Source: Bryobacterales bacterium
GTDB lineage: Bacteria; Acidobacteriota; Terriglobia; Bryobacterales; Bryobacteraceae
Length of the DNA stretch: 64,000 nucleotides
Direction of reading: 5' to 3'
Assembly (NCBI GenBank): GCA_947446025.1
Contig: CANFEY010000016.1
Location: forward strand, 1 to 64,000
The notes beneath the pieces were generated by a model that was given only the letters and a program-made list of their open reading frames with translations, was not told the origin of the DNA and searched no databases. Shown piece by piece: positions 1 through 64,000 of the stretch (within the stretch, counting starts at the first letter, position 1; every line of letters begins with the position of its first letter). A program made the translations under genes and the position numbers.

Positions 1-551
1 AGGTAGGCGTCGGGATTGGCCTGGGCGAGTTTGCGGTATGTGGCGAGGGCTTCGAGGTAGGCGGCCTCGGCCTCCTTCATGCGCTGCGTGTCGCTGTAGA
101 GAACCGCGAGGTTGTTGAGCGTCATGGAAACGTCGGGCAGGTAGGCGTCGGGATTGGCCTGCGCGAGTTTGCGGCGTATGGCGAGGGCTTCGAGGAAGGC
201 GGCCTCGGCCTCCTTCATGCGCTGCGTGTCGCTGTAGAGATTCGCCAGGTTGTTGAGCGTCATGGAAACGTCGGGCAGGTAGGCGTCGGGATTGGCCTGC
301 GCGAGTTTGCGGTATGTGGCGAGGGCTTCGAGGTAGGCGGCCTCGGCCTCCTTCATGCGCTGCGTGGCGCTGTAGAGATTCGCCAGGTTGTTGAGCGTGG
401 TGGCGACGTAGGGCAGGTAGGCGTCGGGATTGGCCTGCGCGAGTTTGCGGCGTATGGCGAGGGCTTCGAGGTAGGCGGCCTCGGCCTCCTTCATGCGCTG
501 CGTGTCGCTGTAGAGATTCGCCAGGTTGTTGAGGATGCGCGCGCGCAAAGC
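1..551 (-). repeat. 138-bp tandem repeat (four units seen)
   Basis: The same coding block recurs with exact 138-bp spacing: the methionine codon of the RMKEAE core lies at 494, 356, 218 and 80 (minus strand). 138 bp is 46 codons, so repeats stay in frame. Units differ by a few bases only, for example TYRKL versus IRRKL. Such near identity suggests recent duplication or gene conversion. Confidence 0.9.
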
Positions 552-578
552 GGGTGACGGGGACAAGGGCAAGAGTTC
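1..578 (-). pseudogene. TPR-repeat tail of an interrupted gene (runs off the window)
   Basis: The minus strand from 578 to 1 stays open in the same frame as the coding sequence at 579-1715, separated from it only by one TAA (581-579). It encodes at least four 46-residue tetratricopeptide units (core NNLANLYSDTQRMKEAE, then a YLEALATYRKLAQANPDAY arm). No start codon with a ribosome site lies just before the first unit, so this is best read as the original C-terminal half of the upstream gene, now separated by a nonsense change (probably a CAA Gln codon before Glu). TPR arrays serve as protein-protein scaffolds. The true end lies outside the window. Confidence 0.75.
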
Positions 579-1715
579 TTAATAGGTCCGCGTGGCTTGG
601 GAGAAGCGGTTTTGCTTCTGGGCGACGTAGGCGTACTGGGAGCCGAAGTCGAAGGATTTCTGTAAGCGCCAAGCCTCCGCGTGGGCGTCGAGCGCTTGTG
701 GCCAGGCGAAGCGGAGTTCGTGGACGCGGCCGAGGTCGAAATAGTCACGGGCTAGCGTGGAGGTGTTGGCTCCGATGGCCTGCTGTTTGAGGCGGGCGGC
801 GGCTTCGAGGTCGCCTTTTTCGAGGAGGTCCCCGAAAGATTCGGCGGCGGAGAGTGGGGGAGCGGGTTCTTGCTTTTCCCTGGCCGTAATATCTTCAAGG
901 AGCTTCAGGTACTTCTGGAGATACTGTTCTTTGGATTCCCGTTCCTTTTGAACTTGCTGCTGGGCGAGGGCATTCTCTTCACGGGCGCGGACGAGTTCTG
1001 TTTCGAAGGTGCGCTCGATGAGCCTTCTGGTCTCAGTGGCCTCGGCGAGGCTGGCGTTGACTGTGCGGAGGAGGACGCGCTTGAACGCGCGGTCATGCTC
1101 GGGGAGGGTAACGACGCTTTCAAAGTGAACGGTGAGCGAAGCGGGGAGTTTTTCCAGGAGCAGGGTAAGCAGCTCCGGGGGCATGGAACGGAAGTGGTTG
1201 GTGATGGAGACGCTGGACGAGTTGGCGGCGTGGGCTTCGCCGTCGAGGCGTTCCATGGTGGAGCGGAAGAGATCGTCGAGGCGTTGCTGGAGTGCGGCGG
1301 GATCGGGGTTTGCGGCCGAGGGGGCGAGGTGGTCGCGGATCGTGGAAAGGGCGTCGAGCGTGACGGGGCCGTTGTGGTTGAGGCGGGTGCGCCAGTTGGT
1401 GAACCAGTCGGCGTGGGAAGCGTTGTGGATGTCATGCAGGGCGTCGCGGAGGGAGAGGCGGACGACGGTTTCGAGGTCCGGGGCGGTGGGGATTTGGCGG
1501 AGCTGGTCGTAGCAGAAGTTAGCTCCGATGTTGGCGAAGGTGTTGCCGGTGGCTTCGCCGTAGCTATTGAGGAGGGCTTCGGATTGATCGCTGACGATGG
1601 GTCCGAGCATGCCGCCGAGGGCTGCGCCGAGGGGACCTGCAACTGCGGCTCCGATGCCTACGGAGACGAGGCGGATGGCGCAGCGCTTCCAGGTGGCTGG
1701 GCTGGGGGAGGGCAT
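579..1715 (-). CDS. N-terminal part of a TPR scaffold protein, truncated by an in-frame stop
   Basis: 378 residues. Residues about 14-40 are a glycine/alanine-rich hydrophobic stretch (VGIGAAVAGPLGAALGG), which could be a membrane-inserting or zipper segment rather than a signal peptide. The middle is not recognised; about residues 205-285 are charged and heptad-like (RESKEQYLQKYLKLLED), so probably coiled coil. From about 300 the sequence turns into TPR-like helices (ARDYFDLGRVHELRFAWPQALDAHAEAW), and the reading frame continues into the perfect TPR array after the TAA at 581-579. I read it as one gene broken by a point mutation. Function unknown; repeat-rich proteins of this build often act as sensors or scaffolds, but no NTPase or effector domain is visible. 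Confidence 0.75.
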   Translation of the reverse strand: MPSPSPATWKRCAIRLVSVGIGAAVAGPLGAALGGMLGPIVSDQSEALLNSYGEATGNTFANIGANFCYDQLRQIPTAPDLETVVRLSLRDALHDIHNASHADWFTNWRTRLNHNGPVTLDALSTIRDHLAPSAANPDPAALQQRLDDLFRSTMERLDGEAHAANSSSVSITNHFRSMPPELLTLLLEKLPASLTVHFESVVTLPEHDRAFKRVLLRTVNASLAEATETRRLIERTFETELVRAREENALAQQQVQKERESKEQYLQKYLKLLEDITAREKQEPAPPLSAAESFGDLLEKGDLEAAARLKQQAIGANTSTLARDYFDLGRVHELRFAWPQALDAHAEAWRLQKSFDFGSQYAYVAQKQNRFSQATRTY

Positions 1716-1731
1716 TCAGGTAGTGCAGCGT

Positions 1732-2658
1732 CTACGGATTCCCGCGGGTGGCTTCGATGGCGATGGGTCCCATGAGGGAGAAGCCACCGCCGCCACCGCC
1801 GGCTTTGCCTTTGGCGTTCGAGGCGGGGATATTTTCCTGCGAAGTGGTGGCGCGCATTTCGTTGCCGGCGACGCGGGCGGTGACGTGTTTTTGGAACGTG
1901 GGGGTGTAATCGCCCCAGTCTTCGTGCATGATGTCGAACTTGATGGTGTCGCCGCTCAATTCGAAGTTGTCGAGCGCGGCCATTGTGTACGGATTATCGC
2001 AGCGGCCGCAGACCATGCCTCGGAGGCCGTTGCCGACTTTGCGGATGATGAAGAACTGCTTGTTGATGCCGCTGCCGAAGCCGAGCCAGATGCCGACGAC
2101 GTCGTCGGGGGTGAGGGGGTTTTTCCAGGGTCCGGGGGCAATGTAGCCGGCTGGCGCAGGGGCGGGTGCGGCTCCGGTGGGGAGCGGTTTCGGCGCGGCG
2201 GGCGCTGGTCCGCCGCCTCCGCGACCGAGCACGGGGATGTCGCGCGGGGGCAGCATGAAGATGGGGATGGCCAGCGGGTCGGGGCCGCGCGAATCCTTGA
2301 TCATGGTCCAGGTGAACTTGCCTCCACCTTTCGCGCCGCTGGTGCCGTTGACGATGAGGTTGCCACGGTCGAACTTCGCGGTGGCGCGGTCGGTGTAGTC
2401 GGTGCGGCCGTCGGGCTTGACGTGGTTGACGGTGAAGGTGAGCCCGTCGGGTCCGAACTTGCCGTCGACGAAGGCGAGCGTGGTGGCATCGCTGCAGCGG
2501 GTGCAGTAGATGCCTCGGACGGCGTCGCCGCGGATGGAGAATTCGTAGGTGTGGCGCTCACCTGTGGGATTGTCGGTGCGCCAGCCTCCGCGATAGTCGT
2601 CGGCGGATTGCGCGAGGGCGAGGGAGGCGAATGCGAGCGTGAGGGGAACGAGTTTCAT
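1732..2658 (-). CDS. Secreted protein with two copies of a CxxC-bearing domain
   Basis: 308 residues with a clear signal peptide (MKLVPLTLAFASLALAQ). A GGAG site lies 7 nt before the ATG. The mature protein holds two similar beta-rich domains: one at about 25-125 with CTRC at 52-55 followed by a strand pattern DGKFGPDGLTFTVNH, the second at about 186-270 with CGRC at 217-220 followed by DNFELSGDTIKFDIMH. A Pro/Ala/Gly-rich linker (about 146-176) separates them. The CxxC pairs could bind a metal or form a disulfide in the periplasm. The domain itself is not recognised. It is the last gene of a minus-strand run ending at 1732, only 16 nt upstream of the next minus-strand gene. Confidence 0.8.
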   Translation of the reverse strand: MKLVPLTLAFASLALAQSADDYRGGWRTDNPTGERHTYEFSIRGDAVRGIYCTRCSDATTLAFVDGKFGPDGLTFTVNHVKPDGRTDYTDRATAKFDRGNLIVNGTSGAKGGGKFTWTMIKDSRGPDPLAIPIFMLPPRDIPVLGRGGGGPAPAAPKPLPTGAAPAPAPAGYIAPGPWKNPLTPDDVVGIWLGFGSGINKQFFIIRKVGNGLRGMVCGRCDNPYTMAALDNFELSGDTIKFDIMHEDWGDYTPTFQKHVTARVAGNEMRATTSQENIPASNAKGKAGGGGGGFSLMGPIAIEATRGNP

Positions 2659-2719
2659 GGCGGCTCCTAGTCGGGCGTGGGCAATTATCGCACGTTTCGC
2701 GAGGGGTTATACTCAGGCT

Positions 2720-2836
2720 ATGGACAGATACGTCGAGCAGCGCGACGGCGGCTACTATCTGGCGGGCGGGCGGATTGGGTTGGATGCGATGGTGTATCGC
2801 TTCAATCATTATCTCGGCGATCACGCGATCCTATGA
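2720..2836 (+). pseudogene. Fragment of a DUF433 antitoxin-like gene
   Basis: 38 codons. The first 28 residues (MDRYVEQRDGGYYLAGGRIG and on) match the start of DUF433 proteins, which are normally about 70-80 residues and act as antitoxins of DUF5615 PIN-like partners. The match ends after MVYRF and a stop follows ten residues later, so the helix-turn-helix half is missing. A TATACT box at 2708-2713 sits 6 nt before the ATG, so the promoter seems to survive. No toxin gene follows. Confidence 0.6.
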
Positions 2837-3012
2837 ACGGTCGTCCGCCACCCGATGCGCAGGTAGTCCGGTCCCATTTCGAAGACTTCGAATTCCCCCT
2901 CAAGTTCTTTGCCCCTCGACGTGCTCTCGGCAGACCAATGCTGCACGACCGTTCCGACGGGAAGTCTAGCGGTAAGGTTGGACCACCATTGCTCAAATTC
3001 AAAAGAGTCCAT
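2821..3012 (-). CDS. Small hypothetical protein
   Basis: 63 residues (MDSFEFEQWWSNLTARLP start), downstream of cysD on the same strand (84-nt gap) and overlapping the end of the DUF433 fragment by 16 bp. Composition is protein-like: hydrophobic/charged alternation such as EGEFEVFEMGPDYLRIGWRT looks like beta strands. A GTG 21 nt upstream in the same frame is an alternative start. I recognise no family; it occupies the place where cysN would be expected. Confidence 0.45.
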   Translation of the reverse strand: MDSFEFEQWWSNLTARLPVGTVVQHWSAESTSRGKELEGEFEVFEMGPDYLRIGWRTTVHRIA

Positions 3013-3095
3013 CGAAGTCCTCGTCCCACTCACCGGAAAGAATAGCGCAGCGTCCGGCCGGATGCACCCTAAATTGAGGTGTATGAGGAAGTACG

Positions 3096-3998
3096 CTAAA
3101 AATACCCTTCGCGCTTCTTCAACTCCATCGAACCTTCGCGGTCGTGGTCGATGATGCGGTTTTCGCGTTCGGAGTTTTTGATGCCGACTAGCTCGGCGAT
3201 GATTTTGGGGAGCGTGTCGGCGTCGGACTCGATGGCGCCGGTGCAGGGGGAGCAGCCTAGGCTGCGCATGCGGCACATTACGGTCTTGATTTCGTTGCCG
3301 GGGCCGGGCTTTACGAACGACTGCTCGGGGCTGATGATCTGCTTGCCGCGGACGATCATTTCGCGGGGCTTGGCGTAGTAGAGGTCGCTGATGGGGATGT
3401 TCTCGACGTGGATGTATTGCCACACGTCCATCTCGGTCCAATTCGATAACGGAAACACGCGGATGCTTTCGCCGGGTTCGACCCGGCTGTTGAAGATGTT
3501 CCACAGCTCGGGGCGCTGGTTCTTGGGGTCCCACTGGCCCAGGCTGTCGCGGAAGCTGTAGATGCGTTCTTTGGCGCGGGATTTTTCTTCGTCGCGGCGC
3601 GCGCCACCGAAAGCGGCGTCGTAGTTGCCAGCGCGGAGGCCTTCGAGCAGCGCTTGCGTCTTGAGCAGGCCGCAGCAGCGCTCGGTGCCGAGGCGGAACG
3701 GGTTGGCTCCGGCTTCCAGGGCGCTCTTATTCTGGTGGACGATCAGGTTGACGCCCAGCTCCGCGCAGAAACGATCACGGAATTCGATCATCTCCCGGAA
3801 CTTGTAGCTGGTGTCGATGTGCAACAGCGGGAAAGGGATGGGTCCGGGGTGGAACGCCTTCTGGGCGAGGCGCAGCATAACCGAGGAGTCCTTGCCGATG
3901 GAATACAGCATCACGGGGCGCTGAAATTCGGCCACGACTTCGCGGATAATGTGGATGCTCTCGGCTTCCAGTGTCTGTAAGTGACTGAGCTTGCTCAC
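3096..3998 (-). CDS. cysD: Sulfate adenylyltransferase subunit 2 (ATP sulfurylase small subunit)
   Basis: 300 residues, full length for the family. It makes adenosine 5'-phosphosulfate from sulfate and ATP, the first step of assimilatory sulfate reduction, normally as a heterodimer with the GTPase CysN. Seen: the PP-loop SIGKDSS at 33-39, the conserved block [21 protein letters not shown] at about 131-150, the segment [10 protein letters not shown] and the C-terminus [12 protein letters not shown]. The start is GTG; the reading [15 protein letters not shown] aligns with known CysD N-termini, and there is no Shine-Dalgarno site. cysN is absent: the next minus-strand gene is a 63-residue unknown and then unrelated genes, so the partner must lie elsewhere. 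Confidence 0.95.
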
Positions 3999-4005
3999 TG
4001 GAAAA

Positions 4006-4031
4006 AGTATACCACAAAACAGACATTGTCT
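4006..4031 (-). promoter_or_regulatory. cysD promoter with overlapping palindrome
   Basis: On the minus strand a TATACT -10 box (4011-4006) lies 7 nt before the GTG of cysD, so the transcript probably starts at or next to the start codon. A perfect odd palindrome AGACATTGTCT (4021-4031) covers the -35 region (TAGACA). It is placed where a regulator would control cysD; the regulator is unknown. Confidence 0.45.
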
Positions 4032-4207
4032 AGAGGCAAAGTCATGATTCGGCGAACCTCAAGATAGGATTGGACATACCACTCCTTGGGGAATTTCCCT
4101 TGACACCGCTATATGTTGGGGGTAGGATTGCAGAACGCGGTAAATCACTGGTAGGGACGGTCCGGGCAGGCCTGTCTCTAACGGTTGGGAGAATCAGAAG
4201 GATCAAC

Positions 4208-7045
4208 ATGGGACAATTAGGATTAGGTGTTGCGATGAAAATGAAAGATGCCCGCCGGCCGGTGCCGGTGACTGAACGTGTGGGCGTGCCGTTTGCGCGC
4301 TACTTCACGGCCCATTTGGCCGCTGGCCAGACCGCGTATGACGAGATCCAGTGGGAGCGGCGCGCCGCCACCATCGGCAATGACAAGGGCGCGGTGATTT
4401 TTGAGCAGCGCGATGTTGAGGTGCCGGTGGATTGGTCGCAGACGGCGACCAACATCGTGGTCAGCAAGTATTTCTACGGCAAGGCCGGGTCGCCGGAGCG
4501 CGAGACCAGCGTGAAGCAACTGGTGGGCCGCGTGTGCGACACCATCGCGGGCTGGGGGAAAGCGCAGCGCTATTTCAAGAGCGCTGAAGACGCCGAAAAT
4601 TTCCGTCAGGATCTAACGCACCTGATGCTGAAGCAGAAGGCGTGCTTCAATTCGCCGGTGTGGTTCAACGTGGGCGTGCAGGAACCGCGCGGGTACGGCT
4701 GGTATTACGACGAAGCCACGAACGCGATCAAGAAGATTGAACCGGGCGACGCGAAGCCGCAATGCTCGGCGTGCTTCATTAACTCGGCGGGCGACACGCT
4801 GGAGTCCATCCTCGAACTGGCCAAGACCGAAGGCATGCTGTTCAAGTGGGGCTCGGGCACGGGTTCCAACCTTTCCAGCCTGCGTGAGGAAGACGCAATC
4901 CTTTCGGGCGGCGGGCGGGCATCTGGTCCGCTGAGCTTCATGAAGGGCTTCGACGCATTCGCGGGCGTGATCAAGAGCGGCGGCAAGACGCGGCGTGCGG
5001 CGAAGATGGTGATCCTCAACGCCGACCATCCGGATATCGAGCGCTTCATCTGGTGCAAGGCCAAGGAAGAGAAGAAAGCGCACACCTTGATTGACGCGGG
5101 CTACGATTCGTCGCTGGACGGCGAGGCGTACAGCTCCATCTTCTTCCAGAATGCGAACAACAGTGTCCGCGTGACGGATGAATTCATGCAGGCGGCGGCC
5201 GAGGGCACCGATTGGTGGACCATTTCGCGCGTGAACGGCGAGCGCAAGTCGCGCCACTCCGCTCAAGACCTGCTGCGGCAGATCGCGGAAGCCACGCATC
5301 AGTGTGGCGATCCCGGCATGCAGTTCGATACCACGGTCAACCGCTGGCACACATCGAAGAACACGTCGCGTATCAACGCGTCGAACCCGTGCTCCGAGTA
5401 CATGTTCCTGGATGATTCGGCGTGCAATCTGGCGTCATTGAACCTGATGAAGTTCGTGGGCACCGACGGGCAGTTCGACGTGGAAGCGTACCGGCATGCG
5501 GTGGACACCGTGATCATCGCGCAGGAAATTTTGGTGGACAACGCGGCGTATCCGACGGACCGCATCGCGAAAAATTCGCATGACTTTCGCCCGCTGGGCT
5601 TGGGATACGCGAACCTGGGCGCGCTGCTGATGTCCATGGGGTTGCCTTATGACAGCGAATCGGGCCGCGCTTGGGCTGCTTCGCTCACCGCGATCATGTG
5701 CGGTCAGGCGTACCTGACCAGTGCTCGGATTGCGGCGGATGCGACCGGTCCGTGCGAAGGCTACGCGATCAATGAGGAGCCGTTCCTCGACGTGATCCGC
5801 ATGCATCGCGACGCGACGCTGGATATCGACAGCAAGCGCGTTCCGGCGGCTCTCTATGAGAACGCCAAGCGCTGCTGGGAAGAGGCGTACGTGTTGGGCC
5901 GCGCGGCGGGCTATCGAAATGCGCAGACCACTGTGCTGGCGCCCACAGGCACCATCGGCTTCATGATGGATTGCGACACCACCGGCATTGAACCGGACCT
6001 GGCGTTGGTGAAGTACAAGAAGTTGGTGGGCGGCGGCGTCATCAAGATCGTCAACCAGACGGTTCCGAGCGCGCTGCTGAAGTTGGGCTATACGCCTGAC
6101 CAGGCGAGCAAGATCGTCGACCACATCGATTCCAGCGGGACCATTGAAGGCGCTCCGGGGTTGAAGGAAGAGCACCTGGCGTGTTTCGATTGCAGCTTCC
6201 GCCCGCAGAACGGCGCGCGCAGCATCCACTATATGGGTCACGTGCGCATGATGGGCGCGACGCAGCCGTTTATTTCGGGCGCGATTTCGAAGACCATCAA
6301 CATGCCTGAGGAGTCCACGGTTGCGGACGTGACGGACGCGTACCTCGAAAGCTGGAAGCTGGGCTTGAAGGCGGTGGCGATTTACCGCGATAACTCGAAG
6401 CGCGTGCAGCCGCTCAGCTCCGGCACGTCGAAGGGTGCGAAGGCCGCCAACGGTCCGGCTGCGGTCGCTGCTCCCGTAATCAAGATCGAAGAGAAGATCG
6501 TCTACCGGCCCATTCGGCGCAAGCTGCCGGATGAACGCCACGCGATCACGCACAAGTTCTCCATCGGCGGGCACGAGGGTTACCTCACCGTCGGCCTGTA
6601 CGAAGACGGCGCGCCGGGTGAGCTGTTCGTCACGATGGCTAAGGAAGGCTCGACCATTTCGGGCTTGATGGATTCGTTCGCGACGGCGGTCAGCTACAGC
6701 CTGCAATACGGCGTGCCGCTGAAGTTCTTCGTCGACAAGTTCGCCCACGTCCGCTTCGAGCCGAGCGGTTGGACGGGCAACCCGACGGTGCCGTACGCGA
6801 AGTCCATCATGGACTACATCTTCCGCTGGATGGCGGCGCGCTTCATTGGGCCGGAGACGGTGGAGAACGAAGCCGGCGATAATCCGGAAATGCGCGCGAC
6901 GGAGCCCGATCAACAGCAGGCGCTGCCGTTCACGGCGAGCGTAGTGACGGATGCTCCGTCGTGCTCGGAATGTGGTGGGTTGATGACGCGGAATGGGTCG
7001 TGCTACAAGTGCGAGAATTGCGGGTCGACGAGCGGATGCTCCTAG
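4208..7045 (+). CDS. nrdJ: Adenosylcobalamin-dependent (class II) ribonucleotide reductase
   Basis: 945 residues from the ATG at 4208, which has GAAGGA 6 nt upstream; an in-frame ATG at 4070 has no such site and adds an unconserved leader. The enzyme reduces ribonucleotides to deoxyribonucleotides with a B12-derived thiyl radical, so it works with or without oxygen. Seen: the finger-loop motif NPCSE (Asn393-Cys395-Glu397), the substrate-site block FKWGSGTGSNLSSLR, a PTGTIGFMMDCDTTGIEPD segment, and a C-terminal Cys-rich tail (CSECGG ... CYKCENCG) that carries the redox cysteines. No cobalamin riboswitch was recognised in the 200-bp leader. The following small gene starts 4 nt after the stop. 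Confidence 0.95.
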   Translation: MGQLGLGVAMKMKDARRPVPVTERVGVPFARYFTAHLAAGQTAYDEIQWERRAATIGNDKGAVIFEQRDVEVPVDWSQTATNIVVSKYFYGKAGSPERETSVKQLVGRVCDTIAGWGKAQRYFKSAEDAENFRQDLTHLMLKQKACFNSPVWFNVGVQEPRGYGWYYDEATNAIKKIEPGDAKPQCSACFINSAGDTLESILELAKTEGMLFKWGSGTGSNLSSLREEDAILSGGGRASGPLSFMKGFDAFAGVIKSGGKTRRAAKMVILNADHPDIERFIWCKAKEEKKAHTLIDAGYDSSLDGEAYSSIFFQNANNSVRVTDEFMQAAAEGTDWWTISRVNGERKSRHSAQDLLRQIAEATHQCGDPGMQFDTTVNRWHTSKNTSRINASNPCSEYMFLDDSACNLASLNLMKFVGTDGQFDVEAYRHAVDTVIIAQEILVDNAAYPTDRIAKNSHDFRPLGLGYANLGALLMSMGLPYDSESGRAWAASLTAIMCGQAYLTSARIAADATGPCEGYAINEEPFLDVIRMHRDATLDIDSKRVPAALYENAKRCWEEAYVLGRAAGYRNAQTTVLAPTGTIGFMMDCDTTGIEPDLALVKYKKLVGGGVIKIVNQTVPSALLKLGYTPDQASKIVDHIDSSGTIEGAPGLKEEHLACFDCSFRPQNGARSIHYMGHVRMMGATQPFISGAISKTINMPEESTVADVTDAYLESWKLGLKAVAIYRDNSKRVQPLSSGTSKGAKAANGPAAVAAPVIKIEEKIVYRPIRRKLPDERHAITHKFSIGGHEGYLTVGLYEDGAPGELFVTMAKEGSTISGLMDSFATAVSYSLQYGVPLKFFVDKFAHVRFEPSGWTGNPTVPYAKSIMDYIFRWMAARFIGPETVENEAGDNPEMRATEPDQQQALPFTASVVTDAPSCSECGGLMTRNGSCYKCENCGSTSGCS

Positions 7046-7048
7046 GTT

Positions 7049-7324
7049 ATGCAGTCCCCTGTACATGGCGAGATGAAGACGATGCTGCTGTTTGTGGAGA
7101 AGAATAACTTTGCTCCTCCAGCTCTTCCGTTCGTTACCAATTCACCTGAAGACGATGGGACTGTTACGGGACGGTTCGTCGATGTTCCCAAGACGACACT
7201 CGCGACCCTCCTCCGTTTCGTTGAAGACCGCTCACTGATAACTTACGCCCCTGGCAAACGATATCGGATGACTGAGCTGCTTGCGGAGGGAAACTTTAGG
7301 CTGGTCCCAGACTTCCCGAAGTAG
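7049..7324 (+). CDS. Small hypothetical protein upstream of DUF2971 gene
   Basis: 91 residues, starting 4 nt after the nrdJ stop; a second ATG at 7073 (MKTMLLFVEKN) is possible. Its TAG stop touches the ATG of the next gene, so the two are translationally coupled. No known family; the sequence is mixed alpha/beta (RFVDVPKTTLATLLRFVEDR). Base use here is visibly less GC-rich than in nrdJ, which suggests that this gene and the next arrived together by transfer. Confidence 0.6.
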   Translation: MQSPVHGEMKTMLLFVEKNNFAPPALPFVTNSPEDDGTVTGRFVDVPKTTLATLLRFVEDRSLITYAPGKRYRMTELLAEGNFRLVPDFPK

Positions 7325-8122
7325 ATGCCGCTCGAAGCATACCCGCAAGAGAACTTGCAGCCAGCCAATGATGACGCCGAAGTGTGGCGTTTCATGCCCT
7401 ACGACCGGTTTGTGCAGCTCATGGAGAATGCTGAGTTGTACTTCTGTCGTGCGGACCTATTTGACGACAAAGATGAAGGGATGCCGACGGAAGAGTACGC
7501 GCGCCTCGTGGTCGAGAGTATGGGGCCCGGTAACGACTTGGACGCTACCATTGGTGGACTGGAGCAGGACAAGGAGGGCTCCTTCATTTCCTGTTGGTAT
7601 CACTTCGACCACGAGACGGCTACGATGTGGAACCAGTATGGCAAGCAGGGCGTGGCCATATGCTCACGCTATGGACTCCTGAAGAATGCGTTGAATCGGA
7701 TGCCCGACCGTACAATGCTCGGGCTAGTGCGGTACAGCTATGACCAAGTCGGTTGGAATATCCTCAGGTTCATCACAACGAAGCGACCGGCATTCAGTGC
7801 AGAGCGCGAAGTGCGCGCGCTTATTTGGAAGCCGGAGTGGGCCGGGCAGATGCGCCACGTTGATTTGGACAATAAGTTCTACCGCAAGCCTCTGACGCCT
7901 CCGCCGCCACATGTACTGCCGGGGCTCCGTCACTCTGTAAGTATTCAATCTTTGGTTCAATCGATTGTTGTGTCACCCGAAGCTGACGACGGAACGATTG
8001 GTCGCGTAACAGAGCTTGTCACGCGACTTGGCTACTCGATTCCGGTGAGGGAGTCGAGGTTCAGTGGGTTCCCACATGTGGTGACGGACCTCGCGGAGAT
8101 TGTGAAGTACATCGGCAAGTGA
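7325..8122 (+). CDS. DUF2971 domain protein
   Basis: 265 residues. Family hallmarks: the N-terminal block WRFMPYDRFVQLMENAEL followed by YFCRADLFDDKDEG, the central ISCWYHFDHETATMWNQYG and the later KRPAFSAEREVRALIW. DUF2971 proteins are of unknown biochemical role and are often found among accessory or defence genes. The ATG directly abuts the stop of the preceding small gene. GC content looks lower than in the neighbours. The gene is followed by an 80-bp gap and the convergent HepT/MntA pair. Confidence 0.8.
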   Translation: MPLEAYPQENLQPANDDAEVWRFMPYDRFVQLMENAELYFCRADLFDDKDEGMPTEEYARLVVESMGPGNDLDATIGGLEQDKEGSFISCWYHFDHETATMWNQYGKQGVAICSRYGLLKNALNRMPDRTMLGLVRYSYDQVGWNILRFITTKRPAFSAEREVRALIWKPEWAGQMRHVDLDNKFYRKPLTPPPPHVLPGLRHSVSIQSLVQSIVVSPEADDGTIGRVTELVTRLGYSIPVRESRFSGFPHVVTDLAEIVKYIGK

Positions 8123-8204
8123 TCCTTAGGTGCTAGCGGAATCTCGTTGGCCGCACAAAATCGTTGATCTTAACTCACTCAGCTCTCGGCTGCTTTGGTC
8201 GTGG

Positions 8205-8537
8205 TTACTCTTTGCGAAGGTGCCTGAGCACCATGGCCTTCAAGGTCGGTAGATCGTTTCCAACTACCGCCCATACGATGTTCGGATCGATACCCAAGTA
8301 ATCATGCACTAGAAAATTCCGGAAGCCTGCGATCTCGCGCCAATTGACGCGCGGCTCGGACTCTTTGAGTAAATCGGGCAGACGCTTGGTGGATTCGGCG
8401 ATCACTTGGAGGTTTCGCAGAACTGCATCCTGGATCAAGTGGGACTTGTCGAACGCGGCACGGCCTCCGGCAACGTCTTCCTCTACGCGCTGAATACATT
8501 CTGCGATGTGGAGGAGATACTTGCGGTCGTCCTTCAC
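8205..8537 (-). CDS. hepT: HepT-like HEPN ribonuclease toxin (DUF86)
   Basis: 110 residues. Contains the HEPN catalytic and modification motif RX4HXY as RNFLVHDY near residues 73-80. HepT toxins cleave tRNA or mRNA and are silenced when the partner nucleotidyltransferase MntA adds AMP units to the motif tyrosine. The gene overlaps mntA by 4 bp (ATGA), the usual arrangement with antitoxin first. All key residues are present, so it looks functional. Confidence 0.88.
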   Translation of the reverse strand: MKDDRKYLLHIAECIQRVEEDVAGGRAAFDKSHLIQDAVLRNLQVIAESTKRLPDLLKESEPRVNWREIAGFRNFLVHDYLGIDPNIVWAVVGNDLPTLKAMVLRHLRKE

Positions 8538-8824
8538 AACGGGATGGCTTCCGTGAGCACCTCGTCGCGGAGAAGTGGGTTCAAAGAGCGTTCTACGACA
8601 ATGTCCACGGGACGACCCAGCAGGCTCTCGAGGTCATTGAGCAAGCCGCCGGGGAACCAGGGCGTGGTGGGGCCGACGACATCAATCAAGAAGTCGACAT
8701 CACTGTCGGGTCGGGCGTCACCGCGGGCTACTGACCCGAAGACGCGCACGTTTCCAGCGCCATGTTTGGTCGCGATGGCGTAGATTTCAGAACTCTTGCT
8801 CCGAAGTTGGTCTAGCGAACCCAT
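8534..8824 (-). CDS. mntA: MntA-like nucleotidyltransferase antitoxin
   Basis: 96 residues, minimal nucleotidyltransferase fold. The GSX10DXD signature is seen as GSVARGDARPDSDVD at about 31-45, with a later Asp in RPVDIVVE. Known members AMPylate the HepT toxin. The gene has no Shine-Dalgarno site; a TAGAAT box lies 6 nt before the ATG, consistent with a leaderless transcript covering mntA-hepT. Confidence 0.88.
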   Translation of the reverse strand: MGSLDQLRSKSSEIYAIATKHGAGNVRVFGSVARGDARPDSDVDFLIDVVGPTTPWFPGGLLNDLESLLGRPVDIVVERSLNPLLRDEVLTEAIPL

Positions 8825-8830
8825 GGCTTC

Positions 8831-8836
8831 ATTCTA
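8831..8836 (-). promoter_or_regulatory. -10 box of mntA-hepT
   Basis: TAGAAT on the minus strand, 6 nt before the mntA ATG. Its first three bases are also the stop codon of the ParD-like remnant just upstream, so the present promoter is made from the end of a dead gene. Confidence 0.4.
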
Positions 8837-8918
8837 ACGCTGCTGGGCCAGGCAAGCGGCGTCGCGAATCGCGAGGCGTTCGCTGATGGCCTGTTCCGGG
8901 ATGCCTTCGCGGCGCGGC
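8834..8918 (-). pseudogene. C-terminal remnant of a second ParD-like antitoxin
   Basis: Minus-strand codons 8918-8834 read REGIPEQAISERLAIRDAAC and end with LAQQR and a TAG. This matches the tail of the intact ParD-like antitoxin at 9554-9823 (GEGIPEEALRQRLEKRKAAW, then LADHQD). Nothing upstream codes for the ribbon-helix-helix half, so only the tail remains. Confidence 0.5.
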
Positions 8919-8991
8919 GTAGCGGGTGGTGGAGAATGTTCAGCGGCGCGAGGTCGGCGTAAAGCTCTTATATAATCGAAGCAAGGCTCCT

Positions 8992-9225
8992 ATGGCTGAA
9001 TACGGCTACACCACTCTCTTCGAACCGATGCCCGAGGGCGGATACAACGTAGTCGTGCCTGCGATCCCGGAGATATGCACTTTCGGGGAAACGCTGGGTG
9101 AGGCGCGGGAGATGGCGCGGGATGCGATTCGTTGCTACCTGGAGAGCGCGCGTGAAACCGGGGAGCCGATCCCGGACGATGTCGCTGAAATTACGACTGA
9201 GCTAGTCGAAGTCACAATCGCCTAG
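8992..9225 (+). CDS. hicB: HicB-family antitoxin
   Basis: 77 residues from the ATG at 8992 (GCAAGG upstream); a TATAAT box at 8971-8976 fits a promoter. The degenerate RNase-H-like HicB fold is clear: YTTLFEPMPEGGYNVVVPAI, then TFGETLGEAREMARDAIRCY and LESARETGEPIP. Known HicB proteins bind and silence the mRNA interferase HicA and repress their own operon. Here the downstream hicA is broken, so HicB is an orphan antitoxin. A longer start at 8926 lacks family support. Confidence 0.85.
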   Translation: MAEYGYTTLFEPMPEGGYNVVVPAIPEICTFGETLGEAREMARDAIRCYLESARETGEPIPDDVAEITTELVEVTIA

Positions 9226-9236
9226 CGCCGGTCTCC

Positions 9237-9464
9237 ATGAAGATTCCACGCTGAAACCAAAGCAGGTGGTCGCGGCGTTGTTGAAGGCTGGCTTCTATAT
9301 TCACCACCAGCGCGGGAGCCACGCGCGGTTGTTGCATGGGACTCGGCTAGATGCCCGCGTGACTATTTCCAATTCATCGCAGGGATTTGCCTCCGTCGTT
9401 CATCAAACACCGAATTCTCAGGCAGGCAGGTCTGAGTGATGAGGAGTTTCTCTCGTTGTTATGA
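9237..9464 (+). pseudogene. hicA: hicA toxin gene with two frameshifts
   Basis: Starts 11 nt after hicB. The sequence reads MKIP, loses one base at about 9250, continues as LKPKQVVAALLKAGFYIHHQ and RGSHARLLHGTRLDARVTI (the catalytic GSHxR motif is visible), gains one base (extra T) at about 9370, and ends as PIHRRDLPPSFIKHRILRQA GLSDEEFLSLL. Together the three pieces make a normal-length HicA of about 75 residues. The toxin is therefore dead while its antitoxin is intact. Confidence 0.8.
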
Positions 9465-9554
9465 GGCGGTCTCGATACCAGCTTCACGCAGATAGTAGCG
9501 CCAGATGAGGAAGATGTCCTCTTCGGCCTCCGGCGCAACGATGTAGGTGGGCAT
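9459..9554 (-). pseudogene. Truncated ParE-like toxin
   Basis: 31 codons: MPTYIVAPEAEEDIFLIWRY then YLREAGIETAS. This is the first third of a RelE/ParE-type toxin (normally about 95-100 residues). Its ATG overlaps the parD stop (TGATG), the normal operon layout. The frame ends exactly where the convergent hicA pseudogene ends, so the toxin was cut at the junction between the two cassettes. Confidence 0.7.
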
Positions 9555-9823
9555 CAGTCCTGGTGGTCAGCAAGCCAAGCGGCTTTGCGCTTCTCGAGGC
9601 GTTGTCGCAGCGCCTCTTCCGGGATGCCTTCGCCGCAGTCTAGCTGTGCGATGCTGCGCTCGATCTTGGAGTTGAGGACCGTCCTGTTTTCCTGCAACCA
9701 GTCGTCCTTGGCGCGGAGCGTTTCCAGAGCGTAATTCAAAACTTCATCCGAATCCAGGTAGGCACCGGTTTGGATTGCTTGGGAGACCAACTTCTCCTGT
9801 TCGGGATTGAGCGTAATGGGCAC
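9554..9823 (-). CDS. ParD-like ribbon-helix-helix antitoxin
   Basis: 89 residues, GTG start with GAAGG upstream and a TACAAT box further up. N-terminus MPITLNPEQEKLVSQAIQTG is the ribbon-helix-helix DNA-binding part; the tail (LRQRLEKRKAAWLADHQD) would bind the toxin. Its ParE partner is truncated, so the antitoxin is unopposed. Confidence 0.75.
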   Translation of the reverse strand: MPITLNPEQEKLVSQAIQTGAYLDSDEVLNYALETLRAKDDWLQENRTVLNSKIERSIAQLDCGEGIPEEALRQRLEKRKAAWLADHQD

Positions 9824-9891
9824 AACTTACCTTCTCGAATTGTACCCCAGCCTCTCGTTCGAGCGAGTTACAATTTGGACGGAGGTGCCTT

Positions 9892-10536
9892 ATGCTCCGG
9901 CTAGTCCTGTGTGTGTTTCTTCCGGCGACTGCTTTTGCGCAGGTGGTGGTGATGGCTCCGCCGGCGATGGAGGGCGTCGCACTCACCCAGGCGTTTCCCG
10001 ATTTGGAAGGGCTGGTGCCTGTGACGGTTTCGAACGCCGGCACGCGCGCGATTCGGGCGGTTACGGTGCGGTGGGTGCGGGAGGCGGGGGGCCGCCAGAC
10101 CTATAGCGGGGTGTCGCGGAATATGAGTGATGCTCTGGTTCCCGGAAGCTCGTGGCAGTTCGAGGGGCCCGCGAACGCATCGGGGGCGGAGGGCGATCCG
10201 CAGTGGGTGACGGTCTCGGTCGACTCCGTTCTTTTCGCGGACGGGGAATTTGCGGGACCGGACGTTTCGGAGTCGCGCGCGCGGTTCTTGCGGGATCGCG
10301 AAACGATACAGGAGTTCATCCGCACGGCGCAGGGACTGGGTACCGATGAGGAGATTGGGGCATGGCTGGCTCAAGTGGGCGCGCCTGCGACGGGGCCGTT
10401 GAACTCCACCGCGATGCGGCTTCGTTTGCGCGCGCCGGTGTGGCTGGCGCGATTGCGCAGTGAACGGCGGGGCGTGTTGGAGGAGATCCTGGTGGAACTC
10501 TCACGTATGGAGCAGGCGGTACCCCTACTGCGTTAA
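9892..10536 (+). CDS. Secreted protein of unknown function
   Basis: 214 residues with a signal peptide (MLRLVLCVFLPATAFAQ) and a GGAGG ribosome site 8 nt before the ATG. The front half looks like an immunoglobulin-like beta domain (GLVPVTVSNAGTRAIRAVTV), as in proteins describing additive surface modules; the back half is helical. It converges with tadE (12-bp overlap of the ends). No known family recognised. Confidence 0.7.
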   Translation: MLRLVLCVFLPATAFAQVVVMAPPAMEGVALTQAFPDLEGLVPVTVSNAGTRAIRAVTVRWVREAGGRQTYSGVSRNMSDALVPGSSWQFEGPANASGAEGDPQWVTVSVDSVLFADGEFAGPDVSESRARFLRDRETIQEFIRTAQGLGTDEEIGAWLAQVGAPATGPLNSTAMRLRLRAPVWLARLRSERRGVLEEILVELSRMEQAVPLLR

Positions 10537-10977
10537 ACCGAGCGACTGGGCGGGTGCAGTTGCGACTACCGTGGGCAGGGAGCGGTTTCGGGCCATTCGA
10601 GGAATGAAGATCGACGCGGAGACGCCGGAGACTCTCACCTGCAGGCGGTAGTTCGGAGTGCCTGCGGTGCCAAGGGTTGCGTACGTCACCTGCGAGGGTA
10701 GCAGCCCCAAGGGGCCTGGGGCGGTGAGGGTAGCTGTGCTTGGGTTGCTATAGACGAGAAAATTCTTGACTTGTGTGGCGGTCCAGTTGTTAACGGAGGC
10801 TTTGCGGACGGTCAAGCGGGCGCGCTCGGCGATGTATTCCTGGATGAGCAGGAAGCGTCCCATTTCGATGATGAAGAGCAGCATGGAGAACGTCATCAGC
10901 AGGACGAAGACACCTTCGACCATGGCCGAACCTCTTTGTCGAGCGCGGCGGCGGTTTAGCAGGACGAGCATAACCAC
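10525..10977 (-). CDS. TadE-like pseudopilin (second copy)
   Basis: 150 residues. The TadE mark is seen: a short basic leader (NRRRARQRGSAMVE) followed by one long membrane helix (GVFVLLMTFSMLLFIIEMGRF) with the Glu at position +5 style. TadE-type minor pilins are cut by TadV and needed for Flp/Tad pilus assembly. Last gene of the tadG-tadE-tadE run; overlaps the previous gene by 22 bp. Confidence 0.8.
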   Translation of the reverse strand: MVMLVLLNRRRARQRGSAMVEGVFVLLMTFSMLLFIIEMGRFLLIQEYIAERARLTVRKASVNNWTATQVKNFLVYSNPSTATLTAPGPLGLLPSQVTYATLGTAGTPNYRLQVRVSGVSASIFIPRMARNRSLPTVVATAPAQSLGLTQ

Positions 10978-11411
10978 CTCCCGGTATACATCACCACGGC
11001 GCGCGGCTTGCCGGTGAGGGTGATGCGGTGGAACAGGGTGTTGATGGTGTAGTTGTTTACGGCCACCAGAACGTCGCGCGGCACGGTGTTCGTATCGGTG
11101 GTCACCAGCACCTGCACGTGAGAAGCGGTCAAGCCCGGGACGATGGGCGTGGTGCCGGCGGTTACGTCTCCGTAGAGCACCAGGTTCTTGATCGCCGCGG
11201 TGTAGGCGGCTGTGTTGGAGCTATCGTAGTCCTGCGCGGCGGCGTATTGTGCGGCACCGGCCACGGCGGTTTGCAGGCGGCTGTACACATAGAACGAGTA
11301 GCCGAAGGTAAACACGCCGCCTAGCAGCAGCCACAGGACGCTGAAAGCGAGGGCAAACTCCACCAGCGTGGAACCCTTGCGCGGGTTGCGGGATTTAGCG
11401 GTAAAGGACAT
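10956..11411 (-). CDS. TadE-like pseudopilin (first copy)
   Basis: 151 residues from the ATG at 11411 (MSFTAKSRNPRKG); a longer start at 11456 would lie deeper in tadG. Basic leader then GSTLVEFALAFSVLWLLLGG and a transmembrane helix, the standard TadE signature including the conserved Glu of the LVEFA motif. Overlaps the end of tadG by 17 bp and the next tadE by 22 bp: tight translational coupling. Confidence 0.82.
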   Translation of the reverse strand: MSFTAKSRNPRKGSTLVEFALAFSVLWLLLGGVFTFGYSFYVYSRLQTAVAGAAQYAAAQDYDSSNTAAYTAAIKNLVLYGDVTAGTTPIVPGLTASHVQVLVTTDTNTVPRDVLVAVNNYTINTLFHRITLTGKPRAVVMYTGRWLCSSC

Positions 11412-12414
11412 TGTAGTAGATCTTGGTGGAATCGGTCCGGCCGGAAGAGCTGCCATTTAGGTTTGCCGGACCCACGTAATAGGCGCAGATGGGGCCGGAA
11501 GTGCCGCTATAGGACGTGTGCAGGAAGAAATTCGCGAAACCGACGACGACGGCGGTTCCGTTGCCATTGCCTGACCAGGTGTTGGGATTGGCGATAGGCA
11601 CGGTGATGATGCGCCGGCCGTTTCCGGTCCCCGTAGTCTGATATTGCGCGTACGTGGTGGAGGAAGTGTCTGTGTCCTGGTCCACCCGGTCCTGGAGGGC
11701 GTCGAAAATAGATGAGCCACGGTTGCCGGGGACGCCGCCCAGCGTCATGCCGACGTAGAGAGAGGAAGGGCTGGAGGAGGAGTTGGGATACGTGCCGAAC
11801 GTGATCGCGGTGCGCAGGTTGCTATTCGAGTTCCCTTGCCCGATATCGACGAATCCATGCTGTGAAGTGGGATTCGGGTTCGCCCAGCCAATGTCCAGCG
11901 TACAGGTGGTTTCGGGGGGGCCCGAACCCCCTTTCCCTTTGCCGTTCCCGTTGTTGCCATTGCCCCACTTGAGCGTGTATTGTCCTCCGGGTGTGAAGCC
12001 GAAATCCATGGTATCGGCAACGTCATGGGAATCCGGCATGAAAGGGCTGATTCCGCCGTAGTTGGCCGAGGTCCGCGCGGCCTGACCGGCCGTGGCTGTG
12101 GCTCTCACCGACATCGCTTTGGGGATGCCGGGCAAGGCGGGTGCGAAGGACACGGGCACGGCCGCGGTGCTGGTTACGCGTACGAACGCGTAGGTGTTGG
12201 CAGTGGGACTAGAGGCAGTCGCGTAGGTGTCGTAAGTTCCGTTCAGCGTCGTCGCGTAGGTGGTCACGGTCCCGGAGACCTGCGCGGATCCAAAATTATA
12301 GCGCGATGGCGACCGGGTCCCAATGGGTCCGGATACAGCCACAATCTTCGCCTTGGTAATCCCAGCCTGCGTACCGTCCAGCCTGTAAACAGCGGCCATG
12401 GCTGCCGAATCCAC
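11395..12414 (-). CDS. TadG-like protein, C-terminal part after an amber stop
   Basis: 339 residues from the first internal ATG. It continues, in the same frame, the short fragment at 12433-12564; only one TAG (12435-12433) and the codons AELQAYV lie between. Text around it (ELQAYVDSAAMAAVYRLDGT) is the standard post-helix region of TadG, which links Tad pilus assembly to the membrane. The body is Gly/Asn/Ser-rich (WGNGNNGNGKGKGGSG) with strand-like segments. Without the N-terminal helix this part would not be exported or anchored, so the gene is probably non-functional unless the stop is read through. Confidence 0.7.
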   Translation of the reverse strand: MDSAAMAAVYRLDGTQAGITKAKIVAVSGPIGTRSPSRYNFGSAQVSGTVTTYATTLNGTYDTYATASSPTANTYAFVRVTSTAAVPVSFAPALPGIPKAMSVRATATAGQAARTSANYGGISPFMPDSHDVADTMDFGFTPGGQYTLKWGNGNNGNGKGKGGSGPPETTCTLDIGWANPNPTSQHGFVDIGQGNSNSNLRTAITFGTYPNSSSSPSSLYVGMTLGGVPGNRGSSIFDALQDRVDQDTDTSSTTYAQYQTTGTGNGRRIITVPIANPNTWSGNGNGTAVVVGFANFFLHTSYSGTSGPICAYYVGPANLNGSSSGRTDSTKIYYNVLYR

Positions 12415-12432
12415 GTAGGCTTGCAGTTCCGC

Positions 12433-12564
12433 CTACACGATGAAGCGCCGCCCCAAGTCGTAGGCAAGGCCAGTTGCGCCCAGTAGGACTGTGATTGTTA
12501 GGGACAGGAATACTACGCTGTAACCCCGCTGTGAGCGCCGATTTTTTGATGGACGATACTGCAT
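12433..12564 (-). pseudogene. N-terminal fragment of the interrupted tadG
   Basis: 43 codons from the ATG at 12564 (GGGAG 5 nt upstream): basic leader NRRSQRGYS, then the membrane helix VVFLSLTITVLLGATGLAYD and LGRRFIV before TAG. In relatives the helix is followed directly by an ELQxxxDxAA segment, which is what comes right after the TAG. 12564-11395 is 390 codons with only this one stop. Confidence 0.75.
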
Positions 12565-12678
12565 TTCTGCTCCCTGCCTGTAGTATGCGTAAGGGGTAAG
12601 GATTTTGCCATTCGGTGAAAGACTCAATTGGGCAGCATTTGCCAAGCAGCGAATAGCCGGATTCCCGGTATACCTGCC

Positions 12679-12694
12679 GTAGTACCGAAGTACT
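12679..12694. promoter_or_regulatory. Near-palindromic site upstream of the tad genes
   Basis: GTAGTACCGAAGTACT. The inner AGTAC-CGAA-GTACT is a perfect inverted repeat; on the minus strand it would form a 5-bp stem with a UUCG tetraloop. It shares 13 of 16 bases with a site at 25602-25617 next to an orphan LuxR-type regulator. It could be a regulator site or a weak terminator after the BON gene (no T-run follows). Confidence 0.35.
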
Positions 12695-12705
12695 CGGTTG
12701 CCTAT

Positions 12706-13218
12706 TTACCTTGTAGGGGTATCCAATTTCAGATGGCTGGTGACCCCGAAGACGCCGCTGACGGTTTTCGCACGGATCACGGCCATGTCGGCGTCAGCTT
12801 TGTTGGCCACCGCTCCTTCCAGGGTGACGCTGCCGTTGTTCACGATGATGTGGATGGACGGGACAGCTTGCAGGGCGTAGCGTTCGAGAGCTGGCGCTCC
12901 GTAGATGGCGCGGTAGACGGCGAGGCGGATGGCGTCATCGGCGGCGTAGATGGGGAGCACGGTGATCTTGTTGTCGACCTTCTCCACGGCTTCGATGCTT
13001 TTGACGTTGCGTTCGGCGTTCAGCTTGGTGACGGGCCGGGTGACGCTGCCGGTGAGGGTCACGGTACGGCCGTTGACCTGGTAGGCCAGGTGGTCGAAGA
13101 CGCCGTATTGGGGGACCATGACCAGTTCGCGCTGCACGGCGCGTTCCATGCGGGCTTGGGGCGTCGATTGGGCGAGGCACAACAGCGGCAGGCAGAGGGC
13201 TATGGCAAGTTTCTTCAT
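12706..13218 (-). CDS. Periplasmic double-BON-domain protein
   Basis: 170 residues, signal peptide MKKLAIALCLPLLCLAQ, GGAG site 9 nt before the ATG. Two BON domains: about 22-88 (VNGRTVTLTGSV ... VEKVDNKI) and about 95-165 (NNGSVTLEGAVANKADADMA ... VFGVTSHL), each with the typical glycine turn. BON proteins (OsmY-like) bind membranes or other envelope parts. Lies upstream of the tad genes on the same strand. Confidence 0.88.
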   Translation of the reverse strand: MKKLAIALCLPLLCLAQSTPQARMERAVQRELVMVPQYGVFDHLAYQVNGRTVTLTGSVTRPVTKLNAERNVKSIEAVEKVDNKITVLPIYAADDAIRLAVYRAIYGAPALERYALQAVPSIHIIVNNGSVTLEGAVANKADADMAVIRAKTVSGVFGVTSHLKLDTPTR

Positions 13219-13290
13219 GTTGGTTTCTCCTTCACTCTAGTCTACGGAATGACCGCCGCGGGTGGATTTATTCCTGCTATCGTCGAAGGC

Positions 13291-13413
13291 ATGGACATGA
13301 ATTCGCCGGCGTTCCGCCGCACGTTTCCGAAGATTGTGCTGGCGGTGTGCGGGATCGGCTTGCTGCTGGTGTTCATTGCGGTGCTGCTGACGGCGATCGG
13401 GTATAACACGTGA
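13291..13413 (+). CDS. Small single-pass membrane protein
   Basis: 40 residues: charged N-terminus (MDMNSPAFRRTFPK) then one membrane helix (IVLAVCGIGLLLVFIAVLLT). Its TGA overlaps the GTG of the next gene by 4 bp (GTGA), so both are co-translated. Too short for family assignment; the coupling and helix support it as real. Confidence 0.55.
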   Translation: MDMNSPAFRRTFPKIVLAVCGIGLLLVFIAVLLTAIGYNT

Positions 13414-14390
13414 GAACTGGCGTCATTCTGTTGTTGGTCTGCATGGCGGGCTGGGCTGAAACGATTTCCGGGACCATCACCGGCGTGCAGGGTCCGCTTG
13501 CCGGTGTGAACATCCGCGCGCGCAGTGTGGCGACGGGGGCTGTGGCGGAAACCGAGACGGGGGCGGACGGCATTTATTCTTTGAGCGTCGCGCCCGGCAG
13601 CTATGACGTGTTTTTGCGCAAGGTGTCGTATTCGCCGGTGACGCGGCGGGACGTGGCTGTGGCTGGCGGGGCTACGGCTCGCGTGGACGCGGCGCTCAAT
13701 CCCACCGGGAACAACGGCGTGCCGGGGGAGCAGGCGTTTCAACTTCTGGCTGAGCGCGCCCCGGTGGTGACCGGGGCTGCGCCCAAGATGGCGGACGGGA
13801 AGCCTGATCTTTCCGGCGTGTGGCTGGCCGGTGGTCCTGATATGGATGCGGACGATCCGCCGTACCGGCCTTGGGCGGCGGCGTTACAAAAGCAGCGGGC
13901 CGAGAGCGGCAGCCGCGATGATCCGCGCGGGCTCTGTCTACCGTCGGGCACGGTGCGCACGAACGCGGCGGAGCTGACCAAGTTCATCCAAATTCCGACG
14001 GTGCTGGTGATCCTGATGGAGGGCAGTTCCACTGGGTTCCGCCAAGTGTTTCTCGACGGCCGCGCGCACCCGGATGACGGCGAGCAAACCTGGATGGGGC
14101 ACTCCATCGGGCGCTGGGTGGGCGATACGCTGGAGATCGACACCGTGGGCTTTCATGATCGCGGCTGGATCGACGCGACGGGCAAGCCGCAGACAGACCA
14201 GTTGCACGTTGTCGAGCGCATGCGCCGTCCCGACTTGGGAACGCTGGAGATTGAGATCACGGTCGACGATCCTGGCGCGTATGAGCGCACTTGGAAGCTG
14301 CGGCGCAGGTTGAAGCTTGCGCCTAATGAAGAGTTGCACGAGTATGTGTGCAACGAAAACCAGAAAGCGGAGCACTACGCCGGCAAATGA
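13410..14390 (+). CDS. Secreted protein: carboxypeptidase-regulatory-like domain plus acidobacterial C-terminal domain
   Basis: 326 residues, GTG start, signal peptide (MRTGVILLLVCMAGWA). Residues about 18-95 are a CarboxypepD_reg-like beta sandwich (SGTITGVQGPLAGVNIRARS). Residues about 130-325 belong to a family common in acidobacteria: DLSGVW, TDGR-like LDGRAHPDD, GHSIGRWVGDTLEIDTVGF and a C-terminal DDPGAYERTWKLRRR ... EYVCNEN. The same C-terminal domain recurs in this window at 40853-41929 and 42325-43182. Role unknown; extracytoplasmic. Confidence 0.8.
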   Translation: MRTGVILLLVCMAGWAETISGTITGVQGPLAGVNIRARSVATGAVAETETGADGIYSLSVAPGSYDVFLRKVSYSPVTRRDVAVAGGATARVDAALNPTGNNGVPGEQAFQLLAERAPVVTGAAPKMADGKPDLSGVWLAGGPDMDADDPPYRPWAAALQKQRAESGSRDDPRGLCLPSGTVRTNAAELTKFIQIPTVLVILMEGSSTGFRQVFLDGRAHPDDGEQTWMGHSIGRWVGDTLEIDTVGFHDRGWIDATGKPQTDQLHVVERMRRPDLGTLEIEITVDDPGAYERTWKLRRRLKLAPNEELHEYVCNENQKAEHYAGK

Positions 14391-14752
14391 GAGATGCGTT
14401 GCGGCGCAGGATGGGTTGCTGCGCACAATCCTGGCGGACGTTTCCGAGGCGCGCATGCAGCAGGACCTTGAAGCGCTGGTGGGATTCGGCGCTCGAGATG
14501 CGGGGCTGGAGATTGGGAACGCCTCGCGCGGAATTCGAGCGGCTCGCGAATACATCGTTTCACAGCTCCGGGACTCCACTGCCTTGGATGTCCGGGTTAG
14601 CGCCTGGCCGACAGGGTTTCGCGGGAACCCGCTCTAACGAATTTGTTCCAGACCAGCATTCGCCGCGCGTGGATCGGGTGTCGATGCCGTATGTTCGGCT
14701 GACGGCGCAGGCGATTGCGAGTGTAGCGGTTGCGCTGGCCGCGGTCGAGTAA
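14391..14752 (+). pseudogene. M28 metallopeptidase with its middle deleted
   Basis: The first part (to about 14600) reads DVSEARMQQDLEALVGFGAR and SRGIRAAREYIVSQL, the start of M28 aminopeptidases. The second part (about 14636-14752, next frame) reads NEFVPDQHSPRVDRVSMPYV and ends like the M28 C-terminus. The some 300 residues with the zinc ligands are gone, leaving the ends fused out of frame. It ends right against the hipA stop. Confidence 0.65.
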
Positions 14753-15964
14753 TTACGACGGCGCTTGGCAGCGTTGCCGCACCAGCGCCGCGACCTTTTT
14801 GGCGGCGGGGCGCGTGGCCTTCACTTTCGGAATCGCGGCCAGCACTCTTTCCGATACTTCGCGGACGCGCTTGCGCACCAGCGGCGGGCCTAGTCCGGCC
14901 TCTCCGGCGAGCAGCTCAAAGTGTTTCACGGTCACGCGGTCCGAGGAGTATTCGCCGCCGAGCTTCATCGCCATGTTGGCGCTGAGTTCAGGGTAGGAGG
15001 CGGTGCTGACCACGTCGTAGAGCGGGGCGAGTTCGGTTGCGTCATTGCGGTACAGCAGCGAGAAATTCTTGCCGTGCGCGTCGTTGTTGCCCACCAGGTA
15101 GTTGTAGATCACGGCGTCCAGCAGGCGAACCAAGTCGCGCGCCGGGGCAGTGGAGACTTCGCGCAGCAGGGCGAAGCACTGTTTCAGGGAAGGGCCGCCT
15201 TCCTTTTGATACTTGTTCTCTGAGACGATGCCGAGCGCCTGACAGAAGTCCTCCTGGTGCAGACGTTCGAGCGCGGGCCGGTGAATGCGGTCGTAGCGTT
15301 GGACTAGCAGATAATCCACTCCTGCCGAGGATTTGGCTTCGACGGCGGCCGCCGGGAGCCCGGCTGCCGCGGCCAGCTGCATGCAGAAGGCTTCGTTGTA
15401 TACGACGCCTTCGAAGCGTTCCACCGCGGGCTTGAGGATGTGCGTGCTCGGGGAACCGCCCAGGGGCAGGCTGATTTCGCCGTTTTCGATGCGCACCGCG
15501 ATTTTGTCCTGGGCTCCGGCGAGGGAGAGGCGGATGCCTTCTTCGCCGGCCAGCAGCGGGCGTTGCGGAAGTTCCCTGAGGATGGCAGCGAGCTCGCGTC
15601 CGGAAAGCTTGCGGGATACCTCGCGGCGTTGCGGCAGGGGCTGGCCATGGGGAAGGAAGGTGACGGCTCCTGCGCATTCCCCGCCGATTTGTTCCAGCAT
15701 GGCGTAGTCGTTGCGGGGGCTGATGCCCAGGTTGCGGGCGATGATTTCGCGCTTGCTTTCCTCAGGGAGGATGCCGCCGAAGTAGCCTCGGCATTCTTTG
15801 CGTTGGAAGCGCTCTTTGCGCAACGGCAGCGATTGCGACAGCGGCGAGGCGCGGGGGTTGTTCAGCCAGCTCTCCGCGTATTGAAAGCGCACCTCGCCGC
15901 CTTTGTCCTGTTCCAGATGGCCGGACAACTCGTCGAGCAGGTAGATGTCGAGGATGCGGAGCAT
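14753..15964 (-). CDS. hipA: HipA-type serine/threonine kinase toxin
   Basis: 403 residues, close to the family length. HipA kinases phosphorylate aminoacyl-tRNA synthetases and induce dormancy. Seen: HipA N-terminal domain (GYFGGILPEE), the SLAGAQDK loop at about 155, STHILKP, the catalytic loop NNDAHGKNFSLL at about 300 and the metal-binding LYDVVS. All catalytic residues are present. It lies 3 nt after hipB and is regulated with it from operators at 16167-16290. Confidence 0.93.
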   Translation of the reverse strand: MLRILDIYLLDELSGHLEQDKGGEVRFQYAESWLNNPRASPLSQSLPLRKERFQRKECRGYFGGILPEESKREIIARNLGISPRNDYAMLEQIGGECAGAVTFLPHGQPLPQRREVSRKLSGRELAAILRELPQRPLLAGEEGIRLSLAGAQDKIAVRIENGEISLPLGGSPSTHILKPAVERFEGVVYNEAFCMQLAAAAGLPAAAVEAKSSAGVDYLLVQRYDRIHRPALERLHQEDFCQALGIVSENKYQKEGGPSLKQCFALLREVSTAPARDLVRLLDAVIYNYLVGNNDAHGKNFSLLYRNDATELAPLYDVVSTASYPELSANMAMKLGGEYSSDRVTVKHFELLAGEAGLGPPLVRKRVREVSERVLAAIPKVKATRPAAKKVAALVRQRCQAPS

Positions 15965-15967
15965 GGC

Positions 15968-16165
15968 TTAAGTCAGCGTCAGACGGATGCCGAGCGTCTT
16001 CAGGATTTTCAACGTTTTCCCGATTTGGCAGGTTTCCTTGCCTCTTTCAAGGTCGATGACGAAGCGGACACCGGTGCCGGAGGAGAGTGCGAGTTCGCGC
16101 TGAGTGACGCCGAACGTTTTGCGCGCGGTCCGGATGGAGCGGCCGATTTGCTTGGGGGTCAGCAT
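15968..16165 (-). CDS. hipB: HipB-type antitoxin and repressor
   Basis: 65 residues, a lone Cro/C1 helix-turn-helix: MLTPKQIGRSIRTARKTFGV then TQRELALSSGTGVRFVIDLE. It should bind the palindromic sites just upstream of its own ATG and neutralise HipA. Stop and hipA start are 3 nt apart. Confidence 0.92.
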   Translation of the reverse strand: MLTPKQIGRSIRTARKTFGVTQRELALSSGTGVRFVIDLERGKETCQIGKTLKILKTLGIRLTLT

Positions 16166-16166
16166 G

Positions 16167-16286
16167 CGATATTCCCGTACGGGAATATCGTAGCACGATT
16201 TGGGGCGGAATGGGCTGAATGTTACCGTTCGGGAATATTTGATGCTTCAGGGCCTCTGAAAGTGAGGAATCTTCCCGAGCGGGAAT

Positions 16287-16290
<4 letters not shown>
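16167..16290. promoter_or_regulatory. Three HipB-type operators at 50-bp spacing
   Basis: Core TTCCCGnnCGGGAAT-like inverted repeats centred at 16178.5, 16228.5 and 16278.5, exactly 50 bp apart. O1 (16167-16190) is a perfect 24-bp palindrome beginning 2 bp from the hipB ATG; O2 (16217-16240) has TTACCGTTCGGGAA; O3 (16267-16290) has TTCCCGAGCGGGAA and overlaps the stop codon of the ABC-F gene. Confidence 0.8.
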
Positions 16291-18206
<1,916 letters not shown>

Positions 18207-18271
18207 TGGGCGGGAGGTAGACTACTAGGGTAACGCAAATCCTCAGGAAACGCGGGGAAACCTTGTAAGTT

Positions 18272-18601
18272 TCAGCTCTTATGCGGAATGTCCACTTCCG
18301 CAAAGCTGCCGGGGGTCGCCCCATTCACAGCCGCAACAATGCGGTCGAGATGGAATTTGACGTCCAGCCATTGTTGGTTTCCGAGAACGACGATGGCGAT
18401 CACTCGTCCGGAAAGATTCTGCTGGTAGCGGATGTTCTTGTCGGAGGTAAGCAACAGTTCGTAGCCCGCGGCTTCCGCTTGTCGAAGTAGCTCACCATTC
18501 TTCAACTCGTGCCAGCCGATCCGCCGGGCAAACGCCACTTCATGCCCGACAAGACTGCGGGCGATAGGATTGGGCGTGCCGTTGTCGAATAGAATCCTCA
18601 T
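18272..18601 (-). CDS. DUF5615 PIN-like toxin
   Basis: 109 residues. MRILFDNGTPNPIARSLVGH with the first Asp, LLLTSDKNIRYQQNL with the second acidic site: the Mut7-C/DUF5615 PIN-like fold, a presumed RNase. It is paired with the DUF433 gene by a 4-bp ATGA overlap, the standard order antitoxin then toxin. Confidence 0.82.
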   Translation of the reverse strand: MRILFDNGTPNPIARSLVGHEVAFARRIGWHELKNGELLRQAEAAGYELLLTSDKNIRYQQNLSGRVIAIVVLGNQQWLDVKFHLDRIVAAVNGATPGSFAEVDIPHKS

Positions 18602-18840
18602 CCGTACGCGGGCGCTTTTTCTAAACTCTGCGTGGCGAAATGAAGCACGGCCTTGACTTCTTGCTCGGTCACGTCGAACACCTCAGTGATCTCCTTGACG
18701 GATAGGCCAGCCTCAAGGTTTTCGAAAATTGTTTGCACGGGCATGCGAGTACCCTTCAGAACCCAGGCACCGCTCACCTTTCCAGGAATGCTTTCGACAG
18801 CGGGACATTGGGACCAATCAAGGCGTGTCATGCGGATCAC
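18598..18840 (-). CDS. DUF433 antitoxin
   Basis: 80 residues, GTG start with a TACCAT box 7 nt upstream. DUF433 pattern: GAWVLKGTRMPVQTIFENLE followed by GLSVKEITEVFDVTEQEVKA, a small helix-turn-helix. Known partner of DUF5615 proteins; here directly upstream of one. A shorter start at the internal ATG (18831) is possible. Confidence 0.82.
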   Translation of the reverse strand: MIRMTRLDWSQCPAVESIPGKVSGAWVLKGTRMPVQTIFENLEAGLSVKEITEVFDVTEQEVKAVLHFATQSLEKAPAYG

Positions 18841-18938
18841 TTCCTTAATGGTAACTCCGACGAAGGTGAGTGGATGGTTACACCACTTTGCGCGTTGTCT
18901 ACCAGGTCCGAATGTTAAGGTGAAAGAGGCAAGTCTTC

Positions 18939-19175
18939 ATGAAACGAACCACAGTCCGAGATCTTCGTTGTACCTTTGCGCGGGTCGAGCGGTTGCTGGC
19001 CGATGGGGAAAGTATCGAAATCACAAAGCGCGGCGGCGTGGTGGCCCATCTCGTTCCGGTGCACCGTAAGAATTCGCCCATGCCGGATTTCGCGGGGCGG
19101 GTAGCGAAGATCTTCGGTAAGGACGTATTGAAAGTGAGCGGAGCCGAACTTATTCGCTGGGATCGAGATCGTTGA
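18939..19175 (+). CDS. Phd/YefM-like antitoxin without toxin
   Basis: 78 residues: MKRTTVRDLRCTFARVERLL then ESIEITKRGGVVAHLVPV, the Phd/YefM fold, with a toxin-binding tail. An AGAGG site lies upstream. No toxin gene follows: the next gene is a 318-residue nuclease candidate. Either an orphan antitoxin or a repressor borrowed for the next gene (85-nt gap, own TACAAT box). Confidence 0.7.
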   Translation: MKRTTVRDLRCTFARVERLLADGESIEITKRGGVVAHLVPVHRKNSPMPDFAGRVAKIFGKDVLKVSGAELIRWDRDR

Positions 19176-19260
19176 GGCTAGACATTACGACGCCACCAAC
19201 GTTCTTGTCCCGAACATCTTCAACATTCAACAGAGCCTACAATACAGACCTGGGGTGAAC

Positions 19261-20214
19261 ATGGCTATTTGGCGGATGAAGTTGAGGGCTGGCACGCGCG
19301 GTGATGATATGTGGCCGTTATGTAAGGAGAAAAAGGTTGCAGCAATCACTTACAACGGAATAAGGAACATCGATCTTCGTCCATACTCCCGCGAGAATCA
19401 CCCGCCGGGATGGGATCAGGTTGGCGGCGGCAAGGGAAGCGTGAGTCACTTTGCCTGGGACATTAGAGGTGGGGACACCATCTTCGTAGGCGATTCCGAG
19501 ACTCACGAGTTGGTTGGTATGGGCTATGTGAAGGCACTCTCGGGAGAACCCGCCTATCGTTTTGATCCCAACTCGCAGGTCATAGCGCCGAGTGGCGAAA
19601 CTTGGTGTCATCTGATCGACGTCGACTGGGATGAGAAATTCAAGACGATTCGGTATAAAGATCGAGCTGGACAAATCACAGTGCTGCGACTGGAGCAGAA
19701 CGAGATCGAAGACTACCACCGTAGGTCGCAAGTCGAGGAACACCGAACTCTCCTTCCAGAGACGGAAGTGCAAGACCTTTTGCGCTTGGAAGAAGCTCAG
19801 TACTTGCGCCATAGTCCGGCGGCAATGAGGCTAATTCTTCGCAAACATCTGACCCTGTCAAAACAATTCAAACAGTGGCTTGGGCAAAAGTACGACATCC
19901 AGGTTACCGAGGAAAAATCGCAAATTGACGCGACGTTTGAATCAGCAGGCCGACGCTTTCTGGTGGAATTCAAGGTTGCTTATGACTGCAACACCAAGAG
20001 CGCAATCCGTGAAGCACTGGGTCAGATTCTCGAGTATAACCACTACCCCCCTCGTGTCAGCCATGATCGCTGGTTGCTCGTACTAGACACTGATCCTCGC
20101 GAACAAGACCTCGCCTTCGTGAAAAACCTTCGGGAGAGGCTCTACCTTCCCTTAAGTATTGGCTGGCTGGCCGGTTCTGAATTTCAGTTCGATCCGCCTT
20201 TGGATATCCGATAA
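19261..20214 (+). CDS. Probable PD-(D/E)XK restriction-type nuclease
   Basis: 317 residues from the ATG at 19261 (GGGGTG upstream; GTG at 19255 is an alternative). The front (about 1-120: MAIWRMKLRAG, GDTIFVGDSETHELVGMGYV) looks like an EVE/PUA-type or similar beta-barrel, which in other enzymes reads modified bases. The back holds a nuclease core: SQIDATFESAGRRFLVEFK, i.e. Asp, then E-x-K nine residues later, followed by a helix with REALGQILEYNHYP, the Gln of many restriction folds. Lower GC than accD next to it. I infer a modification-dependent or related single-gene defence enzyme; the specificity cannot be seen. Confidence 0.6.
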   Translation: MAIWRMKLRAGTRGDDMWPLCKEKKVAAITYNGIRNIDLRPYSRENHPPGWDQVGGGKGSVSHFAWDIRGGDTIFVGDSETHELVGMGYVKALSGEPAYRFDPNSQVIAPSGETWCHLIDVDWDEKFKTIRYKDRAGQITVLRLEQNEIEDYHRRSQVEEHRTLLPETEVQDLLRLEEAQYLRHSPAAMRLILRKHLTLSKQFKQWLGQKYDIQVTEEKSQIDATFESAGRRFLVEFKVAYDCNTKSAIREALGQILEYNHYPPRVSHDRWLLVLDTDPREQDLAFVKNLRERLYLPLSIGWLAGSEFQFDPPLDIR

Positions 20215-20239
20215 AGGCTGCGCAAACCGTGCTATTGAA

Positions 20240-21103
20240 TTATTGGGCAGTCGCGGCACCACAAAAGAATTTCAACGAGCGGGAGATGAAGGCTTTCATC
20301 TCCGACCGCTTGACCACGGCGTCCAGCAGGCCGTGTTCCAGCAGGAACTCGCTGCATTGGAATCCGGCGGGCAGCTTTTGCCGGATGGTCTGTTCGATCA
20401 CGCGCGGGCCGGCGAAGGCGATCAACGCTCCTGGCTCGCCGATGTTGAGATCGCCGAGCATGGCGAAGCTGGCGGTGACGCCGCCGGTGGTGGGATCGGT
20501 CAGTATGCTGATGTAGGGGATCTTCGCTTCATCGAGCCGCATGAGAGCCGCGGAGATGCGGGCGAGCTGCATCAAACTGACCGCGCCTTCCTGCATGCGC
20601 GCGCCACCGGATGCGGCCACGATGATCAGCGGGGTGCGATCTTCCAGGCTCCGCTCCACGGCGCGGGTGATTTTTTCGCCCACCACTGCGCCCATGCTGC
20701 CGCCCATGAACCGGAATTCCATGACGCACACGTTGACCCGGCGGCCATCGAGGGTGCCGCGCACCGAATGCAGCGCATCCGAGGACTCCGATGCCAGGCG
20801 TGAGGCGATCAACTTGGCGGAGTATTTTTTCTGGTCTTCGAAGCGCAGAGGATCGGTGGAGACCAGGTTGGTGTCGAATTCCTCGTATTCGCCGTCCAGC
20901 AGCATGGCCAGTCGCGCGCGCGCGTCAATGCGGAAGTGGAAATCGCATTGCGGGCAGCACTGGAAATTTTCGTCCAGGGCCTTCTTCCAGATGATCTGGG
21001 AACACTTCTCGCACTTCAGCCACAGGCCTTCGGTACGGATGTGGCGTTCCTGATCGGAAATGTCTTCTTCAACGCCGGACTTCTCTCGCTTAAACCACGC
21101 CAT
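20240..21103 (-). CDS. accD: Acetyl-CoA carboxylase carboxyltransferase subunit beta
   Basis: 287 residues. AccD with AccA moves CO2 from carboxybiotin to acetyl-CoA, the committed step of fatty acid synthesis. Seen: N-terminal zinc ribbon (CEKC ... CPQC, about 31-53), crotonase-like core with EFRFMGGSMGAVVGEKI, AASGGARMQEG and TGGVTASFAMLGD. A TACCCT box lies 9 nt before the ATG. accA is not in the window. Confidence 0.96.
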   Translation of the reverse strand: MAWFKREKSGVEEDISDQERHIRTEGLWLKCEKCSQIIWKKALDENFQCCPQCDFHFRIDARARLAMLLDGEYEEFDTNLVSTDPLRFEDQKKYSAKLIASRLASESSDALHSVRGTLDGRRVNVCVMEFRFMGGSMGAVVGEKITRAVERSLEDRTPLIIVAASGGARMQEGAVSLMQLARISAALMRLDEAKIPYISILTDPTTGGVTASFAMLGDLNIGEPGALIAFAGPRVIEQTIRQKLPAGFQCSEFLLEHGLLDAVVKRSEMKAFISRSLKFFCGAATAQ

Positions 21104-21128
21104 CTACTTACTAGGGTAGCAGTCCGCT

Positions 21129-23717
21129 CTACTGAATCGCGATGCGGACAGTGTTGGCGCGTAGGCCGTCGGCCCATAGAACGACGTCGACGCTGCCTCG
21201 TCCAGAGAGCGCGCGGGGGATGCGGACGTTTACCTGATCCAGGCCGTCGAACTCGCCTTGCGGTCCGGAGTAAAGCACGTCGGCTGGAATGCCGCCGATG
21301 GTCGCGGTGACGCCGGTGCCTCGGATGCCGGTGCCGAAGAGCAAGAGGAACAGCTGATCGGTTGCGGGGCCCAGGGAAATGGGGGCGGGGAGGTAGCGGT
21401 TGACGTCCGTGTCCAGACGGATGACGCCGGTGGTGGTGGATGGGCCGGACGCAGGGACGCGCTGGACTAGGGCTGCTGGTGCATCCCAGCCGTCCGAGTT
21501 GGCGGTGAACAGCGCGGGCGCTGCGCCGGTGACCTGCAGCTTTCCACGCGCGATGACGATGTCTCCGCGAAAAACAGCCACGCGAGCCTCGCCGTCGGCC
21601 ATGTTGGGGGGAACGATGTAGTTGATCTGTCCGGCGGAGACGAAGAACAGCGGAGCGTCAAAGCTAGCACTGGTTCGATCCGTGACGGTGATGCGCAGGC
21701 CGCCTAGTGTGGCCGGAGGCTTTCCGGAGGCGACAATGGTCGCATCCGCCAAGCTTGTGCCGAAGCCGCTCACGATGGAGCCGCGTGCAACCACGCCTTT
21801 GGTCAGGCTGGCGGCGGATCCCGTGGAGAAGTCCTCCGCTTCCGGCGTTCCTGCGAACACGGTGAAACGGAAAGCGCGGCTGACCGTGCCTGCAACGTAC
21901 CAGCGCCCGTACAACGTAGTTCCGGCGGGAGTGTCGGCTGGAATTGGAAAGCTCAGAGACGCGTACCCTAGGCGAGAACCGTTGTCGTCGGTGGTCACGG
22001 CCCTGCGGAGGAAGGAACCCGTCGTCGGAATGGCTCCGGTGCCTGGGTCGGTTCGGTCGATCACTAGCACTGCTTGCGTCAATGCCGGGACGTTGGTGAC
22101 GGCAACGGTGAATCGAGGGTTGCCGGCGTATGCGGGTTCGAGGGCGATGGCTTGGGGGACTACGGCCCCGCTGCCCACGCCGGTAAGCACGGGAACACGC
22201 GCGGATTCGGAGTACAACATGGGCCGGTCAAACAGCGGTCCGGATTCAGACGAGGCTCTCGCGTCCAGTAATTGGTAGGGGAGGAAGGTAGCCAGGTCCG
22301 ACTTCTCTTCCGCGCTCAGGTTTAGACGGCGCAGTTGCGCCAACTGGAAGCCGGGGGAATCACGGAAGTCGCCGCCGCGGTCGTAGAAGGCGATGACTTC
22401 TTCGATGTTGTTCGCGCCCGTGTGGAACAGTCCGCCGCGCCGTCCGGCGTTGCGCAGACTGGGGGTGCGGAAGGCACCCATATCTTGCGGTACGTTGGTG
22501 ATTGCTCCGCGTCCGGTATCTTCGGCGACGGGGCGGACGCCGGTGGCATGGGTGAGCCCGTCGGAAGTCACGCCGACGCGATGGCACAACGCGCAACCTT
22601 CGCGGGTAAACGTCTGCACGGCACGGGTGAGTTGCGGAGTCAGGGCGTTGTCGAAGGCGGTCTGCTCCGCCAGCAAGGTGCGCTCATAGCTGGCGATCGC
22701 CATGGCTAGGCGCGTGGCGGTGATCTCCGGGGTGCCGAAAGCGTCCTCAAATAGCGCGGCATAGGAGCGTCCGCCGATCCACTTGGCCAGGGCCGAGGGA
22801 ACGGACGGCGAGAGCGCGAGCGGCTGGGATCGGGCGATCCGCTCCACCACGTCGGCGAGCGTCCGTCCTTCGTGTGCCATTTCCGCGGTGTTGAGCAGTG
22901 GCAGCAAGGCTTGGGCTTCCAAGGACGCCGCGGTGGAGAGAACGATTTGACCTGTGACCGGGTCCAGAAGTTGGGTCCCGGAGCGTGAATCCCACAGCAC
23001 ACCCTGGGTGGCAAAGGCGGCGTCCAGCACGGAACTGGCGCGGCGCGGCGTCACTTGGGTCTGTAAGCCGAAGACAGGCGACCATTGGTACGATCCGTCG
23101 GCGCGCGTGGCTGGGACACCCGGCGACCCCACTACGTCATCGGGCGTGCCGAATACTCCGTCGAGACCAGGATGTCTTGCGGCGGGGGAGTCTTTGACGG
23201 AGCGCGGGTCAGTTCCGCCGCTGCTGAGCACGTGGCAGGTACCGCATGCCACGGTGCGGGTGGAAGAAAGCTGCTCATCCCAGAACAGAGTCTTGCCGAG
23301 ATAAATGCGGGATGCAGTGAGCGGGTTGCCGGAGGGGATGGGGATACCGGCAGGGACGACACCGATTTGCGGGGGTGGCGTGAAGGCGGCGTTACCGGTC
23401 GACGTGGAGCCGCGGTCGGCGGCGCTGAGAGCGCTCTGCCCGTTGGGGCCTTCGGCGCGCACCCAATAGAAGTAGCTTTCGCCGGGGCTAGTGACGTCGG
23501 TGAACTGGATCGATTCGGTGACGCCCAAGCTGACGGCGGCGGTCGCATTGTTGGCCGTGGCGCGGAAGACCCGGTAGGTCTGCGCATCGCGCACGTGATT
23601 CCATGCGAGCCTGATGCGGCCGGGGTAGGCAGCATCGGAGGCCGTGAGTCCGCTGGGCGCTTCGGGTACGGCAGCAAGTAGAGGCAGGCAGAGGGCAAGG
23701 ATGAGTGAGAACCGCAT
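21129..23717 (-). CDS. Secreted FN3/di-heme cytochrome c peroxidase with Solibacter-type C-terminal domain
   Basis: 862 residues from the ATG at 23717, which gives a clean signal peptide (MRFSLILALCLPLLAAVPEA); a start 10 codons earlier is open. Order: a fibronectin-III-like domain (about 15-100), a di-heme peroxidase of the MauG/CcpA type with two CxxCH sites (CGTCH near 158, CALCH near 378) and typical MAHEGRTLADVVERI and DMGAFRTPSLRNAGRRGGLF, then about 210 residues of the TIGR03437 domain (GQINYIVPPNMADGEARVAV ... DQVNVRIPRALSGRGSVDVV). It probably acts in the periplasm or at the surface, reducing peroxide or oxidising a partner. The joining of these three modules is unusual. Confidence 0.85.
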   Translation of the reverse strand: MRFSLILALCLPLLAAVPEAPSGLTASDAAYPGRIRLAWNHVRDAQTYRVFRATANNATAAVSLGVTESIQFTDVTSPGESYFYWVRAEGPNGQSALSAADRGSTSTGNAAFTPPPQIGVVPAGIPIPSGNPLTASRIYLGKTLFWDEQLSSTRTVACGTCHVLSSGGTDPRSVKDSPAARHPGLDGVFGTPDDVVGSPGVPATRADGSYQWSPVFGLQTQVTPRRASSVLDAAFATQGVLWDSRSGTQLLDPVTGQIVLSTAASLEAQALLPLLNTAEMAHEGRTLADVVERIARSQPLALSPSVPSALAKWIGGRSYAALFEDAFGTPEITATRLAMAIASYERTLLAEQTAFDNALTPQLTRAVQTFTREGCALCHRVGVTSDGLTHATGVRPVAEDTGRGAITNVPQDMGAFRTPSLRNAGRRGGLFHTGANNIEEVIAFYDRGGDFRDSPGFQLAQLRRLNLSAEEKSDLATFLPYQLLDARASSESGPLFDRPMLYSESARVPVLTGVGSGAVVPQAIALEPAYAGNPRFTVAVTNVPALTQAVLVIDRTDPGTGAIPTTGSFLRRAVTTDDNGSRLGYASLSFPIPADTPAGTTLYGRWYVAGTVSRAFRFTVFAGTPEAEDFSTGSAASLTKGVVARGSIVSGFGTSLADATIVASGKPPATLGGLRITVTDRTSASFDAPLFFVSAGQINYIVPPNMADGEARVAVFRGDIVIARGKLQVTGAAPALFTANSDGWDAPAALVQRVPASGPSTTTGVIRLDTDVNRYLPAPISLGPATDQLFLLLFGTGIRGTGVTATIGGIPADVLYSGPQGEFDGLDQVNVRIPRALSGRGSVDVVLWADGLRANTVRIAIQ

Positions 23718-23779
23718 AGTCTGAGGATGCCAGAGATTGGCGCGCATGGAGGTTAAGAAATTGTTAAACTTGCTCCATT

Positions 23780-24859
23780 ATGCGGCAGCTTACTCTCACT
23801 TTGTTGGCTTTGGCTTCGGCGGCGCTCGCGCAGCAGAAGGGACCGGCCATGCCGCCGCCGCTCGGCTGCGGCGTTCACGGCGATGCGGAGGTGATCTGCG
23901 GAACCCGGTCTCCCGAAGACCTCGAACTCACCCCCGACGGCAAGTTCCTCATCGTCCCCCAGTTCGTCAACGGTCCAGCCGGAGCTGGCGTGGCAGGGTT
24001 GTACTTATTCGATCTCTCCAAGAAAACCTTCGCGCGGTTGACGGCTGCCAACGAACCCCTCAAGGACTGGGGCGATGCCGCCTGCCCCGGTCCCATCGGG
24101 GAAGCGCTTGCACCGCACGGCACGTCGCTAGTGAAACGCGCCAACGGTAAGCAACAGCTCTACGTGGTGAACCATGGCGGACGCCAGTCCATCGAGATGT
24201 ACGAATTGAAGCAGGCCGCGGGGAACTGGGGCATTGTGTGGCACGGCTGCGTGGTGTCGCCGGGGGCGGATTACAACGACGTAGCCGCGCTCACCGACGG
24301 CAGCTTCATCGCGACCCATCCCACCGGTATTCCCGCCGACCCCGCGCAGAAAGGCAAGCAGGCGGGCGGCGGTCAATTCGGCGGACAGCCCACCGGCTTC
24401 GTTGTGCGCTGGGCCGCGGGCAAGGAAACCGAACTGCCCGGCACGCGCACCGCGTATCCCAACGGCGTGGTGGCCACACCGGACGGCAAGACCGCCTACT
24501 ACGCTGTCTACGCGTCCAAGGAAGCCCGCCGCTACGACGTGCGCGCGCAGAAGGAGACCGGCGTGGTGAAGCTCGACTTCATGCCGGACAACTTGACGTG
24601 GACCAAGCAGGGCAACCTGCTGGCCGCGGGGATCAAGGGCATCGCCGGTGAGTGTCCGGCGGCCAGCGGACAATTCTGCCGCCAAGCCTTCGCGGTGGAT
24701 GCGATTGATCCCGGTAAGATGACGCGCAAGCCGGTTTACGACTCCATTGGCAAGGGCGTGCTGATTCCCGGTGTGTCGTCGGCGCTGCAAGTGGGCAACG
24801 ACGTCTACGTGGGCGCGTTCGAAGGCGACCGCATCGTGAAGGTGGCCTGGAAGGAATAG
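23780..24859 (+). CDS. Secreted six-bladed beta-propeller (SMP-30/arylesterase-like)
   Basis: 359 residues, signal peptide (MRQLTLTLLALASAALAQ). Divergent from the peroxidase gene. Blade-like motifs: EDLELTPDGKFLIVPQF, YLFDLSKKTFARL, DYNDVAALTDGSFIATH, PNGVVATPDGKTAYYAVYAS, GVSSALQVGNDVYVGAFEGD. This resembles SMP-30/strictosidine-synthase/paraoxonase-like enzymes, whose Ca-dependent sites hydrolyse lactones. The exact substrate is not predictable. Confidence 0.75.
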   Translation: MRQLTLTLLALASAALAQQKGPAMPPPLGCGVHGDAEVICGTRSPEDLELTPDGKFLIVPQFVNGPAGAGVAGLYLFDLSKKTFARLTAANEPLKDWGDAACPGPIGEALAPHGTSLVKRANGKQQLYVVNHGGRQSIEMYELKQAAGNWGIVWHGCVVSPGADYNDVAALTDGSFIATHPTGIPADPAQKGKQAGGGQFGGQPTGFVVRWAAGKETELPGTRTAYPNGVVATPDGKTAYYAVYASKEARRYDVRAQKETGVVKLDFMPDNLTWTKQGNLLAAGIKGIAGECPAASGQFCRQAFAVDAIDPGKMTRKPVYDSIGKGVLIPGVSSALQVGNDVYVGAFEGDRIVKVAWKE

Positions 24860-24860
24860 A

Positions 24861-25520
24861 TTACGACGCCGCTTCAAAACGGCTAACCACTTCGGAGTGG
24901 TCCAGCCCCAGCAGCTTGCGGCCATGCATCGCGAGTTCGAAGCGGTCTTTCACGCCGGTCTTCTCGAAGATGTGCATCAGGTGGACCTTGACGGTGCCGG
25001 CGGTGATGGACAGCGTCCCGGCGATCTCTTTGTTCTTCATGCCGACGCAGATTTGCTTGACGATCTCGCGCTCGCGGGGCGTGAGGCGGGGCGCGGCGCG
25101 GCGTTCGAAGCCGGGCAGCGTTTGTTCGACCGAGCCTTCGATCCAGATGTTGCCTTGGCCGACAGCGCGTAGGCAGTCGACTACAGACTGCACGGGGAGC
25201 GTTTTCTTCAGCACGCCGCGCGCGCCGATTTGCAGGGCGCGGAAGCAGTCGATTTCGGCTAGGTTGTTAACCCACAGGACGGGCTGGCATTTCGGCCAGG
25301 TGCTCTTCACGTCGGAGATGAACTGGAAGACCATCTTGAGGCCGCTCGAATGGTCGACTAGCATGATGTCGGGGTGCAGTTCGCGCGTCGCGGCGATGGA
25401 TTCGGTGAGGCTGCTGGACGATCCAAGGTATTGAAATTCGTCCGATCGCGACAGGACCTTTTCTAGACCCTCTACTACGATGGGCTGCGATTCACAGGCG
25501 AAAACGGTCAGTGTGCTCAA
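24861..25520 (-). CDS. LuxR/NarL-type response regulator (orphan)
   Basis: 219 residues, TTG start. A receiver domain (about 4-125) with the phosphoacceptor Asp in DIMLVDHSS and the Lys in GVLKK, but with the usual acidic pair near the N-terminus replaced (ACESQPIV). C-terminal LuxR helix-turn-helix: LTPREREIVKQICVGMKNKE then AGTVKVHLMHIFEKTGV. No kinase gene nearby. A paralogue with the same features lies at 51750-52451, next to the Tad ATPase gene. Confidence 0.85.
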   Translation of the reverse strand: MSTLTVFACESQPIVVEGLEKVLSRSDEFQYLGSSSSLTESIAATRELHPDIMLVDHSSGLKMVFQFISDVKSTWPKCQPVLWVNNLAEIDCFRALQIGARGVLKKTLPVQSVVDCLRAVGQGNIWIEGSVEQTLPGFERRAAPRLTPREREIVKQICVGMKNKEIAGTLSITAGTVKVHLMHIFEKTGVKDRFELAMHGRKLLGLDHSEVVSRFEAAS

Positions 25521-25601
25521 AGTCTACTTGTCCCCTAAGTTCAAACAATCGTCGTGGAAACTCTACAGAGATAGGTACTAAGTGCCGATTGCGGGCCCTA
25601 C

Positions 25602-25633
25602 GTAGTTCCGGCGTACTAGCGGGCGGGTAAAAT
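25602..25633 (+). promoter_or_regulatory. Candidate regulator site and promoter
   Basis: GTAGTTCCGGCGTACT at 25602-25617, matching the site at 12679-12694 in 13 of 16 bases, followed 10 bp later by a TAAAAT -10 box (25628-25633) that is 6 nt from the ATG of the next gene. The site therefore covers the -35 position, where an activator of LuxR type would bind. Confidence 0.4.
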
Positions 25634-25639
25634 GAAGCG

Positions 25640-26329
25640 ATGTTGAAACGAATTGCTTGCTTGATCGCTCTTAGTGTGATCGCGTGGGGGCAGTCGAGCT
25701 CACCTTCAAGCCCGCCCTCAAGCCCGCCCTCCAGCGATGAGTTGCGCGGGCTGATGCGCCTGGTGCTTGCGAACGTGCAGAAGGCGGACAGCCAGCAGGC
25801 CGACTACTCTTTCACGCGGACCAGTGTGCGGAGCGATTTGAATGCCGACGGGTCGGTGAAGAAACGGTATCCAGAGGTGGTGGTCCAGGTGACGCCACTC
25901 TCGCGGCGGCGGGCGGAAGACACGAGCTGGCTGGCGGAATTTCCGGAAGCGCTGGAGTACAAGAAGGTGGGCGAAGAAGAAATCGCCGGCAGGGTGACGT
26001 GGGTGCTGGAGTGTTCGCCGCGCGCGGGGTATAGGGCGCGGAGTTTGCGGGCTCGGGTGTTTGAGAAGACTCGGGGGCGGGTGTGGATTGACGTGGCGGA
26101 TTCGCAGTTGGTGCGCGTGGACGCGGCGGTGTTCGATACGGTGAACATCGGGTGGGGGATGGCGGCGAAGATTCAGAAGGGCACGCGGTTTCAGATCGAC
26201 CGGCGGAAGTTGCCCGATGGAGCGTGGCTGCCGGAATCGCAGACCATCCGGTTCGCGGCGAAGGTGATGCTGGTGAAGTCGCTGGCGGTGGAGGAGAGTG
26301 CGCGGTTCAGCGGGTACCGGCGGCCTTAG
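25640..26329 (+). CDS. Secreted LolA-like protein
   Basis: 229 residues with signal peptide (MLKRIACLIALSVIAWGQ), then a Ser/Pro repeat (SSPSSPPSSPPSS) and a beta-rich domain with ESQTIRFAAKVMLVKSLAVE and RVWIDVADSQLVRVDAAV, the pattern of the LolA/LolB-like outer-membrane lipoprotein-sorting superfamily. Divergent from the LuxR regulator; no Shine-Dalgarno site. The Ser/Pro repeat is a simple-sequence run (SSPP unit). Confidence 0.6.
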   Translation: MLKRIACLIALSVIAWGQSSSPSSPPSSPPSSDELRGLMRLVLANVQKADSQQADYSFTRTSVRSDLNADGSVKKRYPEVVVQVTPLSRRRAEDTSWLAEFPEALEYKKVGEEEIAGRVTWVLECSPRAGYRARSLRARVFEKTRGRVWIDVADSQLVRVDAAVFDTVNIGWGMAAKIQKGTRFQIDRRKLPDGAWLPESQTIRFAAKVMLVKSLAVEESARFSGYRRP

Positions 26330-26871
26330 GAGAAGAGGGTCTCCAGAGGAATCTCGAAACCCGGAAGCAGGGCGGAGACAAGCGTTGTGTTGCCGGCGAA
26401 TTCGATCTCCGGGAGACGCGGGCTGGTCCACAATTCCACTTCGCGGGTCTCGGGATAAACCAGCCAGACTTCTTTGATGCCAGCGGCGAAGTATTGGTGC
26501 AGCTTGCGGTGGACGGACGGGGTAGTTTCGTTGGGGGAGAGGACTTCGACCGCAATGTTCGGGATGATGTGAATGACCTTCGCATCCTGGAGCTCGGCGC
26601 GGTGGTCGCCGAGGATCACGGCGAGGTCGGGGGCGCGGCGGGTTTCGGGGGAGAGGGCAAAGAGGTTCTCGGAATTGAGCACTTCGCCGGATCGCGTCTT
26701 GCGGAAGTAGATGCCGAGATCCACTTCGAGGTTGTGGACAATCCGGTTGTGTTTGTAGGCAGGCCGCGTCGTTTCGATCAACTCCCCTTCGTCGAGTTCG
26801 TAGCGCTTGTCTTCCTCGAACGGGTAGTTGTCGAATTGTTCGGCGGTCAGCAGAACTTTAGTCGCGCCCAT
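26326..26871 (-). CDS. Uma2 family putative endonuclease (DUF820)
   Basis: 181 residues from the ATG at 26871, chosen because a TACACT box is 6 nt upstream (it would touch an ATG at 26877). Uma2 pattern: KRYELDEGELIETTRPAYKH, LGIYFRK, APDLAVILGD, AVEVLSPNETTPSVHRKLHQ, YFAAGIKEVWLVYPETREVE: the PD-(D/E)XK-like core D...E-V-L and K. Uma2 genes are spread widely in Cyanobacteria, Chloroflexi and Acidobacteria; their role is unknown. Confidence 0.85.
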   Translation of the reverse strand: MGATKVLLTAEQFDNYPFEEDKRYELDEGELIETTRPAYKHNRIVHNLEVDLGIYFRKTRSGEVLNSENLFALSPETRRAPDLAVILGDHRAELQDAKVIHIIPNIAVEVLSPNETTPSVHRKLHQYFAAGIKEVWLVYPETREVELWTSPRLPEIEFAGNTTLVSALLPGFEIPLETLFS

Positions 26872-26886
26872 GACCATAGTGTACGC

Positions 26887-27071
26887 CTAGGGCGTGGCGG
26901 GTTTCAGCAGGGCGGGCCCGTTGACCATGACGTTGATGCCTTGGAGACTTTGAGGGCGACGATGCGGTCCAGGCGTGTGTCGCGGGCTTTGAAGACTTCT
27001 CCCATGCCTCCGGCCCCGATTTTAGAGAGGATCTCGAAGTGGCCTAGGCGGTCGCCGGGTGAGAGCGGCAT
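26887..27071 (-). pseudogene. Remnant of a Ser/Thr protein kinase gene
   Basis: From the ATG at 27071: [20 protein letters not shown] then [20 protein letters not shown] and KVSK, the first ATP-binding motif of an acidobacterial kinase, as in the intact kinase at 31776. The match stops abruptly; the last bases, in another frame, read [17 protein letters not shown] and a TAG, perhaps the end of the old propeller or another gene. Almost the whole kinase has been deleted. Confidence 0.65.
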
Positions 27072-27081
27072 ATCTTCCAGG

Positions 27082-27324
27082 CTAGAACAGAATGCGCATC
27101 GCGATCAACACGAGGATGGAGCCTAGGATGGACCAGAACCAACCGGCTTGCGAGCCTTCGGGGATCTTGCCCGCTTTCTTGCCGATGGCGGTGCCGACGA
27201 AGGCTCCGATGATGCCGACCAGCATGGTCATGAAGACGCCAATTTCGTCGTGGCCTGGGAGCAGCAGGCGCGCGCAGTAGCCGGTTACGATGCCTACGAG
27301 TGCGGAGTAGATCCAGGAGAGCAT
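27082..27324 (-). CDS. GlsB/YeaQ/YmgE-type small membrane protein
   Basis: 80 residues from the ATG at 27324 (TATACT box 9 nt upstream; ATG at 27342 overlaps the promoter). Three membrane helices with glycine motifs ([52 protein letters not shown]), the transglycosylase-associated family, usually stress-induced. Confidence 0.88.
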
Positions 27325-27374
27325 AGGGAGACAAGTATACATGAGCGTCTGTCCGCTTGCTTACGTGTGGCGGC

Positions 27375-28541
27375 TCAGTGCTGGGTGCGGCGGAGGGCTA
27401 GGAGGAGGCCAAGGAGAGAGATTGCGGCGGCGGTGAGGCCCCAGGTGGTGAGTTGGCCGTGTTCAATCAAGTAGCCGGAGACCAGCGGGCCTAGGATCAT
27501 CGAGATCGACGTGAGCGACTGCGTCAGTCCCAGCACCACGCCTTGTTCGTCACGCGACGCCGCTTGGGTGATAAGAGTTGTCAGCGCAGGGCGGACTAGC
27601 GACCCCATCGACATTACGGCGGTGGCGGCACCTAGCGATGCGATGGATTGGGTGAAGGCTAGGATGGAGTAACCTCCTACGTAACCGATGAAGCCGGTGC
27701 GGGCGAGCGCGGCTTCGCCGAAGCGCTTGGCCATCTTGCCGAGCGCGGGGCCTTGCCAGAAAATGCCGCAGAATCCGGCTAGCGCCCAGGTGTAGCCGAC
27801 TTGCTCGGGTCCGAAAGGCATGCCATTCCACGTCAGGCGGCGTTCTACGAACAGCGGCATGCCGGAGGTGAAGAGCGCGAATCCGAACGAGAAGCAGAAG
27901 AACTGCCACAGTCGGTTGGACAGCACGGGTTGCCGGAAATACGCCGCGTAGCTGGCGAAGTCGAACAGGGCGGCGCGCCCGCGCGTGTTCGCGCCGGGTT
28001 TGACGGAAGGCAGCAGCATCCAGGTGGTCACGATGCTGGTGGCGGACATCGCGGCGGCACCGAAGATGGGGTAGCGGTAGTCGTATTGCGCGAGGAAGCC
28101 CGAGATCGCGGGCCCCACGAGGAAGCCGAGCGCGAAGGCAATGCCGATGACTCCGAAAGATTTGGTGCGCTCTTCGGGCTTGGTGATGTCGGTGATGTAG
28201 GCCTGGGCGAGGGACAGATTGCCGGCGGTCGCGCCGTCGATGGCTCGGGCCAGGAAGAGAATCCAGAGGTTCGGGGCGTAGGCGGTAACGAGGAAGCCGA
28301 TGCAGGTTCCGGCTTGGCTGACCAGCAGCAGCGGCTTGCGGCCCATGCTATCGGAGAGGCGGCCCAGGAGCGGACCAGAGATCAACTGGCAGGCCGCGTA
28401 GATACCCATGAGCCAGCCGATTTGCGAGGGGCTGGCTCCCATGCGCTCTGCGTAGAAGGGCAGCAGGGGGATCATGAGCGTCAGTCCGAGGACGTCGATC
28501 AGGACGATCAGGAAGATGGGGAGAAGAGGAGCGGAGACCAA
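27375..28541 (-). CDS. Major facilitator transporter (TetA-like DHA1 type)
   Basis: 388 residues, about 12 membrane helices. The motif A between helices 2 and 3 is seen as GPLLGRLSDSMGRKPLLL, and motif C-like GVIGIAFALGFLVGPAISG, both typical of drug:H+ antiporters such as TetA. The start is a TTG with TACCAT 6 nt upstream. Substrate unknown; probably an efflux pump for a small molecule. Confidence 0.88.
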   Translation of the reverse strand: MVSAPLLPIFLIVLIDVLGLTLMIPLLPFYAERMGASPSQIGWLMGIYAACQLISGPLLGRLSDSMGRKPLLLVSQAGTCIGFLVTAYAPNLWILFLARAIDGATAGNLSLAQAYITDITKPEERTKSFGVIGIAFALGFLVGPAISGFLAQYDYRYPIFGAAAMSATSIVTTWMLLPSVKPGANTRGRAALFDFASYAAYFRQPVLSNRLWQFFCFSFGFALFTSGMPLFVERRLTWNGMPFGPEQVGYTWALAGFCGIFWQGPALGKMAKRFGEAALARTGFIGYVGGYSILAFTQSIASLGAATAVMSMGSLVRPALTTLITQAASRDEQGVVLGLTQSLTSISMILGPLVSGYLIEHGQLTTWGLTAAAISLLGLLLALRRTQH

Positions 28542-28576
28542 GCTCCTATGGTACCGCGGGGCGCTGAGCTTCGCGC

Positions 28577-28582
28577 TACACT
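28577..28582 (+). promoter_or_regulatory. -10 box of the nucleotidyltransferase pair
   Basis: TACACT, 6 nt (GGAGCC) before the GTG at 28589. The GGAG sits too close to the start for normal initiation, so a leaderless transcript is likelier. Confidence 0.35.
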
Positions 28583-28588
28583 GGAGCC

Positions 28589-28795
28589 GTGGCTCTCATC
28601 GACGAACTTCGCATGGACCGCACAGCGCTCACAGTGGTCAAGACGTCCACGCCTTCCGATGCCAAGGAATACTGGAAGACGAAGACGATGCATGAGCGGC
28701 TCGAAGCCCTGGAATTGACACGGCAGGTGATGAATGCCTACGACCCGGATACCACGCGACTTCAGAGAGTTCTTGAAGTTACTCGCTGCCCATGA
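28589..28795 (+). CDS. Small partner protein of nucleotidyltransferase
   Basis: 68 residues, GTG start. The tail HERLEALELTRQVMNAYDPD then TTRLQRVLEVTRCP is a pattern I recall from small proteins that precede nucleotidyltransferase genes of this kind. The last 62 nt also code, in another frame, for the start of the next protein. Together they may form a toxin-antitoxin-like unit. Confidence 0.65.
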   Translation: MALIDELRMDRTALTVVKTSTPSDAKEYWKTKTMHERLEALELTRQVMNAYDPDTTRLQRVLEVTRCP

Positions 28796-29177
28796 AGCGC
28801 GGTTCCTGCTGATCGGCGGCTATGCCGTAAACGCCTTCGGGTACGTGCGCAACACCGTGGATATGGATGTGTGGATCGCCAGCGACCACGAAAACCAGCA
28901 GCGCGTCATCCTGGCCCTGCGTGACTTTGGATTTCCAAACGCCGATGTAAGCCTCCTCATGGAGCCTGATGCAATGCTGCGAATGGGAGTGCCGCCACTG
29001 CGATTGGGAATTCTCAAAGTGATTGCAGGGGTCGACTTCGACGACTGTTGGACACGCAGGGTGGTCCTCAACGACGACGACCTATCGATCCCCATGATTT
29101 CCCTGCCCGATCTAAAGCAGAACAAGCGCGCTGCGGGACGGACCAAAGATCTGCTTGACTTGGAAGAGTTGAGCTAG
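28734..29177 (+). CDS. Nucleotidyltransferase, toxin-antitoxin-like
   Basis: 147 residues. DFREFLKLLAAHEARFLLIG then GYAVNAFGYVRNTVDMDVWI: the GG(x)n DxD nucleotidyltransferase core with Asp pair in VDMDVW. Related proteins belong to the AbiEii/DUF6036-type groups, some of which modify tRNA 3' ends. The gene overlaps the upstream one by 62 bp and its end overlaps the convergent kinase tail by 4 bp. Confidence 0.72.
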   Translation: MPTTRIPRDFREFLKLLAAHEARFLLIGGYAVNAFGYVRNTVDMDVWIASDHENQQRVILALRDFGFPNADVSLLMEPDAMLRMGVPPLRLGILKVIAGVDFDDCWTRRVVLNDDDLSIPMISLPDLKQNKRAAGRTKDLLDLEELS

Positions 29178-29490
29178 CGCTTCAACATCGACGGCCAATT
29201 CAGCACCACGGTCATCGGCACGGTGGCGGAGGATTCGGTGGGGGTGGCGAAGAGGAAGCGGCCGTCGGCGCTGACGTCGTAGCTGGGGTTGCTGGAGCCC
29301 AGGCGCACGTCGAACAGGGGCTTGGGGACTCCGGCCTGGAACTGCGCGCCGGGCTTGATCTCCACGGCCATCAGCTTGCCCGTGGTGGCGGTGACGAAGT
29401 ACAACTCGCGGCCATCGCGGCTCCACACGGGATGGCGGCCGCCATCCACCGAAATCTGCCAACTACCAGAGGTTGTGTTCGGGAACGGCC
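29174..29490 (-). pseudogene. Displaced C-terminal blades of the kinase-propeller gene
   Basis: In the frame next to the kinase ORF the minus strand reads RPFPN-type GPFPNTTSGSWQISVDGG, HPVWSRDGRELYFVT and ends LFATPTESSATVPMTVVL NWPSMLKR. In relatives the segment EVYVRPFPN is continuous; here one base is missing at about 29490, so about 105 residues are cut from the kinase and replaced by an unrelated tail. Confidence 0.78.
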
Positions 29491-31776
29491 CACGTAGACT
29501 TCTTTGCGCTTGGATTGGTCGGAATCGTACGCCAGCCAGTGGCCATCGGGGGATACGCGCGCGCCCCATTCGCTGAACTCTGTGACCTTCACCGGGATCA
29601 GTTTACGTTCGCTGGCATTTTTGCCTGTTAGCGGCAGCGACCAAATATCGTTGCCGGTCTTCGGAACTCCGTTGCCCGTCGCCAGCAGCAGGAATCCGCC
29701 GTCCCGCGTCCAATCCATGGGGCGCATCAGCTTGCCGGTTTCGTCCAGGATTTCTTCCTCTCCCGTGCCGTCCGCCGCTTTGGCCGCCACTTTGTCGTCG
29801 TTCCGCCGGGCGTAGGCGACGCGTTTGCCGTCGGGCGACCAGACCGGCTCGGTATTGTTGTTGGCGAAGGTAAGGCGCTGCTCGGTGCCGCGCACCAGAT
29901 CGTAAAGGTAGATATCACGATTGCGGCTCTGCGCGTCCAGGCGGTCGGTGGCGATCCACTTGCCATCCGGCGAGAGCCGCGGCGTTTGCAGGTCCACGGG
30001 CTTGCCGACGGTGCCCACCACTTTGCCGGAGCGGTCGTACCACGTGATCTGTAACGCCGTGCCCGCGCCGCCGGAGGCGTAGGCCAGCACGCCATTCCGC
30101 GAGGCTGCGAAATAGGCGTACTGGTTGGCTCCGAAATAATCGAGCTGTTCGGCAATCGGCACCGCATCGCCGGTAGCGGCGAGTTTTGCCGCGTCGAACG
30201 GCTGCGCCATCAGCGTCCGCTCCCGCACAAACAGGATGTAGCCGGGTTCCACGTATCGGGCGTTGCTTTCCACCTGAACCAGGAGCTTCTTCTCCTTCGA
30301 TTGCAGGTCGCCCACGAAGATGGCGGACTTTTCGGCGTCGCTCGAAACGCCCAGGTAAAGGAAGTGCCGCCCATCCGGCAGGAAGTCCGGGTAGCGATGC
30401 CTTATTTCATTCCGGCTCTTGTCGAGTCCGAGCAGTGCGGTAGGCGTGCCACCGGCTGCGGGTACGCGAAGCAGCCCTGTGTCGCTGCCGAAGACGATGA
30501 CGTCCTCCTGGTTCCACGAGCCGCCGCGGGGATCTGCGATGGTCGCGATGGTGAGCGCCGGACCACCGGTTACGTCGATCTTCATCAGCTTGCCATTGAC
30601 ACCGAACGCGACCTGGCGGTTGTCGGGTGCCCAGAAAGGACTGACGGGGTTCTCCGTACCCGGCAGCACGCGCGCGCTGAGCGAGTTCAGCTCCCGCACC
30701 CAGAGCATTTGCTTGCCTTCGGAAGCTGCACGGAAAACGATGCGACGGCCGTCGGGGGAAATCGCTGGTGGACCGTTGGTCTGCAACAAAATGCCCTTGT
30801 CCGGCGGCGGGAATTCGAGCTTCACTACCTCGGGCGGCGCTTCACGGAAGTGGATCACGGAGACGGCGGCGAGTGCTCCCAGGGCGAGCATGGTTGCCGC
30901 GGCCCACGGCCACACCATCCGTTTCACGCGCGGAGGAGGAGCGACTGCGGTCACTGCGGCGGGGGCCTCTTCAGCGAGCAAGTACTCCATCCCGCTCATG
31001 TCGCGCAGGCGCTTGTTGGGGTCCTTCTCCAAACACTTGCCGATCAAACGGCGCACCCTGGGCGGAACAGCGGACAAATCGGGCTGGCCGTGAACTACTG
31101 CCGCCAGGATCTCCACCATGTCCTCGCCCTGGAATAGGCGCTTGCCGGTGACCATTTCGTAGAGGACTACGCCGAAGGCCCAGATGTCGGCTCGTTTGTC
31201 CACCGGCTTGCCTTTGGCTTGCTCGGGGGCCATGTAGGCTGCCGTTCCGAGGATCATGCCGGCTTCGGTCATGGCCATGGTTAGGGTGGGAGAATCCTCG
31301 CCCAGCGTGTCAGGCGGAACCGCCTGACCTACCTTCGCCAAGCCGAAGTCGAGCACTTTGACTACGCCGTCGGGGCGGAGCTTTACGTTGCCGGGCTTGA
31401 GGTCGCGATGGGTGATCTGCTTCTCATGTGCGGCTTCTAAGGCGGCGCCGATCTGCTTCGCGATGTGGAGAGCTTCTTCAAGAGGGATTGCGCCTTCCTT
31501 GATGCGCTCGCTGAGCGTGGGGCCTTCGATCAGCTCCATCACCAGGTAGTTGGGGCCGACGTCGTAGATTTGGCAGATGTTGGGGTGGTTGAGCGCGGCC
31601 ACGGCTCGGGCTTCGCGTTCGAAGCGTTCGTTGAAGCGGGCCGCGGAGACCTTGATGGCCACATCACGGCGCAGGCGCGGGTCGCGGGCTTTGTAGACTT
31701 CGCCCATTCCTCCGCGTCCGATGGGCGGGCCAAGGATCTCATACGGTCCGAGTTTTGCGCCTGGGGACAGCTGCAT
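29371..31776 (-). CDS. Membrane Ser/Thr protein kinase with TolB-like propeller (3' frameshift)
   Basis: 801 residues as read. Kinase domain about 12-270: IGRGGMGEVYKARD (P-loop), VAIKV, ELIEG, HRDLKPGNVKL, DFGLAK, GTAAYMAPEQAKGKPVDKRA. A single membrane helix at about 290-310 (WPWAAATMLALGALAAVSVI) places the kinase in the cytoplasm and the rest outside: a WD40/TolB-like propeller with SPDGR repeats. The last 47 residues (from GRSRTQPL) are out of frame; see the entry at 29174-29490. TAAACT 7 nt before the ATG. The kinase itself is intact and may signal; the sensor lacks its last blades. Confidence 0.85.
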   Translation of the reverse strand: MQLSPGAKLGPYEILGPPIGRGGMGEVYKARDPRLRRDVAIKVSAARFNERFEREARAVAALNHPNICQIYDVGPNYLVMELIEGPTLSERIKEGAIPLEEALHIAKQIGAALEAAHEKQITHRDLKPGNVKLRPDGVVKVLDFGLAKVGQAVPPDTLGEDSPTLTMAMTEAGMILGTAAYMAPEQAKGKPVDKRADIWAFGVVLYEMVTGKRLFQGEDMVEILAAVVHGQPDLSAVPPRVRRLIGKCLEKDPNKRLRDMSGMEYLLAEEAPAAVTAVAPPPRVKRMVWPWAAATMLALGALAAVSVIHFREAPPEVVKLEFPPPDKGILLQTNGPPAISPDGRRIVFRAASEGKQMLWVRELNSLSARVLPGTENPVSPFWAPDNRQVAFGVNGKLMKIDVTGGPALTIATIADPRGGSWNQEDVIVFGSDTGLLRVPAAGGTPTALLGLDKSRNEIRHRYPDFLPDGRHFLYLGVSSDAEKSAIFVGDLQSKEKKLLVQVESNARYVEPGYILFVRERTLMAQPFDAAKLAATGDAVPIAEQLDYFGANQYAYFAASRNGVLAYASGGAGTALQITWYDRSGKVVGTVGKPVDLQTPRLSPDGKWIATDRLDAQSRNRDIYLYDLVRGTEQRLTFANNNTEPVWSPDGKRVAYARRNDDKVAAKAADGTGEEEILDETGKLMRPMDWTRDGGFLLLATGNGVPKTGNDIWSLPLTGKNASERKLIPVKVTEFSEWGARVSPDGHWLAYDSDQSKRKEVYVGRSRTQPLVVGRFRWMAAAIPCGAAMAASCTSSPPPRAS

Positions 31777-31783
31777 CGGACTT

Positions 31784-31789
31784 AGTTTA
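31784..31789 (-). promoter_or_regulatory. -10 box of the kinase gene
   Basis: TAAACT on the minus strand, 7 nt before the kinase ATG and just past the terminator hairpin of the upstream gene, so the kinase has its own leaderless-type promoter. Confidence 0.4.
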
Positions 31790-31799
31790 CAACAATGAC

Positions 31800-31836
31800 A
31801 AAGGCCCGATCCGCCGGTGAGCGAATCGGGCCCTTT
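31800..31836 (-). terminator. Hairpin terminator after the Cys-rich peptide gene
   Basis: Minus strand: AAAGGGCCCGAT pairs with ATCGGGCCTTT (11 bp with one bulged G) around a short loop, followed by TTTGTCATTGTTG. Stem is strong, T-tract weak. It ends the minus-strand Cys-rich genes before the kinase promoter. Confidence 0.6.
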
Positions 31837-31850
31837 GGTTTGTTACGCGA

Positions 31851-31982
31851 CTAGCAGCAGCCTAGAGCGCACAGAATGCAGCAGACACAGTCGGCCGCCG
31901 CCGCGCGGATAGGTTCCTGGGAGGCCGCTAGTAGAGCGGCAGAGCCGAAGATACCAATCGCGAGTTTGGTTGCGAGTTTCAT
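31851..31982 (-). CDS. Small secreted Cys-rich peptide
   Basis: 43 residues from the ATG at 31982 (GGAG 7 nt upstream); the longer open frame has no ribosome site. Signal-peptide-like MKLATKLAIGIFGSAALLAA, then a mature end CVCCILCALGCC with six cysteines in twelve residues. It could bind a metal or be a lipid-less Cys-knot; no family known. It follows another Cys-rich secreted protein and has its own terminator. Confidence 0.65.
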   Translation of the reverse strand: MKLATKLAIGIFGSAALLAASQEPIRAAAADCVCCILCALGCC

Positions 31983-32031
31983 TGTTTCTCCTTCCTTAGA
32001 ATCGTGTTCATCGGGTGTCCGAGCGTGAGGC

Positions 32032-32367
32032 TCAGATTCGAAGAACACCGATTCGTAAGTAGGTACTGCGGTTATCGGTAAGCGGTCCTGTGGGTTTCGC
32101 CGTGGTGGCGGAGAGGATCGCGAAAGAAGGGTGATGCTGGAGCGAGGTGGGAACGGCGGATTGGCCTGCGTGGTCGGCCATGACCGCCGTGGTTCTGACG
32201 TCGGCTACGCAATCGAAACACGGCTCCACTTTGACGGGTGCGGGTTTCGGGCAGGTGCTGGTTTTGTGGCAGCAATCGTGGGACGGGGTCTTCTGCGTTG
32301 GGCAGGCTGCGTTCACCGGGACCGCGAGCGTCGCGGATAGCAGCGCAAAGAGAACCCGTGTGAGCAT
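32032..32367 (-). CDS. Secreted protein with Cys-rich N-terminus
   Basis: 111 residues: signal peptide (MLTRVLFALLSATLAVPVNA), then six cysteines within the first 35 mature residues (CPTQKTPSHDCCHKTSTCPK, later CFDC) and an unstructured tail. AAAGG lies 6 nt before the ATG and GACAAT 8 nt before. Pattern suggests metal binding. The downstream partner is the 43-residue Cys-rich peptide 49 nt away on the same strand. Confidence 0.6.
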   Translation of the reverse strand: MLTRVLFALLSATLAVPVNAACPTQKTPSHDCCHKTSTCPKPAPVKVEPCFDCVADVRTTAVMADHAGQSAVPTSLQHHPSFAILSATTAKPTGPLTDNRSTYLRIGVLRI

Positions 32368-32392
32368 TCGCCTTTATTGTCGCACAAGTGCG

Positions 32393-33232
32393 TTATTGGC
32401 GGAACGTGTCGCAGGCTTCGACGGAACCTTGCTGCAGGCCGCGGTTTAGCCAGGTTTGGCGCTGTTGGGAAGTGCCGTGGGTGAAGCTCTCCGGCGAGAT
32501 GCGACCGGTGGCTTGTTTCTGGATGCGGTCATCGCCGATGGACGCGGCGGCGTTCAGGCCTTCCTCCACATCGCCGGGGTCGAGGATATTGCGCTGAGCG
32601 GTGCTGTGGCCCCAGATGCCGGCGAAGCAATCGGCTTGGAGTTCCATGCGGACGCTAAGTTCGTTGGCGGCGCGGGGGTTGGCTTGTTGGGCGCGGCGCA
32701 TTTCGCGTTCGATGCCGAGGACGTTCTGAATGTGGTGGCCGACTTCGTGGGCTAGTACGTAAGCTTGGGCGAAGTCGCCGGAGGCTCCGAAGCGGGTGTG
32801 GAGCTCTTCGTAGAAGTTGAGGTCGATGTAGACTTTCTCGTCGGCGGGGCAGTAGAAAGGGCCCGTGGCGGCGTCGGCGGGGCCGCAGCCGGATTGCGTG
32901 GCATCGCTGAAGAGCACCAGCGTGGTGGGGCGGAATTGTGCGCCGAGGATCTTGCTCCACTGTTCCTGGTTGTCATTGAGGACCCAGGTGGCGAACTGGC
33001 CGGGCTGGTCGTTGGCGGGGACGCCGGTGGGGACGGATTCCACGGGATCGCCGCCGCCGCCGCTGATCAAGGGGAGGACACCGGAGAGATCGCGGCCGGT
33101 GATCCAGCTGAAGAGCAGGACCAAGAGGATTGCTCCGATGCCCGCGCCTTTGCCGCCGCCGAAGCGCGGACCGCTGCCCATGCCGCGCCGGTCTTCTACG
33201 TGTTCGCTTGAGCCGCCGGGGGTCCACCGCAT
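32393..33232 (-). CDS. Neutral zinc metallopeptidase (YpfJ-like)
   Basis: 279 residues. N-terminal membrane helix (about 30-46, GIGAILLVLLFSWITG), then a secreted zincin-type domain with the HEVGHHIQN motif near residue 164 and a later ELQADCFAG Glu/Asp region: the pattern of the YpfJ/KPN_02809 family. TACACT box 8 nt before the ATG. Confidence 0.9.
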   Translation of the reverse strand: MRWTPGGSSEHVEDRRGMGSGPRFGGGKGAGIGAILLVLLFSWITGRDLSGVLPLISGGGGDPVESVPTGVPANDQPGQFATWVLNDNQEQWSKILGAQFRPTTLVLFSDATQSGCGPADAATGPFYCPADEKVYIDLNFYEELHTRFGASGDFAQAYVLAHEVGHHIQNVLGIEREMRRAQQANPRAANELSVRMELQADCFAGIWGHSTAQRNILDPGDVEEGLNAAASIGDDRIQKQATGRISPESFTHGTSQQRQTWLNRGLQQGSVEACDTFRQ

Positions 33233-33240
33233 AATTGCTT

Positions 33241-33250
33241 AGTGTACTCT
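33241..33250. promoter_or_regulatory. Overlapping divergent -10 boxes
   Basis: AGTGTACTCT: minus strand TACACT (33246-33241) is 8 nt from the zinc peptidase ATG, plus strand TACTCT (33245-33250) is 7 nt from the ATG at 33258. The two boxes share two bases, so the two promoters should exclude each other. Confidence 0.4.
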
Positions 33251-33257
33251 GTTCAGC

Positions 33258-33707
33258 ATGAGCCTGACTGGCTGGTTGTTGTTGGCGGCGAGCGTGTGCG
33301 ATCCCGACGCGGCGCTGCTGCGGGCGGACTTCGGCGATGGCGTGCGGCTGATCGGGTCGGAGCCTTGTTCGGTTGTGGGGGACTTCAACGGCGACGGTGC
33401 CAGCGACCGAGCGTGGGTGGTGCGCGTGACGGGTATGCTGAAAGCCGGCGTGCGTGCGGAGAATCCGTGGAAGCTGAGCGGGGCGGGTCCAGTGGGGTTG
33501 GCGGTGGCGCTGTCGGGGAGTCCCCGGCGGCTGTATTTCCTGACCGACAGCGACTACTTCGGGTCGCCGATGTGGGGGCATCCCGAGGGCTTGATCTCGG
33601 CGCGGAGGCAGGGCAAGGGGCACGTGCTGCTGGTGGCGACGGAGTCGGGCGAGGACATGCGGCTCAGTTTCGATGGCAAGGTGTGGGTGCTGAGGCCGGA
33701 CCAATAA
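33258..33707 (+). CDS. Secreted protein with VCBS-like motif
   Basis: 149 residues; probable signal peptide MSLTGWLLLAASVC. The segment SVVGDFNGDGASDRAWVV is the Ca-binding loop of FG-GAP/VCBS repeats. A single such blade is too small for a propeller, so the role is unclear. Divergent from the zinc peptidase. Confidence 0.6.
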   Translation: MSLTGWLLLAASVCDPDAALLRADFGDGVRLIGSEPCSVVGDFNGDGASDRAWVVRVTGMLKAGVRAENPWKLSGAGPVGLAVALSGSPRRLYFLTDSDYFGSPMWGHPEGLISARRQGKGHVLLVATESGEDMRLSFDGKVWVLRPDQ

Positions 33708-33738
33708 AGTCCGTTTCGTCGGATGCCGATATTTTGCC

Positions 33739-34389
33739 ATGGCTTACCTTGAGTACGTCTCCGTGGGCAAAACGGCGGTGGATCTGCTCCCGGTGCTGGC
33801 CGAGGCCAACCGGTTCACCATGGACGACCTGCGGCAGAACCGCGGCGGCCGGATCAGCGGCGTGCAGATGGCGCGCATGGCGGGCCAAGCGCTGCGTCCG
33901 CTGATCTACGTCATCGGAGCGTTGGCGGCGTGGGCGGGGTTGCTGATGCTCGCCGGCAACTTTGGCCCCATGTCGCAGTTTCGTATCTTCCGGATGTTGG
34001 GCTATCGTGCGCCGATGCTGCTCGTGGGCGTGCTGGGGTGCCTCGGCGCAATCATCGCCACGATCTACAAGACCGGCAGATTGACGCTCGGGCTGATGCT
34101 GGACGTAGCCTCGGGGCGGGCCGTGGTGCTGGAGGGTAGGGTGCAACCCAGCAAGGAAGCCTGTGTGGAGTTGGGCGTGCAGTTGATGAAGCCCAGAACG
34201 GCGGATTCCGAGCACGAGCACGCGACGCCGATGCGCTATCACTACGTGATCCACGGCGAGTATTTTGAGGTCGACCTGCCTGCGTTTGAAGCACTGGAGC
34301 CGCGCACCAACTACCGCCTGTACTTCGCGCCGCACAGCAAGCTGCTGCTATCGATTGAACCGCTCGGCGTTCCTACTGCTTCCCCTTAG
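33739..34389 (+). CDS. Membrane protein of unknown function
   Basis: 216 residues with two membrane helices (about 53-72, PLIYVIGALAAWAGLLMLAG, and 88-110, APMLLVGVLGCLGAIIATI), then a soluble domain (EYFEVDLPAFEALEPRTNYR) with a PDZ-free beta pattern. A TATTTT/GATATT box precedes the ATG closely. The end overlaps the convergent PQQ enzyme gene by 17 bp. Family not recognised. Confidence 0.6.
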   Translation: MAYLEYVSVGKTAVDLLPVLAEANRFTMDDLRQNRGGRISGVQMARMAGQALRPLIYVIGALAAWAGLLMLAGNFGPMSQFRIFRMLGYRAPMLLVGVLGCLGAIIATIYKTGRLTLGLMLDVASGRAVVLEGRVQPSKEACVELGVQLMKPRTADSEHEHATPMRYHYVIHGEYFEVDLPAFEALEPRTNYRLYFAPHSKLLLSIEPLGVPTASP

Positions 34390-36169
34390 TATCGGCGGGC
34401 CGCGTCGGGGGGATGGGCTGGTTGGCGTCGAGCGCGAAGGTGAACATGCGGTTGTTTGGGACGGCTCTTGCGAAATACGACACGTATTGTTTGCCGTCGA
34501 GCATATAGGTGATGGGGGTGACGTAGTTGCCGCCTAGGTCGACGTCCCAGAGTTTTTCGCCGGTTTCAGCGTTGAAGGCCATGCCGCCTTGGAAGACCAG
34601 GTTGCCGGCGGTGGCCATGGTGCCGCCGTTGCGGAGGGCGTTGTTTTCGCCGGAGATGCGCCAGCGCGCTTTCTGGACTTTGGGGTCCCAGGCGACCAGG
34701 AAGCGGCCGGTCACGTTGGGCTGGTTTTCTGCGCCTTCGGGCTCTTTCACCAGGGGCGCGGGCTGACCGGGGGCCGCGGGGGGAAGGCGCAGCATGCCGG
34801 TGTTGCGGACGCCGGGGGTGAATTTGAAGTTGGGGTCGATGGCGAAGGTGCTGCTGGATTCGTTGACGGGCATGTAGACCAGGCCGGTGATCGGGCTGTA
34901 GGACATGGGCTGCCAGTTGCGTGCTCCGGCGGCTCCGGGGAACGTTTTTACGGGTTCGGTGCCGTAGCGCGCGCCTTTGGCTTCGAGGGGGCGGCCTTTG
35001 GCGTCTAGGCCGGTGGCCCAGGTCATGCGCTGGACGAATTTTTCGCCGGAGAGAAATTCGCCGGTGACGCGGTCGAGGATGTAGAAGAAGCCGTTCTTCG
35101 GGGCGTGCATGAGGACCTTGCGTGTGCGGCCGTTGATGGGCAGGTCTGCCAGGATGAAGGGCTGCACGCTGGTGAAGTCCCAGTTCTCGCCGGGGGTCTC
35201 TTGGAAATGCCAGACGAGCTTGCCGGTATCGGGGCGGACGGCTAGGACGGAGCCTAAGAAGAGATTGTCGCCGCCGCCGGGGCTGCGCAGGTCGCGCGCC
35301 CAGGGGCCGCCGTTGCCGGTGCCGACGTAGAGCAGGTCGGCGTCGGGATCGTAGGCCATGGCGTCCCACACGGTGCCGCCGCCGCCCATCTTCCACCATT
35401 CGCCGCCGATCCACGTCTTCGCGGCCATGGCGAGTTCGGGGTGTTCGAAGGGCTTGGAGGGATCGCCGGGGACGGTGTAGAACTTCCAGACGAGCTTGCC
35501 GGTTTCGGCGTTATAGGCGGAGAACTCGCCGCGCACGGCTTGCTCGGCTCCGCTGGATCCGACGATGACTTTGCCTTTGACGATGCGGACGGCGGAGGTG
35601 AGGATGGTGTCGGCGTTGGTGAGCACTTGAGTCTGCCAGAGGAGCTTGCCGGTCTCCTGGTCGAGCGCGACCAGGCGTCCGTCGAGGAGCCCCGCGTAGA
35701 CTTTGCCGTTGTAGATGGCGACGCCGCGGTTGACGGGTCCGCAGCAGAGGGTGGCGATGTGTTCGCGTTTGATCTCGGGGTCCCAGCGCCACTTGAAGGC
35801 TCCGGTGCGGGCGTCGAGGGCGAACATGACGTTCCAGCCGAGGATGCCGTACATCACGCCGCCTGAGACTAGGGGCGTGCCTTCGATGTTGGCGCCGGCG
35901 GGGGAGTCGGTTTCGTAGGACCAGGCGAGGCCGAGGCGCTTGACGTTAGTGGTGTCGATTTGTTTGAGCGGGCTGAAGTGGGTTTCGGATTGGTCGCGGC
36001 CGTAGGTGGTCCACTCTTCGGCGTTCTTCGCCGCGTTGCGCAGAGTGGCGTCTGTGACCTTGGCTTGTTTCGCGGTGGTGGGGCGCGGTTGCTGCGCGGT
36101 GACGACCCAGGCGGCGGTGGCGGCCATGGCGGCGATGAGGACGAATCGGAATGTGGAGTTTAGGCGCAT
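34373..36169 (-). CDS. PQQ-dependent alcohol dehydrogenase-type enzyme
   Basis: 598 residues from the ATG at 36169 (AGGGA 8 nt upstream; an ATG at 36187 is open). Signal peptide [20 protein letters not shown]. Eight-bladed PQQ propeller: [20 protein letters not shown], the vicinal disulfide (LCCGPVNRG), tryptophan-docking repeats of form [13 protein letters not shown] and TGKLVW, and the active-site run [20 protein letters not shown]. No C-terminal cytochrome domain, so electrons go to a separate acceptor. The cytochrome gene at 40599 is one candidate. Oxidises a primary alcohol or similar in the periplasm. Confidence 0.88.
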
Positions 36170-36187
36170 GTTGGAATCCCTAGCCAT

Positions 36188-36461
36188 CCATTATGCACCT
36201 GCTGGAGCGCGGAATCGGGGCCACCGGTTTTTGTGGGCGTAAACGCGAAGTGGTGCAGCGATGGGGGTTGCGAGTGTGGAGTGCGCGGAAATTTGGCTTT
36301 GCTTTGTTGTGGGCGTTTGTTGGGGTGGTGGCTGGCATCGGGAAGGGCCTGGTGGCCTCTTGCGATGTTGCCCCGGGCTGTGAGCGCGAGGGGGCGCGTG
36401 CAACGGGATGTTATAGAGACAGCCGGGGATTGGTGGGCGGAAATTGGGTGACGCTTGCGGA
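36188..36461. other. Intergenic stretch without recognised features
   Basis: 274 bp between the PQQ enzyme and the glycosyltransferase. No convincing coding frame, repeat or hairpin; a run of CTTTG/GTTTG motifs only. Confidence 0.4.
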
Positions 36462-37682
36462 TCAGGCTGGCGGCGCGAACTTTGGGGTGGGCATCCGGCG
36501 GAGCGTTTGTTCGGCGCGCAAGCCCGCGTGATAGATGCGATGGAAGTCTTCAAAGACGCTGGGCCAAGCTCTGGCGCACGCATGGGAACGGCCGGCTTTC
36601 CCCATCCGGGAACGGGTTTCGCCGCAATGGATCAAGCGGCGGACGGCGGCGGCGAAATCATGCGTGTGGATTCCGTCGTTGTTGTCGGAGACGCCGGCGC
36701 GCAGACCGGTCTCCGGGTTGACGATCACGGGCACGCCGGACGCCATCGCCTCAAGAATTACGAGACCGAATGTATCGGTGAGCGAGGGGAAGACGAACGC
36801 GTCCATGTTGGCGAAAGCAGTGGCGAGAGCGTCGCCTTTCAGGACTCCGGTAAATTGGGCAGTGCGGAGATGATCGCCTAGCCACGCCCGTTCGCTGCCA
36901 TCGCCGACAACGGAGATACGGAAGCCCGATTCGCCGGCGGCGAGTAGACGACGCTCCATTTCCACGAGCGCGCGAACGTTCTTTTCCGGAGTGAGGCGTC
37001 CGACATAGCCGACGTTGAAGAGCGCATCGGTACGCCGCCGGCGCTCCGGCGTGAACATCTCCGTGTTGACGCCGTGCGCCATGAGAAATGTAGGCCGATG
37101 GGTTTTCCGCGCCAGCAAGTCGACCATTTCCTTATTGGGGGCGGAGAGGAAATGGGAGACCTTGTAGAAATTCGTGACAGCGCAAAGGGACATCTCGCGC
37201 GCGCTGGCACCCAGGAACTCCCGCACTGAGGGAGGCAGGAATGGCAGCGCCGCGACGATGCGCCGATGGGAGTATTCGTGCAGGTTGGTGTGCCATGAGG
37301 CGATGGTGGGGACTCCGATGAGGTTGGCAGCCCATAATCCCAGGATGCTGACGTCTCCGGGTCCTGTGATGTGCACGAGGTCGGGGCGGAACTTGCGTAG
37401 CCGGGCAAGGGTGAGGGACAGGTGGCGGCAAAGGAACGGATCGCAGTGGACATCGGCGTCGACGGCGAAGGCGAGAGGGCCGCGGCGCAGTTCGAGCTGA
37501 CAAGCCTGGCCTACGCTGGTGGACCTGGTCCGGGGGCCGCCGAACACGCAGAGGAAGGGAAGGTGCTGGGTTGCGGCATAGGCGGCATATTCGCGGCACA
37601 GCGTCCCGACGCCGTTGGTCTCGTGAAACGAATCGGTGAATAGAGCAACCCGAAGCCGCCGCTCCGGCGGGTGGATTCGCAA
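36462..37682 (-). CDS. Glycosyltransferase family 4 (GT-B)
   Basis: 406 residues, TTG start. N-terminal Rossmann half LRVALFTDSFHETNGVGTLC, donor-binding half NVGYVGRLTPEKNVRALVEM and the E-x7-E motif in FPSLTDTFGLVILEAMASGV. The ligand-binding arrangement is of the PimA/mannosyltransferase-like GT4 group, often making glycolipids. Lone gene; acceptor unknown. Confidence 0.88.
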   Translation of the reverse strand: MRIHPPERRLRVALFTDSFHETNGVGTLCREYAAYAATQHLPFLCVFGGPRTRSTSVGQACQLELRRGPLAFAVDADVHCDPFLCRHLSLTLARLRKFRPDLVHITGPGDVSILGLWAANLIGVPTIASWHTNLHEYSHRRIVAALPFLPPSVREFLGASAREMSLCAVTNFYKVSHFLSAPNKEMVDLLARKTHRPTFLMAHGVNTEMFTPERRRRTDALFNVGYVGRLTPEKNVRALVEMERRLLAAGESGFRISVVGDGSERAWLGDHLRTAQFTGVLKGDALATAFANMDAFVFPSLTDTFGLVILEAMASGVPVIVNPETGLRAGVSDNNDGIHTHDFAAAVRRLIHCGETRSRMGKAGRSHACARAWPSVFEDFHRIYHAGLRAEQTLRRMPTPKFAPPA

Positions 37683-37977
37683 ATTAGCTGTCGCCGGAGG
37701 CTCGCGCGTCCGCTTTCGGCGTGGTGGTCAAGGACATATTGCACTCAAGGGTACGCGCCCAAGGAGGCGAAGGCGCTACAGTGGCTTGACGATCCGGTGA
37801 CAGCGATCTTCTGACGCTTGGCGCTAGCCCGTATTTCTCAGGAGTCTGTTGCGACGAGGTGGCGCAAGCGCCTACGCGGCACATTCTGTTCGGGAAGGAG
37901 GTATCAAGGGGAGTCTCGATACAGCAGGCAAAGTGCGTGCGCCACCTCTGGCTCCGCAATCTTGTGCGGAATGCGGG
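37683..37977. other. Intergenic stretch without recognised features
   Basis: 295 bp between the glycosyltransferase and the sorbosone dehydrogenase-like gene. Short frames exist but none has protein-like composition or a ribosome site. Confidence 0.4.
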
Positions 37978-39396
37978 CTAGTCGGAGATCAGCAGGCGGA
38001 TGGTGGCGTCGGCTTTGTTGAGGAGAAAGATGCGGCCATCGGCGGCTTCGCCGAAGCGGAGGTCGGCTCTGGTGGCGGGGGTGCGGCCTTGGGCGGTGTT
38101 TTTGGCTTTGATCACCTGCAGCAATGTTTTCGGGGTGCCGCCGTCATTGAGCAGTATCCGGCGGATGGGGGACTGGCCGCCTTTGGGGAGACTATCGGCG
38201 TTGACGTAGAAAATTTCGCCGCTGGGGTTATCGCCGAAGATGAGCAAGTTGGAGAGCTGTTTGATCGCGGTGCCGCGGTAGACCAGGCCTCCGATGGCGG
38301 CGGAGCTGCCTTGGAGCAGCGGGTCGAGTTGGCCGTACTCGACGATTGGGTAGGTGACCTTCGCGTCGGCGCGCGGGTTGTCGGGACTGACGGAGTTGCG
38401 GTCGAGGAAGCGATAGCTGCCCTCCCAATCGTTCCAGCCGAGGTTGGCTCCGGCGTTGACGGGGCTGATTTCTTCGACGATGTTCTGGCCGATGTCGGAC
38501 ATGAACATTGCTCCGTTTTTCTTATCCCAGAAGAGGCGCTGCGGGTTGCGGACGCCGTAGGCGTAGATCTCGCCGAGCGTATTGGGGTTGTTATCGCCCG
38601 CGAAGGGGTTCGAGGCGGGAATGCCGTACTTGCCGTTGGGGCTGTTGGTGCCGAGCGGGTCGATGCGGAAGATTTTCCCAAAGCCGACGTTGAGGTTCTG
38701 CGCGTGCTTGAATGGGTCGCCGCCGCTGCCGCCGTCGGCCATGCCCAGGTAGAGCAGGCCGAAGTCGGGGCTGTTCGGGGTGGCGGTGGGGTTGAAGCTC
38801 ATGTGGCCGCAGTTGTGGTTGGCGAAGGGCTGCTCCCAACGCATGAGTTCGCGCGGGGCCGCGCCGTCGTAGGTGGCTGCTGCGGGATCTTTGGCGGTCC
38901 ATTCGAGCAGCGCGGAATCGTGGGTGTGGGTGCCACCTCCGGGCTTGAAATCGGCGGGCGGCATGGTGTTGCTGGTGTCGAGCAGCGTGTAGAACTTGCC
39001 GAAGCCGCGCGCGCCGCGTTGGGCGAATTGCGGGTGGAGTGCAAAGCTTTGAAAGCCGCGCTCAGAGCCTTGGGAGTTGACGTTGACGCTCCAGTTGGCG
39101 GCGGTGAGGTCGAGGTAAGGCGTGACGGTCTTGCCGTCGTAGCTGACGGAGTAGAGCACGCCGCGCATGTCGCTTACGAAGAGGCGGCGGGTGCCGGGTT
39201 CGTCGGACATCGCCATGATACGTGGGGCTTGGGGTTGGCCGGGGATGATGGCGAACTCAGTGAACTTGACGGTGATGGCCCCTTCGGTGGTGTTGATGGG
39301 TTGCGGGAAGGGGTCGTTGGTGCCGGCGGGGGTGCCGGCGGGAGCTTGCGCGAGTGCGAGCGCGGCCAACAGGGTGAGCAGGAGCGAGTGTTTCAT
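37978..39396 (-). CDS. Soluble PQQ glucose/sorbosone dehydrogenase-type protein
   Basis: 472 residues from the ATG at 39396 (GGAGG 6 nt upstream, clean signal peptide MKHSLLLTLLAALALAQ); the longer open frame to 39492 runs into the divergent promoter. GSDH-type six-bladed propeller: ERGFQSFALHPQF, HNCGHMSFNP, NVGFGKIFRIDPLG, EIYAYGVRNPQRLFWD, GANLGWNDWEG. Probably periplasmic sugar oxidation. Divergent from the cupin gene. Confidence 0.88.
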   Translation of the reverse strand: MKHSLLLTLLAALALAQAPAGTPAGTNDPFPQPINTTEGAITVKFTEFAIIPGQPQAPRIMAMSDEPGTRRLFVSDMRGVLYSVSYDGKTVTPYLDLTAANWSVNVNSQGSERGFQSFALHPQFAQRGARGFGKFYTLLDTSNTMPPADFKPGGGTHTHDSALLEWTAKDPAAATYDGAAPRELMRWEQPFANHNCGHMSFNPTATPNSPDFGLLYLGMADGGSGGDPFKHAQNLNVGFGKIFRIDPLGTNSPNGKYGIPASNPFAGDNNPNTLGEIYAYGVRNPQRLFWDKKNGAMFMSDIGQNIVEEISPVNAGANLGWNDWEGSYRFLDRNSVSPDNPRADAKVTYPIVEYGQLDPLLQGSSAAIGGLVYRGTAIKQLSNLLIFGDNPSGEIFYVNADSLPKGGQSPIRRILLNDGGTPKTLLQVIKAKNTAQGRTPATRADLRFGEAADGRIFLLNKADATIRLLISD

Positions 39397-39466
39397 GGGA
39401 AGCCTCCAGGCACCCGTCAGTATAACCGGGGGAGAGGTAGAATCGGTGTGAACTGAGAGGACGCCC

Positions 39467-40078
39467 ATGATTCGTAGCTTGATCCTGTTCACCGCAGTCT
39501 TGACGCCGGTCTTTGCGCAGCAGCCTGCGCCTACTTGTGTGAAGTGTCCGGGGACCTACATTTCGAAGTCAGAGTTGGATGCGTACACGGCGAAGGCGGT
39601 GCAGTTTGGGATTACCGACCAGCAGGTGCGTTCGGTGGATGTGGGGAAATCGCAGGTGGGGATTGGGATGGTGATGCGGCCGCATCTGGAGGCGGGGCCG
39701 ATCCGCGCGGGGTCAGTGGCGGAGCATGAGCAGATCAGCGAGGTCTACTACATCATCGAAGGGTCGGGCACGCTGATCACGGGGCCGGACCTGATCAATC
39801 CGGTGAAGCGGGCGGCGGATGAGAAGACGGTGCGGTTGCAGAATGGGCCGGGGTGGAGTGCGGATGGGATTCGGAATCCGCAGACGCATCGGTTGAAGGC
39901 GGGGGATATGGTGGTGATCCCGGCGGGGACGGGTCATTTGTTCACGGAGATTCCGGGGGACCACATTACTTACATGATGGTGAGGATTGATCCGGACAAG
40001 GTGGTGCCGACCAAGAGTGAGGCGGAATCGGCGGCGGATTTGAAGGCTCCGGCGGAGCCGTCGCTGCGGGGGCGGTAG
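39467..40078 (+). CDS. Secreted cupin-domain protein
   Basis: 203 residues; signal peptide MIRSLILFTAVLTPVFAQ and a GAGAGG site. The cupin core is EHEQISEVYYIIEGSGTLIT (motif 1, with H-x-E-x6-G-like spacing) and later HRLKAGDMVVIPAGTGHLFT (motif 2). The first Cys pair (CVKC) sits just after the signal. Substrate unknown. Confidence 0.75.
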   Translation: MIRSLILFTAVLTPVFAQQPAPTCVKCPGTYISKSELDAYTAKAVQFGITDQQVRSVDVGKSQVGIGMVMRPHLEAGPIRAGSVAEHEQISEVYYIIEGSGTLITGPDLINPVKRAADEKTVRLQNGPGWSADGIRNPQTHRLKAGDMVVIPAGTGHLFTEIPGDHITYMMVRIDPDKVVPTKSEAESAADLKAPAEPSLRGR

Positions 40079-40200
40079 GGGAATTTATGCGCCTGTCGGC
40101 TTCCTTACGGTCGCGGTTCAGTGCTGGGTTGACGGATTGGGGTTGGGAGCGCTGTGGCGGCTCCGCTGGACGGCAGAGCTAGGGTTTTCCGAAAAGGCTG

Positions 40201-40206
40201 TAGAAT
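40201..40206 (+). promoter_or_regulatory. -10 box of the DUF6152 operon
   Basis: TAGAAT, 7 nt before the ATG at 40214, no Shine-Dalgarno site: leaderless-type start of the five-gene operon 40214-43182. Confidence 0.4.
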
Positions 40207-40213
40207 GTAACTC

Positions 40214-40597
40214 ATGTTGCGGAGACTCTGGTATTTGGGCAGTGTGGTGGCGATGGGCGGATTGCTGTTGGCGCAGGAGGGGCATCCCTTGACTGGGTCG
40301 TGGCATGGCGAATGGGGTGCGGCCACGGCGAAGGCGAAGACGCCGATTGTGATGTTCCTGAAGTGGAACAACAAGTCCGTTGAGGGCACGTTGAATCCGG
40401 GGAAGAACGGGACGCCGCTGAAGAGCGTTACGTTGAATCCGGCGGACTGGACTGTACACATCGAGGGCGCTACCAAAGATGGCCAGGCGGTGAGCGCGGA
40501 TGGGAAGCTGGGCGATATCGGGTCGTACAACCGGACGATTACGGGCACGTGGACGCAGGGCAAGTCCAAGGGCAATTTCCAGCTGAAGCGGGACTGA
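40214..40597 (+). CDS. Secreted protein, first gene of operon
   Basis: 127 residues: signal peptide (MLRRLWYLGSVVAMGGLLLA), then GSWHGEWGAAT and NPADWTVHIEGATKDGQAVS, a small beta-barrel-like domain in which W-x-G repeats occur. I recall this domain only as an acidobacterial hypothetical. The TGA is followed 2 nt later by the cytochrome gene. Confidence 0.7.
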   Translation: MLRRLWYLGSVVAMGGLLLAQEGHPLTGSWHGEWGAATAKAKTPIVMFLKWNNKSVEGTLNPGKNGTPLKSVTLNPADWTVHIEGATKDGQAVSADGKLGDIGSYNRTITGTWTQGKSKGNFQLKRD

Positions 40598-40598
40598 C

Positions 40599-40856
40599 GT
40601 GAAAGCAGGACTGCTGTGTGCGGTGCTGGCGATGGCGCAGGTACCTGCTCCAAAAGATCCCGCGAAGGAACTGTTTGAAGGCGTCTGTTCGGGGTGCCAC
40701 ACGCTGGAGCGGGTGAAGATTCAGCATCGCAGCAAGCAGGAATGGCGGGAGAGCACGGCGGCGATGATTGATCAGGGCGCGGTGTTGACGCCGGAAGAGA
40801 CAAACATGTTGCTGGACTACTTAGTGAAGAATTTTGGACCGGAGAACGAGCAATGA
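40599..40856 (+). CDS. Small c-type cytochrome
   Basis: 85 residues, GTG start, signal peptide (MKAGLLCAVLAMAQ). One heme site CSGCH near residue 30 and a distal Met in the tail (ETNMLLDYL). This fits an electron carrier for a periplasmic dehydrogenase. Its stop overlaps the next start by 4 bp (ATGA). Confidence 0.85.
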   Translation: MKAGLLCAVLAMAQVPAPKDPAKELFEGVCSGCHTLERVKIQHRSKQEWRESTAAMIDQGAVLTPEETNMLLDYLVKNFGPENEQ

Positions 40857-41929
40857 AGATTCGTGTGGCGGCGGGGCTGGTGTTTGGCGCAGTAAGTTTG
40901 TGGGCACACCATTCGATGACCGCTGTATATAACGATGCCGCGCCGGTGACGGTGAACGGGACGGTCAGCAAGTTTGAGTGGGCGAATCCGCATGTGCGGG
41001 TGACGGTGGATGCGGCGGGCGGCAGTTGGGACGTGGAATTCGCGAGCCGGACGGAGTTGCGGCGCTCGGGTTGGACGGGCGAAGCGGTGCATGTGGGCGA
41101 TGTGGTGACGGTGGTGGGAAGCCGCGCGCGGGACGGGAAGCGCAGGGCGCACGGGAAGACGCTGACGATTGCGGGTGGGGCGAAGTTGAGTGAGGCACCG
41201 GCGATGGTGGCTCGGGCGAAGAGCGGGAAGGCTGCTCCGAAGTGGCCGAATGGGCATGTGAGGTTGGGCGCAGAGCCGGGGCAGGCGGGATATTGGGCGA
41301 ATGCGAGCAAGGCGGCGATGTATGAGACGTCGGCGGGCAACATCGCGATGAACAGCGAAGGCATCCTGGCGAATCTCGCGGATGCGGGCAAGGTGGCTCC
41401 GTTCCAGCCGTGGGCGAAGGCGTTGTACGAGTACCGGCAGAAGACGCTGTTGCAGGACGATCCGATGGCGGCGTGTTTGCCGGCGGGCGGGCCGAGGCAG
41501 TTTCAGGCGGCGAACGGCGTGCAGATTTTGGAGGATCCCGATAGGCCGCGCGTGTTCGTGCTGGCGCGCGGGTCGAATCGGAATTGGCGCAACGTTGATT
41601 TGGATGGGCGTGTGGTTCCGAACAACGATGATGTGACGCCGACGTTTTTCGGCTACTCGGTGGGTAAGTGGGAAGGCGATACGCTGGTGGTGCAGACTAC
41701 GGGGCTTGCGGAGCGCTTCTGGTTCAGCAATGGCGGTGTTCCGCATGGCGAGGGCGTGAAGCTGACGGAGCGCATCTCGCGGCCGGATTTCGACACGTTA
41801 CGATATGAGGTGACGGTGGAAGATCCGGGCACGTACACGCGGCCGTGGACGGCGAGTTGGGACTTGCAGTGGGTCCCGGACGATGAAGTGGACGAGTATT
41901 ACTGCGATGACAGCAATCAGGAGAAGTAA
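40853..41929 (+). CDS. Fusion: DUF6152 domain plus acidobacterial C-terminal domain
   Basis: 358 residues, signal peptide MKIRVAAGLVFGAVSLWA. Residues about 18-115 are DUF6152 (HHSMTAVYNDAAPVTVNGTV, FEWANPHVRVTVD), an OB-like fold. About 140-355 are the same C-terminal domain as in 13410-14390 and 42325-43182: PWAKALYEYRQ, GYSVGKWEGDTLVVQTTGLA, EVTVEDPGTYTRPW. It is the single-chain version of the two genes that follow. Confidence 0.8.
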   Translation: MKIRVAAGLVFGAVSLWAHHSMTAVYNDAAPVTVNGTVSKFEWANPHVRVTVDAAGGSWDVEFASRTELRRSGWTGEAVHVGDVVTVVGSRARDGKRRAHGKTLTIAGGAKLSEAPAMVARAKSGKAAPKWPNGHVRLGAEPGQAGYWANASKAAMYETSAGNIAMNSEGILANLADAGKVAPFQPWAKALYEYRQKTLLQDDPMAACLPAGGPRQFQAANGVQILEDPDRPRVFVLARGSNRNWRNVDLDGRVVPNNDDVTPTFFGYSVGKWEGDTLVVQTTGLAERFWFSNGGVPHGEGVKLTERISRPDFDTLRYEVTVEDPGTYTRPWTASWDLQWVPDDEVDEYYCDDSNQEK

Positions 41930-41932
41930 GTC

Positions 41933-42322
41933 ATGAGACTCAGACTATTGTGCGTGCTTGTCTTGGGAATGGCGGCGACGGCGGTTGCGCATCATTCGTT
42001 TTCGGCGGAGTACGATTCGAAGAAAGTGGCGACGCTGACGGGCACGGTGACGAAGGTGGAGTGGATGAATCCGCACGTGTACTTCTACTTGGATGTTGAG
42101 GGAGAGGACCACAAGGCGGCGAACTGGGCGTTTGAGATGGGTCCGCCGAACGGGTTGCAGCGCAGCGGCTGGACGCGCAACACGATCAAGATCGGCGATG
42201 AGCTGACGGTGAACGGTACGTTGGCGAAGGACGGCAGCAAGCAGGTGAACGCGCGGACGGTGACGATTACGTCCACGGGTAAGCGGCTGGGCGCGGCGTC
42301 GAGCGAAGGCGCGGGAAACTAA
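41933..42322 (+). CDS. DUF6152 secreted protein
   Basis: 129 residues, signal peptide MRLRLLCVLVLGMAATAVA, then HHSFSAEYDSKKVATLTGTV and VEWMNPHVYFYLDVEG. Starts 3 nt after the preceding gene's stop. Stand-alone form of the domain fused in the gene before. Confidence 0.85.
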   Translation: MRLRLLCVLVLGMAATAVAHHSFSAEYDSKKVATLTGTVTKVEWMNPHVYFYLDVEGEDHKAANWAFEMGPPNGLQRSGWTRNTIKIGDELTVNGTLAKDGSKQVNARTVTITSTGKRLGAASSEGAGN

Positions 42323-42324
42323 CG

Positions 42325-43182
42325 ATGCGGCGTTTCGGGATTCCTCTGTTGGTGATCACGGCATCGGCGGTGCTGCTTTTGGCGCAGGCTCCGGTGCAGA
42401 TTGAGATTGGTCCGAACGGCGGCGCGCCGAAGGGGAAGGGCAAGGGCAAGGGGAAGGGTCCTGCGCAGCCGACGCCGCATCATGCGGATGGGCGGGTGAA
42501 TTTGGGTCCGCTGGCGGGGCAGAAGGGCATGTGGGAGGGCAACGCGGGCGCGACGCTAGCGACGAATCCTCCGGGCGGGCTGGACAATCCGACGATGTAT
42601 CTGCCGACCAACTTGAAGCTTGAGGACGTGCCGTGGCAGCCGTGGGCGAAGGCGGTTTACGACTACCGGCAGGCGGAGACGACGAAGGACGATCCGCATG
42701 TGCGCTGCAAGCCGTCGGGCGGGCCGCGCATGTGGCACACGCCGTACGGGACGGAGATCATCGACGTTCCGGCGGAGAAGCGCCTCTACATTTTGGGCGT
42801 GGGCGGGCCGCACACGTGGCGCACTGTGTACATGGATGGGCGCGCGCATCCCAAGGATCTGGACCCGTCGTTTTCGGGGCATTCGGTGGGGCATTGGGAA
42901 GGCGAGACGCTGGTGATCGATTCGGTGGGGTTCAATGAGAAGTTCTGGCTGACGCGCGAGGGGATTCCGAGCACGGCGTCGTTGCACCTGATCGAGAAGT
43001 TCACGCGGACCGACTACGACACGATGAAGTACGAGGTCACGATTGACGATCTGGGGGCGTACACGCGTCCGTGGACGGGCGGCTGGTATTTGCGCTGGCA
43101 GGCGGGCGAGGAGATGTACGAGTACATCTGCCAGGAAAATAACCGCGACGTGGAACACATGTTCGGCGGCGCGCGGAATTAG
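42325..43182 (+). CDS. Secreted protein with acidobacterial C-terminal domain
   Basis: 285 residues, signal peptide then a Lys/Gly repeat (KGKGKGKGKG). The rest is the domain shared with 13410-14390 and 40853-41929 (KPSGGPRMWHTPYGTEIIDV, GHSVGHWEGETLVIDSVGFN, YICQEN). Starts 2 nt after the DUF6152 stop. Last gene of the operon. Confidence 0.8.
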   Translation: MRRFGIPLLVITASAVLLLAQAPVQIEIGPNGGAPKGKGKGKGKGPAQPTPHHADGRVNLGPLAGQKGMWEGNAGATLATNPPGGLDNPTMYLPTNLKLEDVPWQPWAKAVYDYRQAETTKDDPHVRCKPSGGPRMWHTPYGTEIIDVPAEKRLYILGVGGPHTWRTVYMDGRAHPKDLDPSFSGHSVGHWEGETLVIDSVGFNEKFWLTREGIPSTASLHLIEKFTRTDYDTMKYEVTIDDLGAYTRPWTGGWYLRWQAGEEMYEYICQENNRDVEHMFGGARN

Positions 43183-43202
43183 CGCTAATGGAACCGCTAC
43201 GG

Positions 43203-43536
43203 ACGAAGACCTAAGACAGTATCTCGACGCAAACATTGCCAGGATCGACGAGCGGTTTGGCGAAGTCGAGGGACGGTTGAATGCGAGAATCGACGAAACC
43301 AACGCCCGGATTGAGAAGGTCGAGACTAGCCTCTTGACCGCGTTCCACGCCTGGGCAAGACCGTCGGAGATTCGATTGAACAGTGTCAACACGAGGTCCT
43401 TGGCTTCGACGAACGGTTGGCCTTGGCCGAGTCCCGCATCTCGAACTTAGAACGCAGAAAGCCTCGTAAGCGCTGCTTGCTCGCCGCCCTTCACCTGTCT
43501 GGTGGTGGGCTTAACTTCCCATATTCCGGCACTTAG
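43203..43536 (+). pseudogene. Frameshifted coiled-coil protein gene
   Basis: TDEDLRQYLDANIARIDERF and GEVEGRLNARIDETNARIEK form a clear coiled coil followed by VETSLLTAFHAWARP; then the frame slips (about 43385), and the next frame gives HEVLGFDERLALAESRISNL ERRKPRK. The start codon is also gone (the first codons are ACG GAC). It is a decayed small coiled-coil protein of the type found beside many accessory genes. Confidence 0.6.
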
Positions 43537-43596
43537 CTATTCTCTCCGCGGCCCGCTGGTTTCCGCATCCTGTATTCGTGATGCAGGAGACGAGCC

Positions 43597-43884
43597 ATGC
43601 CAGCGCCTTTGGAAATCAAAGTCATCAGCATCAACACTTCGGACTGGACGCCGCTATTGGTGCCGTTCGACTGCAGCAGCATTTCGGTGAAGAACGGCGG
43701 GGGGGCGGTGATACGCATGCGGACCGCGAGCGGGGATGCGACCACGGAAGATACGTTGGGAGCCGGGTCTGAGCAGGCGTTCGCGGTGCCCTTTCACCGG
43801 TACCGGTTCGTGACCGGGTCGCAGCCGGTGTGGCTACAGGCGGTGACGGGGACGGGTCCTGTGGTTGTGAAATTTCTAGCGTAA
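43597..43884 (+). CDS. Small protein, first of a four-gene cassette
   Basis: 95 residues, no signal peptide. GGAGACGAG-type site 4-8 nt before the ATG. Beta-rich (MPAPLEIKVISINTSDWTPL ... VWLQAVTGTGPVVVKFLA). Unknown. Same strong site type and short spacing as the next three genes, so one operon. Confidence 0.6.
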   Translation: MPAPLEIKVISINTSDWTPLLVPFDCSSISVKNGGGAVIRMRTASGDATTEDTLGAGSEQAFAVPFHRYRFVTGSQPVWLQAVTGTGPVVVKFLA

Positions 43885-43900
43885 GAGGGGGAGAGAAGAC

Positions 43901-44479
43901 ATGAGACGGTTTTGGAAAGCGGGAGCTTTGGGCGTACTGCTGGTGGGCGGATCGCTGTTGGGGCAACTGAGCCAGTCGGGCGGATCGGGCAGTGGGGTGT
44001 CGGCAACGCAGTCGGGCACGTGGACGGTGCAGCCGGGGAATACGGCGAACACATCGCCGTGGTTGTTCAGCATGTCGCAGGGCGGGAACACGGCGGCGGT
44101 GAGCGGGCAGGGTGCGCTGAAGATCGACGGAAGCGCGGTGACGCAGCCGGTGAGCGGCACGGTGACGGCGGTGGAGGAGACGGCGTGCGGGACTACATTT
44201 TTTGATAGCGGCATGGTCTCGCTGCCAACGTCTTCGACGGTGGTGACGGCGACGGCGACGTGCGTGGATGCGGTGCTGTTCGTGAATACCACGGCTTCGA
44301 CGCAGACGATTACGCTGACGGACAATCAAGGCTCGCCTGTTGCGTATTTGAATGCGTTCCAGGTACCGGCGAACTCGACGCTGGTCTATGATCTGCACAA
44401 CGCGCGGTTGGCGAGCGGCATCAAATGGCAGGCGACCAACGCGGCTTCGGTGAATGCCCAGATCGTCGGGCTGCAATAG
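43901..44479 (+). CDS. Secreted Gly/Ser/Thr-rich protein, second of the cassette
   Basis: 192 residues; signal peptide (MRRFWKAGALGVLLVGGSLL). A repeat-like low-complexity region (GSGVSATQSGTWTVQPGNTA, GTVTAVEETACG) that resembles beta-solenoid or tail-type repeats from phages and surface proteins, then a folded part with two cysteines (ACGTTFF, ATCVDAVLF). GGGGGAGAG site upstream. Confidence 0.6.
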   Translation: MRRFWKAGALGVLLVGGSLLGQLSQSGGSGSGVSATQSGTWTVQPGNTANTSPWLFSMSQGGNTAAVSGQGALKIDGSAVTQPVSGTVTAVEETACGTTFFDSGMVSLPTSSTVVTATATCVDAVLFVNTTASTQTITLTDNQGSPVAYLNAFQVPANSTLVYDLHNARLASGIKWQATNAASVNAQIVGLQ

Positions 44480-44489
44480 GAGACACGAA

Positions 44490-44969
44490 ATGACGCCACG
44501 GATTATCGGGGTACTTCTCACGATTTTGGTGTTCGGAGCGCAGGGGCAGGTGTATGTGTCTGCCCCTGCCACGGGCGCGACGGCTCCGGCATCAGCGGAT
44601 CTTGCGGGCGTGGTTTCGTCGGGCACGCTGGCGGGACTGGTGGGCTGCGACAGCTCGGCGTTTTTGTCGATGACGACGTCGACAACGACGCAGGCGATTG
44701 CGCTGCAGGCCGGCAAATCGATTTACGTGTGCGGCTTTGTGGTGAATGCAGGCGGCACTACGACGGCTCGCATTGTTCAGGGTACGGGGACGAATTGCGC
44801 CACGGGGCTTACGAACATGACGCCGGCGTTTAACTTGGCGAATGGCGGCAACGTGACGTTCGGAAATTCCGTGGGGCGGCTGCTGAAGAGCAACTCAGGC
44901 AGTGCGCTCTGCATCACAAGTTCGGCGGCGGTGGCGCTGAACATTCTGGTTATCTACACGGCGTATTAG
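44490..44969 (+). CDS. Secreted Ser/Thr-rich protein, third of the cassette
   Basis: 159 residues from the ATG at 44490 (AGGAGA 6 nt upstream). Signal peptide MTPRIIGVLLTILVFGAQG, then a beta-rich domain with four cysteines (GCDSSAFLS, VCGFVVN, NCATG, LCITS). The layout of a domain with spaced cysteines and aliphatic strands repeats that of the preceding gene. Confidence 0.6.
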   Translation: MTPRIIGVLLTILVFGAQGQVYVSAPATGATAPASADLAGVVSSGTLAGLVGCDSSAFLSMTTSTTTQAIALQAGKSIYVCGFVVNAGGTTTARIVQGTGTNCATGLTNMTPAFNLANGGNVTFGNSVGRLLKSNSGSALCITSSAAVALNILVIYTAY

Positions 44970-44978
44970 GAGGGAATC

Positions 44979-45317
44979 ATGCAGACAGTTTCGATGGGAT
45001 TGATTCGCGTGCCCACTCCCGGGGTGCCGGTGCGGATTTGCAGCGACGAATCGTTGAATGTGGTGATGATGGTCATTCGCACGGTGCCGGGGTTTACGGG
45101 AAAGACGTATGTGGGGATCATGGGGATGGACCGGTTGACGGTCAACAGGACCGGCGTGGTGCGGATCTTCAGCGAGCCGCCGGCGTTTGGTCCGCAGGAT
45201 GGGGAAGTGTTTCCGCCGTATCCGAGCGGGCAGTCGAATGTGATTCGTCCGGCGGATTTTTGGGTGGATGCGGATGTGGCGGACGAGGGGGTTACGGTGA
45301 CGTGTTACGTGGCGTGA
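44979..45317 (+). CDS. Small protein, last of the cassette
   Basis: 112 residues, GGAGGG site 4 nt before the ATG. No signal peptide. MQTVSMGLIRVPTPGVPVRI resembles a beta-rich start like that of the first cassette gene (about the same size). Its end overlaps the convergent GH97 gene by 26 bp. Confidence 0.6.
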   Translation: MQTVSMGLIRVPTPGVPVRICSDESLNVVMMVIRTVPGFTGKTYVGIMGMDRLTVNRTGVVRIFSEPPAFGPQDGEVFPPYPSGQSNVIRPADFWVDADVADEGVTVTCYVA

Positions 45318-47160
45318 AGCGGATGGCTGCGCCACCTCCCGACGCCAGGTTCAGGCGTAGGGCTTGGGTGGAGCGGACGGTGCGGGTTTCGCGAGGGCTG
45401 TCGGAGTAGATTTCGGCGGTGTATTCGCCGGGGCCTAGGAAGTCCAGGGGGACGTTGATTTCGCGGGCGGTCCAGTTGGTGATGGCTCCGAGGAACCATT
45501 CGTTGTTGCGGGCGCGGGCGATGGCCACGTATTCGCCTACTTCGCCGGCGAGCGCGCGGGTCTGGTCCCAGGATGCGGGCACGGCCCTGATGAAGTCCAA
45601 ATCCTTCTGGCCTTGGTAGGCGGCGGGCGGGTCGGCCAGGGTCTGGAGGCCGCTTTCGAAGACGACCATCAGGGCGAGCTGGTGGGCTCGGGTGCCGAGC
45701 GAGGTGCCGGGCTGGAACTGCTCGCGGGTGGCATTGCGGAACGCGCCGGGGGCGTAATCCATGGGTCCGGTCAGCATGCGGGTGAAGGCGAGCATCACGT
45801 TGTGTTGGGGGGTCACGCGGGCACCTTGCTTGGCGTATTCCGAACCCATGACGGCTTCGACGGAGATGACGTTGGGGTAGGTGCGCTGCATGCCGTCGGG
45901 TTTGTAGGCTCCGTGGAAGTCGAGCATCAGGCGGTGTGCGGCGGCTTTGGCAGCGGCTTGGTGATAGAACGCAACCATGGAGGCGTCGTCGCGATTCATG
46001 CCATCGATCTTCACGCCGCGCAGACCCCATTTTTCAAACTGCGCGAAGGCGTCATCCATTTGCGATTCCACAGCGCGCCAATTCGCGGTGAGCCAGAGGT
46101 CTACGTTCCTTTGCCTGGCGTAGGCGAGGAGACCGGGAAGGTCAAATTCGGGCTTCAATAGGTCGCCCTGCGACTCGTCGAGCACCACGTATTCCAGCGA
46201 GGAGGCTGCCGCGAAATCGATGGCGCTCTTGGCCGCAGCCGCGGGAGCGTTGACAGCCTTGCCGGGGCGAATCCACGAAGTGTCAGTAAGCTTGGTAGGG
46301 CGATTCAAGCTCGTGACGATGTTGGACTCGATCAACTTCAGCGGCGAATCCGCGATCAGCAGCACCCGCCACGGTGAGACGAATGGAGTGGGCATGTTCA
46401 GCGCCATCCCGGACCCATCCACTAGCGGAGCCAGACGGGCACGCATCATCTTACCTTCGGCGTGCTCCAGGTAGAGGCCCGCGTACTCATCGAGGTCGGC
46501 TTCGGTGACGGCGACCCAGCCCACCCCGGGCTGCTCGACCAGAAACGGCAGACCGACTAGAGATTCGGGGTGAATTCCGCTCAGTGTCACCTTGCTGAAC
46601 TGTTCTTCGTAGCCGGTCTGGAAGCCGCGCAGCAGCAGCGGGTAGGCTTCGCTGTCTTTGGCGAAGGCGAACTCAGTAATCTCGTTGGGCGAAACGAAAC
46701 TCAGCAGCGGCGAGGTGGCGGCGATCACGTAGCGGAAGGCCACGCCGTCGTTGAATGCGCGCACTTCCATGGTCAGGCGCCGGCCCAGCGACCCGTTTTG
46801 CAGATACTCGGCAACCACTTCGTTGTAGTGGTTGCGAACCAGCTTGCTCTTGCCCGAAGGCAGCGAGTACGTTTCATCCACGGTCTCGCGCGAAGTGGTC
46901 ATCAGCCCGAGCTTGTGTCCAAGCGGCAGCGCGTTGTCGATGTCGTAGCCAAGATGCGAGGCTTCGATGAGCGGCTTGCTGTTGAAGTCCACGCTGTAGA
47001 CCAGGTGCGGGTGGGGCAGGCCTTTGTCCCACGGCTCACCGTCGAACATGCGGAATTCGATGCGTCCGTCGGGGGAGTTGACGGTGACGACGTCTTCAGC
47101 CGCCCAAGCGGGTGCGGCCAAAAACAAAACGAGCGCGGCCTGGTAGAACGTACGGAACAT
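45292..47160 (-). CDS. Glycoside hydrolase family 97
   Basis: 622 residues, signal peptide (MFRTFYQAALVLFLAAPAWA). GH97 layout: an N-terminal beta-sandwich (about 25-290), a TIM barrel with LTANWRAVESQMDDAFAQFE, GVKIDGMNRDDASMVAFYHQ, LMLDFHGAYKPDGMQRTYPN and SVEAVMGSEYAKQG, and a C-terminal beta domain. The Asp in GVKIDGM and the Glu in SVEAVMG are the likely catalytic sites, matching an alpha-galactosidase or alpha-glucosidase-like member. The ribosome site and ATG lie in the loop of a large hairpin (47125-47195). Confidence 0.88.
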   Translation of the reverse strand: MFRTFYQAALVLFLAAPAWAAEDVVTVNSPDGRIEFRMFDGEPWDKGLPHPHLVYSVDFNSKPLIEASHLGYDIDNALPLGHKLGLMTTSRETVDETYSLPSGKSKLVRNHYNEVVAEYLQNGSLGRRLTMEVRAFNDGVAFRYVIAATSPLLSFVSPNEITEFAFAKDSEAYPLLLRGFQTGYEEQFSKVTLSGIHPESLVGLPFLVEQPGVGWVAVTEADLDEYAGLYLEHAEGKMMRARLAPLVDGSGMALNMPTPFVSPWRVLLIADSPLKLIESNIVTSLNRPTKLTDTSWIRPGKAVNAPAAAAKSAIDFAAASSLEYVVLDESQGDLLKPEFDLPGLLAYARQRNVDLWLTANWRAVESQMDDAFAQFEKWGLRGVKIDGMNRDDASMVAFYHQAAAKAAAHRLMLDFHGAYKPDGMQRTYPNVISVEAVMGSEYAKQGARVTPQHNVMLAFTRMLTGPMDYAPGAFRNATREQFQPGTSLGTRAHQLALMVVFESGLQTLADPPAAYQGQKDLDFIRAVPASWDQTRALAGEVGEYVAIARARNNEWFLGAITNWTAREINVPLDFLGPGEYTAEIYSDSPRETRTVRSTQALRLNLASGGGAAIRFTPRNTSP

Positions 47161-47195
47161 CTCCGTTCCTATTCTACCGGACCGCGCTCGTTTTG
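47125..47195 (-). terminator. Large hairpin between csp and the GH97 gene, terminator- or attenuator-like
   Basis: On the minus strand: CAAAACGAGCGCGG pairs with CCGCGCTCGTTTTG (14 bp), then U-G and C-G pairs, GGTAGAA with TTCTACC (7 bp), and GGAAC with GTTCC (5 bp). The closing loop is GGAGAT: the GH97 Shine-Dalgarno GGAG and the AT of its ATG. The stem is followed by TTTTT, the signal of an intrinsic terminator, inside the signal-peptide codons. Confidence 0.7.
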
Positions 47196-47209
47196 AAATT
47201 CGTCAGTTC

Positions 47210-47413
47210 TTAGAGGAGAGTGACCTGCTCAGCTTGCAGGCCCTTGGGTCCCTTTTTCACAACGAAGGACACCTTGGCACCTTCTTCGAGGGTGCGGTAG
47301 CCGCCCGCTTCAATCGCGGAGTAGTGCACAAACACATCTTCGCCGTTTTCGCGCGCCAGGAATCCGAATCCCTTCGCAGCATTGAACCACTTTACGGTCC
47401 CGTTTTCTTTCAT
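47210..47413 (-). CDS. Cold-shock-domain protein (CspA type)
   Basis: 67 residues, one cold-shock domain with RNP1 KGFGFL and RNP2 DVFVHY. RNA chaperone. Lies upstream of GH97 on the same strand, 49 bp away, with the hairpin of 47125-47195 in between; a T-rich leader and GAAGAA-type site precede the ATG. Confidence 0.95.
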
Positions 47414-47603
47414 ATCTATAATTCTTCTTTCTAGCTTTGGTTCCGGAAATCGTTGAGGCGGGTGTAAGCGGGTAGGCTCTAACTGCGGGGTTCAAGCGAT
47501 GTTACTGGACTCCTGTTGCTACTTGGACAGTATCACGGTTGGAAGGGCGGGCGCAATGGGGTTGTTACCGGTTCCGTTGGGTGAGCCAGAGCCGCAGGGA
47601 TTC

Positions 47604-47864
47604 TTACGTCTCCCCAGACCGCTTGCCCTCGAGCAGGCTCGCCACCCGAATGTCTTCGTCCAGGTGCGGCCAATGGATACCTTCGCCGCCGCCGATGAAC
47701 CGCCAGTGGCTGCGTTCCTCGGCCGTCCCATGCGCGAGGCGGGGGAACCAGGTTATCGGTACACTCACGGAGCGGCCATCTGCCAGGTCCACTGTTAGCG
47801 TGTCCTCGCGAACAACAACGGCCCGCGCAGTCGCGTCCTGTAAGCTAGCTACCAAAGTACTCAT
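47604..47864 (-). CDS. DUF2442 protein
   Basis: 86 residues: DTLTVDLADGRSVSVPITWF is the DUF2442 core. DUF2442 and DUF4160 genes usually come as a pair and are thought to be a toxin-antitoxin-like unit. Its ATG overlaps the end of the DUF4160 frame by 20 bp. The partner is broken. Confidence 0.8.
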   Translation of the reverse strand: MSTLVASLQDATARAVVVREDTLTVDLADGRSVSVPITWFPRLAHGTAEERSHWRFIGGGEGIHWPHLDEDIRVASLLEGKRSGET

Positions 47865-48081
47865 GCCACGACCTCACGAGCAGTTCTCGATGCTCGTCCA
47901 CTATTCTCTCAATTTGCCGCAACTCTGCTGGAGCAAATCCTTTGCTTTCCGCCAGCCGGACTGGATCGAGCCAGAACTTTGCTTGGCTCCCATCCCGCTC
48001 GACGTGGATGTGAACCGGCTCGTCGCCATCCGCCGATTAGAAGAAGAAACGATTAGGACCGATACGAAGTACGGTTGGCAA
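47845..48081 (-). pseudogene. DUF4160 gene with one in-frame stop
   Basis: From the TTG at 48081 (TAAACT box 7 nt upstream): MPTVLRIGPNRFFF, then TAA at 48039-48037 where relatives have Tyr, then SADGDEPVHIHVERDGSQAK and FWLDPVRLAESKGFAPAELR through WHEYFG. The rest is normal length (79 codons). The change is a single-base TAT/TAC to TAA. Confidence 0.75.
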
Positions 48082-48172
48082 CACTCTCAGTTTACATCCT
48101 CATCTTGGTTGCGCTCAGCCCCGGAGTTGCTTCCTGGCCGCATGCGGTCGCGCTGGCTCACGAGGTGGGAAT

Positions 48173-48559
48173 CTACTCGCCCGGCTTTTCCACTGGCAGG
48201 CCGGCCTGATTCCACGCGCGCCAGCCGCCGTCGAGGGAGATCGGATTTTCGTAGCCCATCTTGCGGAGGTTGTCGGCGACCAGGGCGCTGCGGAATCCGC
48301 CGCCGCAATAAAGGACCAGCGTGGCCGACTTGTCGGGGACCTTGGTTTCGATGTCGCGCTCAATGGTGCCCTTGCTCAGGTGGACGGCTCCGGCGGCGTG
48401 CCCGGCCTGCCATTCGAGGTCCTCGCGGGTGTCCACCAGGATGTGGCCTTCGCGGGGCATGGACTGATACTGCTCGATGGTCACTTCGCGGATGCGGGAT
48501 TTGGCGTCATTCACGATGGCGAGGAAGCCGGGATTGTGGCCGGTGTGCGGGATGCTCAT
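48173..48559 (-). CDS. Single-domain rhodanese-like protein
   Basis: 128 residues from the ATG at 48559 (TACACT box 7 nt upstream; a frame to 48601 is open but has no start). Rhodanese fold with the active-site loop YCGGGFRSA (catalytic Cys), preceded by DTREDLEW and AGAVHLSKG. It may carry sulfur or act as a redox or stress protein. Confidence 0.85.
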   Translation of the reverse strand: MSIPHTGHNPGFLAIVNDAKSRIREVTIEQYQSMPREGHILVDTREDLEWQAGHAAGAVHLSKGTIERDIETKVPDKSATLVLYCGGGFRSALVADNLRKMGYENPISLDGGWRAWNQAGLPVEKPGE

Positions 48560-48658
48560 GGGTACCAGTGTAGGGGAAAAGATCGGTGTCAGACACCACA
48601 ACTCCCGAACTGTGACACAATAACAGAGACCCGATTCTTACTCACCGGTTCTCTCGCA

Positions 48659-50326
48659 ATGACCCACGCTGATCTCCCTGAAATGCCCGACGCATCTCCT
48701 GAAGCCCTACAAGATACGTCCTTCGGCGACATACTCTCTGAATTCGACAAAGCCCACCACAGTGAAGGCGGGACGATGGAGGGCACCGTTGTTTCGGTGA
48801 CGCCTGACGGGGTGTTCGTCGACATCGGCCGCAAGATGGACGGTATGCTGCCTCCTGATCCCCGGTTGACGCCGGGCGTGAAGGTGGTGGTCTCCATCCG
48901 CGGGCGCGATGAGGACGGGACCATTTTGCTCTCGACCTTGAAGGTTGAGATTCCGAAAGACTGGTCGGGCCTTGAAGCTGCGTTCGCCAACAAGAGCACG
49001 ATCTCCGGCACCGTGACCGAAGCTGTCAAGGGCGGACTACGCGTCGATGTAGGCATGCGCGCGTTCATGCCGGCCTCCCGCAGCGGCGTGCGCGATGTGT
49101 CGGATCTGGCGAAGCTCGTTGGGCAGACCATTGAGTGCCGCATCACCAAGCTCGACAAAGAAGCCGAGGATTTGGTGGTGGACCGGCGCGTGATTCTCGA
49201 AGAGCTCGAGAAGCAGGCCAAGCAGGCGGCGTTTGAAGGATTGCAGGAAGGCGCGGTGGTGCGCGGCACGATTCGCTCGTTGACCGACTTCGGCGCGTTC
49301 GTGGACCTGGGCGGCATCGACGGCCTGCTGCACATTTCCGACATGATGTACGCTCGCGGCGCGAAGCCGGCGGATGTGGTCAAGGCGGGCGATGTGCTCG
49401 ACGTCAAGATTCTGAAGATCAGCCGCGAGAAGCGCAAGATCTCGCTGGGGCTGAAGCAACTGCAACCCGATCCGTGGGAAGCGGCGGCGAGCAAGTACGA
49501 AGCCGGGCAGCGCATTCAAGGCAAGGTAGCCCGCGTGGCCGACTTCGGCGCGTTTATCGAACTAGAGCCGGGCCTGGAAGGCTTGATCCACGTTTCCGAA
49601 ATGTCCTGGACGCGGCGCAATGTTCGTGCGCAGGACGTGGTGAAGGAAGGCGAGCTTGTGGATGCCGTGATCCTGGGCGTGAACGTCGCTGACAAGCGCA
49701 TCGCGCTGGGCCTGAAGCAGGCGTTGGGTGATCCGTGGGAAGAAGCGGTTTCGAAGCACCCGCTGGGCGCGACGGCGGAGGCTCCTATCACGAGCCTGGC
49801 GCAGTTCGGTGCGTTCGTCGATATGGGCGGCGGCATCGAAGGCATGATTCACATCGGTGACATCACCAATGAGAAACGCCTGAACCATCCCAACGAGATG
49901 TTGAAGATGGGCCAGGTGGTCAAGGCCGTGGTGACGGAGATTGATAAATCCAAGCGCCGAATGCGGTTGAGCATGAAGGCGCTGGAGCCGACGTCGGTGG
50001 ACGAGTTCCTGGCGGAGAACAAAGTCGGCGATGTGGTCACGGGCCGCGTTGTCGGCGTCTCCGGCGGGCGCATAAAGGTTGAACTGGGCGAAGGCGTCAC
50101 CGCTTACGCGCCGCAGCCCGAAGCGAAGAAGGAAACCGCGTCGACCAGCGGCGGAGCGAAGGTGGACCTGTCGTCGATGTCCGCCATGCTCGCCAGCAAA
50201 TGGAAAACCGGCGGTGGGGATAGCAAGTCCAGTGAGCCGGAAGGCATCCGCACGGGACAAGTGCGCAGCTTCAAGATTTCCGCAATTGATGTGGAGAAGA
50301 AGCGCATCGACGTGGAGTTGCAGTAA
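48659..50326 (+). CDS. rpsA: 30S ribosomal protein S1
   Basis: 555 residues from the ATG at 48659 (the longer open frame upstream has no conserved residues). Six S1/OB-fold repeats (starting EGTVVSVTPDGVFVDIG, TISGTVTEAVKGGLRVD, GTIRSLTDFGAFVDLG, GKVARVADFGAFIELEP, ITSLAQFGAFVDMGG and GRVVGVSGGRIKVELG) with linkers. S1 binds mRNA leaders for translation; leaderless transcripts in the same region do not need it, which is notable given the many candidates nearby. Confidence 0.94.
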   Translation: MTHADLPEMPDASPEALQDTSFGDILSEFDKAHHSEGGTMEGTVVSVTPDGVFVDIGRKMDGMLPPDPRLTPGVKVVVSIRGRDEDGTILLSTLKVEIPKDWSGLEAAFANKSTISGTVTEAVKGGLRVDVGMRAFMPASRSGVRDVSDLAKLVGQTIECRITKLDKEAEDLVVDRRVILEELEKQAKQAAFEGLQEGAVVRGTIRSLTDFGAFVDLGGIDGLLHISDMMYARGAKPADVVKAGDVLDVKILKISREKRKISLGLKQLQPDPWEAAASKYEAGQRIQGKVARVADFGAFIELEPGLEGLIHVSEMSWTRRNVRAQDVVKEGELVDAVILGVNVADKRIALGLKQALGDPWEEAVSKHPLGATAEAPITSLAQFGAFVDMGGGIEGMIHIGDITNEKRLNHPNEMLKMGQVVKAVVTEIDKSKRRMRLSMKALEPTSVDEFLAENKVGDVVTGRVVGVSGGRIKVELGEGVTAYAPQPEAKKETASTSGGAKVDLSSMSAMLASKWKTGGGDSKSSEPEGIRTGQVRSFKISAIDVEKKRIDVELQ

Positions 50327-50346
50327 CCCACGCTGACGCGATGGGG

Positions 50347-51576
50347 CTATTTCTTCGACTTCGAGAAGAATCCGCCGAAGAGGCCGCCGAGGCCGCCGCT
50401 GGGGGCTGGTTTCTTGGGCTTGTCGGCGGGACCGCCGCCGCCGAGGCGTTCCGCTAGCTGTGCCACGCCCTTGCCGAACGGTGTGGCGGATGGCACGGGC
50501 TTGCCTTCCATTAGTGCGGCCTGCACGGCTTCATAGTCGCTGGGGATGGTCTCGAACACTTCGGTGTGCAGAGCCGTGCCGATCACGTCGCGATTCAAGC
50601 CCACATCGCGCTGGTAGCGGTTCACCACCAAGCGTGTTTTCCACTTGCCGATCTTATTGGCGTCCAGGTAGGTGAGCGCGCGCTGTGCCGATTGCAGCGC
50701 GGGGAGTTCGTTGGTGGTTACCAACAGCAGTTCCGTGGCCGCCCTGGCCTGACTCAGGTTCCACTCGCCGTACACGCTACCGGTATCCACCACCACCACG
50801 TCGTACTGGTGGCGGGCGTAGTTGAGGATTGGAGAGGCGTCCACCGATTGGGGAATGCCGGTGACGGCCAAATCGGGAGCCAGCAGCACGTCGATACCGC
50901 CGGAGGTGGTGATCGTGGTCTGCCATAGATCCGGATCCAATTCGTGGCCTCGCTGCAAGACATCCATGAAGCTGAAGGAAGACTTCAGCTTCAGCAGGAA
51001 CGACATGGTGCCGGCCAGCGGGTCCAGATCGGCCAGCAGGATGCGTTTCGCACCCATGCGCTTCCACTGGAACGCCAGATTGCAGGCCAGCGTGGTGGCT
51101 CCGCAGGCTCCCTTGGCCGGCATGACTACGATGATTTTTGCCTGCTGGGGTTCGGAGGAAGCGTCGGAAGCCGGCTGTAGCCGGGAGACCTTGCTCAGGG
51201 CGGCTTCTACCTGATCCGGGGTAACGGGACGAATTAGAAAATCGGCTGCCCCGGCGCGCAGACACTTCAAGATGGAGTCCGGATCGTTGCCCGCGAGTAC
51301 GGCCAGAACCTGGGTGCCGTTCAGGTGGGCTAGTTCGCCAAGCAGGGCCAGGGCCTGGTCCTGGCTGGAGGCGATATCCAGGAAAATGAGCTGGGAGGCG
51401 CACGCCCCGAGCTGCGAATTGACATCCCTGGGGGAGGGGTAGGAGCTCTGGTGGGTCAGGGGAACGCCCGCAAGCTGTTGCGTCAGGAGGGGTTCCAGCT
51501 CCGCTGTCAGCGGGCGGTCCGGACTGATTACGATTGCCCGCCGGGGTGTGGCGATGGCGGGGTCATGTCGCTGCAT
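50347..51576 (-). CDS. TadZ/CpaE-type pilus assembly ATPase
   Basis: 409 residues: an N-terminal receiver-like domain (about 15-135, LIFLDIASSQDQALALLGEL) without obvious kinase motif, then a MinD-type ATPase with the deviant Walker A KGACGATTLACNLAF, DLDPLAGTMSFL and VVVDTGSVYGEWN. The tail is Gly/Lys-rich. CpaE/TadZ locates the Tad pilus machinery. Its promoter region faces the LuxR regulator at 51750. The other tad genes lie 38 kb away (10.5-12.6 kb). Confidence 0.88.
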   Translation of the reverse strand: MQRHDPAIATPRRAIVISPDRPLTAELEPLLTQQLAGVPLTHQSSYPSPRDVNSQLGACASQLIFLDIASSQDQALALLGELAHLNGTQVLAVLAGNDPDSILKCLRAGAADFLIRPVTPDQVEAALSKVSRLQPASDASSEPQQAKIIVVMPAKGACGATTLACNLAFQWKRMGAKRILLADLDPLAGTMSFLLKLKSSFSFMDVLQRGHELDPDLWQTTITTSGGIDVLLAPDLAVTGIPQSVDASPILNYARHQYDVVVVDTGSVYGEWNLSQARAATELLLVTTNELPALQSAQRALTYLDANKIGKWKTRLVVNRYQRDVGLNRDVIGTALHTEVFETIPSDYEAVQAALMEGKPVPSATPFGKGVAQLAERLGGGGPADKPKKPAPSGGLGGLFGGFFSKSKK

Positions 51577-51749
51577 AATGTCGTCCGGGACAAATCTGAG
51601 AGCGTTTCAAGGGAAGTATTCGACTAACCCCGATCATAGCATGAGAGTCCGGGCGGCTTAATCGTACTTAAAGATTAGCAGGAAGGTGAATTCAGCTAAG
51701 GCGGAGATACTCCTCACCGATAAGGGAGCCAGCGCCAACCCATACTACT

Positions 51750-52451
51750 ATGACGACACCAATTGGAATCAACGATTTCCGGCCGATGGGCCCACTCCCG
51801 GTTGCGGAAGCGCCGCCGCTGGTCTCCATCTGTGATACCCAGCCCGTGACGGCGGAAGGAGTGCGAACGCTGTTGGCCGGGACCGGCGACCTGCAATTCG
51901 GGCAGGCGTGCGACTCGCTTCAGCAGGCCACACAGCAGCTAGAGGCGGATGCTTCGGGCGTTCTGATCCTGGACAAGGGATTCGGCATCCAGGCAGTTCT
52001 GGACTGGCTGGACCATTGGAAGACGAGTCCCGGTTACTCTTCCGCGGTAGGCATCGTGGTTTGGGGTGTCTCGGTGACCGAAGCGGAAGCCCTGCGGTTC
52101 CTGCAGGCGGGCGCGCGCGGAATCTTGCGGAAGACCGCCGGAGTTCCGTCGATCCTTTCCTGCTTGCGAACCGTGGCGGCGGGGAGGAGTTGGATGGAAG
52201 ATTGCGTGTTTCGCGACAACGGCCGGCCGGATCGCTATCCTCGCAGCGAACTCACTTCCCGCGAGCAGCAGGTCCTGGAGCTGGTGGAACAAGGCTACAA
52301 GAACAAAGAGATCGCCAGCGACTTGGGCATTCGTCCCGGCACGGTGAAGATCCACCTGAAGCATATCTTTGAAAAAACCGGCGTACGAGGACGCTATGGG
52401 CTCGCGCTGAGCGGGCTGCGGGATCGAGGGATGGTCTCGCTTCCTGCTTGA
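51750..52451 (+). CDS. LuxR/NarL-type response regulator (orphan)
   Basis: 233 residues. Receiver-like domain (about 25-145) with an Asp in GVLILDKGF and the Lys in ARGILRKTA, but with one acidic residue only at the N-terminal pocket (ICDTQPV). LuxR helix-turn-helix SREQQVLELVEQGYKNKEIA then GTVKIHLKHIFEKTGVRGRY. Divergent from the tadZ-type gene by 173 bp, so it probably controls Tad or is controlled with it. Paralogue of the regulator at 24861-25520. Confidence 0.85.
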   Translation: MTTPIGINDFRPMGPLPVAEAPPLVSICDTQPVTAEGVRTLLAGTGDLQFGQACDSLQQATQQLEADASGVLILDKGFGIQAVLDWLDHWKTSPGYSSAVGIVVWGVSVTEAEALRFLQAGARGILRKTAGVPSILSCLRTVAAGRSWMEDCVFRDNGRPDRYPRSELTSREQQVLELVEQGYKNKEIASDLGIRPGTVKIHLKHIFEKTGVRGRYGLALSGLRDRGMVSLPA

Positions 52452-52470
52452 AATACCTCGCGCGGCCACA

Positions 52471-52553
52471 GTGATAGAGTGCCAGGAGTGCCGCGTGCGG
52501 CAGGGTGATAGAGTGCCAGGAGTGCCGCGTGCGGCACGGTGATATAGTGATGG
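52471..52553 (+). repeat. 34-bp tandem repeat with -10-like boxes
   Basis: Two nearly identical units of 34 bp (52471-52504 and 52505-52538) and a third partial one. Each begins GTGATAGAGTG (GTGATATAGTG in the third) and contains GCCGCGTGCGGC, which can form a hairpin. The last copy holds TATAGT (52543-52548) 9 nt before the next GTG start. Confidence 0.7.
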
Positions 52554-52557
52554 TGAC

Positions 52558-54222
52558 GTGCGAACACTTACACTTGCCCTCACGCTGCTCTCCGGGTGCG
52601 CCTTCGGCCAAAGCCCGCTCATACGGCTCCTCTCTGAGGAACTTGACCGCAACTTCACTTACTTGAAGCAGAACGGCCAGCCGCCGCCCTACTTCATGGG
52701 CTACGAGGTCGCCGAGAACGATCAGGACGTCATCATCGCCAGCGAAGGGTCCATCGATCAGCAGCAGCACAACCATACGCGGTATCTGGACGTCACCATC
52801 CGCGTGGGTTCGCCGGCGTTCGACAATTACCGCGTTACCCAGGGCCAACGCGCGCGTTTCACCAGCGCCACGCCGATCGCGCTAGCCGACGACGCAGATT
52901 CCATCCGCCGCACGGTGTGGCTGGCCACCGACCGCGTCTATCGCGCCGGCGCGCAGCGCTTGATCCGCTTGCAGGCCGACGAAAAACTGCGCACAGCAGC
53001 GCTGGATTCCTCGGACGATTTTTCCAAAGAGGAAGCCCAGGTCTACGCCAACGATCCGCAGCAGATCAAGTTTGACGCAGCCGCGTGGGCTGTCCGGCTC
53101 AAACGCTTGTCGGCGGCGTTCGCGCAATTTCCCGGCGCTCTGAACTCCAGCGTCCAACTGGAAAGCCGTGAACTGACGCAGACGCTGGTGACGACCGAGG
53201 GCACCAAGCTGCTGCACGGCCGCCCGTTCGCGCGGCTGATCATTTTCGCACGCGGCAAGGCCGCTGACGGCATGGACCTGCAGACCATGGAAAGTTTTGA
53301 AGCCGACGATCCGGCCAAGCTTCCCTCGGACGCGGAGATACTTGCCGCTGTGCGCAAGGCCGGCGCGAACCTTACTTCCCTACTGGCCGCCCCCGTCTCC
53401 GAGCCGTACGTTGGACCCGCGATCCTTTCTGGACGCGCTTCCGGCGTATTGTTCCATGAAATTTTCGGCCATCGCATTGAAGGCCACCGCCAGAAGGACG
53501 AATCCGAAGGGCAGACGTTCACCAAGGCCATCAACACGGCGGTGCTGCCATCCTTCCTGAGCGTGGTGTTCGACCCCACCCGCAAGACCTACGGCGATGT
53601 CACGCTGAACGGCTACTTCCAATACGACGACGAGGGCGTGCGTGCCCGCAAGGTCACCGTGGTGGAAGACGGCATCCTCAAGACGTTCCTGATGTCGCGT
53701 TCGCCGGTGGACGGGTTCCCCGCCTCCAACGGCCACGGCCGCCGGTCGCCCGGCAATGAAGTGGTCTCGCGGCAATCGAACTTGATCGTGGAATCCACCA
53801 AAGCCGTCAGTGACGCCGAGTTGCGGCGCATGCTGGTGGACGAAGTCAAGCGCCAGAACAAGCCTTATGGTCTGTTTTTCGATCAGGTCACCGGCGGCTA
53901 CACCACCACCGGCCGCCAAGGCCTGCAAGCCTTCACCGTGATTCCGCTGGTGGTCTACCGCGTGTACGCCGACGGCCGCAAGGATGAGATGATCCGCGGC
54001 GTGGACATCGTGGGCACGCCGCTGGCGAGCTTTGCGAAGATCACCGCGACTTCCGAGAAGAGCGAGGTCTTCAACGGCATCTGCGGAGCCGAATCCGGCA
54101 ACGTGCCGGTATCCGCAATTTCCCCCGCGCTGCTGGTTTCCGAGATCGAGGTCCAGCGCAAAGAGCGCTCACAGGACCGCCCGCCCTTCCTCACGCGTCC
54201 CGCCGAAGGGGCCGCGCAATGA
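52558..54222 (+). CDS. Secreted TldD-like metallopeptidase subunit
   Basis: 554 residues, GTG start, probable signal peptide (MRTLTLALTLLSGCAFGQ). TldD features: N-terminal domain YEVAENDQDVIIASEGSIDQ, the zinc motif HEIFGH at 300-305 (HExxxH) followed by RIEGHRQKDE, and C-terminal domain with SRSPVDGFPASNGHGRRSPG. Classic TldD is cytoplasmic, pairs with TldE (PmbA) and trims peptide cores. The overlap with the next gene is 4 bp (ATGA). A lipobox-like LSGC at residues 11-14 may make it a lipoprotein. Confidence 0.85.
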   Translation: MRTLTLALTLLSGCAFGQSPLIRLLSEELDRNFTYLKQNGQPPPYFMGYEVAENDQDVIIASEGSIDQQQHNHTRYLDVTIRVGSPAFDNYRVTQGQRARFTSATPIALADDADSIRRTVWLATDRVYRAGAQRLIRLQADEKLRTAALDSSDDFSKEEAQVYANDPQQIKFDAAAWAVRLKRLSAAFAQFPGALNSSVQLESRELTQTLVTTEGTKLLHGRPFARLIIFARGKAADGMDLQTMESFEADDPAKLPSDAEILAAVRKAGANLTSLLAAPVSEPYVGPAILSGRASGVLFHEIFGHRIEGHRQKDESEGQTFTKAINTAVLPSFLSVVFDPTRKTYGDVTLNGYFQYDDEGVRARKVTVVEDGILKTFLMSRSPVDGFPASNGHGRRSPGNEVVSRQSNLIVESTKAVSDAELRRMLVDEVKRQNKPYGLFFDQVTGGYTTTGRQGLQAFTVIPLVVYRVYADGRKDEMIRGVDIVGTPLASFAKITATSEKSEVFNGICGAESGNVPVSAISPALLVSEIEVQRKERSQDRPPFLTRPAEGAAQ

Positions 54223-56009
54223 ACCTTCTGTTCCGTACTGCTGTAGTGGCCGCCGGACTCGCAGGCTCCGCCGCCTACGTCCTTTCGCAGACGCCCGCGT
54301 TGCCCACGCTGGGTGCCGATGAGGTCCTACTACGCGCCATGCGCGACGAGATGGCGCGTACCGCACAGCTGGCCATAGTGGGCGGCAAGGACGCGCCCTA
54401 CTACACCGCCTACACGGTCTCCGACGCTGAATCGGTCCACATCAGTTCCACGCTGGGAGCCACGGTGAACGCGAACCGCAGCGGCTACCGTTCGCCCTCC
54501 ATCGAAGTGCGCGTAGGCGATTACGCCATTGACAACACCGGCCACGTGCAGTCCGGCGCGTATTCCGGCACGCGCATGGACGGCGACTGGCCTTTGGACG
54601 CCAATTATTTGAGCCTGCGCGATTCCTTCTGGCTCTCCACGGACCGCGTGTTCAAAACCGCGCTCGAATCGATTTCGCGCAAGAGGGCTTCGCAGGCCAA
54701 CGCCGCGGTGGATGCGAACCTCTTGCCGAACTTCTCGAAAACAGAGCCGGTGGTCAGTATCCCCAAGCTCTCGCTGGCGAAGATCGATGAGGCCGCGTGG
54801 ACCGCGCGTGCCAACCGGCTGTCGGCGGTTTTCAAGCGCTACCCCGAGATCCTCTCCTCCGGTTCCGACGTGCAGGCGATGACCGGCATCACCACGATGC
54901 TCACCACTGAGGGCACCATGATCCGCTACGAAGACGGCATCGGCTGGGCCATCGGCAAAGGCGAAGCGCAGGCCGCCGACGGCATGGTGGTCCACGACGC
55001 CGTGTCCATCCAATCTCTGAACTTCGAGGCGTTGCCCCCCGACGCCGACCTCATCCGCGGATTCACCGAAGTCGCCGACAATGTGCGCGCCTTATCCAAG
55101 GCTCCCGCGGCCGAGCCCTACACCGGGCCGGTGCTGTTTGAGCCGCGTGCCGCCGCGCAATTGTTGGCCCAGCTGTTGGGCGACAACCTGCGCATCCCGC
55201 GCCGGCCGCTGACCAATCCCGGCCAACCCACCAACATCCTGCCTAGCGAACTGGAGAGCCGCTTGAACGCCCGCGTGCTGCCCGACTTCTTCGACGTGGT
55301 GGATGACCCCACGCAACGCACGCTCAACGGCAAGCCGCTGGTGGGTTTTTACGAATTCGACCTGGAAGGCGTACGTCCCAAGTTGGTGAGCATCGTCGAA
55401 AAGGGCGTGCTGAAAAACTTTCTCACCACGCGGACGCCGGTGCCGAATTTTCCCGCCTCGAACGGCCACGCGCGCCTGCCCGGAAACTATGGAGGCAAGT
55501 CGGCCGCCATCGGCAATCTGTTCGTGAAGGTGAGCGAAAGTACCCCGCTGGCAGGGCTGAAGCAGCAACTCACCACCATGGTGACGCAGCTCAACAAGCC
55601 TTACGGAATTCTGGTGCGTAAGCTGGACTATCCGTACTCAGGTTCGGGCGGGGAACTGCAGGCATTGGCGCAGGCGAATGCGCAGGCGGGCGGGGCAGCC
55701 CGGCCGCTGAGTCCGCCACTGTTGGTCTACCGCGTGTATCCCGACGGCCGCGAAGAGTTGGTGCGCGGCCTGCGCTTCCGCGGCGTCACGGCGCGTTCCC
55801 TGCGCGATGTGATGGCAGCATCGCAGGAGACCGCCGTGTTCGAGTTCGTCAACACCACCACCGCGCTAGCGCTGCTGGGCAGCGGAGGTTACTTGGCCCC
55901 CACTTCCGTCATCGCGCCGGGATTGCTGTTTGAGGAACTGGAGCTCGACGTGCCGCGCGAGCAATTGCCGAGGCCGCCCACCGTTCCGCCGCCCCCGCTG
56001 CAGCCGTAA
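54219..56009 (+). CDS. Secreted TldE-like subunit lacking the zinc motif
   Basis: 596 residues, membrane-anchored N-terminus (MNLLFRTAVVAAGLAGSAAY). Same overall fold as the preceding protein (GDYAIDNTGHVQSGAYSGTR, TRTPVPNFPASNGHARLPGN), but in place of HExxxH it has LLAQLLGDNLRIPRR, so it is a TldE/PmbA-like partner in the heterodimer. Translationally coupled to the TldD gene by ATGA. A Met-rich or Asp-rich tail is absent; Pro-rich end. Confidence 0.82.
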   Translation: MNLLFRTAVVAAGLAGSAAYVLSQTPALPTLGADEVLLRAMRDEMARTAQLAIVGGKDAPYYTAYTVSDAESVHISSTLGATVNANRSGYRSPSIEVRVGDYAIDNTGHVQSGAYSGTRMDGDWPLDANYLSLRDSFWLSTDRVFKTALESISRKRASQANAAVDANLLPNFSKTEPVVSIPKLSLAKIDEAAWTARANRLSAVFKRYPEILSSGSDVQAMTGITTMLTTEGTMIRYEDGIGWAIGKGEAQAADGMVVHDAVSIQSLNFEALPPDADLIRGFTEVADNVRALSKAPAAEPYTGPVLFEPRAAAQLLAQLLGDNLRIPRRPLTNPGQPTNILPSELESRLNARVLPDFFDVVDDPTQRTLNGKPLVGFYEFDLEGVRPKLVSIVEKGVLKNFLTTRTPVPNFPASNGHARLPGNYGGKSAAIGNLFVKVSESTPLAGLKQQLTTMVTQLNKPYGILVRKLDYPYSGSGGELQALAQANAQAGGAARPLSPPLLVYRVYPDGREELVRGLRFRGVTARSLRDVMAASQETAVFEFVNTTTALALLGSGGYLAPTSVIAPGLLFEELELDVPREQLPRPPTVPPPPLQP

Positions 56010-56012
56010 ACC

Positions 56013-58331
56013 ATGCCGCGACTCCTAAGCCGCACGCTCTTCCGCGAGATCTTCGTCAGCGCGGTGCTGGGGTGCGTCCTTTTTACTTCGGTCCTCTTTT
56101 TGTTTCTGTCGCGCCCGCTGTTCGAGTTCGTAGTGCGCAATCCAGGCCCATGGCGGACCGTGGCGAGGCTGTTCTCGCTGGTCATCCCGCAGACACTGCC
56201 CTACACCATCCCGCTGGGCGTGCTGGTGGGAACGCTGCTGGCGCTGAGCCGCATGTCCGCCGATGGCGAAGTCACCGCCATGCGGGCCGCAGGAGTTCCC
56301 GGCCGCCGCGTTGCCCCTGCCGTGCTTTCTTTCGCGTTTCTGGCCATGGCTGTCACTGCGGCCTCTACCGCGTGGCTCTCCCCCTGGGCTGTCCGCGAAG
56401 GCTACCGTCTGCGCAACGTGCTGATGGAAACGCAACTCAGCGCGGATATCCAGCCGCGCTTCTTTGAGGAGCGCTTTCCCGGCGTCGTGCTCTATGCCCG
56501 CGACATCGTGCAAGGCCCGACCATCCTGTGGAAGAAAATTTTCCTGGCCGATGTGAAGCCTTCTGCTGAGCGCGGCAATGTTCCCGCCGTGACCCTGGCA
56601 TCGGAAGCCATCGCGCAGCCCGACGCACCGCGCAACCGCATCCAGCTGACGCTCAAGAACTACGTCAAGTACGAAGCGGGCGCGGACGCGGAGAAATACC
56701 AGACCTACACTTCGCCGCACGATGACGAGTCCTTGGAGGCGCAGCGTCCTCCCGCCGTTGCTCCCGCCCGGCCCACGGTCCAGATGGATACGCCGCCGCT
56801 CTACAAAGCGGCCTACCAGGACCCCGGAGCCGATGCGGACCGCCTGCTAGAAACCCGCATCGAACTGCATCAGAGGCTGGCCATGCCGTTCGCGTGCATT
56901 GTGCTGGCGCTGGCCGGGATTCCGCTGGGCTTGAGTTCACGCCGTCGCGGCAAGTCGCCGGCCGTGGTGCTGACGGTGGCTCTCGCGTTCCTGTATTTCG
57001 TCAGCCTGATCGGGACCACCAGCCTCGCCCGCCAGCGTTCCCTGCCTCCGGAAATTGCCATGTGGCTCCCCAGCATGGGCTTCGCGCTGCTGGGGGTGTT
57101 GCTGGTCGCGCGGCTGGAGCGTCCCGGCAGCCGCGATTATCTCGACGCGTTTGCGTCCTGGTTCCGCAAGCCGTCGTTCGGGGCCGATGGGCGCAGGCTG
57201 CTGCCGCGCCTGCAGCTCCGCCGCCTGCCGTTGCTGCCGCAGGTGATCGATGCGCACATTCTCTCCCGCTTCCTGTTCTACTTTCTGCTGTGGCTGGTGA
57301 GCTTTATCCTCTTGCTGGATATCTTCACCTTCTTTGAACTCGGCACGGATATTCTCAAGAATCGGATTCCCTTGTCCAAGGTCGGCGAGTATCTGTTTTT
57401 CCTGACGCCGCGCTGGATCTATGAGTTGACGCCGGTGAGCGTTCTGGTGAGCGTTCTGGTGGTGCTGGGCGTGCTCTCCAAGGACAACGAAGTGACGGCC
57501 TTCAAGGCCTGTGGCGTCAGTGTCTACCGCCTAGGAGCTCCACTGCTCTTGGCCAGCCTGCTGCTGAGTGCAGGACTGTTCGCCTTCAACCACTATGTGG
57601 TCCCCGGTGCCGACCGCCGCCAGGACGCCCTGCGCGCGGAAATCAAGGGCAAGCCGGCCCAGACGTTTTTGAACCCCGGTCAAAAGTGGATCTACGGCAG
57701 CACCGACCACATTTACTACTACACCTACTTCGACCCGGAAGAGAACATCATGTCCGGGGTCAGCGTCTTCGAACTGGATCCGGTGACGTTCCGGCTGAAG
57801 CGCCACATCGCGGCCGAGCGCGCGCGCTGGGAACCGGCGCTTGCCGCCTGGGTGTTCCAAAACGGCTGGGCCCGCGACATGAAGGCTGGCAACATTGGAC
57901 CGGTTGATAATTTCACCGGTCAAACGCGCGTCTTTCCCGAAGTGAAGGAGACGCCCGACTACTTCCGCAAGGAAGACATCCAATCCCAGCAGATGAACTA
58001 CCGGGAGCTGCAGAACTACATCGGCGAATTGCAGCAGAGCGGCTTCGATACTACGCGTTTACAAGTGCAGTATTTCAACAAGTTCTCCGTGCCGTTGTTC
58101 GCCTTCATTCTGGCGTTGGTCAGCGTGCCCTTCGGCCTCAGCGCCGGTAATCGCGGAGCCATGGCGGGCGTGGGCGTCAGCCTCGGAATCTTCATCGCTT
58201 ATAAAACCATGCAACAACTTTTTGAACAGGTGGGCAACCTGGGACAACTGCCGCCGCATCTGGCGGCATGGTCCCCCGATGCCGTGTTTTCGCTGGCTGG
58301 ACTCTATTTCCTGGCGAGGGTCCGCAGTTGA
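56013..58331 (+). CDS. Fused LptF-LptG lipopolysaccharide exporter permease
   Basis: 772 residues. First half (about 1-350): LptF, with six membrane helices and the jelly-roll periplasmic part (RFFEERFPGVVLYARDI). Second half (about 405-772): LptG (VIDAHILSRFLFYFLLWLVS, FNHYVVPGADRRQDALRAEI, IYGSTDHIYYYTYFDPEENI). Usually two genes; here one chain. LptFG with LptB2 pushes LPS onto the periplasmic bridge. Starts 3 nt after the TldE stop; TruA follows with a 4-bp overlap. Confidence 0.92.
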   Translation: MPRLLSRTLFREIFVSAVLGCVLFTSVLFLFLSRPLFEFVVRNPGPWRTVARLFSLVIPQTLPYTIPLGVLVGTLLALSRMSADGEVTAMRAAGVPGRRVAPAVLSFAFLAMAVTAASTAWLSPWAVREGYRLRNVLMETQLSADIQPRFFEERFPGVVLYARDIVQGPTILWKKIFLADVKPSAERGNVPAVTLASEAIAQPDAPRNRIQLTLKNYVKYEAGADAEKYQTYTSPHDDESLEAQRPPAVAPARPTVQMDTPPLYKAAYQDPGADADRLLETRIELHQRLAMPFACIVLALAGIPLGLSSRRRGKSPAVVLTVALAFLYFVSLIGTTSLARQRSLPPEIAMWLPSMGFALLGVLLVARLERPGSRDYLDAFASWFRKPSFGADGRRLLPRLQLRRLPLLPQVIDAHILSRFLFYFLLWLVSFILLLDIFTFFELGTDILKNRIPLSKVGEYLFFLTPRWIYELTPVSVLVSVLVVLGVLSKDNEVTAFKACGVSVYRLGAPLLLASLLLSAGLFAFNHYVVPGADRRQDALRAEIKGKPAQTFLNPGQKWIYGSTDHIYYYTYFDPEENIMSGVSVFELDPVTFRLKRHIAAERARWEPALAAWVFQNGWARDMKAGNIGPVDNFTGQTRVFPEVKETPDYFRKEDIQSQQMNYRELQNYIGELQQSGFDTTRLQVQYFNKFSVPLFAFILALVSVPFGLSAGNRGAMAGVGVSLGIFIAYKTMQQLFEQVGNLGQLPPHLAAWSPDAVFSLAGLYFLARVRS

Positions 58332-59077
58332 AGACTTACAAACTCACCGTGGAATACGATGGCTCAAAGTATTCCGGCTGGCAGGACCAGATCAACGCGC
58401 GTAGCGTGCAGGGCGAGCTGAAACTAGCCGCGCAAGAGTTGTTCGGCGGAGCGATTGAAGTGCAAGGCTCGGGCCGGACGGACGCCGGTGTACACGCGGT
58501 GGGGCAAGTGGCTCACATCAAAGTCCAGCGCCCCACGCGCATGAAGACCCACGAGATTCTGCGCGCACTCAATGATCGCTTGCCCTCCAGCGTGGCGATT
58601 CTCGATTGCGAAGAGGCGGACCCCAGGTTCCACGCACGCCATTCCGCGGTCGCGCGCGGGTACTTTTACCAGATCTCCACGCGCAAGGCCGCGCTGTCAA
58701 AGAAATTCGTGTGGTGGATCAAGGAGCCGCTCGACGTCGGCAAGATGCAGCAAGCCGCGGCGCTCATCGTTGGACGCCACGATTTCCACGCCTTCCGCGC
58801 CGCTGATAAGTCGAAGCCTGATGAATCCACCCTCGTGGTGGTCGAATCCGCCGAGGTCGGCATCGATGACCACTTGATCGTCTTCCGCATTGAGGCGTCG
58901 CACTTTTTGTGGAAGATGGTGCGGCGTCTCGCGGGAACGCTGGTGAAGGTCGGCCTGGGCGAGGTCAGTGTGGAAGAGTTCGGCGCGCTGCTGAACGGCA
59001 AGAAGAACCCGAAGCTCGATGTCGCGGCGTGGACCGCTCCGGCTGCGGGCCTGTTTCTGGAGTCCGTCCGGTATTAG
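58328..59077 (+). CDS. truA: tRNA pseudouridine synthase A
   Basis: 249 residues from the TTG at 58328, which overlaps the stop of LptFG (TTGA). LKTYKLTVEYDGSKYSGWQD start and catalytic GSGRTDAGVHAVGQ (Asp). Makes pseudouridine at positions 38-40 of tRNA. The longer frame upstream has no conserved residues. Convergent with the gene at 59074. Confidence 0.95.
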   Translation: MKTYKLTVEYDGSKYSGWQDQINARSVQGELKLAAQELFGGAIEVQGSGRTDAGVHAVGQVAHIKVQRPTRMKTHEILRALNDRLPSSVAILDCEEADPRFHARHSAVARGYFYQISTRKAALSKKFVWWIKEPLDVGKMQQAAALIVGRHDFHAFRAADKSKPDESTLVVVESAEVGIDDHLIVFRIEASHFLWKMVRRLAGTLVKVGLGEVSVEEFGALLNGKKNPKLDVAAWTAPAAGLFLESVRY

Positions 59078-59412
59078 CCGCTCGGCGCGAACATGCGCGC
59101 CTGCGCCGCCAAAATTGGCTCTGTGCTGGACGAGACTTCCCCGTGCCCACAAGGCGCGTGGTCCCGCTCCAACACGTACCGCACGGAGCCTTGATCCCGC
59201 CAGAACCGCACCGCGTCGAAAAGCGCATCGGCGGGGAAGCGTGAACACACGCCGCGGGCGTAGCCGAAATTGCAGCGCTCGTGATCGGCGGGCACGATCT
59301 CCCCGCCCGCGTGGCACTCTCCAGCACACAACACCCCCAAAGGAGCCCGCGGAGGCACGGCCCACCCTGTCTCCTTCAGCGGCTCTTTTGGCAGGAAGTA
59401 GGGACAAGGCAC
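59074..59412 (-). CDS. Conserved acidobacterial protein with Cys motifs
   Basis: 112 residues from the GTG at 59412 (TACCCT box 6 nt upstream). VPCPYFLPKEPLKETGW, APLGVLCAGECHAGG, RCNFGYARGVCSRFPAD and RDHAPCGHGEVS give several spaced cysteines, possibly binding Fe-S or zinc. I recall similar acidobacterial hypothetical proteins; role unknown. End overlaps truA end. Confidence 0.65.
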   Translation of the reverse strand: MPCPYFLPKEPLKETGWAVPPRAPLGVLCAGECHAGGEIVPADHERCNFGYARGVCSRFPADALFDAVRFWRDQGSVRYVLERDHAPCGHGEVSSSTEPILAAQARMFAPSG

Positions 59413-59418
59413 GGTAGC

Positions 59419-59428
59419 AGGGTATCCT
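59419..59428. promoter_or_regulatory. Overlapping divergent -10 boxes
   Basis: AGGGTATCCT: minus strand TACCCT (59424-59419) 6 nt from the GTG at 59412; plus strand TATCCT (59423-59428) 9 nt from the ATG at 59438. Compact divergent promoter, similar to the one at 33241-33250. Confidence 0.35.
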
Positions 59429-59437
59429 AAAAGTCCG

Positions 59438-59740
59438 ATGAACCGCACCGAAATCCTCAAACAGATGCTGGATGTAGAACCCGGCAACAGCTTCGCGCGT
59501 TATGGCCTGGCCACCGAATACAAGAATTCCGGTGACCTGGAAGGGGCGGTGCGCGAGTTCGGCGTGCTGCTGGAAAATGACCCCAACTATTCGGCGGGTT
59601 ATTTCCACGGCGGCCAGACGCTGGAGAAGCTCGGCCGATTGGATGACGCCCGCGCTTTCTACCGCCGGGGCCTGGATGTGACCCGCGATGCGCACGCGCG
59701 CGGCGAAATGCAGGCCGCACTGGATATACTGGGGGAGTAG
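59438..59740 (+). CDS. Small TPR protein
   Basis: 100 residues, two TPR-like helical pairs (NSFARYGLATEYKNSGDLEG, YSAGYFHGGQTLEKLGRLDD). Cytoplasmic. Divergent from the 59074 gene, followed 14 bp later by the next gene. Confidence 0.8.
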   Translation: MNRTEILKQMLDVEPGNSFARYGLATEYKNSGDLEGAVREFGVLLENDPNYSAGYFHGGQTLEKLGRLDDARAFYRRGLDVTRDAHARGEMQAALDILGE

Positions 59741-59754
59741 CTGAGGTAACACCT

Positions 59755-61266
59755 GTGCGCCTGTTCATATTCGTGCTGCTGGCCGTGACCGTCTTCGGGC
59801 AGCGGCAGCAACAAGCTCCGCAACTGCAAGCCACCAACACCCAGAAGCTCGCGCCGCTGGACGGGAATCCTACGCTGTTCGCCGTGCTGGCCGCCATCAA
59901 CGCGGCGGGCTACGACACGGAAATCGATTCGCCCACCAACAATCCGCTGCGCAAGTCCCTGCGCGACCACTTGGCTACCCGCAACATCCCCAGCCTGCCT
60001 GCGCTCCGCCGCTTCGTGCGCGAGCATCACTTGCCCAACGCCAGTGACGACCTGGGCCAGTACGTGTCCTTCGCGCTCCTGAGCAGAGGCGCGCCGGACT
60101 TCGGTCCCGCGATGCCGAATTTTCCCCCGCCTGCCGACGCCGACAAGCTGAGCGAATTTCCCGCCCTACTGGCTGCATTCTATCGCGAAGCCGACGTGGC
60201 CAAATTGTGGGAGCTTTCGCAGCCCGCCTACGACGCCGCGTTGGCAGAATACACCGACCCAATTGCGCGGGCCCTGCAAGGCGTCAACGCGTACCTCCGT
60301 AACTCCAATCAACAGACCAAGGGCCGCTTCCAGGTCTTCATTGATCTGCTGGGCGCGCCGAATCAGGTCCACGCGCGTGTCTATCTGGAAGAATACTTCA
60401 TCGTGATCACGCCTTCGCCCGAGCCGCGCATCGATGAGGTCCGGCGGCAATACCTGCGCTTCTGGGGTGACGGACTTCGCTTTAAGTACGCCGAGGGCCT
60501 GAACAAGCTCAAGCCGCTGGGCGATTACGCTCTGGCCTCGCCGATCCTGGGCGAAGAGTACCGGCAGGATTTCCTGTCGCTGGCGACGGAGAGTTTTGTC
60601 CGCGCCGTGGAAGCCCGCTTGGCGCGCCAGCCGGCGCAGGTTACCCAGGCGATGCGCGAAGGCTTCGTGTTGGCCCCGGCCTTTGCCGACGGCCTGCCTA
60701 AATACGAGACGCAGGACGACGTCATGCGCGATTACTTCCCTACGCTGCTGAAGAGCATTGATCCGAAGAAGGAAGCCGTCCGCCTCGATAAAATCGATTT
60801 TGTCATGGAGCGCGCCGTGCGCACCGTGCGCGTTACCGTGGCTGCTAAACCGCCCGTGCTGACGGGCGTAGCCAAGGCGCTGGACGATGCCGAAGAACTG
60901 TTCCGCGCCCAGAAGCTGGCCCAGTCCAAGGAGGCATGGTCAGCCATCCTGGGCGGTACCGCCGAGAAACCTGCCCAGGCAAGGGCGTATTATGGTTTGG
61001 CGAGGGTAGCGTTGTCCGAACGGGACCCCGAACGCGCGGACATGCTATTCCGCAAAGTACTCGAATTGGAGCCGGATGCGTCTACTCACTCGTGGAGTCT
61101 GGTGTATCTGGGCAAGCTGGCCGATTCGCAAGGGGAAGCAGAGCCGGCAAAAGAATTCTACGGGCAGGCGCTGGCAATCGCCGGTCTGCCGGAGCAGGTA
61201 AAGCGGGAAGCCCAGCAGGGGCTGAGCGGGGCATTCTTTCGGCCCCGTCCGCCGGAAGAGCAGTAG
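59755..61266 (+). CDS. Secreted protein with C-terminal TPR
   Basis: 503 residues, GTG start, signal peptide (MRLFIFVLLAVTVFGQ). Front and middle are unrecognised (about 20-350, repeated helices with YDTEIDSPTNNPLRKSLRDH); the last 130 residues are TPR-like (AKALDDAEELFRAQKLAQSK, LGKLADSQGEAEPAKEFYGQ). Presumably a periplasmic scaffold. In the same run as rnc. Confidence 0.75.
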   Translation: MRLFIFVLLAVTVFGQRQQQAPQLQATNTQKLAPLDGNPTLFAVLAAINAAGYDTEIDSPTNNPLRKSLRDHLATRNIPSLPALRRFVREHHLPNASDDLGQYVSFALLSRGAPDFGPAMPNFPPPADADKLSEFPALLAAFYREADVAKLWELSQPAYDAALAEYTDPIARALQGVNAYLRNSNQQTKGRFQVFIDLLGAPNQVHARVYLEEYFIVITPSPEPRIDEVRRQYLRFWGDGLRFKYAEGLNKLKPLGDYALASPILGEEYRQDFLSLATESFVRAVEARLARQPAQVTQAMREGFVLAPAFADGLPKYETQDDVMRDYFPTLLKSIDPKKEAVRLDKIDFVMERAVRTVRVTVAAKPPVLTGVAKALDDAEELFRAQKLAQSKEAWSAILGGTAEKPAQARAYYGLARVALSERDPERADMLFRKVLELEPDASTHSWSLVYLGKLADSQGEAEPAKEFYGQALAIAGLPEQVKREAQQGLSGAFFRPRPPEEQ

Positions 61267-61301
61267 TAGGCGAAATATTCCAGAGGAGCTTTAAGAACCA
61301 C

Positions 61302-62096
61302 ATGACGAACGTATTGAAAGGCCTGGCCATTGGAACGATGGCGGCGGGTATGATGTTTGCGCAGACGGCATTACCCCCGGCTGCAGGAACTGCCCCAGCG
61401 GCAGCTGCTCCGGCGGGTCCGTCCCCGGATGAGATTAAGGATCTACAGGCGATCCAAAGCAAAGCCATCGCGACCCCGGCGGACGCGGACGCACGCATGG
61501 CGGCGATCAACGCCTTCGTGGCGAAGTACCCCACCAGCCAGTTCAAGGGTTACGCTCTCACCATGGCTGGCGAGGCCGCGCAGGGCAAGGGCGATTCCGG
61601 CCGCGCGCGCTTCTACTACGAACAGGCCATCGCCGCTGACCCCAACAGCGACTACGCAATGATCATGCTGGGAGCGGACATTGCGCAGAACATCAAGCCG
61701 AACGCCATGGACAAGGCAGCTCAGGTGGCCAAGGCGACCAAGCTGGCCAATGACGCGCTGGGGCTGATCGCGAAACGCACGAAGCAGCCGCAGGAGACGC
61801 AGGCGCAGTTTGACGCGGAAAAGAGTTCCGACATTTCCCGTGCCCACATGACCCTGGGACTGGCTGCCATGGGGGATGAGAAGTATGAAGCCGCCGGCAA
61901 GGAATTCATCCTGGCCTCCGACGCCGATGCCATGAACCTGCTGCGCGCGGGCATGGCGTTCAACAACGGAAAGAAAGTCGACGAAGCCGACGCGGCGCTC
62001 AATAAATTCATCGCCGTCCCCGGCCTCCCCGACCAGTACAAGAAGATGGCCGAAGACGAAAAAAAGCGCGGCCAGCAGATCAAGGCCGGGAAGTAA
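61302..62096 (+). CDS. Secreted TPR-type protein
   Basis: 264 residues from the ATG at 61302 (GAGGAG about 17 nt upstream). Signal peptide MTNVLKGLAIGTMAAGMMFA, an Ala/Pro stretch, then TPR-like repeats (ARFYYEQAIAADPNSDYAMI, AAGKEFILASDADAMNLLRA). Same style as the two genes before; together they may be a small family of periplasmic TPR proteins. Confidence 0.75.
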   Translation: MTNVLKGLAIGTMAAGMMFAQTALPPAAGTAPAAAAPAGPSPDEIKDLQAIQSKAIATPADADARMAAINAFVAKYPTSQFKGYALTMAGEAAQGKGDSGRARFYYEQAIAADPNSDYAMIMLGADIAQNIKPNAMDKAAQVAKATKLANDALGLIAKRTKQPQETQAQFDAEKSSDISRAHMTLGLAAMGDEKYEAAGKEFILASDADAMNLLRAGMAFNNGKKVDEADAALNKFIAVPGLPDQYKKMAEDEKKRGQQIKAGK

Positions 62097-62112
62097 GCAC
62101 ACGGGACAAAGC

Positions 62113-62841
62113 ATGACGGGCGAGCTGGCAGTTCTCGAAGCGGCTATCGGACACGTATTCCGCGACCGGGAACTGCTGGAGCGCGCCCTCACGCATAAGT
62201 CCCACGCCCACGAACAAAACGGGGACCTGAACGGTGCCCCGCATGACACCTCCGGGGACAATGAGCAGCTGGAGTTCCTGGGGGATTCCATCCTCGGCTT
62301 CATCGCCAGCGAGTATCTGGTGCGCCGCAATCCGGACGCGCCGGAGGGCCGCCTATCCAAGCTGAAAGCCCATCTGGTGAGCGCTGCCCACCTGCATGAG
62401 GCCGCCCAGGCTCTGAAGCTGGGTGTTTACCTCTTCCTCGGTCGAGGTGAGGAAATGAGCGGCGGGCGCGAGAAGAAAGCTCTGCTGGCCGACGCCCTCG
62501 AAGCTCTCATCGCCGCTATCTACCTGGACGCCGGCATCGTGCCCGCACGGGCGTTTATCGAGAAGTCCGTCTTGTCGCTCTTTGACGAAGGCCAGGAAGG
62601 CATGGGCAGCGCCGCCACGGACCACAAGAGCGCTCTGCAAGAGATGGCCCAGGCACTGAAGCTGCCGCCGCCCCGCTACGTCATCGTCGCCGAAGAAGGC
62701 CCCGAGCATTTGAAGACCTTCACCGTCGAAGTCCGCGTGGGCAAGGATTGGGTCAGCCAGGCGCAGGGAACTTCCAAGAAGACCGCCGGACAGAGAGCCG
62801 CGCAGCATATTCTGCAGCAGCTTTCCGAGTGGGGGCGCTAG
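62113..62841 (+). CDS. rnc: Ribonuclease III
   Basis: 242 residues. Catalytic domain with the signature NEQLEFLGDSILGF at about 50-63 and a later ADALEALIAAIYLDAG; C-terminal dsRNA-binding domain (ALQEMAQALKLPPPRYVIVA, GTSKKTAGQRAAQHILQQL). Cuts double-stranded RNA, including pre-rRNA. Starts 16 nt after the TPR gene. Confidence 0.95.
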   Translation: MTGELAVLEAAIGHVFRDRELLERALTHKSHAHEQNGDLNGAPHDTSGDNEQLEFLGDSILGFIASEYLVRRNPDAPEGRLSKLKAHLVSAAHLHEAAQALKLGVYLFLGRGEEMSGGREKKALLADALEALIAAIYLDAGIVPARAFIEKSVLSLFDEGQEGMGSAATDHKSALQEMAQALKLPPPRYVIVAEEGPEHLKTFTVEVRVGKDWVSQAQGTSKKTAGQRAAQHILQQLSEWGR

Positions 62842-62843
62842 CC

Positions 62844-64000
62844 GTGAAACCCACGTTCCTCGCCTTGCTGCTCTCCATATCGGCTTTCGCCCAGACGGTC
62901 CTGCTGGGCGTGGGCACCAGTGTACACCTGGTGAACGACGACATGGCGATGCTTGAAGCCCAGATTCCCCGCAAGGATCTGCCGTGCGAGGTGGAACCTG
63001 CCGACCCCGTGCTGGGCTTCGACCTGCGTTTCCACGCCGGCTACGACGTGACCATCCCGCTCAAGGAACTGTCGGGCGACGGCAACCTGCTCACCATGCT
63101 GTTCCGCGTCACGCCGGATTCGGACCCGGAGAAGCGAATCTACTTTACCCAAAACGTCCGCGTGCCGGAGATCGCGGAAAACGCTTCCGGCGAATCCACC
63201 CTCGGCGGAGTTTTTGACCTGGGCGAGGGGAAATACCACGTCGACTGGCTGATGCGCGACCGCCAGAATCATATGTGCGCTTTCTTCTGGGACAGCACGG
63301 CTGAGCTGCCCTCGCGTGACAAGGACATCGAGCTCGACATCGCCGCCCACACCGTGGAGGCCACACAGACTGAGCAGTTTCTCGAAGACGCCCCCGTGCA
63401 GCGCGAACCGGGCAAGCTGCTCAACGTCAAGGTGATGGTGAACTTCGCCCCGCAGAAACAGAACTCCTCCGCCATGCGCCCCATTGACACGCTGGCGCTG
63501 GTGACCATGATGCGCCGCATCACGCGCGAGCCGCGTTTCGGCAAGTTTTCCGTGGTTGCGTTTAACATTCAGGAACAGCGCGTGCTCTACAGCCAGTCCA
63601 GCGCGGACCGAATTGATTTCCCCAAGCTCGGCAAGTCTATCAAGGATGTGGAACCGGGGGTCTTGGACCTGAAGCTCCTCGCCAACAAGCGCGGCGAGGT
63701 CGAGTTCCTGACCGAATTGATCAAGAAAGAGCTGGCCAGTTCGGGCCGGCCCGACGCGCTGATCTTCGCGGGTCCGAAATATATGGTGCAGGAAGGCTCG
63801 CCGGAAGACGAACTGAAAGCGGCGGAGTCCGTCGATTACCCGGTGTACTACTTGAACTACAACTTGTCCCCGCAGAACACGCCGTGGCGGGATTCGATCG
63901 GCCGCGCCATCCGCGTGTTCGGCGGCAAGGAGTACGCGCTGAACCGGCCGCGGGACCTATGGTTCGCGGTGACTGAGATCGTAAGCCGTATTGTAGAATT
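62844..64000 (+). CDS. Secreted protein of unknown function (partial, runs off the window)
   Basis: GTG at 62844, 2 nt after rnc. Signal peptide MKPTFLALLLSISAFAQ, then about 370 visible residues without a stop at the window end. Beta-rich front (GFDLRFHAGYDVTIPLKELS), then a Rossmann-like part (DTLALVTMMRRITREPRFGK, DALIFAGPKYMV). The pattern could be a von Willebrand A-like or related surface domain, but no DxSxS motif was seen. Confidence 0.7.
   Translation, partial: MKPTFLALLLSISAFAQTVLLGVGTSVHLVNDDMAMLEAQIPRKDLPCEVEPADPVLGFDLRFHAGYDVTIPLKELSGDGNLLTMLFRVTPDSDPEKRIYFTQNVRVPEIAENASGESTLGGVFDLGEGKYHVDWLMRDRQNHMCAFFWDSTAELPSRDKDIELDIAAHTVEATQTEQFLEDAPVQREPGKLLNVKVMVNFAPQKQNSSAMRPIDTLALVTMMRRITREPRFGKFSVVAFNIQEQRVLYSQSSADRIDFPKLGKSIKDVEPGVLDLKLLANKRGEVEFLTELIKKELASSGRPDALIFAGPKYMVQEGSPEDELKAAESVDYPVYYLNYNLSPQNTPWRDSIGRAIRVFGGKEYALNRPRDLWFAVTEIVSRIVE

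Follow-up and report, generated by a model that had tools for sequence, protein, structure and literature searches.

A putative csp terminator overlapping the start and signal-peptide codons of a GH97 gene in a Bryobacterales bacterium

If a strong terminator-like hairpin lies directly over the start of a gene, by which route could that gene be transcribed? This question is raised by a locus of the analysed window (the whole stretch of DNA, 64,000 nucleotides), where a cold-shock gene (csp) is followed after 49 nt by a gene of glycoside hydrolase family 97 (GH97). A previous sequence-only reading had described the hairpin between them, and its strand is corrected here: csp, GH97 and the working direction all belong to the minus strand, on which csp comes first.

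The hairpin between csp and GH97

The elements of the locus are as follows.

47210 to 47413, minus strand: csp, the upstream gene, a cold-shock protein of 67 aa (open reading frame; Pfam CSD PF00313, 93.5 bits).
45292 to 47160, minus strand: the GH97 gene, 622 aa (open reading frame; Pfam GH97_N, Glyco_hydro_97 and GH97_C).
47125 to 47195, minus strand: terminator-like hairpin, 5' arm at about 47171-47195 and 3' arm at about 47125-47148 (folds).
47159 to 47164, minus strand: hairpin loop GGAGAT, which includes the A and the T of the GH97 ATG (fold).
47120 to 47124, minus strand: T-tract abutting the stem, inside the GH97 signal-peptide codons (sequence).

The ATG at 47160 is the sole start codon between the preceding in-frame stop and the start of the protein match, and the first GH97 codons, judged by eye to encode a signal peptide, form the 3' arm of the hairpin. 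The relatives of GH97 are poorly alignable across this region, as is usual for signal peptides.

The hairpin of 71 nt opens on the minus strand with CAAAACGAGCGCGG, closes with CCGCGCTCGTTTTG and is followed by TTTTT. Its long imperfect stem and its loop were found as previously described, our scan having given 29 pairs where 28 bp had been counted, and the TTTTT was likewise located in the signal-peptide codons. Together with the stem end the T-tract reads TTTTGTTTTT, where GTTTTT is common to the genome of the window (G000) and to two other species of the genus (G014 and G007); the codons that supply the U-tract are Val-Leu-Phe-Leu in G000 and G014, and Val-Ser-Phe-Leu in G007. The segment 47110-47215, folded as the plus strand, reached -49.7 kcal/mol vs a shuffle mean of -27.1 (sd 3.3, z -6.9), and none of the 200 shuffles folded equally well. 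Across the three species the stem energies range from -43 to -48 kcal/mol.

In order to examine the letters of the stem, GH97 codons 2-17 were recoded synonymously while the protein and the 5' arm were kept fixed (2000 recodings per species). The real stability was matched by 1, 0 and 2 of the 2000 recodings in G000, G014 and G007, respectively, and after shuffling of the 5' arm 0, 1 and 1 of 2000 were as stable, the three species being related and the tests in them not independent. The stem is more stable than the encoded protein demands; had the element arisen by an inverted duplication, the same result would be expected. In the alignment of the three sequences 91.4% of the cells pair and 2 pairs have changed on both sides, while with three sequences only the covariation score was reached by 63 of 500 shuffles and the RNAalifold covariation term was slightly unfavourable (+0.67). 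When the partners were slid the pairing fell to 30-46%, as for any real stem. The conservation of synonymous sites is only slightly raised in the hairpin codons: identical codons for the same residue were counted in 5/9, 6/8 and 6/8 cases within GH97 codons 2-15, and in 225/400, 160/342 and 176/368 cases in the rest of the gene.

A candidate csp terminator and its distribution

Two features expected of an intrinsic terminator were found behind csp, namely a stable G+C-rich stem-loop soon after the stop codon and a U-tract immediately 3' of the stem. For comparison, a rule of hairpin plus T-tract was applied together with a crude gene caller to samples of three genomes: 455 kb of G000, made up of the window plus 20 fetched stretches and amounting to roughly a tenth of its 4.43 Mb; 472 kb of G014; and 400 kb of G030. 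It returned 18, 20 and 10 sites after stop codons, respectively, a list which serves as a yardstick and not as annotation, some of its entries probably not being real terminators. In stability the csp-GH97 hairpin ranked first both among the 18 sites of the G000 sample (-47.0 kcal/mol) and among the 20 of the G014 sample (-42.8 kcal/mol). It begins 14 nt past the csp stop in G000 and 6 nt past it in G014, and many of the other sites begin 14-25 nt past the stop. A simple consensus terminator scan reported 5 terminator-like sites, the csp-GH97 hairpin not among them; by our reading of its rule, the scan cannot pass the internal mismatches of a long stem. The best reading of the hairpin at 47125-47195 is that it would act as the terminator of csp, and the earlier proposal that transcription through csp meets a terminator-like hairpin overlapping the GH97 start holds at the level of the sequence, the stem being kept. 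It should be added that ribosomes can weaken a terminator close behind a translated gene, as described in PMC4824070.

Starts overlapping such hairpins were also seen elsewhere. The stricter scan gave four further after-stop sites with a mechanically called start before the end of the hairpin (L108, L164, L165 and L168), of which L164 was rejected as a start-in-terminator case, its loop ATG being out of frame with the downstream gene; in the looser scan 10 sites besides csp-GH97 overlap such a start. At L106, what looks like a genuine terminator touches a predicted start with its final bases. In G014 the GH97 start was left unmarked by the crude gene caller, and its position inside the hairpin was taken from the alignment of the locus and the comparison of GH97 loci.

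The arrangement itself is narrowly distributed. Relatives of csp were sought in 37 genomes, 32 of which had matches. The DNA from csp through the hairpin into GH97 found a match in 18 of the 23 genomes of the genus, and the match extends beyond csp only in G000, G014 and G007, which are also the only ones among the 23 to show GH97 directly behind csp; the stem is present in all three. Conservation in relatives had been set as a check on the hairpin, and the stem is indeed present in both other species of the genus that carry the csp-GH97 pair, although their GH97 proteins are only 58-70% identical to that of the window. An RNA model built from the three sequences gave these loci its three highest scores in the genus, at 104, 92 and 82 bits, and no other independent place exceeded 31 bits. 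At E <= 0.05 it matched in 28 of the 200 family genomes drawn, with a best score of 35 bits outside G000 and G014; G007 has no entry in the output of this search.

Ten of the family matches of the model were viewed (L123-L132). Five of them (L125, L126, L129, L130 and L131) trail the end of a mechanical ORF by 12-20 nt, which is a terminator-like spacing; L127 and L132 stand 30 and 51 nt after ORF ends, and L128 lies within ORFs. At L125 (G172) a terminator-like hairpin occupies positions 1501-1561, 20 nt past a mechanical ORF, and the next ORF (MAENLTLILFLPLLGG...) begins a few nt beyond its T-rich tail, which makes it a near neighbour of the csp-GH97 arrangement. At L126 a mechanical ORF of 220 aa opens in the hairpin, with a longer ORF on the opposite strand. 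L123 (G108) and L124 (G110) are hairpins with long stems, about 25 bp, that lack a T-tract. Their genomes have 7 and 3 weak model matches, respectively, and these hairpins perhaps represent a palindromic repeat specific to the family.

GH97 relatives at E <= 1e-100 were found in 58 of 237 family genomes. Thirty GH97 loci were compared (29 within the family, 1 within the order; 319-1500 nt of upstream flank), leaving aside L182 and L192, where the match begins inside the protein, the partial matches L019-L038 and the matches without fetched loci. A cold-shock gene stands upstream of GH97 in 3 of the 30 (G000, G014 and G007). These are also the three loci at which a fold of -43 kcal/mol or better ends over the GH97 start, folds in this comparison being counted whether single hairpins or not. 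Of the remaining 27 loci, L016 shows a hairpin that is strong (-41.3 kcal/mol) and ends about 59 nt short of the start of the match. Over the GH97 start region itself, L186 has a weaker fold (-30.5), and the folds of L173 and L017 are weak (-21.3 and -19.4).

A -10-like element within the 5' arm

The two arms of the upper stem have not varied alike. The upper 5' arm, CCGGTAGAAT, is invariant in G000, G014 and G007 (0 of 10 letters vary) vs 5 of 10 varying letters in its 3' partner (Fisher P 0.03), while in the lower stem the arms vary to a similar extent (4 and 3 of 14 letters). The 5' arm contains the following motif.

47171 to 47176, minus strand: TAGAAT, at -16 relative to the ATG and within the 5' arm, proposed as the GH97 -10 element (motif enrichment).

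TAGAAT stands at -16, -22 and -14 from the GH97 start in G000, G014 and G007. It is among the most enriched hexamers before genes in G000, with 10 occurrences vs 1.1 expected in 213 upstream regions, GH97 included. With GH97 set aside, TAnAAT was found at -22 to -10 of starts 11 times vs 0.46 expected in G000, 13 vs 0.50 in G014 and 6 vs 0.58 in G030, an excess of about 25-fold in the first two, and 24 genes of the G000 sample have it at -9 to -29. This enrichment is as expected for the -10 element of nearly leaderless genes, from which the transcript starts at the usual distance downstream. Genes led by such a signal have been described as TA-led and probably leaderless (PMC3160421); the distance given there is about 10-12 bp before the start. 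The GH97 gene likewise has a -10-like element, about 10-22 nt before its start, and it differs from them in that its signal lies within the terminator hairpin of the preceding gene and its transcript start is a predicted one.

The consensus scan reported no sigma-70 promoter at the GH97 start, and agreement with a -35 element is poor (of the 6 letters, 4 match in G000, 2 in G014 and 3 in G007). However weak, this is usual for the TAnAAT-led group, because the 53 such regions of G000 and G014 (GH97 included) also match no better than shuffled sequence (2.64 vs 2.70 of 6). These observations suggest that GH97 may have its own promoter within the 5' arm, in which case it may be of no consequence whether a read-through transcript exposes the start. 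The presumed own transcripts of GH97 fold as well (-39.3, -23.5 and -38.3 kcal/mol per 120 nt in G000, G014 and G007), so the GH97 start need not be free there. Another hexamer, GTATAC, occurs before genes 15 times vs 1.2 expected in G000, 5 vs 1.3 in G014 and 3 vs 1.0 in G030, and is perhaps another promoter or operator motif.

The explanation that we favour, and regard as probable though far from certain, is that an intrinsic terminator of csp is fused with the start of GH97 and carries an embedded -10 element, so that it would shield GH97 and yet spare its own transcript. A polymerase coming from csp would transcribe the full stem and stop at the U-tract in the signal-peptide codons. On the same DNA, the -10 element TAGAAT would sit in the 5' arm of this terminator, and RNA directed by it would have its 5' end in the loop, some 1-10 nt ahead of the ATG. 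Such a GH97 mRNA would be nearly leaderless and would contain the 3' arm only, hence the terminator could not form: the GH97 RNA would escape termination because the 5' arm is missing from a transcript that starts in the loop. Thus GH97 would be shielded from csp transcription while its own transcript is spared, and this escape through the embedded -10 would explain why three species tolerate so strong a terminator across a gene start. Termination itself, a working promoter, the point of the RNA start and shielding as the benefit are what we infer from the letters of the locus. More tentatively, and with somewhat less than even confidence, the element might be understood as a terminator that exempts itself, having the -10 in its own 5' arm and having had its 3' arm and U-tract recruited as secretion-signal codons; hydrophobic, U-rich signal-peptide codons would be naturally suited as terminator tails.

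Known counterparts and competing explanations

The closest counterpart known to us from the literature consulted is in E. coli, where the terminator of the frd operon is the attenuator of ampC (Grundstrom and Jaurin 1982, cited in PMC6045580). There, as proposed here, two transcription units of the same strand overlap, and the control region of the second gene contains the terminator of the first unit. According to PMC6045580 ampC is transcribed from a promoter within the last frd gene, so that the terminator lies between the promoter and the coding sequence of ampC and is met by the ampC RNA. At GH97, in contrast, the 3' arm is coding sequence and the proposed -10 lies inside the 5' arm, so that RNA started from it would miss the terminator; GH97 may have other promoters as well. 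A similar likeness exists to the nlpD1 terminator/penA attenuator, where an intergenic terminator of the upstream gene limits downstream expression; this is however a co-transcribed pair with an attenuator, and no start codon inside the hairpin is evident in that account (PMC6045580). By analogy the csp-GH97 element is classed as a compact variant of the frd-ampC-type overlap of a terminator with the next gene, and not as a new kind. In our literature search, whose coverage was incomplete, nothing was recognised that describes such an arrangement of terminator, promoter and start, glycoside hydrolase family 97 and cold shock protein never appeared together, and no work combined all the promoter and terminator-hairpin terms sought.

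The frd-ampC case also speaks for attenuation, in which GH97 would depend on csp transcripts that read through, termination would be reduced by Csp protein or by cold, and GH97 would thereby track Csp level or temperature. The order csp-GH97 is kept in three species, and E. coli CspA, CspC, CspE and CspD are reported to reduce intrinsic termination (PMC4347634, PMC9765468); as in that Csp-dependent antitermination, a csp gene here adjoins a putative intrinsic terminator, and on this analogy action of the local Csp on the local terminator is a candidate. Nevertheless, we consider attenuation unlikely: the stem is highly stable, no match in 46900-47700 reached the Rfam gathering level, the -10-like element before GH97 makes read-through unnecessary, and csp is not upstream of GH97 at the other 27 loci compared. 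The csp-linked or temperature-linked control of GH97 put forward in the sequence-only reading found no support on account of this stability, the sub-threshold Rfam result and the -10-like motif of GH97 itself. Rather unlikely too is a passive overlap, where the csp terminator would cover the GH97 start by mere proximity of the genes, TAGAAT would be nothing but stem, and GH97 would depend on leaky read-through or be hardly transcribed. It is consistent with the weak -35 match and with there being three related sequences, and the stem alone could account for a part of the conservation of the 5' arm; against it stand the invariant 5' arm of the upper stem, half of whose partner letters have changed, and the frequency of TAnAAT before starts in G000 and G014, about 25 times the expectation.

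Control at the level of translation, with the hairpin hiding or presenting the GH97 start in a csp-GH97 transcript (as an RNA thermometer or a similar switch), is very unlikely in our judgement. What recommends it is the AUG, which all three species place on or close to the tip of the hairpin (folds of G000, G014 and G007), and a nearby match to the cspA thermoregulator (RF01766; 47179-47517, minus strand, E 2.6e-07), which at 35.1 of 78 bits missed the gathering score of the family. That match lies mainly over csp and its leader, and the coding similarity of csp alone may underlie it; the Rfam search of 46900-47700 gave 4 matches at E <= 10, none of which reached its gathering score. The start codon had been placed in the loop of the window's hairpin, which is correct for the A and the U of the AUG, but its G is paired. 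Shine-Dalgarno letters ascribed to the loop are present, but AGGA lies in or beside the closing stem GGAAC/GUUCC, and GGAG abuts the AUG (spacing by eye). By eye no loop Shine-Dalgarno sequence is kept in G014 or G007, the tip stem is poorly kept (75% of cells paired), and a switch of this kind would have no need of the T-tract. In our judgement the predicted stem is very stable for a simple thermometer, which is unlikely at such energies.

Least probable, and highly improbable, is a functionless hairpin, either a mobile palindromic repeat or a recent inverted duplication. Several long, weakly model-matching hairpins do occur in some family genomes (7 in G108 and 3 in G110), and a stem that beats synonymous recodings would likewise be produced by an inverted duplication. 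As a dispersed repeat the element was rejected, since in its own genome the hairpin matches only itself and its own reverse complement (E below 0.8), a second copy being absent; furthermore, it is kept in three species in spite of the divergence of their GH97 proteins.

If the favoured explanation, a csp terminator fused with the GH97 start and carrying an embedded -10, is true, about 76 nt would combine four functions, those of the csp terminator and of the promoter, the start and the secretion-signal codons of GH97. A simple rule would follow for how a gene can be spared by the terminator that overlaps it. Annotation which separates terminators from coding starts would miss such elements, and the starts of signal-peptide genes would be a good search ground for further cases.
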